Source: Desulfocapsa sp. (GTDB taxonomy: Bacteria; Desulfobacterota; Desulfobulbia; Desulfobulbales; Desulfocapsaceae). From it: 43,697 bases of DNA. The translations under genes and the position numbers were made by a program. The stretch is from positions 1 through 43,697 of the forward strand of contig JAQYVF010000036.1 of assembly GCA_030145625.1 (NCBI GenBank), written 5' to 3'. Positions 1 through 43,697 of this stretch are shown here, piece after piece (position 1 is the first letter of the stretch; the number at the start of each line of letters is the position of its first letter). The notes beneath the pieces are model-generated. The model worked only from the letters and a program-made list of their open reading frames with translations. It did no database searches and was not told the origin of the DNA.

Positions 1-105
1 CGTGGTTTTAAATTGTTGGCAGAGATAATAAGAGGGGTTCAATTCAAAGATGGAGAACGAATTGTACCATCAGAGGAAGGTGAGCTTAACAGGGCTGTCA
101 TTTAG
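1..105 (+). CDS. C-terminal fragment of an unidentified protein
   Basis: Frame 1 is open from the left edge to a TAG at 103-105 and encodes about 34 residues, including GFKLLAEIIRGVQFKDGE. The charged, GxxxLAE-type tail is faintly reminiscent of transposase C-termini, but I do not recognise a family. Only the end is visible, so the true length and start are unknown. The DNA that follows carries further broken reading frames, which suggests that this edge is a decaying region. Confidence 0.3.
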   Translation, partial: RGFKLLAEIIRGVQFKDGERIVPSEEGELNRAVI

Positions 106-304
106 CAATGTTTCTCAAACACCAGACTTGACTATAACTCCGGCGCTCTTGACACAAGCCTTATAGGTGCCGGGACTAGATTCCCGAACACCAGAGGCAC
201 AGCACGCAAAAAAACTAAGCCTTGATTGGCTCAATCCCTTCGCCAGCCAAGAAGAAATAAACGAAGACATCCAGCGATTGGTTGATGATGTAATGAAGAA
301 CTAG
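106..304 (+). pseudogene. Possible decayed reading frame; nothing clear from 305 to 583
   Basis: Two overlapping frames look like one broken ORF. The first runs from just after the TAG at 103-105 and reads ...NTRGTARKK up to a stop near 226. The second continues ...KKLSLDWLNPFASQ and ends at a TAG at 302-304. They could be joined by one frameshift in the run of seven A at 208-214. There is no convincing start codon or ribosome site and I recognise no family. From 305 to 583 I see no gene or clear terminator, only a small CTCATT/AATGAG hairpin near 395-409. Confidence 0.2.
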
Positions 305-583
305 AGGCCGAAACAGTCACTATAGTCGACCATCATTCCGTTACTCCGAGAGTCTTCTTTTGCACCATACAGCCAAAGCATAAGACTGAATACTCATTGA
401 AAATGAGCCTGACTTGAGCTGCAGAGAATCAACCATACAGTAAAACATGATCGGTCAGCGCAATCGATCAACCGGAACAAGAAGCACTCCATTACAGGTA
501 GTTACCAAAACAGATGTCCCATTTTTTTCTTTGTGAGATCTGCTAACCAGTAGTTAACGCCTTGAGACTCTACAGATCATGGA

Positions 584-1003
584 TTACTGTTTTTGACCAA
601 ATACAACAAAACTGAACCATCCCGATTCTAAAGCACCTGATGTACTATTTTTTATACGAAATCTAATTGTATTACCATCATAAGCAGCTAAATAAGAAAC
701 AATACGTTTTGTATCACTAGAACCCCACGAACCTGTTACTATAGTAGGGAAACCGTTCCAGCTAGTAGTAAGGGTAACCGTAACATCTCCTGTTCCATTC
801 ACTTCAGTTGAACTTATCCCATAAGAACCCGTTGACGCGATTGCACCACTGCTCGAACTGATTTCTCCATGGGCCAACGGAACAAGTTCTTGCTGTATCC
901 TGCTCGTATTTAAAGGCACCACAACAACTTTATCCGCTGCAATGGCAGAGACAGGCCCGAAACTAAGCATCAACAAGCTTAAGATAACAGCAATTTTCTT
1001 CAT
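584..1003 (-). CDS. Small secreted protein downstream of a c-di-GMP riboswitch
   Basis: A protein of 139 residues with a classical Sec signal peptide: MKKIAV start, hydrophobic core LSLLMLSFG, and a probable signal peptidase site near VSA-IAA at about residues 20-24. The mature part is rich in Ser, Thr, Gly and beta-branched residues, and ends in a WFSFVVFG segment. It looks like a small beta-sandwich and loosely recalls tail-fibre or lectin-like C-terminal domains, but I do not recognise a family. I chose the ATG at 1003 because GAGGAGA sits 8 nt upstream; an in-frame ATG at 1018 lies before this site. The gene is monocistronic, with its own promoter and a c-di-GMP-I riboswitch plus terminator in the leader. 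The context suggests a surface or matrix protein made when c-di-GMP is high; that role is inference. Confidence 0.8.
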   Translation of the reverse strand: MKKIAVILSLLMLSFGPVSAIAADKVVVVPLNTSRIQQELVPLAHGEISSSSGAIASTGSYGISSTEVNGTGDVTVTLTTSWNGFPTIVTGSWGSSDTKRIVSYLAAYDGNTIRFRIKNSTSGALESGWFSFVVFGQKQ

Positions 1004-1068
1004 TGATTCTCTCCTCATTTAAAATTTCAAGACCTTACAGACTAAATCTGCTCACTTCCCCTCTTTTC

Positions 1069-1110
1069 AAAAAAAAAGCCGGGTTGCCCATATCATATGG
1101 CAACCCGGCT
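1069..1110 (-). terminator. Rho-independent terminator forming the riboswitch expression platform
   Basis: Read on the minus strand, a perfect 12-bp stem (1077-1088 with 1099-1110) with a 10-nt loop is followed by an uninterrupted run of T (1069-1077). The upstream arm, AGCCGGGTTGCC, is also the conserved 3' element of the c-di-GMP-I aptamer just upstream. Aptamer closing and terminator formation are therefore mutually exclusive, the usual layout of an ON switch. Confidence 0.85.
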
Positions 1111-1160
1111 ATCAATATCGACCCGTGGCTTTCCGTCTCTGCCTTGCAGCAGATTTGGCT
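1099..1160 (-). promoter_or_regulatory. c-di-GMP-I (GEMM) riboswitch aptamer
   Basis: Reading 5' to 3' on the minus strand, the order is: GCCAAAT; a hairpin CTGCT-GCAA-GGCAG capped by a GNRA tetraloop; ACGGAAAGCC (consensus ACGCAAAGCC); ACGGGTC; a short linker; then AGCCGGGTTGCC. This order of elements is diagnostic of the GEMM-I class. Two positions deviate: G for C in ACGCAAAGCC, and C for G in the 5' GGCAA strand, which leaves one C-C mismatch in the closing P1 stem. Ligand affinity may be altered. Because its 3' strand is shared with the terminator, ligand binding should favour readthrough into the secreted-protein gene. Confidence 0.8.
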
Positions 1161-1179
1161 TTAACAGACTACCTCTCTA

Positions 1180-1209
1180 TTATTACACACAATAAATCAC
1201 AGTTGTCAC
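1180..1209 (-). promoter_or_regulatory. Probable sigma70 promoter for the riboswitch transcript
   Basis: On the minus strand, GTGACA (1204-1209) is followed after 18 nt by TAATAA (1180-1185). This places the transcript start around 1172, about 12 nt before the aptamer. Spacing is slightly long, but the position fits the leader exactly. Confidence 0.5.
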
Positions 1210-1236
1210 GTTAAGTCAAAATGAATAATGCTTCCC

Positions 1237-1285
1237 ACAAAAAAACAGCAGACGACACGGTACCACCCCGGATCTCTACTGTCGT
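1237..1285 (-). terminator. Probable terminator downstream of enolase
   Basis: On the minus strand an imperfect hairpin pairs ACGACA (1280-1285) with TGTCGT (1252-1257), with an inner CCG/CGG pairing. A run of seven T (1240-1246) follows a few nt later. It lies about 70 nt past the enolase stop codon, before the promoter of the next minus-strand gene. Confidence 0.5.
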
Positions 1286-1354
1286 AAAAAACCATTTTGT
1301 TACCTTGGTCAGACGGAGTCAAGCGGAATCAGTGGAATAGACACACAAATCGTT

Positions 1355-2735
<1,381 letters not shown>

Positions 2736-2855
2736 AATCCTATTCCGACTTTTTAATAATGAGTATTACACCCATCTCCCTTGCTCCACTGAGAGTGATG
2801 ATTACTTTCTTCTATAGAAGGCATCAGCAAAAACTCTTTCATACGGAGGTGCATC

Positions 2856-3407
2856 ATGACAACTACAAATACATTTATGATAGGACAGAAGGCATTTTTA
2901 AGTGGAGATCTTGTAAGCAGTATCAGGGCCTTTTCCGATGCCCTGAAACAGGGGGATCATCCATTCCAATCAAAACTTAACCGCGGCATCGCCTATCTCA
3001 AGATAGGTCGGTTTGCACAAGCCGTAGAAGACTTTAATACAATTATTAGAGAAAATGATAACTATGACCAAGCCCTTTTTTATCGGGGCATCGCCAAGCT
3101 AAACCTTGAGAAAAATGAGGAGGCAATACTTGATTTCAACAGCTGCATTGCCCTGAATCCGGAAAAGGGACCAGCCTACCTTGCCCGAGGCCTTGCCCAT
3201 GACGCTCTTGGTCACAAGGGCGAAGCGGAGAAAGACATCCATGACTGCCATGCCCTCAACAGCGTTGAACTTGGCGAGTTCATGGAGGAATATATCTTTT
3301 CTGACCCGCTGTTTAATCGAACCCTCACACTCTTTGAAAAAGATGAGGGAAACTGGAGACTATCGCTGACCGAAAACGAAGTCCAGCGGCTGGGCACCCT
3401 TCACTGA
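2856..3407 (+). CDS. TPR-repeat protein
   Basis: A soluble protein of 183 residues containing about three tetratricopeptide repeats. Typical A/G-Y-x(n)-A-x-x-D-F spacing is visible around residues 8-35, 42-68 (RGIAYLKIGRFAQAVEDF) and 76-140 (RGIAKLNLEKNEEAILDF, ARGLAHDALGHKGEAEKDI). TPR modules form helical scaffolds for protein-protein contacts, and nothing here identifies the partner. There is no signal peptide or membrane segment. The start is well supported by GGAGGTG about 6 nt upstream of the ATG. A hairpin at 3416-3441 follows the stop, so the gene appears to be a single transcription unit, divergent from eno. Confidence 0.85.
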   Translation: MTTTNTFMIGQKAFLSGDLVSSIRAFSDALKQGDHPFQSKLNRGIAYLKIGRFAQAVEDFNTIIRENDNYDQALFYRGIAKLNLEKNEEAILDFNSCIALNPEKGPAYLARGLAHDALGHKGEAEKDIHDCHALNSVELGEFMEEYIFSDPLFNRTLTLFEKDEGNWRLSLTENEVQRLGTLH

Positions 3408-3415
3408 CCTTAACA

Positions 3416-3441
3416 GCCACCGACCACTTACGGCCGGTGGC
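3416..3441 (+). terminator. Stem-loop after the TPR gene
   Basis: GCCACCG (3416-3422) pairs with CGGTGGC (3435-3441) across a 12-nt loop, 8 nt after the stop codon. Only scattered T residues follow, so it is either a weak terminator or an RNA-stabilising hairpin. Confidence 0.4.
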
Positions 3442-3544
3442 ACCCATCATTTTCTCAGGTTCCCACCTTCCTGCAAAAGGGAGAAAAAGTGCATTTCTAT
3501 TTCTCTCTGGCCTCCTCTGACCTCCATCTCTTTCCCAAAAAGGA

Positions 3545-3573
3545 TTGACAGAACAGCGCTTTCTCAGTAAACG
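3545..3573 (+). promoter_or_regulatory. Candidate promoter upstream of lysS
   Basis: A perfect -35 hexamer TTGACA (3545-3550) is followed after 17 nt by TAAACG (3568-3573), a poor -10. If active it would start near 3580, leading straight into the terminator at 3605-3630. Confidence 0.35.
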
Positions 3574-3604
3574 AATGGTAAAAATATATTCTCAAGGAGT
3601 CTGT

Positions 3605-3630
3605 AGCGGCAAGAAGTGCCGCTTTTTTTT
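3605..3630 (+). terminator. Strong terminator or attenuator in the lysS leader
   Basis: AGCGGCA (3605-3611) and TGCCGCT (3617-3623) form a perfect 7-bp stem with a 5-nt loop, followed by eight T. It sits 66 nt before the lysS start codon. It could end a short transcript starting near 3580 or act as an attenuator for lysS. No leader peptide or T-box core is visible. Confidence 0.7.
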
Positions 3631-3696
3631 ATGGAGCCCCCGGGCAAAATCTATCTCCCTTCCAACTATCCTTCCTATCAGCTATCGAAAAGAGTT

Positions 3697-5256
3697 ATGA
3701 GTAAAGAAAACACACAAATCCTGAAGCAGCGCAGAGAAAAAGCAGATGCCCTTGCAGACCTTGGCGTCAACCTCTATAGTAACACTTTCAAACCGGCAAA
3801 CACGGTCAAGGAACTCCTGCCCAAAGGTGCCCACCTGGCCGCGGAGACTCTGGACGAAACCAACTACACCTACTCAGTTGCCGGACGCATCATGTCCATG
3901 CGCAAATTCGGCAAGGCCGCCTTCTTTCACCTTACTGACACCTCCGGTCGTATCCAGGTCTACATCAAAAAAGATGCCCTGGGAGATGAACTGTTCGCCA
4001 CCTTCAAAAAATGGGATATCGGTGACATCGTCGGGATTGAAGGCAAGCTCTTCAAGACCAAGACCGGGGAACTTTCAGTCATGGCCGACAAACTGGTCAT
4101 GATCTCCAAATCCCTGCGCCCCCTGCCCGAAAAATGGCATGGCCTCACTGATGTGGAAACCCGCTACCGTCAGCGCTACGTGGATCTCATCGTCACCCCG
4201 GAAAGTCGTGACACCTTTCGTAAACGGGTAACGGTCATTCGTCTTATCCGTGAGTTTCTCTCCAACCGCGGCTTCATGGAAGTTGAAACTCCCATGATGC
4301 AACCGGTACCGGGCGGTGCCACAGCCAAACCCTTTAAAACCCACCACAATGCCCTGGACATGGACCTTTACCTGCGCATTGCCCCGGAACTGTATCTCAA
4401 ACGGCTCCTGGTCGGCGGGTTTGAAAAGGTTTTTGAGATCAACCGAAACTTTCGCAACGAAGGTCTTTCCACCCGGCACAACCCCGAGTTCACCATGCTG
4501 GAGTTCTACCAGGCCTACGCCACCTATCACGACCTGATGGATCTCACAGAGGAACTAATTTCCTGGCTCTGTGACGAGGTGAATGGCACCATGGAAATCG
4601 AATACCAGGGAACCAAGGTTAACCTGGCACCTCCCTGGAAAAGGATGACCATGGATGAGGCTTTAATCGAAGTCGCCGGTGTCGACCCTGCCATCCTTGC
4701 AGACAACGACAAGGTCATGGAGCTTGCCAAGGAAAAAGGAATCAAGCTGGAAGAACAGGCAGGACCAGGGAAGGCCAAGACCGAACTCTTTGAACTGCTG
4801 GTGGAAGAAAAGCTGATTGACCCCACCTTTGTCACTTCTTACCCCACCGAGGTCTCTCCTCTGGCCCGAAGAAACGAAGAGAACCCGGAGGTCACCGACC
4901 GCTTTGAACTCTTTGTCACCGGTCGCGAGCTGGCCAATGCCTTCAGCGAGCTCAACGATCCAGTGGATCAGCGCCAGCGTTTGGAAAAACAGATCGCGGA
5001 AAAGGGAGGCGACGAAGAGATTCACCACGAGCTCGACGAGGATTTTCTCCGTGCCCTGGAATACGGCATGCCTTCTGCCGCAGGTGAGGGCATCGGTATT
5101 GACCGTTTAGTTATGCTCCTCACCGACGCACCTTCCATCCGCGACGTCATCCTTTTTCCTCACCTCAAACCTGAGGTTAAGCTCCAGGGTAAGAAGAAAA
5201 AGAAGAAGAAACAACAACAGGCAGATACTGGAGAATGCGGAAAGTGCAAAAATTGA
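3697..5256 (+). CDS. lysS: Lysyl-tRNA synthetase, class II
   Basis: Charges tRNA-Lys with lysine in the cytoplasm. The 519 residues contain an N-terminal OB-fold anticodon-binding domain (about residues 60-170, including [17 protein letters not shown]) and the class II catalytic core. Motif 2 is near residues 246-275 ([20 protein letters not shown]) and motif 3 near 462-480 ([13 protein letters not shown]). The ATG at 3697 was chosen because [15 protein letters not shown] matches normal LysRS N-termini. The frame is open upstream only through the terminator hairpin. The C-terminus continues past the usual end with seven lysines, glutamines and a CGKC motif, an uncommon tail. Downstream lie lolC and lolD, a gene order I associate with deltaproteobacteria. 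Confidence 0.96.
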
Positions 5257-5269
5257 TTTACCTGCTGGG

Positions 5270-5306
5270 GAAGACAGAAGAATCACCTTTTCAGCCTTCT
5301 GTCTTC
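5270..5306 (+). terminator. Hairpin between lysS and lolC
   Basis: GAAGACAGAAG (5270-5280) pairs perfectly over 11 bp with CTTCTGTCTTC (5296-5306). A pyrimidine-rich but not T-only stretch follows. It may be a partial terminator that lowers readthrough from lysS into lolCD. Confidence 0.4.
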
Positions 5307-5342
5307 TCTTCCCAACCTTCAGCCTTCTGCTGTTAATAAGCC

Positions 5343-6569
5343 ATGTACGAGTGGTTTATCAGCTTTCGCTACCTGCGGGCCCGGCATAAACAGAAATTTA
5401 TTTCTCTCATTTCTCTTATCTCCGTTGCCGGCATCACGGTGGGGGTCATGGCCCTGATTGTGGTCCTGGCCGTCTATTCCGGATTCACCGGTGGCCTGAG
5501 AGATCAGATCCTTGGCATCAACTCCCATATCATTGTCCAACGTGCAGGCGGTATTATTCCCGAATACGATCTGGTGCGCGACCGCATTCTCACCGTCGAT
5601 AACGTCACCGGAGCAACGCCTTATCTCTATGCCCAGACTCTGCTCAGCGGCAGGAGGGGCGGAACAGGAGTCGTACTCCGAGGCATCGACCCGAGTACGG
5701 CCACTGGCGTTATTGCCCTGCCAGAACAGATGGTACAAGGCACTGTTGACGACCTGACCCAGGAAAAGGATGCCAGGCTCCCCAATATCATTTTGGGCAT
5801 TGCCATGGCCAGGGATCTCTCTGTGGACCAGGGAGATAAGGTGCGACTCATCTCCCCCTCCGGACCGCTCACCCCCATGGGTGTTATCCCCAAGATCAAA
5901 ACCTGCATCGTATCCGGCATCTTTGAGTCAGGCATGTACGAGTATGATTCCACAATTGCCTACATGACCATCTCCGATGTGCAAAATTTCCTGGAAAGCG
6001 GGGATGTGGTCCACGGCATCGAGGTTACGGTACAGGAAAAGGAACTGAACCGGGCCGACCAGGTGGGCAGACATATTGTTGATCTCCTTGGCTCTCCCTT
6101 CGTGGCCAAGGATTGGATGTCCATGAATCGCAATCTCTTTGCCGCCTTTAAGCTGGAAAAAATCGGCATGTTTATCTGCGTTGCCCTCATTATTCTGGTG
6201 GCCGCCCTCAATATCATCTCGGCCCTGATCATGGTGGTCATGGAAAAGGAACAGGACATTGCCATCCTCAAATCCATGGGGGCCACCTCCAGATCCATCA
6301 TGAAGATTTTCTTTTATCAGGGACTGGTCATTGCCTTTCTCGGCACCTTTCTCGGTGTCAGCGGAGGTCTCGGGCTCTGTGAACTGCTTTCCCGTTACCA
6401 ATTCATCGAACTGCCCTCCAACGTCTATCCCATGAACACCCTGCCCATCAAGGTCCTGCCCATGGATGTGACCATTATTGCTATTGCCGCAATCATTATC
6501 ACCCTTTCCGCCACCATTTACCCATCCTGGAAGGCATCAAAGGTCAAACCTGCCGAGGTGCTCTCATGA
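5343..6569 (+). CDS. lolC: Lipoprotein-releasing ABC transporter permease (LolC/LolE family)
   Basis: Inner-membrane subunit of the Lol system, which extracts outer-membrane lipoproteins and hands them to the periplasmic carrier LolA. The 408 residues have the family layout. A short cytoplasmic N-terminus MYEWFISFRYL leads into a first membrane helix (about 22-46, with ITVGVMALIVVLAVYSGF). A periplasmic domain follows (about 50-270), then three C-terminal helices near 275-300, 325-350 and 375-395. The cytoplasmic coupling segment MEKEQDIAILKSMGA is characteristic. Only one permease gene is present beside lolD, so it may work as a homodimer, as in LolCD systems without separate C and E. Its stop overlaps lolD by 4 nt. 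No clear ribosome site precedes the ATG. Confidence 0.92.
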   Translation: MYEWFISFRYLRARHKQKFISLISLISVAGITVGVMALIVVLAVYSGFTGGLRDQILGINSHIIVQRAGGIIPEYDLVRDRILTVDNVTGATPYLYAQTLLSGRRGGTGVVLRGIDPSTATGVIALPEQMVQGTVDDLTQEKDARLPNIILGIAMARDLSVDQGDKVRLISPSGPLTPMGVIPKIKTCIVSGIFESGMYEYDSTIAYMTISDVQNFLESGDVVHGIEVTVQEKELNRADQVGRHIVDLLGSPFVAKDWMSMNRNLFAAFKLEKIGMFICVALIILVAALNIISALIMVVMEKEQDIAILKSMGATSRSIMKIFFYQGLVIAFLGTFLGVSGGLGLCELLSRYQFIELPSNVYPMNTLPIKVLPMDVTIIAIAAIIITLSATIYPSWKASKVKPAEVLS

Positions 6570-7255
6570 CCACGAGCACAACCTCGCTTTTCAGGGCCGA
6601 AGACCTTTGTAAAAGTTACCACAGCGGCACCGAACAGATTCATGTACTCAGGGGTGTCAATCTCAGCATCAACACTGGGGAGATGATGGCTATTATCGGG
6701 GCTTCCGGCTCCGGCAAGACCACCCTGCTGCAAATTTTGGGGACCCTTGACAGTCCCGATAGTGGAGAACTCTTTTTTAAGGATACTTCCCTGGGCCGGA
6801 AAACTGACCAGGAACTCTGTCACTTTCGCAACCGCTCTGTGGGCTTCATCTTTCAGTTCCATCATTTGCTGCCCGAATTTACAGCTCTTGAAAATGTAAT
6901 GATGCCCGGACTGATTGCCGGCAGGAAGAAAGAAGAAATGGAAGGACCTGCCCACCATCTGCTGAAGCAGGTGGAACTGGACCATCGAACGGGTCACAAG
7001 GTGGGCGAACTCTCGGGCGGTGAACAGCAGCGTACGGCCCTGGCCAGGGCACTTATCATGAAACCGGCTCTCCTCCTGGCCGATGAACCCACAGGCAACC
7101 TGGACAGTCGCTCCGGGCATCTGGTCTTTGAGCTCATCCGTTCCCTGTGCAAAGAACTCTCCCTTGCCAGCATCATGGTCACTCACAACACTAAACTGGC
7201 TAAACAGATGGACTCCTATTCCACCCTCAAAGACGGCATCCTGCAACAACTCTAG
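6566..7255 (+). CDS. lolD: Lipoprotein-releasing ABC transporter ATPase
   Basis: Cytoplasmic ATPase partner of LolC. The 229 residues carry Walker A GASGSGKTTL (about 44-53), Q-loop region FQFHH, signature LSGGEQQR (about 148-155), Walker B LLLADEPTGNLD (about 168-179) and H-loop TH. This is the MacB/LolD/FtsE subgroup pattern. The ATG overlaps the lolC stop (ATGA) and GAGGTG lies 6 nt upstream, so translation is coupled. The gene ends before a bidirectional terminator at 7381-7414. Confidence 0.93.
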   Translation: MTTSTTSLFRAEDLCKSYHSGTEQIHVLRGVNLSINTGEMMAIIGASGSGKTTLLQILGTLDSPDSGELFFKDTSLGRKTDQELCHFRNRSVGFIFQFHHLLPEFTALENVMMPGLIAGRKKEEMEGPAHHLLKQVELDHRTGHKVGELSGGEQQRTALARALIMKPALLLADEPTGNLDSRSGHLVFELIRSLCKELSLASIMVTHNTKLAKQMDSYSTLKDGILQQL

Positions 7256-7301
7256 CAAACGCTGCACACGGATCAAACAGACATACGGGACGCGCCAGGC
7301 A

Positions 7302-7323
7302 CTGTTCGAGGATAAATCCGCTC
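7302..7323 (+). repeat. Short dispersed repeat, copy A
   Basis: The 22-bp segment CTGTTCGAGGATAAATCC plus CTC context matches 9931-9952 at 20 of 22 positions. A second nearby block (ACGGATCA) is also shared, at about 7268 and 9914. It lies between the convergent lolD and PRPP-synthetase-like genes and has no coding content. Confidence 0.4.
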
Positions 7324-7380
7324 CCACACAAAAAAACCGTCTCCCATTACTCTCTTCTTCCCAGGTATGACCACAAATAG

Positions 7381-7414
7381 AAAAGGGGAATGGCATTTTT
7401 ACCACTCCCCTTTT
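7381..7414. terminator. Bidirectional terminator between convergent genes
   Basis: AAAAGGGGA (7381-7389) pairs with TCCCCTTTT (7406-7414), with extra GG/CC pairing inside. The A-rich arm gives a T-run for transcripts from either side. It serves lolCD on the plus strand and the gene ending at 7444 on the minus strand. Confidence 0.75.
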
Positions 7415-7443
7415 CCAATCGTTACCATGTTGAGCCAACTGCC

Positions 7444-8397
7444 CTAGTGTATCTTCAAATAACTCCTCAACTCTTTAGCCAGTAAAGGCGCCACGGAATA
7501 TACCTCAAGAAGATCATCACTGGCTCGGCCCGGGTAGGTGTCGGAGCCGATCACTTTGTGAATGGAACTGTCAAGGAAGCGCTGGCGGGCCTCTCCGGCC
7601 ATAACCAGGTGGGTGGCGAGCACTGCCACTCCGGATGCCCCGGCCTCCAGACACCGTTCTGCGGTCTGGATGATGGAACCGCCGGTACGAATCATATCAT
7701 CGCAGATCACCGCAGTTTTGCCCTTGACCACACTGGATATCTGACCAACGATAGTCTTATCGGTATCGTAGCGATCCTTGTCTGCAGCCGTATGCGCACA
7801 GTTCAGAAGGCTGGCCAGCTTCGCTACCTGCTTGGAGAAGCCATAATCGGGAGAAACCAGAACATATTCACCAAGGTCCATCTGTCGCAGATGTTCCACC
7901 ACCAGCTCTCCGGTCCAGATATGCTTGGTGGAGATCTCCCCACCATGGGCGTGGAGTACAGCCTCGGAATGGAGGTCAACAAAAGCGACAAAGTCAGGCC
8001 GTGCCCGAAAGATCTGACGAGTTCTGGTGACTCCCTTGGGAATCTCAGCGGACCCTCTCTTGGCCTGTTCCATGGTGGAATGGCCAAGATAGGGAATGAC
8101 CACATTCACTGAAGCAGCATTCCAATACCGTCCTCCCTGAATAAGATCCATCAATTCCTGATGGGCACTGTCATTGTGTGTGCTTGCCACAATGATCAAC
8201 ACCTTCCCCGCCACATCCTCGGGAAAGGCATGATAAATCTCACCGTCGGCAAATTGTTTACGAATCATCTCGGAAAAATCCAGCCCCAACTCCCCGGCAA
8301 TATTTCGCCCCAGGTCAACGGTGGCCTGGTTGGCCACCACCATGTATTCAGAAGGTTTTTGTATTTTCACTCTGTGTCCCGTCACATACTCATTCAT
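7444..8397 (-). CDS. Divergent ribose-phosphate diphosphokinase (PRPP synthetase) family protein
   Basis: Family role: transfers pyrophosphate from ATP to ribose 5-phosphate to give PRPP for nucleotide, His and Trp synthesis. About 317 residues show two phosphoribosyltransferase-like halves. The N-terminal half has KQFADGE and DLIQGG; DLHSEAV lies in the middle. The PRPP-binding loop ICDDMIRTGGSI is near residue 220. The canonical flexible loop after IPY(F/L)GY, normally containing RQDRK, is replaced by GHSTMEQAKRGSAEIPKG, and the PRPP loop has Arg where Asp is usual. It is therefore a divergent member whose activity should not be assumed. The start is uncertain: ATG at 8397, a TTG at 8409 or a downstream GTG are all possible. 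A MITE-like repeat lies just upstream. Confidence 0.8.
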   Translation of the reverse strand: MNEYVTGHRVKIQKPSEYMVVANQATVDLGRNIAGELGLDFSEMIRKQFADGEIYHAFPEDVAGKVLIIVASTHNDSAHQELMDLIQGGRYWNAASVNVVIPYLGHSTMEQAKRGSAEIPKGVTRTRQIFRARPDFVAFVDLHSEAVLHAHGGEISTKHIWTGELVVEHLRQMDLGEYVLVSPDYGFSKQVAKLASLLNCAHTAADKDRYDTDKTIVGQISSVVKGKTAVICDDMIRTGGSIIQTAERCLEAGASGVAVLATHLVMAGEARQRFLDSSIHKVIGSDTYPGRASDDLLEVYSVAPLLAKELRSYLKIH

Positions 8398-8436
8398 CAA
8401 GAGGTTCAAGCCATAGCCAGGCCATCAAAAACATAA

Positions 8437-8577
8437 GGCCACCTCGAAAAATTGCCTTTTTGCCCAAGCTCTTCGTCACAGTCAAAAAAATAATGCTCAC
8501 ATATCAACTATATGCTGTGCTTATTTTTTCGTCTACTCCTCGATCTTGAACAAAAAATCTAATTTTTCAAGGTACCC
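8437..8577 (+). repeat. 141-bp MITE-like element, copy 1
   Basis: The ends form imperfect terminal inverted repeats: GGCCACCTCGAAAAATTG at the left and, read inward from the right, GGGTACCTTGAAAAATTAG. A second palindrome occupies the core (about 8482-8530, loop CAACT). The element is flanked on both sides by ATAA (8433-8436 and 8578-8581), a possible target duplication. A copy of exactly the same length lies in reverse orientation at 24958-25098. It fills the gap between leuB and the PRPP-synthetase-like gene and has no coding potential. A non-autonomous transposable element is the simplest reading. Confidence 0.8.
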
Positions 8578-8596
8578 ATAAGCAATTACAGACAAG

Positions 8597-9685
<1,089 letters not shown>

Positions 9686-9714
9686 TCAGCATACAGATTC
9701 ACAAGACTGTATTA

Positions 9715-9742
9715 TTTATAGGGGGGTGTGTTGTTCACTCAA
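9715..9742 (-). promoter_or_regulatory. Probable leuB promoter
   Basis: On the minus strand TTGAGT (9737-9742) is followed after 16 nt by TATAAA (9715-9720), about 45 nt before the leuB start. Confidence 0.5.
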
Positions 9743-10130
9743 CTGGTTATTTCTAGCAAATTCATTGACATTTGACCAGCGTAAAATCTCTGTCCATCTG
9801 CTTCTCCAGGCCCATCTTGTTTCTAAGCCATACCAAAACCATACTATTAACGACGACTCTATACGCAGAAGGGACTTCAATCGCGAACAGCCCCCATACA
9901 GTTCATTACACAAACGGATCATACCAAGTCCTGTTCGCGGATAAATCCACTCTTATAGAGAAAGCCAGTAACATACTGTTCGTCTATGAGAAGAAGGTTT
10001 CAACCTTCTGCAAAAACAATTAATTTAAGACTTACACTGCAAGAAATTTGTTCATTGAGGTCCGTAGGTATATAGTAAACAAGAACAACATGTAGTTATG
10101 ACATTTATCAAAGCTTTACAGGTTAAAAAA
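9743..10130. other. Long intergenic region between leuB and the exporter genes
   Basis: I find no gene in this stretch. It holds copy B of a short dispersed repeat (9931-9952). A 9-bp inverted repeat, CGCGAACAG with CTGTTCGCG, spans about 9892-9939. A compact hairpin, AGAAGGT-TTCA-ACCTTCT, lies near 9993-10010. These may be operator or RNA structures for the divergent genes, but no family is recognised. Confidence 0.4.
9931..9952 (+). repeat. Short dispersed repeat, copy B
   Basis: Matches 7302-7323 at 20 of 22 positions. In this copy the CTGTTCGCG end also pairs with an upstream CGCGAACAG to make a stem with a loop of about 40 nt; copy A lacks that partner. Confidence 0.4.
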
Positions 10131-11081
10131 ATGATCCAAAAAATCAGCATCTGCATCGTACTCCTCTGCTGCCTTGGCTGTGAACCAAAGCAGCCGGAAG
10201 CACTGGGAACCCTTGAATGGGACCGTGTCAACAGCCGCGCAGTAGCCAGCGAAGTAATCACCCATGTCTCTGTAAAGCAAGGAGATTTTGTCTCCAAAGG
10301 GACACTCCTCCTCAAGCTCGACAACCGCAAGGTGCTGGCAGAAAGAAACCAGATAAAAGCCGAAATTGAAGAGGCCCAATGGCTGTTGAAAGAACTTGAG
10401 GCTGGACCGCGTCCGGAGACCATTGCCGAAGCCCGGGCTCGTGTGAAAGCGGCCACGGCTGTACTTGTCAATGCCCAGGTTATTTATGAACGCCGAAAAG
10501 TTCTCTATGCAGGAAACTTTGTCAGTCAGGAACAGCGCGATATCGCCAAAAAAGATTTCCTCGATGCCCAATCATATCTCACTGAACAAGAGGAAGCGCT
10601 AGCTAAACTCCTTGCCGGCTCCCGCCTGGAAGAAATCGAACAGGCCAGATCCAGAGTCCAGGGCCTGCAAAGCCGTCTGCAGCAACTGACATTACTCCTG
10701 GCCGACTACGACGTGACGGCCAGCCGAGATGGACTGGTAGACAGTCTGCCCTTTAAACTGGGTGATCGTCCCCAGGAAGGAGCAATCCTTGCCACCCTCC
10801 TCTCCGGAAAACGCCCCTGGGCCAGGGTCTATGTCCCTGAGCCCTACCGGTCCATCATGAAACCAAGGCAAAACTACAAACTCCATATAGACGGACAATC
10901 CAGCCCCTATTCGGCAACGCTGCGAACCATCTCCTCCGAGGCCAGCTTCACCCCCTACTTTGCCCTTTCCGAAAAAGACCGCTCCCGCCTCTCCTATGTG
11001 GCAGAACTTGATCTCGTAGATGAAAAGGCGGATTCCCTCACCGCCGGCACCCCTGTCCAACTGATTCTGGAGAAGAGATGA
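10131..11081 (+). CDS. HlyD-type periplasmic adaptor lipoprotein of an ABC exporter
   Basis: Membrane-fusion component linking an inner-membrane ABC exporter to the outer parts of the envelope. The 316 residues start with a lipoprotein-like signal (MIQKISICIVLLCCLGC; probable lipidated Cys17, although the -3 position is not ideal). A biotinyl-lipoyl segment follows (VITHVSVKQGDFVSKGTLLLKLD). A long alpha-helical hairpin occupies about residues 75-195, then the second lipoyl half (DYDVTASRDGLVDSLPF) and a beta-barrel region. Similar proteins pair with YbhF/YbhS-type transporters. The ATG at 10131 has AGG 8 nt upstream; an in-frame ATG at 10098 is a less likely alternative. It overlaps the ATPase gene by 4 nt. 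The exported substrate is unknown. Confidence 0.85.
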   Translation: MIQKISICIVLLCCLGCEPKQPEALGTLEWDRVNSRAVASEVITHVSVKQGDFVSKGTLLLKLDNRKVLAERNQIKAEIEEAQWLLKELEAGPRPETIAEARARVKAATAVLVNAQVIYERRKVLYAGNFVSQEQRDIAKKDFLDAQSYLTEQEEALAKLLAGSRLEEIEQARSRVQGLQSRLQQLTLLLADYDVTASRDGLVDSLPFKLGDRPQEGAILATLLSGKRPWARVYVPEPYRSIMKPRQNYKLHIDGQSSPYSATLRTISSEASFTPYFALSEKDRSRLSYVAELDLVDEKADSLTAGTPVQLILEKR

Positions 11082-12019
11082 AGCTGGCCATTGAGGTAAA
11101 GGGGCTCACCAAGACATTCGGCAGCTTCACAGCCGTAAACCAGGTGGACATGCGTATTCCGGAAAATATGGTCTACGGTTTTCTCGGCCCCAACGGTTCA
11201 GGCAAAACCACGGCCATCAGAATGATGTGCGGACTCCTGGAGCCCACAGCAGGAGAGATTACAGTCCTTGGCATGCAGATTCCGGCCAGGACAGAGGCCA
11301 TCCGCCAGCAAGTAGGCTATATGACCCAGCGATTTTCCATGTATGGAGATCTCACCGTGGAACAGAACCTGGACTTCATCGGCAAAATTATGGGGGTCAC
11401 CGGCAAACATCTGAAGAGGCGCAAAGAGGAGGTAAAAGAGCAGTTTAACCTGCAATCTTTCACCTCATTTCTTGCCGGAGAACTCTCCGGCGGCCAGAAA
11501 CGTCGCCTGGCACTGGCCGCAGCAACCATCCACAAACCCAGGCTCCTCCTCCTGGATGAACCAACCTCTGAAGTGGACCCGAACACCAGGCGTGATTTCT
11601 GGGACCAGCTCTTTACCATGTGTGACCAGGGTGCCACTATCCTGGTCACCACGCACCTGATGGACGAGGCAGAGCGCTGTCATCACCTTGCCATCATCAA
11701 TGACGGAATAAAAGTGGCAGACGGCAGTCCGGCCGCACTCAAGTCTGATCTGGCTGCAGCAATAGTGGAGGTAAAAAGTCCCAGACCAGCACAGATAAAA
11801 TCCCATTTACACAGCCTCACTCCGGTCATCTCCGTCACCCAGGTCGGTATGCTCCTTCGCGTCATGGTCGATCCTCAACTGGCATCGCCACTGGAATGGC
11901 TGAGCAAAGAACTTGCATCCTTTGTTGATGTGGAGATACGGACGAGCAGCCCTTCCATTGAGGATGTCTTTGTCATGGCCACCAGAAAGATGAGCAGGGA
12001 TGCAGAGCATGGCAACTAA
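11078..12019 (+). CDS. ABC exporter ATPase
   Basis: Cytoplasmic ATPase of the exporter, 313 residues. Walker A GPNGSGKTTA is at about 38-47, Q-loop YMTQRFSMYGDLT, signature LSGGQKRRLAL near 139-149, Walker B LLLLDEPTSEVDP near 158-170 and the switch His in TTHLMDEAERC. The Q-loop and D-loop wording fits the DrrA/YbhF/CcmA-like group that works with ABC-2 permeases. Unlike E. coli YbhF it has one nucleotide-binding domain, so it must dimerise. A C-terminal region of about 80 residues is typical of this group. The ATG overlaps the upstream stop and GGAGAAGAG provides the ribosome site. It overlaps the permease gene downstream. Confidence 0.92.
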   Translation: MKLAIEVKGLTKTFGSFTAVNQVDMRIPENMVYGFLGPNGSGKTTAIRMMCGLLEPTAGEITVLGMQIPARTEAIRQQVGYMTQRFSMYGDLTVEQNLDFIGKIMGVTGKHLKRRKEEVKEQFNLQSFTSFLAGELSGGQKRRLALAAATIHKPRLLLLDEPTSEVDPNTRRDFWDQLFTMCDQGATILVTTHLMDEAERCHHLAIINDGIKVADGSPAALKSDLAAAIVEVKSPRPAQIKSHLHSLTPVISVTQVGMLLRVMVDPQLASPLEWLSKELASFVDVEIRTSSPSIEDVFVMATRKMSRDAEHGN

Positions 12020-13127
12020 CGGACTTCGCGCCTCATCGATCCGCACCCTGGCCGTCTGCAAGAAAGAGGTCCTACATCTGGTACGCGATCGCCTCACCTT
12101 TGGCATGGTCGTGATGATCCCCCTGATCCAGCTGGTCCTCTTCGGCTATACCATTAACACCGATGTACGCGATGTACCGGCAGCCGTTGCTGACAGCCTG
12201 GAAAACAGTTTCTCAAGACAACTGGTCATGGATCTGCAGGCAAGCCAGGTCCTGGATTTCCGCCGCACTGTTCATTCACCGCAGGAACTGGAACAACTCA
12301 TTGCCAGTGGTGAAGTGTCGGCAGGCGTCTATATCCCCCCTGATGCGGAAAACCGTTATTACACAGGAGATCGGCCCTATGCCCAGATTCTCATTGACGG
12401 CTCGGATACGGTACTGGCCGCTGCAGTGACTTCCCTGGCCCGTTTTCCTTTTCTTCCGGGCGGTGTTGTTTCCAACAGAAGCCAGGCTCCGGGACTGTCC
12501 ACACGTCTCCTCTATAACCCTGAGAAACGGGCGGCCCTCTTTACCGTCCCTGGACTCCTGGGAGTCATCCTGACCATGACCATGATCATGTTCACCTCCA
12601 TTGCCATTGTCCGAGAACGGGAACGGGGAAACATGGAACTCCTCATTGCCACCCCCATTAAAAACATTGAACTGATGGTTGGTAAAATCACCCCTTATAT
12701 CGGTATCGGTCTTGTCCAGGTCTCCATCATCCTCTTCCTTGGAGTCCTGCTTTTCCAGATACCAGTGGCCGGCAAACTAGTGTCAATTTTTATCGCCTGC
12801 CTTATCTTCATCCTGGCCAACCTGACCCTGGGGCTCATCATCTCCACCCTGGCCCGCAATCAACTTGCGGCCATGCAGATGTTTATCTTTGTCTTCCTTC
12901 CCTCCATGCTCCTCTCGGGCTTTATGTTTCCCTTTGTGGCCATGCCCAAGATTGCCCAGCAGCTGGCAGAGGTTCTGCCCCTCACCCATTTCCTGCGCAT
13001 CATACGCGGCATCATCCTTCGCAATCAGCCTCTCAGCGTAGTCTGGGAAGATCTAGCCTTTCTCCTTCTCTTTGCCCTCTTCTTCCTCATTATCTCCACG
13101 ATCCGCTTTAGAAAACGACTGGAATAA
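12009..13127 (+). CDS. ABC-2 type exporter permease
   Basis: Inner-membrane permease of 372 residues (YbhS/YbhR-like). One membrane helix lies near residues 30-52 (MVVMIPLIQLVLFGYTI). A periplasmic domain of about 130 residues follows (VPAAVADSLENSF onwards). Five C-terminal helices complete it, including IMFTSIAIVRERERGNMELL, the conserved ABC-2 segment with its cytoplasmic coupling motif. The ATG at 12009 is chosen because AGGG lies 9 nt upstream; an ATG at 12000 abuts that site. Related clusters often carry two permeases. Only one is encoded here, so it would form a homodimer. The end of the gene is followed by a weak AGGAAAG/CTTTCCT hairpin near 13160-13177. Confidence 0.9.
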   Translation: MATNGLRASSIRTLAVCKKEVLHLVRDRLTFGMVVMIPLIQLVLFGYTINTDVRDVPAAVADSLENSFSRQLVMDLQASQVLDFRRTVHSPQELEQLIASGEVSAGVYIPPDAENRYYTGDRPYAQILIDGSDTVLAAAVTSLARFPFLPGGVVSNRSQAPGLSTRLLYNPEKRAALFTVPGLLGVILTMTMIMFTSIAIVRERERGNMELLIATPIKNIELMVGKITPYIGIGLVQVSIILFLGVLLFQIPVAGKLVSIFIACLIFILANLTLGLIISTLARNQLAAMQMFIFVFLPSMLLSGFMFPFVAMPKIAQQLAEVLPLTHFLRIIRGIILRNQPLSVVWEDLAFLLLFALFFLIISTIRFRKRLE

Positions 13128-13306
13128 AATCCAACAACTGAGCATGCTGAGGTCTGGAAGGAAAGTTCTCCTTTCCTATTAAGCAAACGAAAATTGCAAG
13201 TTGATTGAGATCAGATTAAAATTTATGTGATTGTGGATTGGCTCAAAGCAACTGAAGCCAGAAGATACAGAGAAAGGAAATGTCTTTGACAGATAACGAC
13301 AAGAAG

Positions 13307-13684
13307 CTACTTATTTACACAGCCCTTTGTTTCCGGAAGACGAAGGAGGATAGTTGCCGGTATCAGCAGCAGGAGCAAGACTGTTATCTTCAGGGGAAAA
13401 TACTCAATGGCAACAAAGGAGTAGCATCCTCCCAGAAAGAGAGTGAGCAGGCCTATAATCTTGGCCTTTCTGGGAACCGTTCGATGTTCCTCCCAGTCCC
13501 GGATAATTCCACCAAAGAACCTGTTCTCCAATAACTTTTTATGGAGCCGAGGAGATGAGTTGGCAAAACAGGCTGCTGCCAGAAGCAGAAAAGGAGTGGT
13601 GGGAAGGCCGGGCAAAAAGAGCCCAATACTCCCAAACATGACACAGAGGAGTCCTCCACTGATCAGAAAATACTTTTTCATCAT
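13307..13684 (-). CDS. YbaN-type (DUF454) small membrane protein
   Basis: A 125-residue inner-membrane protein of unknown function. The DUF454 signature is clear: an N-terminal helix with GSIGLFLPGLPTTPFLLLAAACFA, then SPRLHKKLLENRFFGGIIRDWEEHRTVPRKAK, then a hydrophobic C-terminal half with two helices. The ATG overlaps the rsmG stop by 4 nt (ATGA), so it is the last gene of the long ttcA-to-ybaN operon. Function cannot be inferred from context beyond co-expression with housekeeping genes. Confidence 0.88.
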   Translation of the reverse strand: MMKKYFLISGGLLCVMFGSIGLFLPGLPTTPFLLLAAACFANSSPRLHKKLLENRFFGGIIRDWEEHRTVPRKAKIIGLLTLFLGGCYSFVAIEYFPLKITVLLLLLIPATILLRLPETKGCVNK

Positions 13685-14376
13685 TCTTCGCAGACAACAG
13701 GTTCAAAGACCAGAAGATTACGAATTCCCCGAAAAACAGGAAGGACATATTCAGTTCGGGAGTGCAGTGTAAAGCCAGCAGGAGACGCGCTATCTTTCCA
13801 GGCCGTCAGTTCCTCTTCCCATTTGGGTCCCTTCATGCAGATTACCTGCACACCCGGCCCTGCAAACCGGTGACTCATATCGAGAAACGCTTTAATTTCA
13901 GAGACGGCCCTGCTGGTAATGTGCGTAAAACCAAGATCAGCAGGCAGCATTTCCTCATCTTCCACCCGACAGGCCAGGACGGAGGTATCAGAAAGCCCCA
14001 GGGTTCTGACCACATGACGGAGAAAGGAGACACGCTTGAGTCTGGGTTCCACCAGAGTCACTTTAAGCGTTGGATCAACAGCCTTACAGACAAGACCGGG
14101 AAACCCGGCACCGGTACCGATATCCAGGAGGTGCACTCTCTCCCCACTAAGCAGAGGGAGAAGGGTAAGAGAATCGAGGAAGTGTTTAACCAGGATCTCC
14201 TGATCCGTTGCCCCCCTGGAAATGAGGTTGATCTTTCTGCTCCAGTGTTTCAATTCCCGAAAGTAGGCAACAAGGCGCTCCTCGGCTGCAACATCAAGAG
14301 ACGGCAGTCCCAGGGTATCGCAGCCTGATCGCAGCCCTGCTATAAAATCAAAACCCTCTTCCAACTTCTCTCTCAC
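13681..14376 (-). CDS. rsmG: 16S rRNA m7G527 methyltransferase
   Basis: Methylates N7 of G527 in 16S rRNA using S-adenosylmethionine. The 231 residues include the SAM-binding motif LLDIGTGAGFPGL near 83-95, the preceding helix WSRKINLIS and HFLDSLTLLP typical of RsmG/GidB, and ITSRAVSEIKAFLDMS further on. The frame is open well upstream, but that stretch overlaps hisD out of frame and has no family resemblance. The GTG at 14376, overlapping the hisD stop as GTGA with AAGGAC upstream, is the credible start. It is translationally coupled to hisD and to the ybaN-like gene. Confidence 0.93.
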   Translation of the reverse strand: MREKLEEGFDFIAGLRSGCDTLGLPSLDVAAEERLVAYFRELKHWSRKINLISRGATDQEILVKHFLDSLTLLPLLSGERVHLLDIGTGAGFPGLVCKAVDPTLKVTLVEPRLKRVSFLRHVVRTLGLSDTSVLACRVEDEEMLPADLGFTHITSRAVSEIKAFLDMSHRFAGPGVQVICMKGPKWEEELTAWKDSASPAGFTLHSRTEYVLPVFRGIRNLLVFEPVVCEE

Positions 14377-15683
14377 CTGTCCTTGAGACGCTCGGTGACT
14401 GAGGCCGCATGCCCAGTGAGCCCTTCGAGATTGGCCAGGAGACGGATATGGTCCCCGTCTTCTTTCAGGGCCTGGGCCGAATAACTGATGATAGAGCTCT
14501 TTTTCAGGAAGGTCTCTACTCCCAGGGCCGAAGAAAAACGAGCCGTCCCCATGGTAGGCAGAACATGATTGGGACCCGCCAGGTAATCGCCTGCTGCCTC
14601 CGGGGTGTGATGCCCCATAAAAATCGCACCGGCATGACGAATCTGCGGCAGCCATGCCCAGGGATCCTGGAGCATGAGTTCCAAATGCTCTATGGCAATA
14701 TCATTGGCAATTGAAATGGCCTCTTCCAAATCTTGGGCAATAAGGATGACCCCTCGCTCCTGCAGCGATTGTCTCGCTATTTCATTCCGCGCCAGGAGTG
14801 TCAGCTGGCGCTCAAGTTCAACAAGGACCTCTGCCGCAAGCTGCTCGTTAGTGGTCACCAGCACTGCCAGTGCCATGGGATCATGTTCCGCCTGGGCCAA
14901 CATATCTGCCGCCACGTGGGCCGCTTCGGCACTCTCATCAGCCACAATCAGGACTTCGGAAGGACCGGCTATCATGTCGATACGAACCATTCCTGCCACC
15001 TGGGCCTTGGCCTCGGTGACAAACTGGTTCCCAGGCCCCACAATGACATCCACAGCAGGGATGGTTTGGGTGCCATGGGCGAGCGCAGCAATACCCCATG
15101 CCGATCCGGCCTTAAAGATATCGGTAATGCCGATTTCCTGGGCGGCCACCAGGAGGTGGGGACTGACTTTGCCTTCCTCATTGGGCGGGGTGAGCATCAC
15201 TCGCTGACTGACCCCTGCGATTCCGGCCGGGATACCATTCATGAGTACAGAAGAAACCAATGGGGTTGAGCCTCCCTGACCACCTGGAACATAGAGCCCT
15301 GCGGCATCCACAGGCCGTACCAGACGCCCGACTATAGTGCCGTTTTCCCTGGTCTGCATCCATGAATCTTCCATCTCCCGTTCATGAAAACCCTCTATGC
15401 GTTCAATGGCCTTCTCCAAAGTCTCGAGGAAAGCTTCATCCACCAACTCATATGCCTCTTTCAGTTCAGCAGTGGAGACCTGCAACTTTTCCAGTGTAAG
15501 ATCAGGAGCATCAAATTTTTTACTATATTCAAGGACAGCATCATCTCCCCTGTCCTTTACCTGAGCAATGATATCGGTCACCAGATCACAGCAACTGTTT
15601 TCAGCAAGCTCGAAACGGGAAAGGAGACTTTGCAGACATTTTTCTCCCTCAAGACTTTCAGTTGTAAGCGGTTTAATCAGCAT
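14373..15683 (-). CDS. hisD: Histidinol dehydrogenase
   Basis: Performs the last two oxidations of histidine synthesis, L-histidinol to L-histidine with NAD. The 436 residues match the family. Visible landmarks are PVDAAGLYVPGG, the NAD-binding region with VIVGPGNQFVTEAK, the active-site strand MIAGPSEVLIVAD, the zinc-ligand stretch LAQAEHDP and the C-terminal GPNHVLPT. The start ATG has only a weak purine-rich stretch upstream. It follows ubiE by about 76 nt and overlaps rsmG by 4 nt, inside a mixed housekeeping operon. hisB lies separately at 20572, so histidine genes are scattered here. Confidence 0.96.
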   Translation of the reverse strand: MLIKPLTTESLEGEKCLQSLLSRFELAENSCCDLVTDIIAQVKDRGDDAVLEYSKKFDAPDLTLEKLQVSTAELKEAYELVDEAFLETLEKAIERIEGFHEREMEDSWMQTRENGTIVGRLVRPVDAAGLYVPGGQGGSTPLVSSVLMNGIPAGIAGVSQRVMLTPPNEEGKVSPHLLVAAQEIGITDIFKAGSAWGIAALAHGTQTIPAVDVIVGPGNQFVTEAKAQVAGMVRIDMIAGPSEVLIVADESAEAAHVAADMLAQAEHDPMALAVLVTTNEQLAAEVLVELERQLTLLARNEIARQSLQERGVILIAQDLEEAISIANDIAIEHLELMLQDPWAWLPQIRHAGAIFMGHHTPEAAGDYLAGPNHVLPTMGTARFSSALGVETFLKKSSIISYSAQALKEDGDHIRLLANLEGLTGHAASVTERLKDR

Positions 15684-15759
15684 AATTTTTTGTAACTTGA
15701 TTGTATTGGTTTGAGTAGCGATGGCTCAGCAGCTAAGAACTGAACTTGGGAAAACTTTA

Positions 15760-16446
15760 TCAAGCTTTACGTCCCCAGTGCACACCAATGGTGCCCATCA
15801 TAAACTTCTTGTAATCAACTTCGCCAAAACCGGCCTCTGTAAAAATGGCGGCAAGCTCCTCTGCGCTGTGAAAATCCATGGTCGAACCGGTCAGATAGGC
15901 ATAAGCTGCTTCATCACTGGCAATAAGACGGCCAAGAAAGGGAATGCCATAGCGAAAATAAAAGCGGATAAAGGGGTATAATAGATTCTTTTGTGGAGGG
16001 GTGGTGTCGAGACAGACCGCTCTACCGCCAGGTTTCAGCACACGATAGACCTCTTGTAATACCTGCAGGCTGTCATCCACATTACGCAGCAGATAGCCAA
16101 AGGTCACAGATTCAAAACTGTTGTCTGCATAGGGGAGATGGTTTGCATCGCAGGCCTGCCAGGAAATTGCCTGTTCCTGAAAGCGTTTCTTTGCCTCTTG
16201 CAGCATATTCAGCGAGAAATCAGCACCAACGACATGGCCACTGGGGTGGGAGTGGGCCGTAAGCGAGGCAATATCCCCCGTACCGGTAGCAAGATCTAAA
16301 GCCCATCCACTCTCGGGATCGCCGGCCTTTGCCACGACAAAACGGCGCCAACGCTGATCCTGCCCCATGGTCATAACCCGATTCATCAGGTCATAATTGG
16401 GAGCAATGGCATCAAACATTTTCTGTACGCCAGGACCTTTACTCAC
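15760..16446 (-). CDS. ubiE: Demethylmenaquinone / ubiquinone C-methyltransferase
   Basis: SAM-dependent C-methylation of the quinone ring, the last step of menaquinone synthesis; an anaerobe of this type would use menaquinone. The 228 residues show the UbiE/COQ5 signatures: YDLMNRVMTMGQDQRWRR, SAM motif LDLATGTGDIA near 49-59, D-x-S-x-x-M-L (DFSLNMLQEAKKR), FGYLLRNVDD and RVLKPGGRAVCLD. The start is a GTG at 16446 with GAGGAG 8 nt upstream. It lies 65 nt after asnS in the same operon. The menaquinone product would feed the quinone-reducing Nuo complex encoded on this window. Confidence 0.93.
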   Translation of the reverse strand: MSKGPGVQKMFDAIAPNYDLMNRVMTMGQDQRWRRFVVAKAGDPESGWALDLATGTGDIASLTAHSHPSGHVVGADFSLNMLQEAKKRFQEQAISWQACDANHLPYADNSFESVTFGYLLRNVDDSLQVLQEVYRVLKPGGRAVCLDTTPPQKNLLYPFIRFYFRYGIPFLGRLIASDEAAYAYLTGSTMDFHSAEELAAIFTEAGFGEVDYKKFMMGTIGVHWGRKA

Positions 16447-16511
16447 TGCTGTTTCTCCTCATACTTTTTTCCATATAACAATATAGACATTTTTTCTTCA
16501 GGGGGCCTTCA

Positions 16512-17855
16512 CTAACACGGAGCATAACCCGGAGTCCGAGGAAAGGGAATAACCTCACGAATATTGGCCATTCCGGTAACAAACTGCACCAATCGTTCAA
16601 AACCAAGGCCGAAGCCGGAATGAGGAACACTCCCGTAACGCCTGAGATCCAGATACCAGTCATACTCACTGGTATCTATCCCAGCCTCGGTCATACGCTG
16701 AACAAGGACATCATAACGTTCTTCACGCTGGGATCCCCCCACGATCTCCCCGATTCCAGGGACCAGAATATCCATGGCAGCCACAGTCTTTTCGTCCTCA
16801 CTGAGACGCATATAAAAAGGTTTGATGGAAGCCGGATAATCGGTCACGATCACAGGACACTTATAAATCACCTCGGTCAGATAGCGTTCATGCTCGGACT
16901 GAAGATCGATCCCCCATTTTACAGGATACTCGAATTCCCCGGACACTGCACTCAACTCCTCCACTGCCCTGGTATAGGGAATGTGAACAAAATCGTTGTC
17001 GATGACTGCGTGGAGTTTTTTCAACAGCCCCTTTTCAATGAACTTATCAAAAAGTGCAAGGTCGTCAGCACAAGCAGTCAAGACATCACGGAGGAGGAAT
17101 TTAAGCATGTCTGTTGCCAATTCCATATTACAGGCAAGGTCACAAAAGGCCACCTCCGGCTCAATCATCCAGAACTCTGCCAGATGACGACTGGTGTTGG
17201 AATTCTCGGCACGGAAGGTGGGGCCAAAGGTGTATACCTGCCCCAAGGCCTGGGCATACACCTCAGCCTGAAGCTGCCCACTCACCGTCAGCCCTGCCGG
17301 CCTCCCGAAAAAGGGACTCTTCTCACCAGTGGCACTGACCTGAAACATCTCTCCTGCACCCTCGCAGTCACTGGTGGTGATGATAGGTGTGTGGATCTGG
17401 GCAAACCCACGTTCCTGAAAAAACCGGTGTACAGCAAAGGAAAGATGGGAGCGAACCCGAGTCACGGCCCCCAAGGCATTGGTGCGCGGGCGCAGATGAC
17501 TCATGCTGCGCAGGAATTCCAGAGAGTGCCGTTTTTTCTGCAGGGGATAAGTCTCGGGATCGGCCCAGCCTAAAACTGTAATTTCCTCTGATGCAAGTTC
17601 CACCTCCTGCCCCTTGGCAGGAGATTCCTGGAGCTTCCCCCTTATTTCCACACTGCATCCGGCACCCAGTTTCCTGACCTCCAGATCGTAATTGGCCAGG
17701 TTCTGATCAGCAATGACCTGGAGGTTGGCCAGACAGGAACCATCATTTACTTCCAGGAAGGAAAACGTACCGGTATCACGCCGAGTCCTTATCCATCCTT
17801 GTACCTTTACTTCCCGCTCCACTTCCTGTTGCTTCAGTATCTTTTGAATACGCAT
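16512..17855 (-). CDS. asnS: Asparaginyl-tRNA synthetase, class II
   Basis: Charges tRNA-Asn. The 447 residues begin with an OB-fold domain (VKVQGWIRTRRDTGTFSFLEVNDGS). The class IIb core follows, with motif 2 around FGPTFRAENSNTSRHLAEFWMIEPE and motif 3 near 410-425 (GFGLGFERLVQFVTG), ending IREVIPFPRTPG. The AsnRS-type SGFGLGFERLV and PFPRTPG ending separates it from AspRS and LysRS. The ATG shares its A with the upstream TGA stop, so it is coupled to the DUF89 gene. The presence of AsnRS implies direct asparaginylation rather than sole reliance on the transamidation route. Confidence 0.95.
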   Translation of the reverse strand: MRIQKILKQQEVEREVKVQGWIRTRRDTGTFSFLEVNDGSCLANLQVIADQNLANYDLEVRKLGAGCSVEIRGKLQESPAKGQEVELASEEITVLGWADPETYPLQKKRHSLEFLRSMSHLRPRTNALGAVTRVRSHLSFAVHRFFQERGFAQIHTPIITTSDCEGAGEMFQVSATGEKSPFFGRPAGLTVSGQLQAEVYAQALGQVYTFGPTFRAENSNTSRHLAEFWMIEPEVAFCDLACNMELATDMLKFLLRDVLTACADDLALFDKFIEKGLLKKLHAVIDNDFVHIPYTRAVEELSAVSGEFEYPVKWGIDLQSEHERYLTEVIYKCPVIVTDYPASIKPFYMRLSEDEKTVAAMDILVPGIGEIVGGSQREERYDVLVQRMTEAGIDTSEYDWYLDLRRYGSVPHSGFGLGFERLVQFVTGMANIREVIPFPRTPGYAPC

Positions 17856-18775
17856 CAGTTTTTCCCTTCCCCTTGTGGCGAGTTGCCGTCATAGTGAAAC
17901 AGTACCAGCTCACCGCTACCCGGAAGATCTTCTACAGCCCTCTCAGATATCGCTGCCAGATGGGCTCCCACAACCGAACATTTAACGGTGAGTAAAAAAT
18001 AAATTTCAGACTCTGCTTCAGAGAGCGTTTCAAAGTTCCCCTGCCCCTTGGAGATGATCAGATCCGCCTCGTCAAAGGCCCGTATCAGTTCAGGGGAACA
18101 GATATCCAACGGAGTGCCGGGACAGCTGGTTCCGTTCTCCAGAATACAAACACTCTTCTCCAGCCCGCAGGCATGGGCGTCTGCGACTAAGGCATCATTA
18201 ATAATGGGACCACTCTTCACGACCACAGTCACCTCACAACCTTGACGCACCAGGGCCTCCATCACCAGAGAATCATAGACTATTTCCCCAGCATTATCTG
18301 CAAGGTAGAGCACGCGCCCTCCAGCGCCTAAGCTCCTCACCCGCCGAAGCAACTGGAGACTGTCATCAATGGCAAAGGGTGCACTCAGGCAGCATTCCAT
18401 TGCCGCATCAATATCAAAGCTATGCATGGCCCCATAATCGATAATATTACCGCCGATTGCCAGACGCAGGGCCAGGGCTAGAGGATCTTCAGCACGTTCC
18501 ACCTCCCGACGGAGATTGGGCAGCAGGGACAAGGCCTTTTCATTGGACTGCTCCTTGACCTGCAGATAGGGATCCGGACAACCGGTAATCTCGGCGATAG
18601 CCCGATACACAGAAACCGAATTCTCCGGAGGAGTACGTTCCATATCCATATCAGTTGTCAATTCTGCAACCCGGCGCAGAGCGCTCAACTGCAACTTCGG
18701 ATCAGTTGTACTGATCCGGGCCACCTGCAAGGTTTGACGAAGGTAGCAGGGCAAACACTCCAGAGCAGTTTTCAC
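17855..18775 (-). CDS. DUF89 (ARMT1-like) family protein
   Basis: A 306-residue cytoplasmic protein of the DUF89 family, whose members include metal-dependent phosphatases acting on damaged sugar phosphates. Family landmarks: the N-terminal CLPCYLRQ cysteine pair, GGNIIDYG, LYLADNAGEIVYDSLVMEAL containing the DNAGE metal-binding core, VVKSGPIINDA, and SKGQGNFETL near the end. The CxxC pair is usual in the prokaryotic branch. The start is a GTG overlapping the ttcA stop (GTGA). It sits between a tRNA-thiolation gene and asnS in one coupled operon. The substrate is not evident. Confidence 0.88.
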   Translation of the reverse strand: MKTALECLPCYLRQTLQVARISTTDPKLQLSALRRVAELTTDMDMERTPPENSVSVYRAIAEITGCPDPYLQVKEQSNEKALSLLPNLRREVERAEDPLALALRLAIGGNIIDYGAMHSFDIDAAMECCLSAPFAIDDSLQLLRRVRSLGAGGRVLYLADNAGEIVYDSLVMEALVRQGCEVTVVVKSGPIINDALVADAHACGLEKSVCILENGTSCPGTPLDICSPELIRAFDEADLIISKGQGNFETLSEAESEIYFLLTVKCSVVGAHLAAISERAVEDLPGSGELVLFHYDGNSPQGEGKN

Positions 18776-19503
18776 AAAAGATACCCCTGGCGCACATTCC
18801 CCAAGGCCGCAAAGAGCGAGGCCTTGGCACCCGGTATTTTCTTATAGAGTTCCTGCAGCATTTCTTTTACCTCTTCTCTTCTGGTATCACCTGCCAGGGG
18901 ACAAAGATTGGTCACAGCCTTCAATCCAACTGCCTGTGCCATCGTCTCCACCTCTTCTTTCTCTATATAGGCAAGGGGCCTGATCACGGTAAGTCTTCCC
19001 TCAAACAGCTCTTGCCTCGGAACCATGGTGGAAATATTCCCGCTGTAGAACATATTGAGAAAAAGAGTCTCCAGCAGGTCATCTTTATGGTGCCCAAAGG
19101 CAATCTTATTACATTTAAAGCGACTGGCAAGGTCAAAAAGCTGCTTGCGCCGCAATTTTGAACAGGTAAAGCAGGTTCGCTCTGCTTCGCTCAAAAACAG
19201 ACTCCTTTCCACAAAAAGCGACATTCCTACTTTCTCTAACTGTTCCCTGATCTTGACTACCGGGTCCGGCATCTCCATCTCTTCATTCCATATCCCCATA
19301 TCAATATGGACACAATGCAATGAATACCCAATGGGAGCCTTCTTCTGCCAGTGATTAAGCAGCCAGGCCAGCAACAGGCTGTCTATGCCACCTGAAACAG
19401 CAACCAGAACCCGGTCACTGTCAGCAAGCATGGAGTAGTCGTGCATAGCCTTACCAATACGCCGATTGATCTGGGGTGACACTATTTCAGTTCTTTTTTT
19501 CAC
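18772..19503 (-). CDS. ttcA: tRNA 2-thiocytidine synthetase TtcA
   Basis: Thiolates cytidine-32 of certain tRNAs with an Fe-S cluster and ATP. The 243 residues contain the PP-loop SGGIDS at 37-42, the CFTC pair at 111-114 and a third Cys at about 200 (NLCPLAGD), the three ligands expected for the [4Fe-4S] cluster. FGHHKDDLLETLFLNM is the conserved adenylation-side motif. The start is a GTG with no clear ribosome site; the next in-frame ATG is at residue 20. It is the first gene of the operon running through to the ybaN-like gene. Confidence 0.93.
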   Translation of the reverse strand: MKKRTEIVSPQINRRIGKAMHDYSMLADSDRVLVAVSGGIDSLLLAWLLNHWQKKAPIGYSLHCVHIDMGIWNEEMEMPDPVVKIREQLEKVGMSLFVERSLFLSEAERTCFTCSKLRRKQLFDLASRFKCNKIAFGHHKDDLLETLFLNMFYSGNISTMVPRQELFEGRLTVIRPLAYIEKEEVETMAQAVGLKAVTNLCPLAGDTRREEVKEMLQELYKKIPGAKASLFAALGNVRQGYLL

Positions 19504-19756
19504 GGATAAAGTAACAGAGTTTCACAGACAGACGATAGATTTTCTTTTCAATGGACTCATGCAAAAAAAAGTTGCACAAATACCAGCAAACAGCGCTTCG
19601 ACGCAAGAGAAAAGGAGAAAAGAGCCACTGCTGCAACAACGTTGCAATCCACCTGTTTTAATCTAAGCAATAGATTTTCTTTTTACTGTAAGGGCTGTCA
19701 CCTAAAATATCAAAAGAATATTTCTCACCTCCAATCCATCTTTTTTCCCTGCCTTA
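19504..19756. other. Intergenic region upstream of ttcA
   Basis: No gene is seen. Two TGCAA/TTGCA inverted repeats occur, at 19560-19576 (TGCAA, 7 nt, TTGCA) and 19632-19646 (TGCAAC-AAC-GTTGCA). They could be operator-like or chance. No convincing promoter for ttcA was found. Confidence 0.3.
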
Positions 19757-19798
19757 AAACAAAAAATCCCATCGCCTGCAATAATTGCAAACGATGGG
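19757..19798 (-). terminator. Terminator downstream of the hisB-lipoprotein unit
   Basis: On the minus strand CCCATCG (19792-19798) pairs with CGATGGG (19768-19774), with TGCAA/TTGCA pairing inside. The T-rich stretch 19757-19767 follows. Confidence 0.75.
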
Positions 19799-19864
19799 AC
19801 TCATCATACACACAGCAAGAGGCAGGGAGTCACTTCCCAGCCTAAGGCTTTCTATGAAAATATC

Positions 19865-20512
19865 TTATTCTTTTTTTAGATTATAAGGCAATTTCTCAAG
19901 ACGACTCTGCATCCCTTTTCGAGCCAACTCCTGAGCAGTGATCCATTTAAAGCCGCGACTCTCTGCCTTTTTAAAAGAAAGGATATTATCAAACAAGGCC
20001 TTTTGAGTTTCATCAAATGATGCGGACCAGAGGACGAATCCCTTCTCCACTCCAACCAGATCCATGGAGAACGATACCGAAGCCGGCGTTTCTGCCGAGA
20101 GCTCAGTGCCCACGCGTTGTCGGTAGCGACTCAGGGTTGTTTCCAACACACCCTCACATCCGGTGGCCTTGCCAATGGCCTGCAACTGCTGCAATTTCCC
20201 ACCCCAGGGATCACTGAGGATTCCGTCTATCTGGTAATCAGTGAGCAGATGAAACTGTTCCTTTCCCCCCAGTACTTCAGCCAAAACCGAATCGAGATAG
20301 GCTGCCCCGTTCAAAAGAGTCTTGCTCTCGGCTTTGGGTATAGTCCTGCCACTCTCAATCGGTACTACGGTAGGCAGAACCACTATACAACTCAGTTCGG
20401 GCAGAACCTGGGCCTCACGTATCTCTTCACTTCCCTTCTGAGAGGAACAAGCATTCAAACCAAGGAGACAAACACACGACAGAATAAGCAACCTTCTCAC
20501 AGGAGACCTCAT
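19865..20512 (-). CDS. Putative lipoprotein
   Basis: A 215-residue envelope lipoprotein of unknown role. The N-terminus is a clear lipoprotein signal: basic MRSPVRRL, a hydrophobic stretch, and the lipobox LNAC with the acylated Cys near residue 22. The next residues, SSQK, give no inner-membrane retention Asp. The mature part resembles small delta-proteobacterial lipoproteins with a DYQIDGILSD segment and an LWSASFDETQKALFDNILSF stretch, but I cannot name a family with confidence. The gene follows hisB by 60 nt on the same strand and is probably co-transcribed. A strong terminator lies at 19757-19798. The ATG lacks a good ribosome site; a GTG four codons later is possible. Confidence 0.8.
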   Translation of the reverse strand: MRSPVRRLLILSCVCLLGLNACSSQKGSEEIREAQVLPELSCIVVLPTVVPIESGRTIPKAESKTLLNGAAYLDSVLAEVLGGKEQFHLLTDYQIDGILSDPWGGKLQQLQAIGKATGCEGVLETTLSRYRQRVGTELSAETPASVSFSMDLVGVEKGFVLWSASFDETQKALFDNILSFKKAESRGFKWITAQELARKGMQSRLEKLPYNLKKE

Positions 20513-20571
20513 ATCTTTTTTTCCATTGTTAGACCCTCTTTCGGGCCATGTGTAATTCGAAATGTATTCTT

Positions 20572-21171
20572 TTATAATACACCTTTAGAGGATAAACTTC
20601 CAGTAAGACCGGCAACTTTGTCTGTGGCCTGACGCATGGCACGGCCAAGTCCCTTAAAAACTGCCTCAATAATATGATGGCTGTTGCTCCCATGAATCAG
20701 ATCAATATGCAGGGTGACACCTCCATGCTGGGCAAAGGCGCGCATAAATTCAAGGGCAAGGGCTGTATCAAAAGTACCAAGCTTCTGGTCGGGAACAGGT
20801 GCTTCATAATGAAGATAGGGACGATTGGAGATATCCACCACCACCCGCACAAGAGTTTCGTCCATGGGTAGATAAGAGAGTCCGTAACGAGCAATCCCAC
20901 CCTTATCTCCCAGGGCCTGGGAAAGGGCCTGACCAAGACAGATCCCGATATCTTCAACTGTGTGATGATCGTCAACATCAGTGTCTCCGCTAGCCTTGAC
21001 ACGTAAGTCAAAAAACCCATGTACCCCAAAAAGTGTGAGCATATGATTAAGAAAAGGTACTCCACTGTCAATTTCAGTTTCTCCCTTTCCATCAACATCA
21101 AGAGACAGTTCTATCGCCGTCTCTTTGGTCTTACGATCCACTAATCCCTGTCTCTTTTTCCCCTTCGCCAT
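20572..21171 (-). CDS. hisB: Imidazoleglycerol-phosphate dehydratase
   Basis: Dehydrates imidazole glycerol phosphate in histidine synthesis. The 199 residues form the monofunctional enzyme without the phosphatase half found in E. coli. Metal-binding signatures are visible: FLNHMLTLFGVHG near the start, DDHHTVEDIGICLGQAL, and the second half HGSNSHHIIEAVFKGLGRAM. The ATG at 21171 is preferred because GAGGGA precedes it by about 6 nt; a TTG four codons upstream overlaps that site. The gene is divergent from the tRNA-Gly unit and leads into the lipoprotein gene. Confidence 0.95.
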   Translation of the reverse strand: MAKGKKRQGLVDRKTKETAIELSLDVDGKGETEIDSGVPFLNHMLTLFGVHGFFDLRVKASGDTDVDDHHTVEDIGICLGQALSQALGDKGGIARYGLSYLPMDETLVRVVVDISNRPYLHYEAPVPDQKLGTFDTALALEFMRAFAQHGGVTLHIDLIHGSNSHHIIEAVFKGLGRAMRQATDKVAGLTGSLSSKGVL

Positions 21172-21314
21172 CGGTTCCCTCAACGTTAACTGAAAATTAC
21201 AAATTATGAACTATGATAGGGTTATAGCACACCACCCCCCACCAAGACCATCTCTTTTTCAACTTTAAACTGGACTCTTTTTTCAATCACTGGTAGAATT
21301 GTATTATTTTTCTA

Positions 21315-21344
21315 TTGACAAGAACCATGGCGTACGAGTATGTT
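21315..21344 (+). promoter_or_regulatory. tRNA-Gly promoter
   Basis: Consensus -35 TTGACA (21315-21320), 18-nt spacer, TATGTT (21339-21344), about 25 nt before the mature tRNA. A GC-rich GGCGCCG immediately follows the -10, as often seen at stable-RNA promoters. Confidence 0.65.
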
Positions 21345-21369
21345 TGGCGCCGTTTTCACGAACATATGA

Positions 21370-21444
21370 GCGGGAATAACTCAGTGGTAGAGTGTAACCT
21401 TGCCAAGGTTGAAGTCGCGAGTTCGAATCTCGTTTCCCGCTCCA
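21370..21444 (+). tRNA. tRNA-Gly (anticodon GCC)
   Basis: A 75-nt cloverleaf with encoded CCA. Acceptor GCGGGAA (21370-21376) pairs with TTCCCGC (21434-21440). The D arm has CTCAGTGGTAGAG, the anticodon loop is TTGCCAA between AACC and GGTT, and the T arm is CGAGTTCGAATCTCG. U is the discriminator base, and CCA occupies 21442-21444. Confidence 0.97.
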
Positions 21445-21454
21445 CTCAGTGATC

Positions 21455-21484
21455 AAAAGGTTCGACTTGTTCGAACCTTTTTTT
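21455..21484 (+). terminator. Terminator after tRNA-Gly
   Basis: AAAAGGTTCGA (21455-21465) pairs over 11 bp with TCGAACCTTTT (21471-21481), followed by more T. A possible promoter for rplM overlaps it: TTCGAC (21461-21466), 17 nt, TATTAA (21484-21489). Confidence 0.85.
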
Positions 21485-21518
21485 ATTAAGAATTGTACCA
21501 TCGATGTAAAGGAAGAAC

Positions 21519-21947
21519 ATGAAAACCTATCTGACTCCGGTCAATGAGATCGAAAGACAATGGCACCATGTTAATGCCGAAGGCAAAGTTCTCGGCCGTC
21601 TGGCAGTAGAGATAGCCGATTGTCTGCGCGGTAAAAATAAGCCTACTTTCTCCACCTTTATGGACAATGGAGATTTTGTTGTTGTCACCAACGCCGACAA
21701 GATTCGTCTCACCGGCAAAAAATGGGACGACAAGATATATTACCGCCACACAGGCTACATAGGCGGACTCAAAGAACTCAGCGCCAAAGAGCTGATAAAA
21801 AAACATCCCACCGACCTGCTCATGAAAGCTGTAAGAGGGATGCTGCCAAAAAACAAACTTGGTCGTCAACAGTTGAAAAAACTGAAGCTCTACACTGGTA
21901 ACGACCATCCTCACGCAGCTCAGATGCCTGCCGAGTTAGACATATAA
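21519..21947 (+). CDS. rplM: 50S ribosomal protein L13 (uL13)
   Basis: Early-assembling large-subunit protein that binds 23S rRNA. The 142 residues match the family. They include KTYLTPVNEIERQWHHVNAEG, LGRLAVEIADCLRGKNKP, the KWDDKIYYRHTGYIGGLK block and the C-terminal AVRGMLPKNKLGRQQLKKLKLY. AGGAA lies 6 nt upstream of the ATG. The gene pairs with rpsI, a near-universal bacterial arrangement, and follows the tRNA-Gly terminator by 35 nt. Confidence 0.97.
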   Translation: MKTYLTPVNEIERQWHHVNAEGKVLGRLAVEIADCLRGKNKPTFSTFMDNGDFVVVTNADKIRLTGKKWDDKIYYRHTGYIGGLKELSAKELIKKHPTDLLMKAVRGMLPKNKLGRQQLKKLKLYTGNDHPHAAQMPAELDI

Positions 21948-21965
21948 TAACGGAGATATTTTATC

Positions 21966-22358
21966 ATGGCCCAAGATCGTTTTTATGCCACCGGCAAAAG
22001 AAAAACAGCTGTAGCTAGAGTTTGGCTTACTCCCGGCAGTGGAAAAATTGTTGTTAACAAGATGTCCGCCGATGATTACTTTGGCAAGACTTTCAAGACT
22101 CACAAAATCGAAAAGCCGTTCAAGGTCACCGAAACCTTTGAAAATTACGATGTTATGGCCACCTTGGCTGGTGGTGGTAAATCTGCCCAGGTAGATGCCC
22201 TGACCCACGGTATTTCCCGAGCACTTCTCGGTGTCGACCAGGAAAACAGATCGGCCCTGAAAAAATCAGGTCTGCTCACCCGTGACCCACGTATGAAAGA
22301 GCGCAAGAAATACGGCCAGAAAGGCGCTCGTGCCAAATTCCAGTTCTCTAAACGATAA
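21966..22358 (+). CDS. rpsI: 30S ribosomal protein S9 (uS9)
   Basis: Small-subunit protein whose C-terminal tail reaches the decoding centre and contacts P-site tRNA. The 130 residues show YATGKRKTAVARVWL, the LAGGGKSAQVDALTHGISRALL block and the basic tail ending FQFSKR, whose final Lys-Arg is the conserved tRNA contact. It starts 18 nt after rplM with GGAG upstream and ends before a strong terminator. Confidence 0.97.
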   Translation: MAQDRFYATGKRKTAVARVWLTPGSGKIVVNKMSADDYFGKTFKTHKIEKPFKVTETFENYDVMATLAGGGKSAQVDALTHGISRALLGVDQENRSALKKSGLLTRDPRMKERKKYGQKGARAKFQFSKR

Positions 22359-22443
22359 TTTATCAACAGCTGTTCTGTCTTTTTCTCGGTCTTATCCGGC
22401 AGAAGACAACAACTGGCAGAGCCAGGAAATGATTTTTTGTGAA

Positions 22444-22478
22444 AGGAATAACAGTCTTGCTGTTATTCCTTTTTTTTT
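22444..22478 (+). terminator. Terminator after rpsI
   Basis: AGGAATAACAG (22444-22454) pairs perfectly with CTGTTATTCCT (22460-22470), with a 5-nt loop and nine T. Confidence 0.9.
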
Positions 22479-22525
22479 GTTTTGACTCCCGGTATTTTTC
22501 CGGACCTGTTTTGGAGGAATAGACC

Positions 22526-23566
22526 ATGCTAAATGTTGCTATCATAGGGGCCTCCGGTTATACCGGAGTAGAACTTGCCCGCCTACTTTGTAACCATCCA
22601 CAGGTCTGTTTAGCTGCGGCAACATCGCGCCAATATGCAGGAATGCCGCTTTCTGAAGTTTTTCCAAATCTCCGAGGCAAAACAGATCTGATCTGCGAAA
22701 ACCTCTCCGTAAGCGAACTCTGCGAGCGAGCAGATCTTTTTTTCGCCGCTGTCCCACATAAGACCGCCATGGATCTTGTGCCACAACTCTTGCAAGAGGG
22801 AAAAAAAGTCGTTGACCTCTCTGCAGATTTTCGACTGCGTGATGTAGAGGTGTACGAAAAGTGGTATCAAAAACACTCGTCACCAGAGTATATCAAAGAG
22901 GCAATTTACGGTCTGCCGGAACGATACCGAAGCCAGATCCGAGATGCACGCCTGGTCGCCAACCCAGGTTGTTACCCCACCTCCATAGTTCTAGCTCTTG
23001 CCCCACTTCTGGAGAAAGGCATCATTGACCCTACCACCATTATTGTTGATTCAAAATCCGGCACCACCGGGGCCGGTCGCTCTGCTGCCGTAGGAACCCT
23101 CTTCTGTGAAGTACATGACGGCTTCAAGGCCTATAAGGTAGGTGGAATCCATCGCCACCTGCCGGAAATTGAGCAGGAACTCACTGCTGCCTGCGGCAAT
23201 GAGATCACTATCTCATTTACACCGCACCTACTTCCCGTCTCCCGAGGAATCCTCAGCACCAGCTACGCAACGCTTACCTCCGACATATCCAGCAAGGAGA
23301 TACGTGAACTCTATCAGGACAGCTACCAAGACGAAGCCTTTGTCAGGATCCTGCCCGGGAACTGTTTTCCCGCAACCCAACACGTCAGAGGTTCAAATTT
23401 CTGCGATATCGGTTTCGCCGTTGACAGGCGCAGCAACCGAATCATTACCATTTCTGCCATCGACAATATCGTTAAGGGTGCGGCTGGTCAGGCCATACAA
23501 AATATGAACCTGATGTGCGGATTTGACGAAGGAACAGGGCTCGAAGGAGCTCCATTTTTCCCCTGA
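22526..23566 (+). CDS. argC: N-acetyl-gamma-glutamyl-phosphate reductase
   Basis: NADPH-dependent reduction of N-acetylglutamyl phosphate in arginine synthesis. The 346 residues carry the Rossmann start [24 protein letters not shown], the catalytic Cys149 in NPGCYPT, GAGRSA, and the [11 protein letters not shown] and HLLPVSRGI segments of the family. GGAGG lies about 9 nt upstream of the ATG. The rpsI terminator separates it from the ribosomal genes. A GNAT gene follows almost immediately. Confidence 0.96.
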
Positions 23567-23576
23567 TCCTATTGCC

Positions 23577-24050
23577 ATGAAACGAACTGTTCGAAAAGCT
23601 GTTGCAGAAGATGCACAAGTCATTGCCGCCTTCAACTCTGCCATGGCCATGGAAACGGAAGGGATTTCCTTACAGCCTGAGCGCATCGCCAAAGGTGTAC
23701 AAACCCTGCTCCAGGACTCCTCACTTGGCTTTTACCTGCTTGCCGAAGAAGACGAAGTCCCCATTGCTTCACTCATGATCACAACAGAATGGAGCGACTG
23801 GCGTAACGGTCTGTTCTGGTGGATTCAATCCGTTTATGTGAAGGAGGAAAAACGAAGACAGGGTGTCTTTCGCGAACTTTACCAGGCAGTAAGAGAACTG
23901 GCCGCTGATACCCCGGAAGTCTGTGGTTTCAGACTCTATGTGGAACACGAAAATCATACGGCACAGAAAACCTATCAGTCCCTGGGGCTTACCGAAACCC
24001 ACTACAAACTTTTTGAACAGACAAAAGGAGAGACCTCCTTTTTCAGCTGA
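23577..24050 (+). CDS. GNAT-family N-acetyltransferase
   Basis: A 157-residue acetyl-CoA-dependent acetyltransferase. Visible motifs: N-terminal VRKAVAEDAQVIAAF, the strand with IQSVYVKEEKRRQGVFREL containing the acetyl-CoA pyrophosphate-binding R-Q-x-G loop, and the C-terminal VEHENHTAQKTYQSLGL. The acceptor substrate is not evident. The ATG at 23577, 10 nt after argC, is chosen because the domain begins there; a TTG 54 nt upstream overlaps argC. It probably forms an argC-GNAT-truA transcript. Proximity to argC need not mean a role in arginine synthesis. Confidence 0.87.
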   Translation: MKRTVRKAVAEDAQVIAAFNSAMAMETEGISLQPERIAKGVQTLLQDSSLGFYLLAEEDEVPIASLMITTEWSDWRNGLFWWIQSVYVKEEKRRQGVFRELYQAVRELAADTPEVCGFRLYVEHENHTAQKTYQSLGLTETHYKLFEQTKGETSFFS

Positions 24051-24063
24051 GTCTTCACTTGAA

Positions 24064-24831
24064 ATGCCTCCCATGCGCAACATCAAACTGACCATAGCCT
24101 ACGACGGAACCGAGTTCAGCGGCTGGCAAAAACAGATTAATGCGCCCACCATTCAAGGGGAGATAGAAAAACGGTTGGAGCTGGTCACCAACAGCAGCCC
24201 GGTCACCCTCCATGGTGCCGGCAGAACCGATGCCGGCGTTCATGCCCTGGCCATGGTCGCCAATTTTCATAGCATCTCCAGTATCATTCTCCCACAGCTC
24301 CACCGAGCGCTAAACTCCATGCTTCCCATGGCCATCCGCATCCTTGCCGCAGAAGAAGTATCCCAAGACTTTCACGCCCGCTTTTCTGTGCGCTCCAAAA
24401 CCTATATCTACAAGATTGAGACCGGAGCAATCCAATCACCCATCCACCGTCTCTACCAAGTCCATATTCCCTCTTCACTCTCCATCGAAAAAATGGAAGC
24501 GTGTCTCAACCTGCTTTCCGGTACCCACGATTTTGCAAGCTTTGAAGCCGCTGGCTCACGGGACAAAAGTATTACCACCGGACGCGGCAGCATCCGTACC
24601 CTGCAGAAAGCAGAACTCAGCAAAACCAACGCCAACTCTTTCGAATTTTCTTTCACCGGAGATGGTTTTTTACGTCACATGGTCAGGAATATCATGGGAA
24701 CAATACTGGACGTAGGAAAAGGCAGGACATCGCTTGTCGATTTCAAAAAAATCATTCAAGCCAAAGATCGCTCAGCCGCTGGTGTTACTGCACCAGCCCA
24801 CGGTCTTTTTTTGCAGACCATTCGCTACTGA
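24064..24831 (+). CDS. truA: tRNA pseudouridine(38-40) synthase
   Basis: Converts uridines 38-40 in the anticodon stem-loop of many tRNAs to pseudouridine. The 255 residues begin (MPPM)RNIKLTIAYDGTEFSGWQ. They contain the catalytic Asp in GAGRTDAGVHALAM (about residue 56), DFHARFSVRSKTYIYKI, and the GDGFLRHMVRNIMGTIL segment. The frame is open upstream within the GNAT gene. The ATG at 24064, or the one at 24073, matches the family start; neither has a strong ribosome site. Confidence 0.93.
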   Translation: MPPMRNIKLTIAYDGTEFSGWQKQINAPTIQGEIEKRLELVTNSSPVTLHGAGRTDAGVHALAMVANFHSISSIILPQLHRALNSMLPMAIRILAAEEVSQDFHARFSVRSKTYIYKIETGAIQSPIHRLYQVHIPSSLSIEKMEACLNLLSGTHDFASFEAAGSRDKSITTGRGSIRTLQKAELSKTNANSFEFSFTGDGFLRHMVRNIMGTILDVGKGRTSLVDFKKIIQAKDRSAAGVTAPAHGLFLQTIRY

Positions 24832-24957
24832 GAAATCGTTTTTCCTCCATCACTGAACGACCTATGAGGATGTTCAAAATTGCTGCAGGTTCAATTTTTC
24901 AGATTGATTTTTTTGTTTATCAAAAGTCTCTCTTATTGCCGCAAAGTGCGCATTAAA
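24832..24957. other. Start of the long truA-aminotransferase intergenic region
   Basis: AT-rich with no gene or clear terminator. The full 494-bp gap (24832-25325) is otherwise filled by the MITE-like element, a short hairpin and a large palindrome, each listed separately. Confidence 0.4.
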
Positions 24958-25098
24958 GGGTACCTTGAAAAATTAGAATTTTCGTTCAAAATCGAGGCAT
25001 GAGAAAAATTTTACCGCAGGCATATATTTGATATTCCGAGGATAAAATTTTCCTCATAACGAAGAGTTTGGGCGAAAAGGCAATTTTGCAAGGTGGCC
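24958..25098 (-). repeat. 141-bp MITE-like element, copy 2
   Basis: Reverse-oriented copy of 8437-8577 with identical length. Terminal repeats are GGGTACCTTGAAAAATTAG at the left and GGCCACCTTGCAAAATTG read inward from the right. The outer arms and the segment around TCGATTTTGAAC are well conserved. The core (about 25002-25054, loop ATTTG) differs in sequence but is again palindromic. No exact target duplication is visible here. Confidence 0.8.
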
Positions 25099-25134
25099 TG
25101 AAATATAACTTTGTGAGAAACAGAAACAGTAAGA

Positions 25135-25153
25135 AGCAGGCTGCAAGCCTGCT
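25135..25153 (-). terminator. Short perfect hairpin
   Basis: AGCAGGCT pairs with AGCCTGCT across a 3-nt loop. On the minus strand it is followed by a T-rich but interrupted stretch, so it could be a weak terminator about 170 nt downstream of the aminotransferase gene. Confidence 0.35.
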
Positions 25154-25218
25154 CCGGCATAAACACTATTTAATATAGAGAAAATTGTGCTGACAGGATA
25201 AATAGGCTGGGGATCACA

Positions 25219-25329
25219 GTAAGTGCTCACAGGTGACGTAGATTCGAGCGATCATTGTCGGTGTCGCCACAGCCTAACCTATGCGGCCGGCAATGATCGC
25301 TCGAAGATGCGGTGCCTGTGAGTACTTAC
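25219..25329. repeat. Large imperfect palindrome overlapping the aminotransferase stop codon
   Basis: Arms of about 43 nt, 25219-25261 and 25287-25329, match at roughly five positions in six. They include an uninterrupted TCGAGCGATCATTG block and CTCACAGG. The loop is about 25 nt. The right arm contains the TAA stop codon (25326-25328) of the aminotransferase gene. No T-run follows, so it is not a standard terminator. It may be an RNA-processing hairpin or a separate palindromic repeat. Confidence 0.75.
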
Positions 25330-26522
25330 GACTTCATGGCTTCGGCAACGGCAGCACAGACATACTCTATATTAGAGGTAGTCAAACCGGCCAGATTAAT
25401 CCGCCCTCCTCCCACAACATAGATACTCTTGTTCATTCTGAGACGACTTACTACCTCATCCGACCAGCCACTGAAGGAAAACATTCCCCGCTGTTTCTCG
25501 ATGAAGGAAAAATCCCCCTCAACTCCCTGCTGTGCCAACCCGGCCACCAGCGCCTTGCGCATATCAACAATTCGGTTTCGCATGGCGGCAAGCTCTTCCA
25601 ACCACATCGTATGCAGCTCCGGAGTATTGAGGATCGTTGATGCCACCAATCCTCCATGAGCCGGAGGATTAGAGTAATTGGTACGTACCACGGTCTTCAG
25701 GTGACTCATGGCAACCATTGCCTCTGCAGCCGAGGGCGTGACCACAGTTATAGCCCCGGTCCGTTCATTATAAAGCCCAAAGTTCTTAGAAAAAGAACTG
25801 GCCACGTAATAATCGATGCCGGCGGCAGCAAACTGCTCCACAGCAAAGCGATCTTCGTTCACTCCGTCCCCAAATCCCTGGTAGGCAAAATCAAGAAAGG
25901 GAATCCAACCTTTTTGTCCGGCAAGTACTGCAACCAGCTTCCACTGATCTGCACTGAGATCAACGCCACTGGGATTATGACAACAGGTGTGGAGAACTAC
26001 GACATCACCGGCTGGAATCTTTTCAAGATCACTAAACATCTTGTCAAAATCCAATCCCTTGTTCTCTGTATTATAATAGGCATAGCGATCAATCTCGAAA
26101 CCGGCAGCGCCAAAAATTCCATTATGGTTGGCCCAGGTCGGAGAACTGACCCATATCCTGGCCTGGGGATTGAATTTATGAATAAGATCAGCTCCAACCC
26201 GCAAAGCTCCTGTACCGCCTGGGGCATGAACTGTGGCTGCCCGTGCAGAGCTGACCACTTCACTTTCGGCCCCCAGGATAAGACGCTGAACAGCTGCTGC
26301 ATAGGCAGGATCACCAGAGATAGGAAGGTAGCTTTTACTCTTCTCCGTCTCCAGCAATTCTTTTTCAGCGGCTTTAACACAACGAAGAATCGGTGTGCTC
26401 CCTGCGTCGTCCTTATAGACACCAACGCCAAGATTCACCTTCTCTGGATTCTGATCGTTCTTAAACTCTTCCGTCAATCCTAAGATCGAATCCGGCGGTG
26501 CAGGCTGAATAGTCTTCCACAT
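25326..26522 (-). CDS. Aromatic/aspartate aminotransferase, class I
   Basis: PLP-dependent transamination, probably aspartate-oxaloacetate or aromatic amino acids; the AspC/TyrB subgroup does both. The 398 residues show VNLGVGVYKDDAG, SYLPISGDPAYAAAVQ, HTCCHNPSGVDL, LDFAYQGFGDG and the PLP lysine near residue 243 in SSFSKNFGLYNERTG. C-terminal FSFSGW and INLAGLTTSNI complete the fold. AAGGAAG lies about 8 nt upstream of the ATG. A possible -10, TAAAAT (26544-26549), is close to the start but has no good -35. The stop codon lies within a large palindrome. Confidence 0.94.
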   Translation of the reverse strand: MWKTIQPAPPDSILGLTEEFKNDQNPEKVNLGVGVYKDDAGSTPILRCVKAAEKELLETEKSKSYLPISGDPAYAAAVQRLILGAESEVVSSARAATVHAPGGTGALRVGADLIHKFNPQARIWVSSPTWANHNGIFGAAGFEIDRYAYYNTENKGLDFDKMFSDLEKIPAGDVVVLHTCCHNPSGVDLSADQWKLVAVLAGQKGWIPFLDFAYQGFGDGVNEDRFAVEQFAAAGIDYYVASSFSKNFGLYNERTGAITVVTPSAAEAMVAMSHLKTVVRTNYSNPPAHGGLVASTILNTPELHTMWLEELAAMRNRIVDMRKALVAGLAQQGVEGDFSFIEKQRGMFSFSGWSDEVVSRLRMNKSIYVVGGGRINLAGLTTSNIEYVCAAVAEAMKS

Positions 26523-26944
26523 GATGGTCTTCCTTCTCCATATATTTTAGTAATACCCCAAATTCTTCCGAATCCCTTGATAGCGCGTCTTGACACTTCT
26601 GTAAACTTTTTTTGCTCTGCTTTTTTCAATACCCGGTTTTAATGGTTGCCAACTTATGAGAAAATTAAACAAAGACGAATAAAATCATTAGAAAAAGGTG
26701 TTGAAAAGTAGACAACCTAAGCCACTTTTAATTATCCCCTGCTCTTGTTTCGACGTTTTTTTCTGCTTCTCGTTATTGTCAATCGTTGCCCAAGCTTATC
26801 TGATGCATTTTTCTTAGCTTTTAAAACCCTCTTGTGGGGCAGCTACGGTTTTTGTTGATAACTTGGCCCTCAGCAACAACAAAAAGGATCAGTTTCCGGT
26901 ATGTTAGTTCCTTTTAATTATTTAATATCATTACATTTTAAATC
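26523..26944. other. AT-rich intergenic region between the aminotransferase and the transposase remnant
   Basis: No intact gene. On the minus strand a short basic frame of about 36 codons (ending RSRKKRRNKSRG, stop near 26734) has no start or family. It may be more decayed mobile-element sequence. I found no inverted repeats marking an IS end. Confidence 0.35.
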
Positions 26945-27589
26945 TTAAGCAGCTTTTTTATCCAACAGAGACAATTGTCGCGGCCTGTCTATTTTTTTCT
27001 TTTTCCTTGTACCTGCATTTTGATTAGCAGGACAGTAATACTGGCGAGGGTACATCTAGCCATGGTTGCATACTGCCTTCGCACCCGAATAGTTTCCAGG
27101 CCGAGATACTCTTTGGTACAGAACTTACGATAACTGATTTCAGGATATTTGATTGCCTTGAGTAACTCAGCTCGAAACAAATTACTGGGAAAAATTTCTC
27201 CATTGCCGGGCTATAGCCATCATAGGCCAAGAGACGATTAACAATTCTGTTATCGATCAATTTATCTATGAATTGCAACTCGTCATCATCGACATAATTA
27301 CGTGACCGCCTGTAGTTACTGAACTTAATGATCTTACTGCTGTTGACCTTTTCGACAAGTCGAGCCATTTCGTCAAGCTTGATAATGCCTTTGCAGGTAG
27401 TTGTGTTTCTATTGCAAGTAATTGATAAATGGGAGCTTCGATTTCCTGTTTAAAATCATATTCAGCGACAACTTCCGCCAACACCTTTCAGGCAAGTTCC
27501 TTCTTAGTTTTTTTGGGAAGATGTTTCCAATTAGGAAATTGCATTTTTAGTTGTGTTCGCACAATCATCTTGATATTCTTGTGGTGCAT
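26945..27589 (-). pseudogene. Decayed, internally deleted transposase
   Basis: Pieces of one protein appear in different frames on the minus strand. The N-terminus from an ATG at 27589 (RTQLKMQFPNWKHLPKKTKKELA) is broken by an in-frame TGA and continues KVLAEVVAEYDFKQEIEAPI. After a frameshift near 27370 comes MARLVEKVNSSKIIKFSNYR and VDDDELQFIDKLIDNRIVNRLLAYDGYSP. Another shift precedes FRAELLKAIKYPEISYRKFCTKEYLGLE. The text then passes straight to TIRVRRQYATMARCTLASI and, after a slip in an A-run near 26990, to RPRQLSLLDKKAA and a stop at 26945. From memory of related DDE transposases, these are N- and C-terminal parts with the catalytic middle missing. The IS family name (IS4/IS1182-like) is not certain. 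Confidence 0.8.
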
Positions 27590-27721
27590 GAGAAGCCTTT
27601 GTTTTGGGTTGGGGGTCTTTTGGTAGGGACACCCACCACCACAAAGGCTTTTCTGCTTTAATCAATTGGTTTTGCTTGATATTTTTCCAATCTTGGCAAC
27701 ACCCTTTATGAAATATTCCAC

Positions 27722-27758
27722 AAAAAAAAGCCCTGCTGTGAGCAACTCACAACAAGGC
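27722..27758 (-). terminator. Terminator of the LysR gene
   Basis: On the minus strand a 13-bp stem including G-T pairs (27746-27758 with 27730-27742, loop TTG) is followed by eight T. Confidence 0.9.
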
Positions 27759-27794
27759 CATAATTTACATACTTTGAGTGCCGGTGATCTTTTC

Positions 27795-28766
27795 CTATTT
27801 CTTCTGAACAGACTGCTTGGCCAAGAGAGACTGAAGTTTCCATGGAGAAGAGAGACAGGCCCGGGATTTGGAACAGCTGGACATAACATCGCAAAAAGCA
27901 AGAAACTCAGCAAGAGTATCATTTATCTCCAGATTTTTACGCGAAATGACCTGGAGTTTGCGTTTCATATCCACCCCTTCGATCTTGAGACTCTTCAACC
28001 AGCCATGCTCCACCTCACGGCAAACCGTAAGTGAAGAAAGACAGGCAACTCCCACACCAGATTCCACTGCCTTTTTAATAGCCTCCGGATGGCCCATTTC
28101 CATAACCACATGCATCTGATCAAGGTAATCTTTCATTTTTTCCTGGAAAATGGCAAGCGTACCAGAGCCTTTCTCACGCATAATCCAACGAGTATTGGTG
28201 AAATCCTCTTCAACATCAAAGGTCTTCTTATGCGCAAGAGGATCTGTGGGACCGGCTATGACAACCAACTCATCTTCAAACCAGAGACGGACAACGGTAT
28301 CCGGATTACACACCGGCCCCTCAACAAATCCAACATCAACATTCCCATCAAGGACCAGGCTTTCTGCGTAACGGGTATGGTGAACCAGCATATTAATGTG
28401 AACCTGGGGATGCATCCGCCTAAAGGCCCCGATGAGATAGGGGAGGATATAGTCACCAACCGTGGTACTGGCCACCACATCTATCTGACCTCTCAAGGTA
28501 TCATTCTTTTCAGACATCACATTTTCTACATTTCCAACCTGGCATATAATTTCTTTGCCAAGCGGTAGCAGGTAACGGCCTCGTTCATTAAGAAGGAGAC
28601 TACGCCCATGTCGATCAAAAAGAGATCCTCCAAGCTGATTTTCAAGCTCAGCCAGAGCCATACTCACTGCAGATTGAGTGACAAACAGTTTTTTACTGGC
28701 CTTGGTCACTTGTGCCGTCTCAGCAACAGCAATAAATATTTCTAATTGTCTCAAGGTAATAGACAT
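27795..28766 (-). CDS. LysR-family transcriptional regulator
   Basis: A DNA-binding regulator of 323 residues. The N-terminal winged helix-turn-helix (about 1-60) reads TLRQLEIFIAVAETAQVTKASKKLFVTQSAVSMALAELE, and the effector-binding domain (about 90-300) starts GQIDVVASTTVGDYILPYL. It resembles the CysL/CbbR side of the family; the ligand is unknown. The ATG at 28766 is preferred because AAGGA lies about 8 nt upstream; a TTG two codons earlier is too close to it. The gene is divergent from nuoA across a 273-bp region with palindromes, so autoregulation and control of nuo are plausible but inferred. The C-terminus has an extra basic, Ser-rich tail. Confidence 0.92.
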   Translation of the reverse strand: MSITLRQLEIFIAVAETAQVTKASKKLFVTQSAVSMALAELENQLGGSLFDRHGRSLLLNERGRYLLPLGKEIICQVGNVENVMSEKNDTLRGQIDVVASTTVGDYILPYLIGAFRRMHPQVHINMLVHHTRYAESLVLDGNVDVGFVEGPVCNPDTVVRLWFEDELVVIAGPTDPLAHKKTFDVEEDFTNTRWIMREKGSGTLAIFQEKMKDYLDQMHVVMEMGHPEAIKKAVESGVGVACLSSLTVCREVEHGWLKSLKIEGVDMKRKLQVISRKNLEINDTLAEFLAFCDVMSSCSKSRACLSSPWKLQSLLAKQSVQKK

Positions 28767-28905
28767 ACACAAGTTCCTTCTTCAAATATTCTGATGTCAT
28801 TCATCTTTTTTTTTAATTAGGGATTCTTTACCATATCATTTATATACTTTTTCTCAATAGAATTTCTCTGAACGTCTGAATTTCAATTTTTTTTGTCCCT
28901 TCAGG

Positions 28906-28947
28906 TGAATGAATAGTCACTCAGCACCAACAGTGAATGGTCATTCA
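28906..28947. promoter_or_regulatory. Two operator-like palindromes upstream of the nuo promoter
   Basis: TGAATGAATAGTCACTCA (28906-28923) is an 18-bp near-palindrome. TGAATGGTCATTCA (28934-28947) has perfect TGAATG/CATTCA arms. They are offset by 28 bp and end 9 nt before the -35. The arms recall the TGAATGA-type operator of TetR-family FadR regulators as I remember it from Bacillus. No such regulator is in the window. Confidence 0.5.
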
Positions 28948-28955
28948 GTTTTCAG

Positions 28956-28984
28956 TTGACAATTCCCTCCGATTTCGTTAAAAA
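28956..28984 (+). promoter_or_regulatory. Probable promoter of the nuo operon
   Basis: Consensus -35 TTGACA (28956-28961), 17-nt spacer, TAAAAA (28979-28984), giving a leader of about 50 nt before nuoA. Confidence 0.6.
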
Positions 28985-29039
28985 GCCAACATATATCAGA
29001 AAGTCATCTTGTTAACTCAACTCTAAAAGGAGCCTTTAG

Positions 29040-29474
29040 ATGGAGCTTCAATTTTCTGATTTCCTCTACCGTGACAATATCCTATGGATCACGGCCTTCA
29101 CTCTCGGTGGTCTGGCCTTTGCATTTGGGCCTATCATTATTGTTTATCTCATGATGCCTCGCGGCACCAGACAATTTGAGAACCGAAACAGCCAGTTTAT
29201 TGAATGCGGCATGGTACCCATCGGTGACAGCTGGGTTCGCTATGGTACGGTCTTTTTTCTTTACGCATTGATCTTCCTCGCATTTGATGTAGATGTACTT
29301 TTCCTCTTTCCTGTAGCCATGGCCTACAACGGTCAAACGCTTCTGGATCAGGGTATTGTCTACCGGGACTTCATTGAGGTTATCCTTTTTGTCGGAATCT
29401 TATCACTCGCAATCGTCTACGCATGGATTAAGGGAGTATTCAAGTGGGAACGCAGAACGTACCGTCACCGTTAG
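29040..29474 (+). CDS. nuoA: Complex I subunit NuoA
   Basis: Small membrane subunit at the junction between the peripheral and membrane arms. The 144 residues have three membrane helices (about 15-40, 73-95, 108-130) and the family core [41 protein letters not shown] (in pieces: [27 protein letters not shown]). AGGAG lies 8 nt before the ATG. First gene of the operon; its end overlaps nuoB by 31 nt. Confidence 0.95.
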
Positions 29475-29962
29475 AACCAATACCTTCGTCAGTTGTTCAG
29501 TTTGCCGCTGCTGACAAACTCATCAGCATTGGCCGGGTAAATTCATTCTGGCCCCTTACCTTTGGTATTGCCTGCTGCGCCATTGAGATGATGGCCACCG
29601 GTTGTGCCAGATTTGACATGTCTCGCTTTGGCGCAGAGGTATTCCGCCCGTCACCAAGACAGTCAGATTTGATGATTGTTGCCGGTACCATTACCAAGAA
29701 GATGATGCCGGGTATCAAGACCTTGTATGACCAGATGCCGGAGCCTAAATGGGTTATGGCCCTAGGCAACTGTGCCATTTCCGGTGGTCCTTTCGTGTTT
29801 GACGGACAATATTCCATAGTCCTGGGCGCAGATAAATTTCTCCCGGTAGATATTTATATTCCGGGTTGCCCGCCACGACCCGAGGCCCTGCTTCAAGGTA
29901 TCCTGGAATTGGAAAACAAAGTTTCCGGCTGGGAACGATGGAAGGACCCTGAAAAGGCCTGA
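29444..29962 (+). CDS. nuoB: Complex I subunit NuoB
   Basis: Peripheral-arm subunit holding the terminal [4Fe-4S] cluster N2 that reduces quinone. The 172 residues contain the tandem cysteines C44-C45 (GIACCAIEM), C110 (GNCAISGG) and C142 ([11 protein letters not shown]), the complete ligand set, and the [16 protein letters not shown] stretch. The start is a GTG inside nuoA with GGAG about 7 nt upstream, giving an unusually long 31-nt overlap and tight coupling. Confidence 0.96.
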
Positions 29963-30027
29963 GCAGAAATGAATTTGAAGATCACCATGTTAAATCTCTC
30001 TATTCAAGCCCTTCCGGAGCAAAGAAT

Positions 30028-30570
30028 ATGATAAAAGACAGCGTAAAAAAGGCACTGCAGGAACTCTTTCCTGTCCCTGAGCCGGTCGTTGAAGAAGCAC
30101 CACCTACCGACGCCGCCGAAGGTGAGGAAGCAGGTGCTAAGAAAAAAGCAAAAAAGGAAGAGCCTAGGATCAATGGTGTCCTGGAACGTGATTATAACGC
30201 CTGCGGGTATCATCTGGACGTACAGCTTGATCCCGGTGAACTTCTTGCTGCGGTTCTCATTCTGGACAAGGCCGATTTTTTCATCGAAAGCATCACCGGA
30301 GTTGACTGGATAAAGGAAGATCAACTGGAAGTCGTTTACGATTTCAGCCGGTTCGACTTTGACCTGTGTCGAGTGGTAATCCGTACCCGCACACCACGGC
30401 CAGACCCAAAAGTTCCGACCATCACCAAGATCTATACCGGTGCCAGCTGGCACGAACGTGAAACCCACGATTTCTTCGGCATCAAATTTGAGGGGCATCC
30501 GCACCTTGTACCTCTCCTCCTTCCCGAAGATGCTGACTTTCATCCACTCTTAAAGGATTTCAAACCATGA
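30028..30570 (+). CDS. nuoC: Complex I subunit NuoC
   Basis: 30-kDa-type peripheral subunit. The conserved C-terminal signature WHERETHDFFGIKFEGHP lies near residues 137-153, followed by LLLPEDADFHPLLKDF. The N-terminal 50 residues are unusual. After a short helix comes a Pro/Glu/Ala/Lys-rich low-complexity stretch (EEAPPTDAAEGEEAG then KKKAKKEEP), followed by the usual domain (VLERDYNACGYHLDVQLD). The 180 residues are not fused to NuoD. GGAG precedes the ATG. The stop overlaps nuoD by 4 nt. Confidence 0.94.
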   Translation: MIKDSVKKALQELFPVPEPVVEEAPPTDAAEGEEAGAKKKAKKEEPRINGVLERDYNACGYHLDVQLDPGELLAAVLILDKADFFIESITGVDWIKEDQLEVVYDFSRFDFDLCRVVIRTRTPRPDPKVPTITKIYTGASWHERETHDFFGIKFEGHPHLVPLLLPEDADFHPLLKDFKP

Positions 30571-31685
30571 GTGCTCCAATTGATATCCAACCGGGCGAAA
30601 CCTTTACTCTGAACGTGGGGCCGCAGCATCCTGCCACCCATGGCGTTCTTCGGGTAAAGCTGGAAATGGATGGTGAGTATATAGTCCATGCCGAAACCGT
30701 GCTTGGCTATATCCACCGTATGCATGAACTGATGGGAGAAAACAGGACCTATCCCCAAGTTCTGCCTAACCTGAGCCGTCTCGATTACCTTGGTGCGCTG
30801 GGATATACACATGGCCATGTTCTGGCTGTTGAGCGAGCTTGCGGTATCGAAGTACCGGAACGCGCCGAGTATATTCGTGCCATCACGGTAGAACTCAACA
30901 GGGTCGCCTCCCACCTCTTCTGGTTCGGAGCCTTTGTCATGGATCTTGGCGGATTCACGCCACTGATGTATGCCATTCAGGATCGTGAATACATCCTGGA
31001 CATGCTGGAAAGAGTAACCGGTTCCCGCCTCACTTACTGCTACTACAGGTTTGGCGGACTGTACAATGACATTGATGACGAATTCATTCCTGCTGCCAAG
31101 GCATTTATTCCGCGCATGCGTGAATCCTTGAAGAAATATGACGCCCTGGTTACCGGCAACATCATACTCCAAAAACGTCTAAAAGATATCGGGCCCCTGT
31201 CAAAGGATATATGTAAAAGGTATGGGGCCACAGGCCCTGTCGCCAGGGGATCCGGAATTGATTATGATGTGCGTAAAAACGAGCCTTACTCCGTGTATCC
31301 GGAATTTGATTTCGATATTCCCGTCTATCACGAATGTGACTCCTTTGCCCGTTACAAAGTTCGCATGGATGAGATGGAACAGTCTCTCCGCATCATTGAA
31401 CAGGGCCTGGAGAAACTTCCGGATGGACCGATCATGCCAAAGAAAAAGCCCAAACTCATTAAACCACCAGTCGGTGATTACTACCAGGCAGTGGAAACCG
31501 CACGAGGTAATTTCGGCATAAGAATTGTGAGTGACGGCGGCAAAAACGCCTATCGTTTCAAACTACGCTCTCCAACATACTCCAACATGCATCTGTTTGA
31601 CGAAGCCTGTGAGGGCATGTTGATCATGGATGCCCTGGCCTTAATGGGAAGCCTTGACCTAGTTATACCTGAGATTGACAGGTAA
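30567..31685 (+). CDS. nuoD: Complex I subunit NuoD
   Basis: 49-kDa subunit related to the large subunit of NiFe hydrogenases; it forms the quinone-binding cavity with NuoB. The 372 residues start with the signature NVGPQHPATHGVLRVKLEMDGE and contain LGYIHRMHELMGENRTYPQ, the RVASHLFWFGAFVMDLG helix and the end segment MDALALMGSLDLVIPEIDR. The hydrogenase metal-ligand cysteines are absent, as expected for true complex I. The ATG overlaps nuoC. The next gene is nuoH: nuoE, nuoF and nuoG are missing from this operon. Confidence 0.96.
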   Translation: MSAPIDIQPGETFTLNVGPQHPATHGVLRVKLEMDGEYIVHAETVLGYIHRMHELMGENRTYPQVLPNLSRLDYLGALGYTHGHVLAVERACGIEVPERAEYIRAITVELNRVASHLFWFGAFVMDLGGFTPLMYAIQDREYILDMLERVTGSRLTYCYYRFGGLYNDIDDEFIPAAKAFIPRMRESLKKYDALVTGNIILQKRLKDIGPLSKDICKRYGATGPVARGSGIDYDVRKNEPYSVYPEFDFDIPVYHECDSFARYKVRMDEMEQSLRIIEQGLEKLPDGPIMPKKKPKLIKPPVGDYYQAVETARGNFGIRIVSDGGKNAYRFKLRSPTYSNMHLFDEACEGMLIMDALALMGSLDLVIPEIDR

Positions 31686-31697
31686 GGGAGAAATCGC

Positions 31698-32684
31698 ATG
31701 AGTTTAACTGTACTAAATGCAATTATTGCGGTGGTTATCGCCATCGGCTTTGCTGCGCTGAACGCCGCCTATCTGGTGTGGGCAGAGCGTCGGGGGGCCG
31801 GTCGTATACAGCGCCGTCCCGGTCCGAACGTCAACGGCCCTTTTGGCTTGCTGCAGCCTCTGGCCGATGGTTGCAAATTGATGACCAAGCAACTCGTCAT
31901 CCCTGGCGGTGCTGACAAAGCCCTGTTTATGGTGGCGCCAGTCCTCGCCATGGCACCTGCCATTATGAGTTTTGTAACCATCCCCTTCAGCAACGTTGTG
32001 GTGGCCAAATCCATGGATGTGGGTGTGCTCATGATCTTCGCCTTTGCCTCCTTGGGCGGCATGTCCATCCTTTTTGCCGGATGGGGATCTCGTAACAAAT
32101 ATGGAGTAATGGCATCGGTTCGTGCCGTTTCTCAGGCGATCTCTTATGAAGTGCCCATGCTGATCACCGTCATCACCATTGTTATGATGACAGGAAGCAT
32201 GAATCTGCACGACCTTGCCGTGGCGCAGTCTGGTGGTTTCTGGCATTGGAATGTCATTCCTTCTCTGTCAAGCCCCCTGATGCCGGTTTCGTTTCTCATC
32301 TTCTTCATCTGTTCACTGGCCGAGACCAACCGTGCTCCCTTTGATCTCGGTGAGGCAGAGAGTGAGCTGGTAGCAGGTTTCCACACTGAGTATGGAAGTA
32401 TGGGATTCGGACTCTTCTTCATGGGTGAATATGCCAATATCGTTATTGGTGCCAGCCTGATCACCATACTCTTTCTCGGTGGCTGGGGTTGTCCCTTTGG
32501 CCTCTTCCCCAGTGTATTCTGGTTCTTGCTGAAGATCTATATACTCATTGCCACCTTTATCTGGATTCGTTGGACATTTCCTCGAACCACTATCTATGGG
32601 TTGCTCAATCTGTCCTGGAAGATACTGATTCCCATCTCACTGTTTAACCTGCTGCTTACAGCCGGATTACTGAAGGTATTTTAA
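31698..32684 (+). CDS. nuoH: Complex I subunit NuoH
   Basis: Membrane subunit forming the quinone entry site and linking redox chemistry to proton pumping. The 328 residues have about eight helices. Family motifs are ERRGAGRIQRRPGPNVNGPFGLLQPLADG, RAVSQAISYEVPM, AETNRAPFDLGEAESELVAGFHTEYGS (cited in pieces), and FIWIRWTFPR near the end. The acidic residues in the AETNRAPFDLGEAESE loop are those expected for quinone coupling. GGGAG precedes the ATG by about 8 nt. Confidence 0.96.
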   Translation: MSLTVLNAIIAVVIAIGFAALNAAYLVWAERRGAGRIQRRPGPNVNGPFGLLQPLADGCKLMTKQLVIPGGADKALFMVAPVLAMAPAIMSFVTIPFSNVVVAKSMDVGVLMIFAFASLGGMSILFAGWGSRNKYGVMASVRAVSQAISYEVPMLITVITIVMMTGSMNLHDLAVAQSGGFWHWNVIPSLSSPLMPVSFLIFFICSLAETNRAPFDLGEAESELVAGFHTEYGSMGFGLFFMGEYANIVIGASLITILFLGGWGCPFGLFPSVFWFLLKIYILIATFIWIRWTFPRTTIYGLLNLSWKILIPISLFNLLLTAGLLKVF

Positions 32685-32685
32685 C

Positions 32686-33156
32686 ATGGGTGCCTATTTT
32701 AGCGAAATTTTCCGAGGACTGCAAAGCCTCGCCATCGGTATGGGGATAACCTTCAGGGAGTTTTTCAAACCTGTAGTAACCGTCTCGTATCCGATGGAAA
32801 CCATCAAGATGTCCGAGAGATATCGGGGTCATACTGAACTGGTTGAAAACGAGGACGGAACTCCAAAGTGCGTTGCCTGCGGTATGTGCCAACGCGCCTG
32901 CCCTTCCAAAAGCATCAGCCTTGCTTCAAAGTCTGTTGAATATGAAGTGGAGGTCAAAGGAGAAATCAAAACCAAAAAGAAAAAAGTGCTGACGAAGTAC
33001 AATCTGAATTTCACCACTTGCTCCCTCTGTGGTCAGTGTGTGGAAAGCTGCAACTTCGGGGCCATTGATTTTTCCAAAGATTACAACCTTGCGTCCTCAC
33101 GTAAGGAAGATTTTCATTTCGATCTTCTTGAGAGATTGAAGGAGAGAAACTCATGA
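32686..33156 (+). CDS. nuoI: Complex I subunit NuoI
   Basis: Ferredoxin-like subunit carrying clusters N6a and N6b. The 156 residues hold two complete [4Fe-4S] motifs: C62, C65, C68, C72 (CVACGMCQRACP) and C112, C115, C118, C122 (CSLCGQCVESC). Between them lies a lysine-rich insertion (EIKTKKKKVLTKY). Because the NADH module is not encoded here, NuoI may be the entry point for electrons from ferredoxin or another donor, as proposed for other NuoEFG-less complexes. The start follows nuoH almost directly. The stop overlaps nuoJ. Confidence 0.95.
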   Translation: MGAYFSEIFRGLQSLAIGMGITFREFFKPVVTVSYPMETIKMSERYRGHTELVENEDGTPKCVACGMCQRACPSKSISLASKSVEYEVEVKGEIKTKKKKVLTKYNLNFTTCSLCGQCVESCNFGAIDFSKDYNLASSRKEDFHFDLLERLKERNS

Positions 33157-33701
33157 ACCCAACTGTAGCTCTTTCCGAGGCTCCTGGTCTGTTCACTGCT
33201 GATGGACTTGTCGGTCTCATCTTTCTCATTATGCTGGCAACCACCGTTATCGGGGGAATTATTGCCTGTAATGCTGAACGGCTGGTACGCGCTGTTGCTG
33301 GCCTCATCGTCTGTTTTATCGGTGTCGCAGCACTTTACTACTATCTCAACTCACCCTTTGTAGCCATGATGCAGATGCTCATCTATGTTGGAGCTGTCTG
33401 TATTACCATCGCCTTTGCCATCATGCTGGCTGCACCGGAAGATAAAAAGAAAAGTGGCCCGGCAGGCCCACTGACCGGACCACTTGGTCTTATCACCGCA
33501 GGTCTTGTCACCTTTGGCATGGCTGCCATGGCCTTGAAAACCGACTTTATCCCCATGCCTAAGATCAATATGGGTACTGTTGAAAACATTGGTGTTGAGT
33601 TACTCACTACCTACTCCATGGTCTTTGAGCTGGTCTCCATAGTCCTGCTCATCGCCATCATCGGCGCCCTGGTTATTGCCCGTCAAGGAAGGAGCAAATA
33701 A
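33153..33701 (+). CDS. nuoJ: Complex I subunit NuoJ
   Basis: Membrane subunit of 182 residues with five predicted helices, the third containing LNSPFVAMMQMLIYVGAVCITIAFAIML (the NuoJ core, cited by its key YVGAV motif). TM3 of this family holds the pi-bulge important for proton transfer. The segment between helices 3 and 4 is Gly/Pro-rich. The ATG overlaps nuoI by 4 nt and the stop abuts nuoK. Confidence 0.93.
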   Translation: MNPTVALSEAPGLFTADGLVGLIFLIMLATTVIGGIIACNAERLVRAVAGLIVCFIGVAALYYYLNSPFVAMMQMLIYVGAVCITIAFAIMLAAPEDKKKSGPAGPLTGPLGLITAGLVTFGMAAMALKTDFIPMPKINMGTVENIGVELLTTYSMVFELVSIVLLIAIIGALVIARQGRSK

Positions 33702-34028
33702 ATGTCTGTCCTCACTCTGCACAACAACCTGAACACCTATCTCCTTCTGGCAGCCTTGCTGTTTGGCATGGGGATATATGGCCTGGTCACGCGCCGAACA
33801 CTTATTGGAATGCTGATTTCATCTGAGCTGATTCTGGCTGCTGCCTCTCTCAACTTCATGGCCTTTAACAGATTCACCGCCCCTGACCCTACGGTGGGAC
33901 AGATTTTTACCCTGTTCATTATGGCTATCGCCGCAGCAGAAGCAGCCATCGGACTCAGTATCACCATTGCTGTATATCGTAACTACAAATCAGTCGACAC
34001 TGAAGATTTAGTCGACCTCAAAGGTTAG
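33702..34028 (+). CDS. nuoK: Complex I subunit NuoK
   Basis: Membrane subunit of 108 residues with three helices and the two buried glutamates of the family, in ISSELILAAASLNFMAF and AIAAAEAAIGLSITIAVYR. It corresponds to MrpC in antiporters. GGAAGGAG lies upstream of the ATG, which directly follows the nuoJ stop. Confidence 0.95.
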   Translation: MSVLTLHNNLNTYLLLAALLFGMGIYGLVTRRTLIGMLISSELILAAASLNFMAFNRFTAPDPTVGQIFTLFIMAIAAAEAAIGLSITIAVYRNYKSVDTEDLVDLKG

Positions 34029-34046
34029 GAAAGAGGAACATCTGTC

Positions 34047-35549
34047 ATGGAAATAACAACGGTCAGTTCCGTAAAACTTCTTATCGCGCTCCTCGTTCCT
34101 CTCTTGGGCACCCTTGGTGTCATGTTCATGGGGAAAAACGAGAATATCCGTGAAGCCATCTCATCAGCAGCCTCAGTCATTCTGCTAGGACTGGTGGTCT
34201 CAATGATCCCAGCTGTCCTTGAGGGCAAGGTTCTTATCTATCACATGTTCACCGTCTTCAACGGAATAGAGGGGGTATCGGATCCATTAACAATCAAACT
34301 CCGAGCTGATGGAATGTCCATGATCTTCGCCCTCGTTGCATCGTCCCTGTGGACCATCGCTGTCTACTACTCCATGGGCTACATGAGAGCTCACCAGGAA
34401 CATGCGCAGACCCGCTTTAACGCCTGTTTTGCCCTGGCCATCTTCGGTGCCATCGGGGTCGCATTCTCCGATAACCTCTTTACCATGTATCTCTTTTATG
34501 AGGTGGTTTCAGTCTGCACCTATCCTTTGGTTGCCCATGCACAGGATAAAGCTGGATATGGCGGAGCCCAGAAATACATTGTTTATCTGACCACCACAGC
34601 CAAGCTCTTCCTGCTTCCGGCACTGATCCTCATCTATGTTATTACCGGAACCCTGGACTTCCCACATAACATCTCCGAGGGTCTCTTTAATGGCGATGCA
34701 GAAAGCTGGGTAGTGATCATGCTCTATATCTTCTGCATCTTTGGGTTTGCCAAAAACGGTGTCATGCCATTCCATCACTGGCTCCCGGGAGCCATGGTCG
34801 CCCCGACCCCTGTTTCAGCACTCCTCCATGCAGTGGCCGTTGTTAAGGTCGGTGTTTTCTGTACAACACGAACCATGCTTTACGTCTTTGGTGTGGACAC
34901 CATGCACGCCTTGAACCTGGGTATTCCCACAGCCTACTTTGTCGGATTTACCGTACTTGCCGCCTCTGTTCTGGCACTCTCTAAAAATAATCTTAAAGAA
35001 CGACTAGCCTACTCTACCATCAGTCAGCTCTCCTACATTATTTTGGGTGTTGCCTTGCTCACTCCTGCAGGAATTGATGGGGGACTTATTCATATCGTCA
35101 ACCACGGTTTTTCCAAGATTACCCTCTTCTTTTGTGCCGGTGCCATCATGATTGCCCATCACAAAAAAGATATCTCACAAATGGGTGGGCTGGGCAAGTC
35201 CATGCCCATTACCTTCGCGTGCTTTTTCATAGCCTCACTTTCCATGATCGGAGCGCCACCGGTGGCAGGTTTTGTCACCAAATGGAACTTACTCGTCGGT
35301 TCCATTCAGGCACATCAGATGGGTATACTCCTCATCCTGATTGCCTCGACCATGCTTAATGTCGGATACTTTGCGCCAATTACCTACAAGGCCTTTTTCG
35401 GTAAACGACCGGAAGGAGAAACATATCAAGGTATCCAGGAAGCTCCGTTGTCCATGCTTATCCCCATCATGATAGCATGTACGATATCAGTACTGATCGG
35501 TATATTCCCTAACTTTATGATGCAATTTGTAAAGGCGGTGACAGGATGA
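34047..35549 (+). CDS. Antiporter-like complex I membrane subunit (NuoL/MrpD type), first of two
   Basis: A 500-residue proton-translocating subunit in the position of nuoL. It has about 14 helices with the key features: a Glu in helix 5 (LFYEVVSVCTYPL), a Lys in KNGVMPFHHWLPGAMVAPTP, and ALLHAVAVVKVGVF with a further Lys. It lacks the long C-terminal lateral helix and extra membrane helix of canonical NuoL, ending soon after helix 14 (MLIPIMIACTISVLIGIFP). It looks closer to Mrp antiporter subunit D than to NuoL. AGGAAAGAGGA precedes the ATG. The stop overlaps the next small gene by 4 nt. I leave the symbol blank because NuoL identity is doubtful. Confidence 0.9.
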   Translation: MEITTVSSVKLLIALLVPLLGTLGVMFMGKNENIREAISSAASVILLGLVVSMIPAVLEGKVLIYHMFTVFNGIEGVSDPLTIKLRADGMSMIFALVASSLWTIAVYYSMGYMRAHQEHAQTRFNACFALAIFGAIGVAFSDNLFTMYLFYEVVSVCTYPLVAHAQDKAGYGGAQKYIVYLTTTAKLFLLPALILIYVITGTLDFPHNISEGLFNGDAESWVVIMLYIFCIFGFAKNGVMPFHHWLPGAMVAPTPVSALLHAVAVVKVGVFCTTRTMLYVFGVDTMHALNLGIPTAYFVGFTVLAASVLALSKNNLKERLAYSTISQLSYIILGVALLTPAGIDGGLIHIVNHGFSKITLFFCAGAIMIAHHKKDISQMGGLGKSMPITFACFFIASLSMIGAPPVAGFVTKWNLLVGSIQAHQMGILLILIASTMLNVGYFAPITYKAFFGKRPEGETYQGIQEAPLSMLIPIMIACTISVLIGIFPNFMMQFVKAVTG

Positions 35550-35797
35550 TTGTAAACTTTATCGACTATCTTCGAGATCGGCTGCAAGCCGTGATCTACT
35601 GCTGCTATGGGGTAATGACCTTCATAGTTATCTGGAGTATGTCCGTGGATACTAGCCATGCTCATACCTGGGCAGAGAAAATGATACCAGGATTCTGGTC
35701 TCTCTTCGGCTTATGCAGCTGCGCCATCGTTATTATGGTTGCCAGATGGTTTGGCAAGGGTGGGATCATGACCCGGGAGGACTATTATGACAACTAG
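35546..35797 (+). CDS. Small membrane protein within the nuo operon
   Basis: An 83-residue protein with two membrane helices (about 14-33, AVIYCCYGVMTFIVIWSMSV, and 49-66, FWSLFGLCSCAIVIMVA). The tail is charged and ends TREDYYDN. It overlaps the preceding antiporter gene by 4 nt and the following one by 11 nt, so it is clearly a translated operon member. It does not match NuoA, J or K, nor any Mrp subunit that I can recognise. A structural or accessory subunit holding the extra antiporter module is plausible, but inferred only from position. Confidence 0.85.
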   Translation: MIVNFIDYLRDRLQAVIYCCYGVMTFIVIWSMSVDTSHAHTWAEKMIPGFWSLFGLCSCAIVIMVARWFGKGGIMTREDYYDN

Positions 35798-37574
35798 TTT
35801 TATCCATCCGGCCTTCATTATGATACTTGGGGCAGTCCTCCTGCCCTTTGTACGAGGACCGTTCCGTAAACCATTCATGTTCCTGGTCCCCTTGCTGACC
35901 TTTATTGATGTCCTTTATCTGAGCGGGCATCCGGGCACATATGGTGTCTATCAGTTCATGGACTGGGAATTGACCTTTGGCCGAGTTGATCGGCTCTCCA
36001 TGATCTTCGGTTTCATCATGGCCCTGATGGCTATCATCGGAACCATTTACGGTATGCACGTTGAAGACGAGTGGCAGCATATGGCCGCCTGGTTCTATGT
36101 TGCCGGTTCACTCGGTGCCATTTATGCGGCTGACTACATAGTCCTCTTTCTCTTCTGGGAGATGATGGCCTTTGCCTCCACCTTCCTGATCTGGGCGAGA
36201 AAGGATGAGGAAGCCCTGGCTGCAGGGTACCGTTATATACTGGTACATACCTTTGGCGGGGTGATTCTCCTCCTCGGTTTTGTCCTTCGCTACCAGGCCA
36301 CCGGTGATTTAAGTTTTGTTCAACTTAATGTGCAGAGTCCTGAGCTCTACACCTGGCTGATCATGATCGGCCTCATGCTGAACGCTGCCGTACCTCCCCT
36401 GCACTCCTGGCTGCCGGATGCCTATTCCAAGGCAACGGCTGTCGGTGCCGTGTTCATGTGTGCCTTTACTACCAAGACAGCAGTATACACCCTTATTCGC
36501 AGCTGTTCCGGATTCGATGTCCTGATCTATCTTGGTATCATCATGGCCATCTACGGCATTATCTATGCAATCATGGAAAACGATGTGCGCAAACTGCTGG
36601 GTTGGGAAATTGTCTCCCAGGTTGGTTATATGGTCACCGCAGTCGGTATCGGCAGCGCCCTTGCCGTCAACGGAGCCTGTGCCCATGCCTTTGCCCATAT
36701 CCTCTATAAGGGACTGCTATTCATGGGCGCGGGTGCCATACTCCATGCCACAGGTAAGCAAAAACTGACAGAACTCGGTGGGCTTTACAAGAAGATGCCA
36801 GTCACCCTGGTCTTTATGCTCATTGGTGGACTTGCTGTATCCGGTCTCCCACTGATGTCAGGATTTGTCTCAAAGTCCATGATCATCACCGCAGCCTTTG
36901 AAGCCCATCTCCTCTGGGCCGGATTTGCCCTGATTCTTGTCTCTGCCGGAACATTCCTGGCGGCAGGCCTCAGGCTTCCCTATCTTCTCTTCTTCAGTAC
37001 CAACAACTGTTCTGAAGAGACTTGGGAAAAAGCACAGGACCCATCGTGGAATATGACCTTGGCCATGGCCATCGGCGGCTTCCTTTGTATCTTCATCGGT
37101 TGTTACCTGCCCTTTCTCTACAACATGCTGCCAAACGCCGAGATTGCCTACCATCCCTACGGTGGCTATCACTTGAGTGAGACCTTGCAGATCATGGCCT
37201 TTACCGGCCTGGGATTTTTTCTCCTTCGCAAATATGTGATGCCGAAGAACACCATCAGCCTGGATCTCGACTGGTTCTATCGCAAGGGCGGCAGAGCATT
37301 ACTCTGGACTATCAAGAACCCTCTGCAATGGTTTGACAATGCTGTCGGCAAAACCTACAAAGTGGTTGGAATCAGTACCTTGATGACCACTTCAGCTTTC
37401 TGGTCATGGTTTGACTGGAACGTCATTGACGGTATCGTTGACGGTATTGCCCGCTGCGTCCGTGCCATAGGTCGCAGGACAGCACTTGTCCTGCAGCGAG
37501 GACAGATTCAGCAGACAATTTACTATACGGTCTCATTTGCTGCCGTTATTCTCATAGCTTACGTTTGGTTATAA
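35787..37574 (+). CDS. Antiporter-like complex I membrane subunit (NuoL/MrpD type), second of two
   Basis: A 595-residue proton-translocating subunit. The antiporter core (about 1-480) has the helix-5 Glu (FLFWEMMAFASTFLIW), PPLHSWLPDAYSKAT with its conserved residues, and CAFTTKTAVYTLIR with the central Lys. From residue 485 a further 88 residues (LDLDWFYRKGG, NPLQWFDNAVGK, WFDWNVIDGIVDGIARCVR) form an amphipathic segment ending in LQRGQI and a last membrane helix. This layout resembles the NuoL lateral helix plus TM16, though the core looks Mrp-like. It may therefore be the distal subunit that clamps the membrane arm. GGAGG precedes the ATG. Confidence 0.9.
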   Translation: MTTSFIHPAFIMILGAVLLPFVRGPFRKPFMFLVPLLTFIDVLYLSGHPGTYGVYQFMDWELTFGRVDRLSMIFGFIMALMAIIGTIYGMHVEDEWQHMAAWFYVAGSLGAIYAADYIVLFLFWEMMAFASTFLIWARKDEEALAAGYRYILVHTFGGVILLLGFVLRYQATGDLSFVQLNVQSPELYTWLIMIGLMLNAAVPPLHSWLPDAYSKATAVGAVFMCAFTTKTAVYTLIRSCSGFDVLIYLGIIMAIYGIIYAIMENDVRKLLGWEIVSQVGYMVTAVGIGSALAVNGACAHAFAHILYKGLLFMGAGAILHATGKQKLTELGGLYKKMPVTLVFMLIGGLAVSGLPLMSGFVSKSMIITAAFEAHLLWAGFALILVSAGTFLAAGLRLPYLLFFSTNNCSEETWEKAQDPSWNMTLAMAIGGFLCIFIGCYLPFLYNMLPNAEIAYHPYGGYHLSETLQIMAFTGLGFFLLRKYVMPKNTISLDLDWFYRKGGRALLWTIKNPLQWFDNAVGKTYKVVGISTLMTTSAFWSWFDWNVIDGIVDGIARCVRAIGRRTALVLQRGQIQQTIYYTVSFAAVILIAYVWL

Positions 37575-37600
37575 ACTACTGATACCGAGGACCACTGGAA

Positions 37601-39127
37601 ATGGATCAACTACTTATCAATCCAGATTACCCCCACATTCTGAGCACACTGATCTTCCTGCCTCTGGCAGGAGCTCTACTGCTGCTCTTTATAAAGAATG
37701 AAGACTTTGCGCGTTACTGGGCTCTTGGCATCACAGCACTGACTGCCATCCTCTCCATTCCTCTGGTCATGGCTTTTGACACGAGTACGAGCAAATACCA
37801 GTTTGTTGAACAGGCCAGTTGGGTTAAATCCCTTAACATTCAGTACGTCATCGGGATCGACGGCATATCCATCCTTCTCGTGATGTTGACAACGCTCATC
37901 ATGCCACTCTGTGTGCTGGCATCCTGGACCTATATCAAAACCAGGGTGCCGGCCTTCATGATCTGCCTTCTCGTCATGGAAACTGCTATGCTTGGTGTGT
38001 TCATGGCCCTGGACTTTGTCCTCTTTTACATCCTCTGGGAAGCAATGCTTATTCCCATGTACCTGCTCATCGGAATCTGGGGCGGACCGAGAAAGATTTA
38101 CGCTTCCATCAAGTTCTTTCTCTATACCCTTGCCGGTTCCGTTATGCTGCTGGTAGCCATTATCTGGCTCTACATCTATAATGGTTACAGCTTTTTCATT
38201 CCGGATATGATGTGGCAGAACTACGACAGCACTGCCCAGATCCTGCTATTCCTTGCGTTCTTTCTGGCCTTTGCCATCAAGGTTCCCATGTTTCCCTTTC
38301 ACACATGGTTACCTGCCGCACATGTTGAAGCCCCTACCGCCGGTTCTGTAATCCTGGCCTCAGTTCTGTTGAAGATGGGTACTTACGGCTTCCTACGCTT
38401 TGCCATTCCCATTACTCCGGAAGCAACCATGACCCTGGGACCATATATACTCTGGCTTTCCATTGCCGGAATTATCTATGGCGGTTTTACAGCACTTGCC
38501 CAACATGACATGAAAAAACTGATTGCTTACTCCTCTGTCGGCCATATGGGCTTTGTTACCCTTGGTATTTTTGTCCTCAACACTGCAGGGGTTGAAGGCG
38601 CCATCCTTCAGATGCTTAATCATGGTATCACCACTGGTGCCCTGTTCCTCTGTATCGGTATGATTTATGAAAGAACCCATAGTAGAGAACTAAGCTCTGC
38701 CACTGGTGTTGGTAAATATATGCCGATCTATGTTACCTTTCTTACCTTTTTCGCTCTGTCATCTTTCGGTTTTCCGGCAACCAATAGTTTTGTTGGCGAA
38801 TTCCTGATTCTGGCAGGCACATTTGAATATAGTATTCCACTGGCTCTTGCAGCCATTCCCGGAGCCGTTCTCGCCGCAGCGTATATGTTACGCATGCTGC
38901 AGAAAATCGTCTGGGGTGGGACCGACAACCCGGATCAGTCATGGCTCAAGGATCTCAACTTGCGTGAGATCATCACCCTCAGTCCCTTCCTCTTCTTTGT
39001 TTTCTGGATTGGATTGGGAGCACAGCCATTTATCGACCTTATCCATGTCAGTGTAGCGAACCTGCTTGATAACTACCATGCATTCCATGGTCAGGCAGTT
39101 GCAGTCACCGATTTAATTCTTCATTAA
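37601..39127 (+). CDS. nuoM: Complex I subunit NuoM
   Basis: Proton-pumping antiporter-like subunit of 508 residues with about 14 helices. Clear NuoM signatures: helix-5 Glu in FYILWEAMLIPMYLLIGIWGG, Lys in AIKVPMFPFHTWLPAAHVEAPTAGS, SVLLKMGTYGFLRF, and LIAYSSVGHMGFVTLG. This is the one unambiguous canonical member among the antiporter-like subunits here besides NuoN. GAGG precedes the ATG by about 11 nt. Confidence 0.95.
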   Translation: MDQLLINPDYPHILSTLIFLPLAGALLLLFIKNEDFARYWALGITALTAILSIPLVMAFDTSTSKYQFVEQASWVKSLNIQYVIGIDGISILLVMLTTLIMPLCVLASWTYIKTRVPAFMICLLVMETAMLGVFMALDFVLFYILWEAMLIPMYLLIGIWGGPRKIYASIKFFLYTLAGSVMLLVAIIWLYIYNGYSFFIPDMMWQNYDSTAQILLFLAFFLAFAIKVPMFPFHTWLPAAHVEAPTAGSVILASVLLKMGTYGFLRFAIPITPEATMTLGPYILWLSIAGIIYGGFTALAQHDMKKLIAYSSVGHMGFVTLGIFVLNTAGVEGAILQMLNHGITTGALFLCIGMIYERTHSRELSSATGVGKYMPIYVTFLTFFALSSFGFPATNSFVGEFLILAGTFEYSIPLALAAIPGAVLAAAYMLRMLQKIVWGGTDNPDQSWLKDLNLREIITLSPFLFFVFWIGLGAQPFIDLIHVSVANLLDNYHAFHGQAVAVTDLILH

Positions 39128-39165
39128 AAGATTTCAACCTTAACGATCTGCTGAAGGTAAAACAA

Positions 39166-40578
39166 ATGCAATTTCTCCCTGAGTTAACACTGCTGGGTGC
39201 AGGCCTTATCGTCTTCATAATCAGCCTGGGAAAAACCAGTGCCGATACGACCAGAAATGTAGCTATTGGACTTGGAGCCGCAATTTTTGTGGCCACCCTC
39301 CTCAGCTTCTGCCAGACAGGCAAGCTCTTTTACGACGCCTATCAGGTTGATCTCTACTCACAGGTCTTTAAGACCCTGATTGCCGGGGCCATGTTGATCG
39401 TCCTTATCTTTGGCGGGAACCTGAAGGGGATAGATAATTCTGTCCGTCCTGAGTACTACCTCTTCCTCTTCATGAGTGTGCTTGGCCTGATGATGCTGGT
39501 GTCGAGCGTCGAACTGCTCTCTATCTTTGTAGCCCTGGAACTCTCATCCTTTGCTGTCTATATCATGGTCCCCATGCGAGATGACAGTGGTAATTTAAAG
39601 TTTCAAATGGAAGCAGGAATCAAGTACCTGCTCTTTGGTGTTACTGCCACCGGCTTCATGCTCTTTGGCATGAGTTATATGTACGGTTTGACTGGTTCAA
39701 CCCAACTCTCAGTTGTTATAGAGAAACTTTCTCTGATGTACAGCCAGCCGGCAGCAGTTATTGCCATGGTGATGGTTCTTGCCGGATTCTTTTATAAACT
39801 GGCTATATTCCCCTTTCACTTCTGGGTACCGGATGTGTATGAGGGAGCATCAAATGAGACCACTGCCTTTATTGCCTCTGTACCTAAACTTGCTGCAGTT
39901 GCCCTGCTTATTCGCCTAGTCAGCCTCATCAGCGGAGACGGACAGGTTATTGTCAATATACTCATGGTCTGTGCCGTTCTCTCCATGTTTTATGGAAACC
40001 TTTCAGCACTCGTTCAGAAAGATATCAAGCGAATGCTTGGTTTTTCAGGTATCGCCCATGCCGGATTTGTTCTAGTTGGTATTCTTACCTTTCAGGTCAC
40101 CGGCTACGCCAATGCCCTCTACTACATCATTGGTTATGTAGTAATGAACCTTGCCTGTTTCCTCGTTATCTGTACTGTTTCCCAGAAGGGAGAAAATGTT
40201 ATGATTGAGGATCTCAGCGGTTTATATAAGCGCTCTCCACTTATGGCCTTTTCCCTGGCAGTTGGCCTCTTTGCTCTGGCCGGAATTCCACCCTTTGTCG
40301 GATTCATGGGAAAATTCATGATTCTCACATCAGCCTTAAAAGAAGGATACCTATTACTGGTAATCCTTGCAGCCATCAATACTGCCATTGCTATCTTTTA
40401 TTACCTGTCAGTGGTTCGTATCACCTTTTGCAGCGATCCTGAAGATCGTGTAGATATTCGTTCTCCGCTGCTCACCAATGCAACCTCCATCTTTCTCCTG
40501 CTGGTGATTGTCATCATGGGTGTTACCCCTCAACGCTTTGTAGACTTTGCCTCCACTGCTGTACAGACCATTATGTAA
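39166..40578 (+). CDS. nuoN: Complex I subunit NuoN
   Basis: Proton-pumping antiporter-like subunit nearest the quinone site, 470 residues, about 14 helices. Signatures: FVALELSSFAVYIMV with the helix-5 Glu, EAGIKYLLFGVTATGFMLFG, KLAIFPFHFWVPDVYEGA, RMLGFSGIAHAGFVL and LAGIPPFVGFMGKF. Last gene of the operon, followed by a strong terminator at 40608-40636. Confidence 0.95.
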   Translation: MQFLPELTLLGAGLIVFIISLGKTSADTTRNVAIGLGAAIFVATLLSFCQTGKLFYDAYQVDLYSQVFKTLIAGAMLIVLIFGGNLKGIDNSVRPEYYLFLFMSVLGLMMLVSSVELLSIFVALELSSFAVYIMVPMRDDSGNLKFQMEAGIKYLLFGVTATGFMLFGMSYMYGLTGSTQLSVVIEKLSLMYSQPAAVIAMVMVLAGFFYKLAIFPFHFWVPDVYEGASNETTAFIASVPKLAAVALLIRLVSLISGDGQVIVNILMVCAVLSMFYGNLSALVQKDIKRMLGFSGIAHAGFVLVGILTFQVTGYANALYYIIGYVVMNLACFLVICTVSQKGENVMIEDLSGLYKRSPLMAFSLAVGLFALAGIPPFVGFMGKFMILTSALKEGYLLLVILAAINTAIAIFYYLSVVRITFCSDPEDRVDIRSPLLTNATSIFLLLVIVIMGVTPQRFVDFASTAVQTIM

Positions 40579-40607
40579 CATCGCAAGATATAGAAATAGT
40601 ATCCCTA

Positions 40608-40636
40608 AGCCCTGTGAGTTACTCACAGGGCTTTTT
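40608..40636 (+). terminator. Terminator of the nuo operon
   Basis: AGCCCTGTGAG (40608-40618) pairs perfectly over 11 bp with CTCACAGGGCT (40622-40632), loop TTA, followed by T residues. Confidence 0.92.
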
Positions 40637-40659
40637 CTTTCTCTTAACTCTCCTCATTC

Positions 40660-41919
40660 ATGACTCTTTTCTGGCTGCTCTTTATCCTCTTCGTGCTCCT
40701 GGGTGATTTTCTTTTGGAAACGGTGGCCTCTCGTCTGAACCTGAAGGCTCTCGAGTTCAATGTCCCGGAACTCTTCCAGGATGAAATTGATAAAAAGAGT
40801 TATGCGAAATCTCAGGCCTACACACGCGCCTCTACCCGTTTTTCACTGTGGCAGCAAACCATTTCCCTCTGTATCATCATTGCATTTCTTCTTGGTGGTG
40901 GCTTCCCTCTGTTAGACGCATTTGCCCGGAGCTTTGCACAAGGTCCAGTTTTAACTGGTCTCATCTTCATTGGAAGCCTGCTTCTCCTCATCGGCCTTCT
41001 CAATCTCCCTTTTTCTCTTTATTCCACTTTTGTTTTAGAAAAACGATTTGGCTTTAATAAGACTACCGTCAGCACTTTTATCTTCGACCAACTCAAAATA
41101 ATTTTCCTTTCTATTCTTTTAGGGTCCCCCATACTTTGTTTGATACTCTGGTTTTTTGAAACAACGGGGAGTATGGCATGGATCTATTGTTGGCTCGGTG
41201 TCACCTTCTTTGGAATCATCATCCAATTTCTTGCACCGGTTCTCATCATGCCACTTTTTAACAGGTTCATGCCAATAAGCGATGAAACACTGAAAGATTC
41301 AATCATGACTTACTGTAAGCAAGAATCTTTTCAACTTCTTGGCCTTTATACTATGGACGGTTCGAAGAGAACGACAAAGTTGAACGCCTTTTTCACAGGA
41401 CTCGGTCGCTTCAAAAAGATTGTTTTTTATGACACCTTGCTTCTGAAACTGTCACACGATGAAATAGTGGCGGTACTTGCTCATGAGATGGGTCACTATA
41501 AACATCTTCATCTGTATAAACAGCTCATTCTTGGCATGATTCAATCCGCCCTACTCTTTTATCTCCTCTCCCTTACTCTTGGCAATTTACCACTTGCCCA
41601 AGCCTTTGGTCTCAATCAGCCATCGATTTATACCAGCCTGGTCATATTCACTTTCCTCTATACACCAATCAACCTGATACTCAGCTGCCTCACTAATTCC
41701 CTTTCTCGCCATTTTGAGTTTCAAGCTGATTCGTATGCAGTGAACAGTACCCCGTCCGGTGAAGCACTGATTCAGGCCTTAAAAAAGCTGAGCAAAGAAA
41801 ATCTCTCAAACCTGACCCCTCATCCTTTTTACGTCTTCCTTCATTACAGCCACCCTCCTACAACAAAAAGGATAAGCAAACTATTGCAAAAAACCAACCA
41901 TAACCATGAGATTGTGTAG
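40660..41919 (+). CDS. M48 family (Ste24/CAAX-protease-like) membrane metalloprotease
   Basis: A 419-residue integral membrane zinc protease. Several N-terminal helices (about 3-20, 68-90, 97-120, 145-170, 178-200) precede the catalytic domain. It contains VLAHEMGHYKHLH (HExxH at about 275-279) and the third zinc ligand Glu in FEFQADSYAV. The family tail SHPPTTKRISKLL follows. Eukaryotic Ste24 trims prenylated proteins. Bacterial members such as HtpX act in membrane protein quality control, though this one has the longer Ste24-like layout. The start ATG lacks a ribosome site and is only 23 nt after the nuo terminator. Confidence 0.92.
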   Translation: MTLFWLLFILFVLLGDFLLETVASRLNLKALEFNVPELFQDEIDKKSYAKSQAYTRASTRFSLWQQTISLCIIIAFLLGGGFPLLDAFARSFAQGPVLTGLIFIGSLLLLIGLLNLPFSLYSTFVLEKRFGFNKTTVSTFIFDQLKIIFLSILLGSPILCLILWFFETTGSMAWIYCWLGVTFFGIIIQFLAPVLIMPLFNRFMPISDETLKDSIMTYCKQESFQLLGLYTMDGSKRTTKLNAFFTGLGRFKKIVFYDTLLLKLSHDEIVAVLAHEMGHYKHLHLYKQLILGMIQSALLFYLLSLTLGNLPLAQAFGLNQPSIYTSLVIFTFLYTPINLILSCLTNSLSRHFEFQADSYAVNSTPSGEALIQALKKLSKENLSNLTPHPFYVFLHYSHPPTTKRISKLLQKTNHNHEIV

Positions 41920-42136
41920 TATTCTCCTATTTTTACTCTTCACGTTTTGGCAGAATCGTGTATAATCACTTTATTAAATATGAAGTTACTTACTGAATGA
42001 TATTTTCCATATTCTAGTGTTTTTTCTCTACCTGAAATATTTCATAAGACTAGAATTAATCTATCATTCAATTATGTTACCTTCCTTATAATATAAACTT
42101 TTTCCCATCTCTAGTAATTGTCCGGAGGAACAATTT
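41920..42136. promoter_or_regulatory. AT-rich leader of the coiled-coil membrane protein gene
   Basis: Contains TATAAT at 41962-41967 with TTCACG 16 nt upstream, and a second TATAAT at 42087-42092 without a good -35. Either could drive the following gene; neither is strong evidence. Confidence 0.3.
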
Positions 42137-43138
42137 ATGAAAAATCAAGAATTAAAATCATCCCTCATCAAATCAGGTCTATTCCTGGCAGTATGTATTT
42201 TTTTCATCTACGCCTTTGCTGTCAGTGATTCAGGAGGTATCACAGGCACCATTGCTTCACTCTTTTCCGGGGTCGTTTTTCTCATCGGCCTCGCCTTTGC
42301 CGTTGCATTTAGCATCGTGGTAATCATTGGGATATATTTTGGGATTCTTGCAATGTACAGTCGAGAAGTCTGCACAAAATCCTTTTCTCAGTTCAAAACC
42401 ACCCTCGCAACATCTTCAGGGTCACTCACACGTTCTTTCAAATGCTGTAGTGATACAGAGACTCTTCAACAGATAAGTGAGGAAGATATTGCTCCTCTAC
42501 GTGACAATCAAAACGTACTGAACAATCAACTTACTCAAGTCAAAAACTCCATTGACTCCCTGGAGCAGAAAATTATAAACGTTTCTTCTGCAATGACTGA
42601 TGTTACCGCAGAACTCAGCACGCTAACAACAAAAGCTGAAACGGTTGAAGAAGAACTTGCAGGTAAGGCATTAACGGCCACCGTTGATGAGTCAATCAAA
42701 AAACTTGCTGGAGATATCAACTCTATCCAGAACTCAATTACCCCCCTCAACACTAAAATCTCCGAGCTTGAAACCTCAGTTTCCTCCCAGGAAAATGAAG
42801 AAGAGAGTGTAGATGTACAGGAGGTTGTTAACAAGGCAATTAGTGGTCTGCAGAAAGAGTTGGCTGCGGTAAAAGCTTCTGTAGAGGGCCTGTCAACTGA
42901 AAGTCAGGAAGATGAAGAGCCCAAGGATACTTCCCACAGAATCCTTACGTACTTTGCCAGCAAAGAAGATCAGGACCAGTTTACAACATTGGTCAATGAG
43001 GCAGTTGCCAACGAAATGACCTATGCTGAGATTGGTGAGCACTTAAATGACAATTTATCAGCTGAAAATGCCGAAATCATTGCCGACCATCCCTCATTAA
43101 CGAAAGATTTCATCAGAATCTGCCGCCAGAAGGATTAA
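42137..43138 (+). CDS. Membrane-anchored coiled-coil protein of unknown function
   Basis: A 333-residue protein I do not recognise. Two hydrophobic segments lie at about 13-30 and 38-74, the second long enough for two helices. Then come a Cys-containing linker (SFKCCSDTE) and a long heptad-rich coiled coil (about 115-265) with many Gln, Asn, Ser and Glu, for example NNQLTQVKNSIDSLEQKI. A short acidic linker leads to a small C-terminal helical domain (HRILTYFASKEDQDQFTTL to RICRQKD). GGAGG lies 8 nt before the ATG. A strong terminator follows the stop. It could tether or bridge complexes at the membrane, but nothing shows which. Confidence 0.85.
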   Translation: MKNQELKSSLIKSGLFLAVCIFFIYAFAVSDSGGITGTIASLFSGVVFLIGLAFAVAFSIVVIIGIYFGILAMYSREVCTKSFSQFKTTLATSSGSLTRSFKCCSDTETLQQISEEDIAPLRDNQNVLNNQLTQVKNSIDSLEQKIINVSSAMTDVTAELSTLTTKAETVEEELAGKALTATVDESIKKLAGDINSIQNSITPLNTKISELETSVSSQENEEESVDVQEVVNKAISGLQKELAAVKASVEGLSTESQEDEEPKDTSHRILTYFASKEDQDQFTTLVNEAVANEMTYAEIGEHLNDNLSAENAEIIADHPSLTKDFIRICRQKD

Positions 43139-43172
43139 TCCTTAACTCTTTTTTTACTTCTTTATATTATAT

Positions 43173-43209
43173 AGCGGCTGGGAAATTCATCTTTTCCAGC
43201 CGCTTTTTT
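43173..43209 (+). terminator. Terminator after the coiled-coil protein gene
   Basis: AGCGGCTGG (43173-43181) pairs with CCAGCCGCT (43196-43204), extended by AAA/TTT, followed by six T. Confidence 0.92.
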
Positions 43210-43477
43210 CATGCATTATTCTCTTCTCATTGTCATGCCCACCATAAACTGGCAAGATCTCCCCTCCCCTCCTTTTCACAGATGATTGGCATCATGCTCC
43301 ATTCCCTTGTCTTTTGTCTTCAAGCAACCTCCTTTTTTCTATTATCATCTTTTCAGGCTGAGAGTATCTCTCGTTACCACCGCAGTAAACCAATGACGAG
43401 CAAAAAGTTTTTCTGCCACTACAACAGCAAGTTAGCTGTGTACCAGCTATAGTATTTTATAATTTTTCTTTTTCCCA
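43210..43477. other. Non-coding region upstream of the rRNA promoters
   Basis: No gene found. It includes a small TAGCTG/CAGCTA hairpin (about 43435-43451). The AT-rich run 43452-43477 just before the first -35 is suited to be an UP element. Confidence 0.4.
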
Positions 43478-43506
43478 TTGACTTGGTGTAAGTGATTGTG
43501 TAGGTT
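43478..43506 (+). promoter_or_regulatory. rRNA operon promoter P1
   Basis: TTGACT (43478-43483), 17-nt spacer, TAGGTT (43501-43506), preceded by an A/T-rich stretch resembling an UP element. Confidence 0.65.
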
Positions 43507-43580
43507 GCCTCGGTCCTTGGATGAGAGACAAGTTGCGAAACGCGGCTCTCAGAAAATGATGGTTCAGGTCAAATTAAATG

Positions 43581-43609
43581 TTGACAAGAACGAATAGTCG
43601 GAGTAGATT
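43581..43609 (+). promoter_or_regulatory. rRNA operon promoter P2
   Basis: TTGACA (43581-43586), exactly 17 nt, TAGATT (43604-43609). It has the same spacing and -10 style as P1, 103 bp downstream. Confidence 0.7.
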
Positions 43610-43697
43610 AGAGACTTCGTCGCGGGTTATCCCGCACGGCGCTTTTGGCGCCGCAACGATCCTTGAAAACTGAATAACAATACAAAAAGCAAACGAG
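43610..43697 (+). other. rRNA operon leader with hairpins and boxA-like antitermination site
   Basis: Two compact hairpins, GCGGG-TTAT-CCCGC (43622-43635) and GGCGC-TTTTG-GCGCC (43639-43653), are followed by GATCCTTGAAAACTGAATAA (43659-43678). The latter is typical of the boxA region found just before bacterial 16S genes. The 16S gene itself is not in the window, so the assignment rests on the leader alone. Confidence 0.65.

Follow-up and report, generated by a model that had tools for sequence, protein, structure and literature searches.

A minus-strand leader in the DNA of a Desulfocapsa sp. carries a GEMM-I riboswitch that very probably senses c-di-GMP and switches transcription on in response. 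Desulfocapsa is a sulfur-disproportionating genus, and the stretch analyzed here (the window) comprises 43,697 nucleotides of contig JAQYVF010000036.1. The element genuinely belongs to the known GEMM-I class and has a known platform, and its aptamer and terminator probably function together as a c-di-GMP ON switch.

Aptamer and shared-strand terminator

When the whole window was compared with all Rfam families, the sole riboswitch reported was a full-length match to RF03167 (c-di-GMP-I-GGC) on the minus strand at 1168-1095, with 66.2 bits (cut-off 59) and E = 1.4e-13; the tool discarded one other match from this clan, with a lower score. The same scan placed a tRNA gene on the plus strand at 21370-21441 (RF00005, 67.8 bits), whose anticodon appears by eye to be GCC. 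A separate search with RF01051 (c-di-GMP-I) gave 66.5 bits at 1169-1096 (gathering score 35). The original prediction had placed the ordered GEMM-I elements in this leader and proposed a covariance-model search, and both families match there above threshold. Its span of 1069-1160 does contain aptamer and terminator but omits 8 nt at the aptamer 5′ end. Aptamer positions 20, 21, 46, 47, and 92 are given in Vc2 numbering. The features are as follows.

1191-1219, minus: tentative promoter, with a TTGACT -35-like box (1219-1214) and TTTATT 17 nt on; footprint in G002 (L218)
1095-1168, minus: GEMM-I (c-di-GMP-I class) aptamer, Rfam model positions 1-80
1158-1159, minus: selectivity base G (1159, Vc2 G20 equivalent) and C21 (1158); Rfam alignment, PMC9262584 and PMC7288161, and our own alignment
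1132-1133, minus: G46 (1133, partner of C21) and A47 (1132), Vc2 numbering; Rfam alignment
1099-1110, minus: shared strand AGCCGGGUUGCC, made up of the 3′ side of P3 and the ligand-pairing C; serves as the terminator 5′ arm in the off state
1077-1088, minus: terminator 3′ arm GGCAACCCGGCU, a perfect 12-bp complement of 1110-1099; hairpin of -24.1 kcal/mol
1069-1076, minus: U-run of the intrinsic terminator, read from the sequence
1011-1016, minus: likely ribosome-binding site GAGGAG; GGGGAG at this place in the G002 ortholog
584-1003, minus: regulated gene for a predicted secreted protein of 139 aa, start ATG at 1003
912-931 in the window, and C12:26974, C17:1391, C109:59670, C133:2931, C165:3288 and C175:957: KVVVIPL-like motif sites

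In the Rfam alignment, the P2 loop of the window (GCAA) is of the GNRA type, and P1 is short and weak, its standard pairs being just U3-A77 and G4-C76. Within P1, U1-U80 alone fails to pair, and C2 is unpaired opposite a U; the C-C mismatch that had been described in P1 was not found in this alignment. Conservation was assessed over 19 copies from the same genome that scored at least 54.7 bits, window included, with four weaker copies left out. Aptamer pairs were formed in 94.8% of cells, a value matched by none of 500 shuffles; helices P1b, P2, and P3 were 97-100% paired, and P1 cells were paired in 67.4%. Covariation of the aptamer helices was seen both over these copies and over 89 matches. 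The ligand-pairing C, at model position 75 (Vc2 C92; C75 in pilM), was kept in 18 copies and was U in one.

The shared strand includes the ligand-pocket bases G74, C75, and C76. As predicted, this 3′ aptamer strand also supplies the 5′ arm of a terminator with 12 uninterrupted base pairs, in which 1110-1099 pairs with 1088-1077 around a 10-nt loop and the U-run follows; the terminator lies about 50 nt upstream of the ribosome-binding site of the 139-codon gene. A shared-strand terminator was present in 19/19 own copies (shuffled control, 12.6%), with the U-run starting directly or one base past the stem in every one. The 12 terminator pairs were formed in 99.1% of cells, and shifting the partner by one column lowered paired cells to 42-52%. 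Because the shared strand sits in both helices, part of this score follows from conservation of the aptamer; changes on both sides of a pair are the more independent part of the evidence. Such changes occurred at four pairs (reached by 20/500 shuffles) and in 16 cells, versus 6.1 in shuffles (16 was reached by 0/500). At the last pair C-G had become A-U, its neighbor had gone from C-G to U-A, and two more pairs had exchanged G-C for A-U. By contrast, additional pair types in the terminator helix were no more numerous than in shuffles (11 versus 10.8; 404/500 reached 11).

Among relatives, 24 of 88 matches were dropped for lack of the strand motif, and 50 of the remaining 64, which have a recognizable shared strand, form at least 10 of the 12 pairs with the stretch preceding a T-run (8.6% in the shuffled control). 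A set from named genomes held, among the matches listed, 89 matches from 80 loci, collected with a pattern that fixes C21 and G46 and leaves base 20 free. Here 24 of 89 were dropped before the count, and 21/65 carried a shared-strand terminator, among the matches listed (control, 4.3%); given this fraction, other platforms may be common elsewhere.

Partition functions were computed for the growing leader of the window, with nucleotides counted from the aptamer start. The probability of lower P3 was 0.87 up to nt 82 and 0.00 from nt 90; the terminator took over between nt 86 and 90 and had 11.2 of its 12 pairs at nt 92. A bound ligand must therefore hold P3 before about nt 86. In the proposed mechanism, the nascent RNA without ligand would refold while polymerase passes about nt 86-90, when strand 1110-1099 would quit helix P3 and pair with 1088-1077 to give the terminator. 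Once c-di-GMP is bound, the aptamer would retain both P3 and the C that pairs with the ligand, and the hairpin would be blocked, so that transcription would run through into the gene for the small secreted protein. Thermodynamic folding leaves aside ligand energy, kinetics, and tertiary contacts, and the direction of control is for this reason one that we infer. As described in PMC9262584, the pilM ON switch has an aptamer and a terminator that share a strand and are mutually exclusive, and terminator formation takes up the ligand-pairing C. Given this pilM-type architecture, ligand-induced read-through is the best reading; the ON switch foreseen in the original prediction gains support from the same strand sharing and from the near-complete pairing of the terminator across the own copies.

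Ligand specificity and competing readings

The selectivity base, model position 10, is G in the window and in 19/19 own copies. It is G in 87 and A in 2 of 89 matches from the genus, family, and order (window included), and G in 86 and A in 3 of the 89 from named genomes, among the matches listed. Five GEMM-I matches carry the cGAMP-type A (L231, L265, L125, L136, and L143); by their titles, L125 is from Desulfopila sp. IMCC35008 and L143 from Sulfurovum sp. C21-G46 and A47 are present in 19/19 own copies, and over 89 matches (window included) the 21-46 pair is C-G in 72, G-C in 13, U-G in 2, and other in 2. The two core positions once flagged as deviating are indeed there, as C21 and G46, but they are the partners of one kept pair in the form commonest among relatives, and they thus represent ordinary covariation and no damage.

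The genome has 32 GGDEF matches, of which 30 loci were listed and 2 partial matches were left out; two of the listed loci are halves of one domain, leaving 29 domains that were read. The residue at the Hypr position, Ser or Asp, we take to be the last of the GHxxGD stretch; it was assigned by motif in 25 domains and by eye in 4 (L056, L061, L062, and L064). Asp was found at this position in 29/29 domains and the cGAMP-synthase Ser in 0/29; PMC6456294 gives Ser in cGAMP-making GGDEFs where diguanylate cyclases have Asp. No match to a SMODS nucleotidyltransferase was found in the genome. Since the selectivity base is G, every GGDEF domain read has Asp, and no SMODS match was found, c-di-GMP is the likely ligand, and on this sequence evidence cyclic di-GMP is very probably the signal sensed, though the aptamer might also bind cGAMP. 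The suggestion of a specificity altered toward cyclic AMP-GMP is not supported by these same observations, its supposed deviations being one swapped pair.

The c-di-GMP ON switch and three other readings, which exclude one another, were weighed. An aptamer for cGAMP (GEMM-Ib), or for both c-di-GMP and cGAMP, on the same ON-switch platform is unlikely. PMC7288161 lists the ligand-contact bases of the Geobacter cGAMP riboswitch 4YAZ, including U13, A14, and C15, and 9 of 11 are identical in the window, C15/C21 among them by the offset of our alignment; the expression platform is also of the Geobacter kind described in PMC9262584. The two contact bases that differ are U13, which is A in the window, and A14, which is G; our alignment equates 4YAZ A14 with the selectivity position and hence with Vc2 G20, a position that, according to PMC9262584, contributes to selectivity but does not strictly determine it. 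Against a cGAMP or dual sensor stand this G in place of A, the Asp in all 29 GGDEF domains read, and the absence of a SMODS match from the genome.

The choice of RF03167 by cmscan as the best family of its clan, at 66.2 bits and above cut-off, would favor a c-di-GMP-I-GGC variant with ligand behavior of its own, yet the same stretch reaches 66.5 bits with RF01051. In addition, model position 37 (the place of Vc2 A47), where the RF03167 consensus has G, is A in the window, in 19/19 own copies, and in 89/89 matches from the genus, family, and order. That consensus G (G47) is presumably the middle letter of "GGC" in the family name, and we regard such a variant as extremely improbable. A relic, in which the aptamer has lost binding and the hairpin terminates or attenuates transcription constitutively, would fit the weak P1 and the free energies without ligand (hairpin, -24.1 kcal/mol, versus aptamer, -15.9 kcal/mol). 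However, the core is conserved, the shared strand covaries, and the G002 ortholog keeps the aptamer and both terminator arms though the spacer has diverged, making a relic very unlikely. Overall, a c-di-GMP-sensing ON switch is the best explanation.

The predicted target gene and the other copies of the switch

The 139-aa protein has a signal-peptide-like N terminus, then ADKVVVVPL, and then a low-confidence beta-rich domain; its model has a mean pLDDT of 61.4, from 4 sequences. No Pfam match of the protein exceeded its cut-off, NCBIfam and PHROGs yielded nothing at E ≤ 1, and its model gave no Foldseek match at E ≤ 0.001. The best VIA-align result was the phiAB6 tailspike (Z 7.5), with Helix agglutinins at Z 5.2; such scores fall in the middling range of the tool, and no function is therefore claimed. 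Of 20 genomes in the genus, counting the own one, 3 carry homologs; among 297 genomes drawn from the phylum, the own genome alone does. The ortholog in G002 (69%) has the same switch directly upstream, and its leader retains the ribosome-binding region as well as the aptamer and both arms. No riboswitch was found on its own strand in the stretch before the G007:C35 ortholog (66%), where a nearby riboswitch points the other way, or in the stretch examined in front of the distant paralog G007:C2 (41-43%). The candidate promoter at 1191-1219 is tentative: its TTGACT box is kept in the G002 ortholog, TTTATT is not, and a consensus promoter scan did not list the pair.

The genome holds at least 23 RF03167 matches at E ≤ 0.001, at least 15 of them over cut-off, and at least 21 RF01051 matches, at least 20 of them over cut-off. 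Each search scored 150 first-look candidates, and the counts may thus be lower bounds. Neither family matched in 14 control genomes. Within the genus, 13 of 20 genomes (own included) have one or more matches, from 1 to 23 copies. A 4.5-Mb genome of the same order, G029, has 24 RF03167 matches, one above the genome of the window.

A readable first gene was found behind 18 of the 23 own copies, with start codons chosen by us. Five copies did not count toward the 18: C121a shares its gene with C121b, C171 sits at a contig end, and no clear gene follows C227, C143, or the weak C30 match. Judged by hydrophobicity, a crude test, 16/18 genes have a signal-peptide-like start, against a baseline of 5/35 long ORFs of the window; the other two are C165a (FAD-linked oxidase) and C146 (AAA protein). 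For several copies the first readable gene starts 300-632 nt from the aptamer start (maximum at C121b), and control of these distant genes is accordingly less sure. Pfam families in first or second genes include beta-propeller, InlB-like repeats, GEVED, Lcl_C, and M14 peptidase, and 7 of 10 downstream proteins tested had no family at E ≤ 0.01. With about twenty copies lying mostly before secreted-looking genes, a set of surface or secreted proteins would be switched on jointly by c-di-GMP. A regulon of about 20 copies, mostly for secreted proteins, in a Desulfocapsa-type bacterium is mildly new. Among the papers searched, none linked GEMM-I riboswitches with Desulfobulb- names, and one, on carbon fixation by its title, has "Desulfocapsa" and "riboswitch" once each.

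GEMM-I elements also occur in tandem: L097:7172-7511 packs four pattern matches into roughly 300 nt, and there are three in L094:5818-6339, and two in the own genome in L031:2904-3135 (C121). At L035:2851-2925 (minus strand), an element of 27.2 bits has a shared-strand hairpin by eye and a KVVVIPL-type secreted-looking protein behind it; it is either a diverged switch or one below the reach of the model.

The KVVVIPL-like motif has seven exact DNA-pattern sites in the genome, versus none for the reversed pattern, and three of these adjoin a riboswitch match, just downstream. In the riboswitch neighbors read, the motif directly follows the signal peptide and the remaining protein differs. A KVVVIPL protein lies within 700 nt at 5/19 own loci, at 6/89 from the genus, family, and order (window included), and at 0/89 from named genomes, among the matches listed. 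These counts argue against a regulon made up mainly of KVVVIPL proteins; since few loci carry one and 3/7 sites adjoin riboswitches, they form one group among several.

Flanks of 150 nt were compared among the own copies. In six of seven members of one subfamily (C12, C138, C133, C30, C121a, and C171), 33-68 nt upstream are alike at 72-82% identity, a likeness seen in 13/15 pairs, among the matches listed. The upstream flank of C1 resembles those of C227 and C22 over 95-101 nt at 72-74%. Downstream flanks are unrelated, except for the tandem pair C121b/C12 and two stretches of <20 nt, and the window flanks had no match among the 19 own copies. This pattern suggests that promoter plus switch may have been copied between loci, and common descent with lost downstream similarity would look the same. 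That promoter, aptamer, and terminator form a copied cassette, placed before unrelated secreted-protein genes in the Desulfocapsa-type lineage, is a tentative proposal that we hold to be possible and slightly doubtful. If true, a c-di-GMP-switched surface protein set of about 20 genes would have been built by copying a cassette, not genes. The loci L027-L032 of the subfamily above (C12, C138, C133, C30, C121, and C171) have very similar promoter-aptamer-terminator leaders before unrelated, mostly secreted-looking genes; the downstream gene of C171 lies beyond the contig end.

Comparison with known systems

The window adds a well-supported GEMM-I ON switch to the known class, and suggests that c-di-GMP is the signal to which a set of secreted proteins in a Desulfocapsa-type bacterium likely responds. 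In the relatives examined, most aptamers whose 21-46 pair is C-G, as in Geobacter, have the base typical of c-di-GMP sensing. They form a natural comparison set for the part that one base and one pair play in the choice between c-di-GMP and cGAMP.

Like RF01051 and Vc2, the window scores above cut-off and has the G20, A47, and C92 equivalents, a GNRA loop on P2, and the same helices. It is unlike Vc2 in its P1b pair, C21-G46, where Vc2 has G21-C46. Like RF03167, it scores above cut-off, and over all 80 positions, but at model position 37 it has A where the family consensus is G. It differs from the Geobacter cGAMP riboswitch 4YAZ, which has A14 (PMC7288161), by the G at the selectivity base. 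As in Geobacter metallireducens pilM (cGAMP, transcriptional ON; PMC9262584), the terminator draws one of its segments from aptamer strand A. Unlike pilM, the window comes from a genome with no cGAMP-type GGDEF among the 29 domains read, and its binding-competent span is about 16 nt by our partition functions, versus the 25 nt reported for pilM in PMC9262584.
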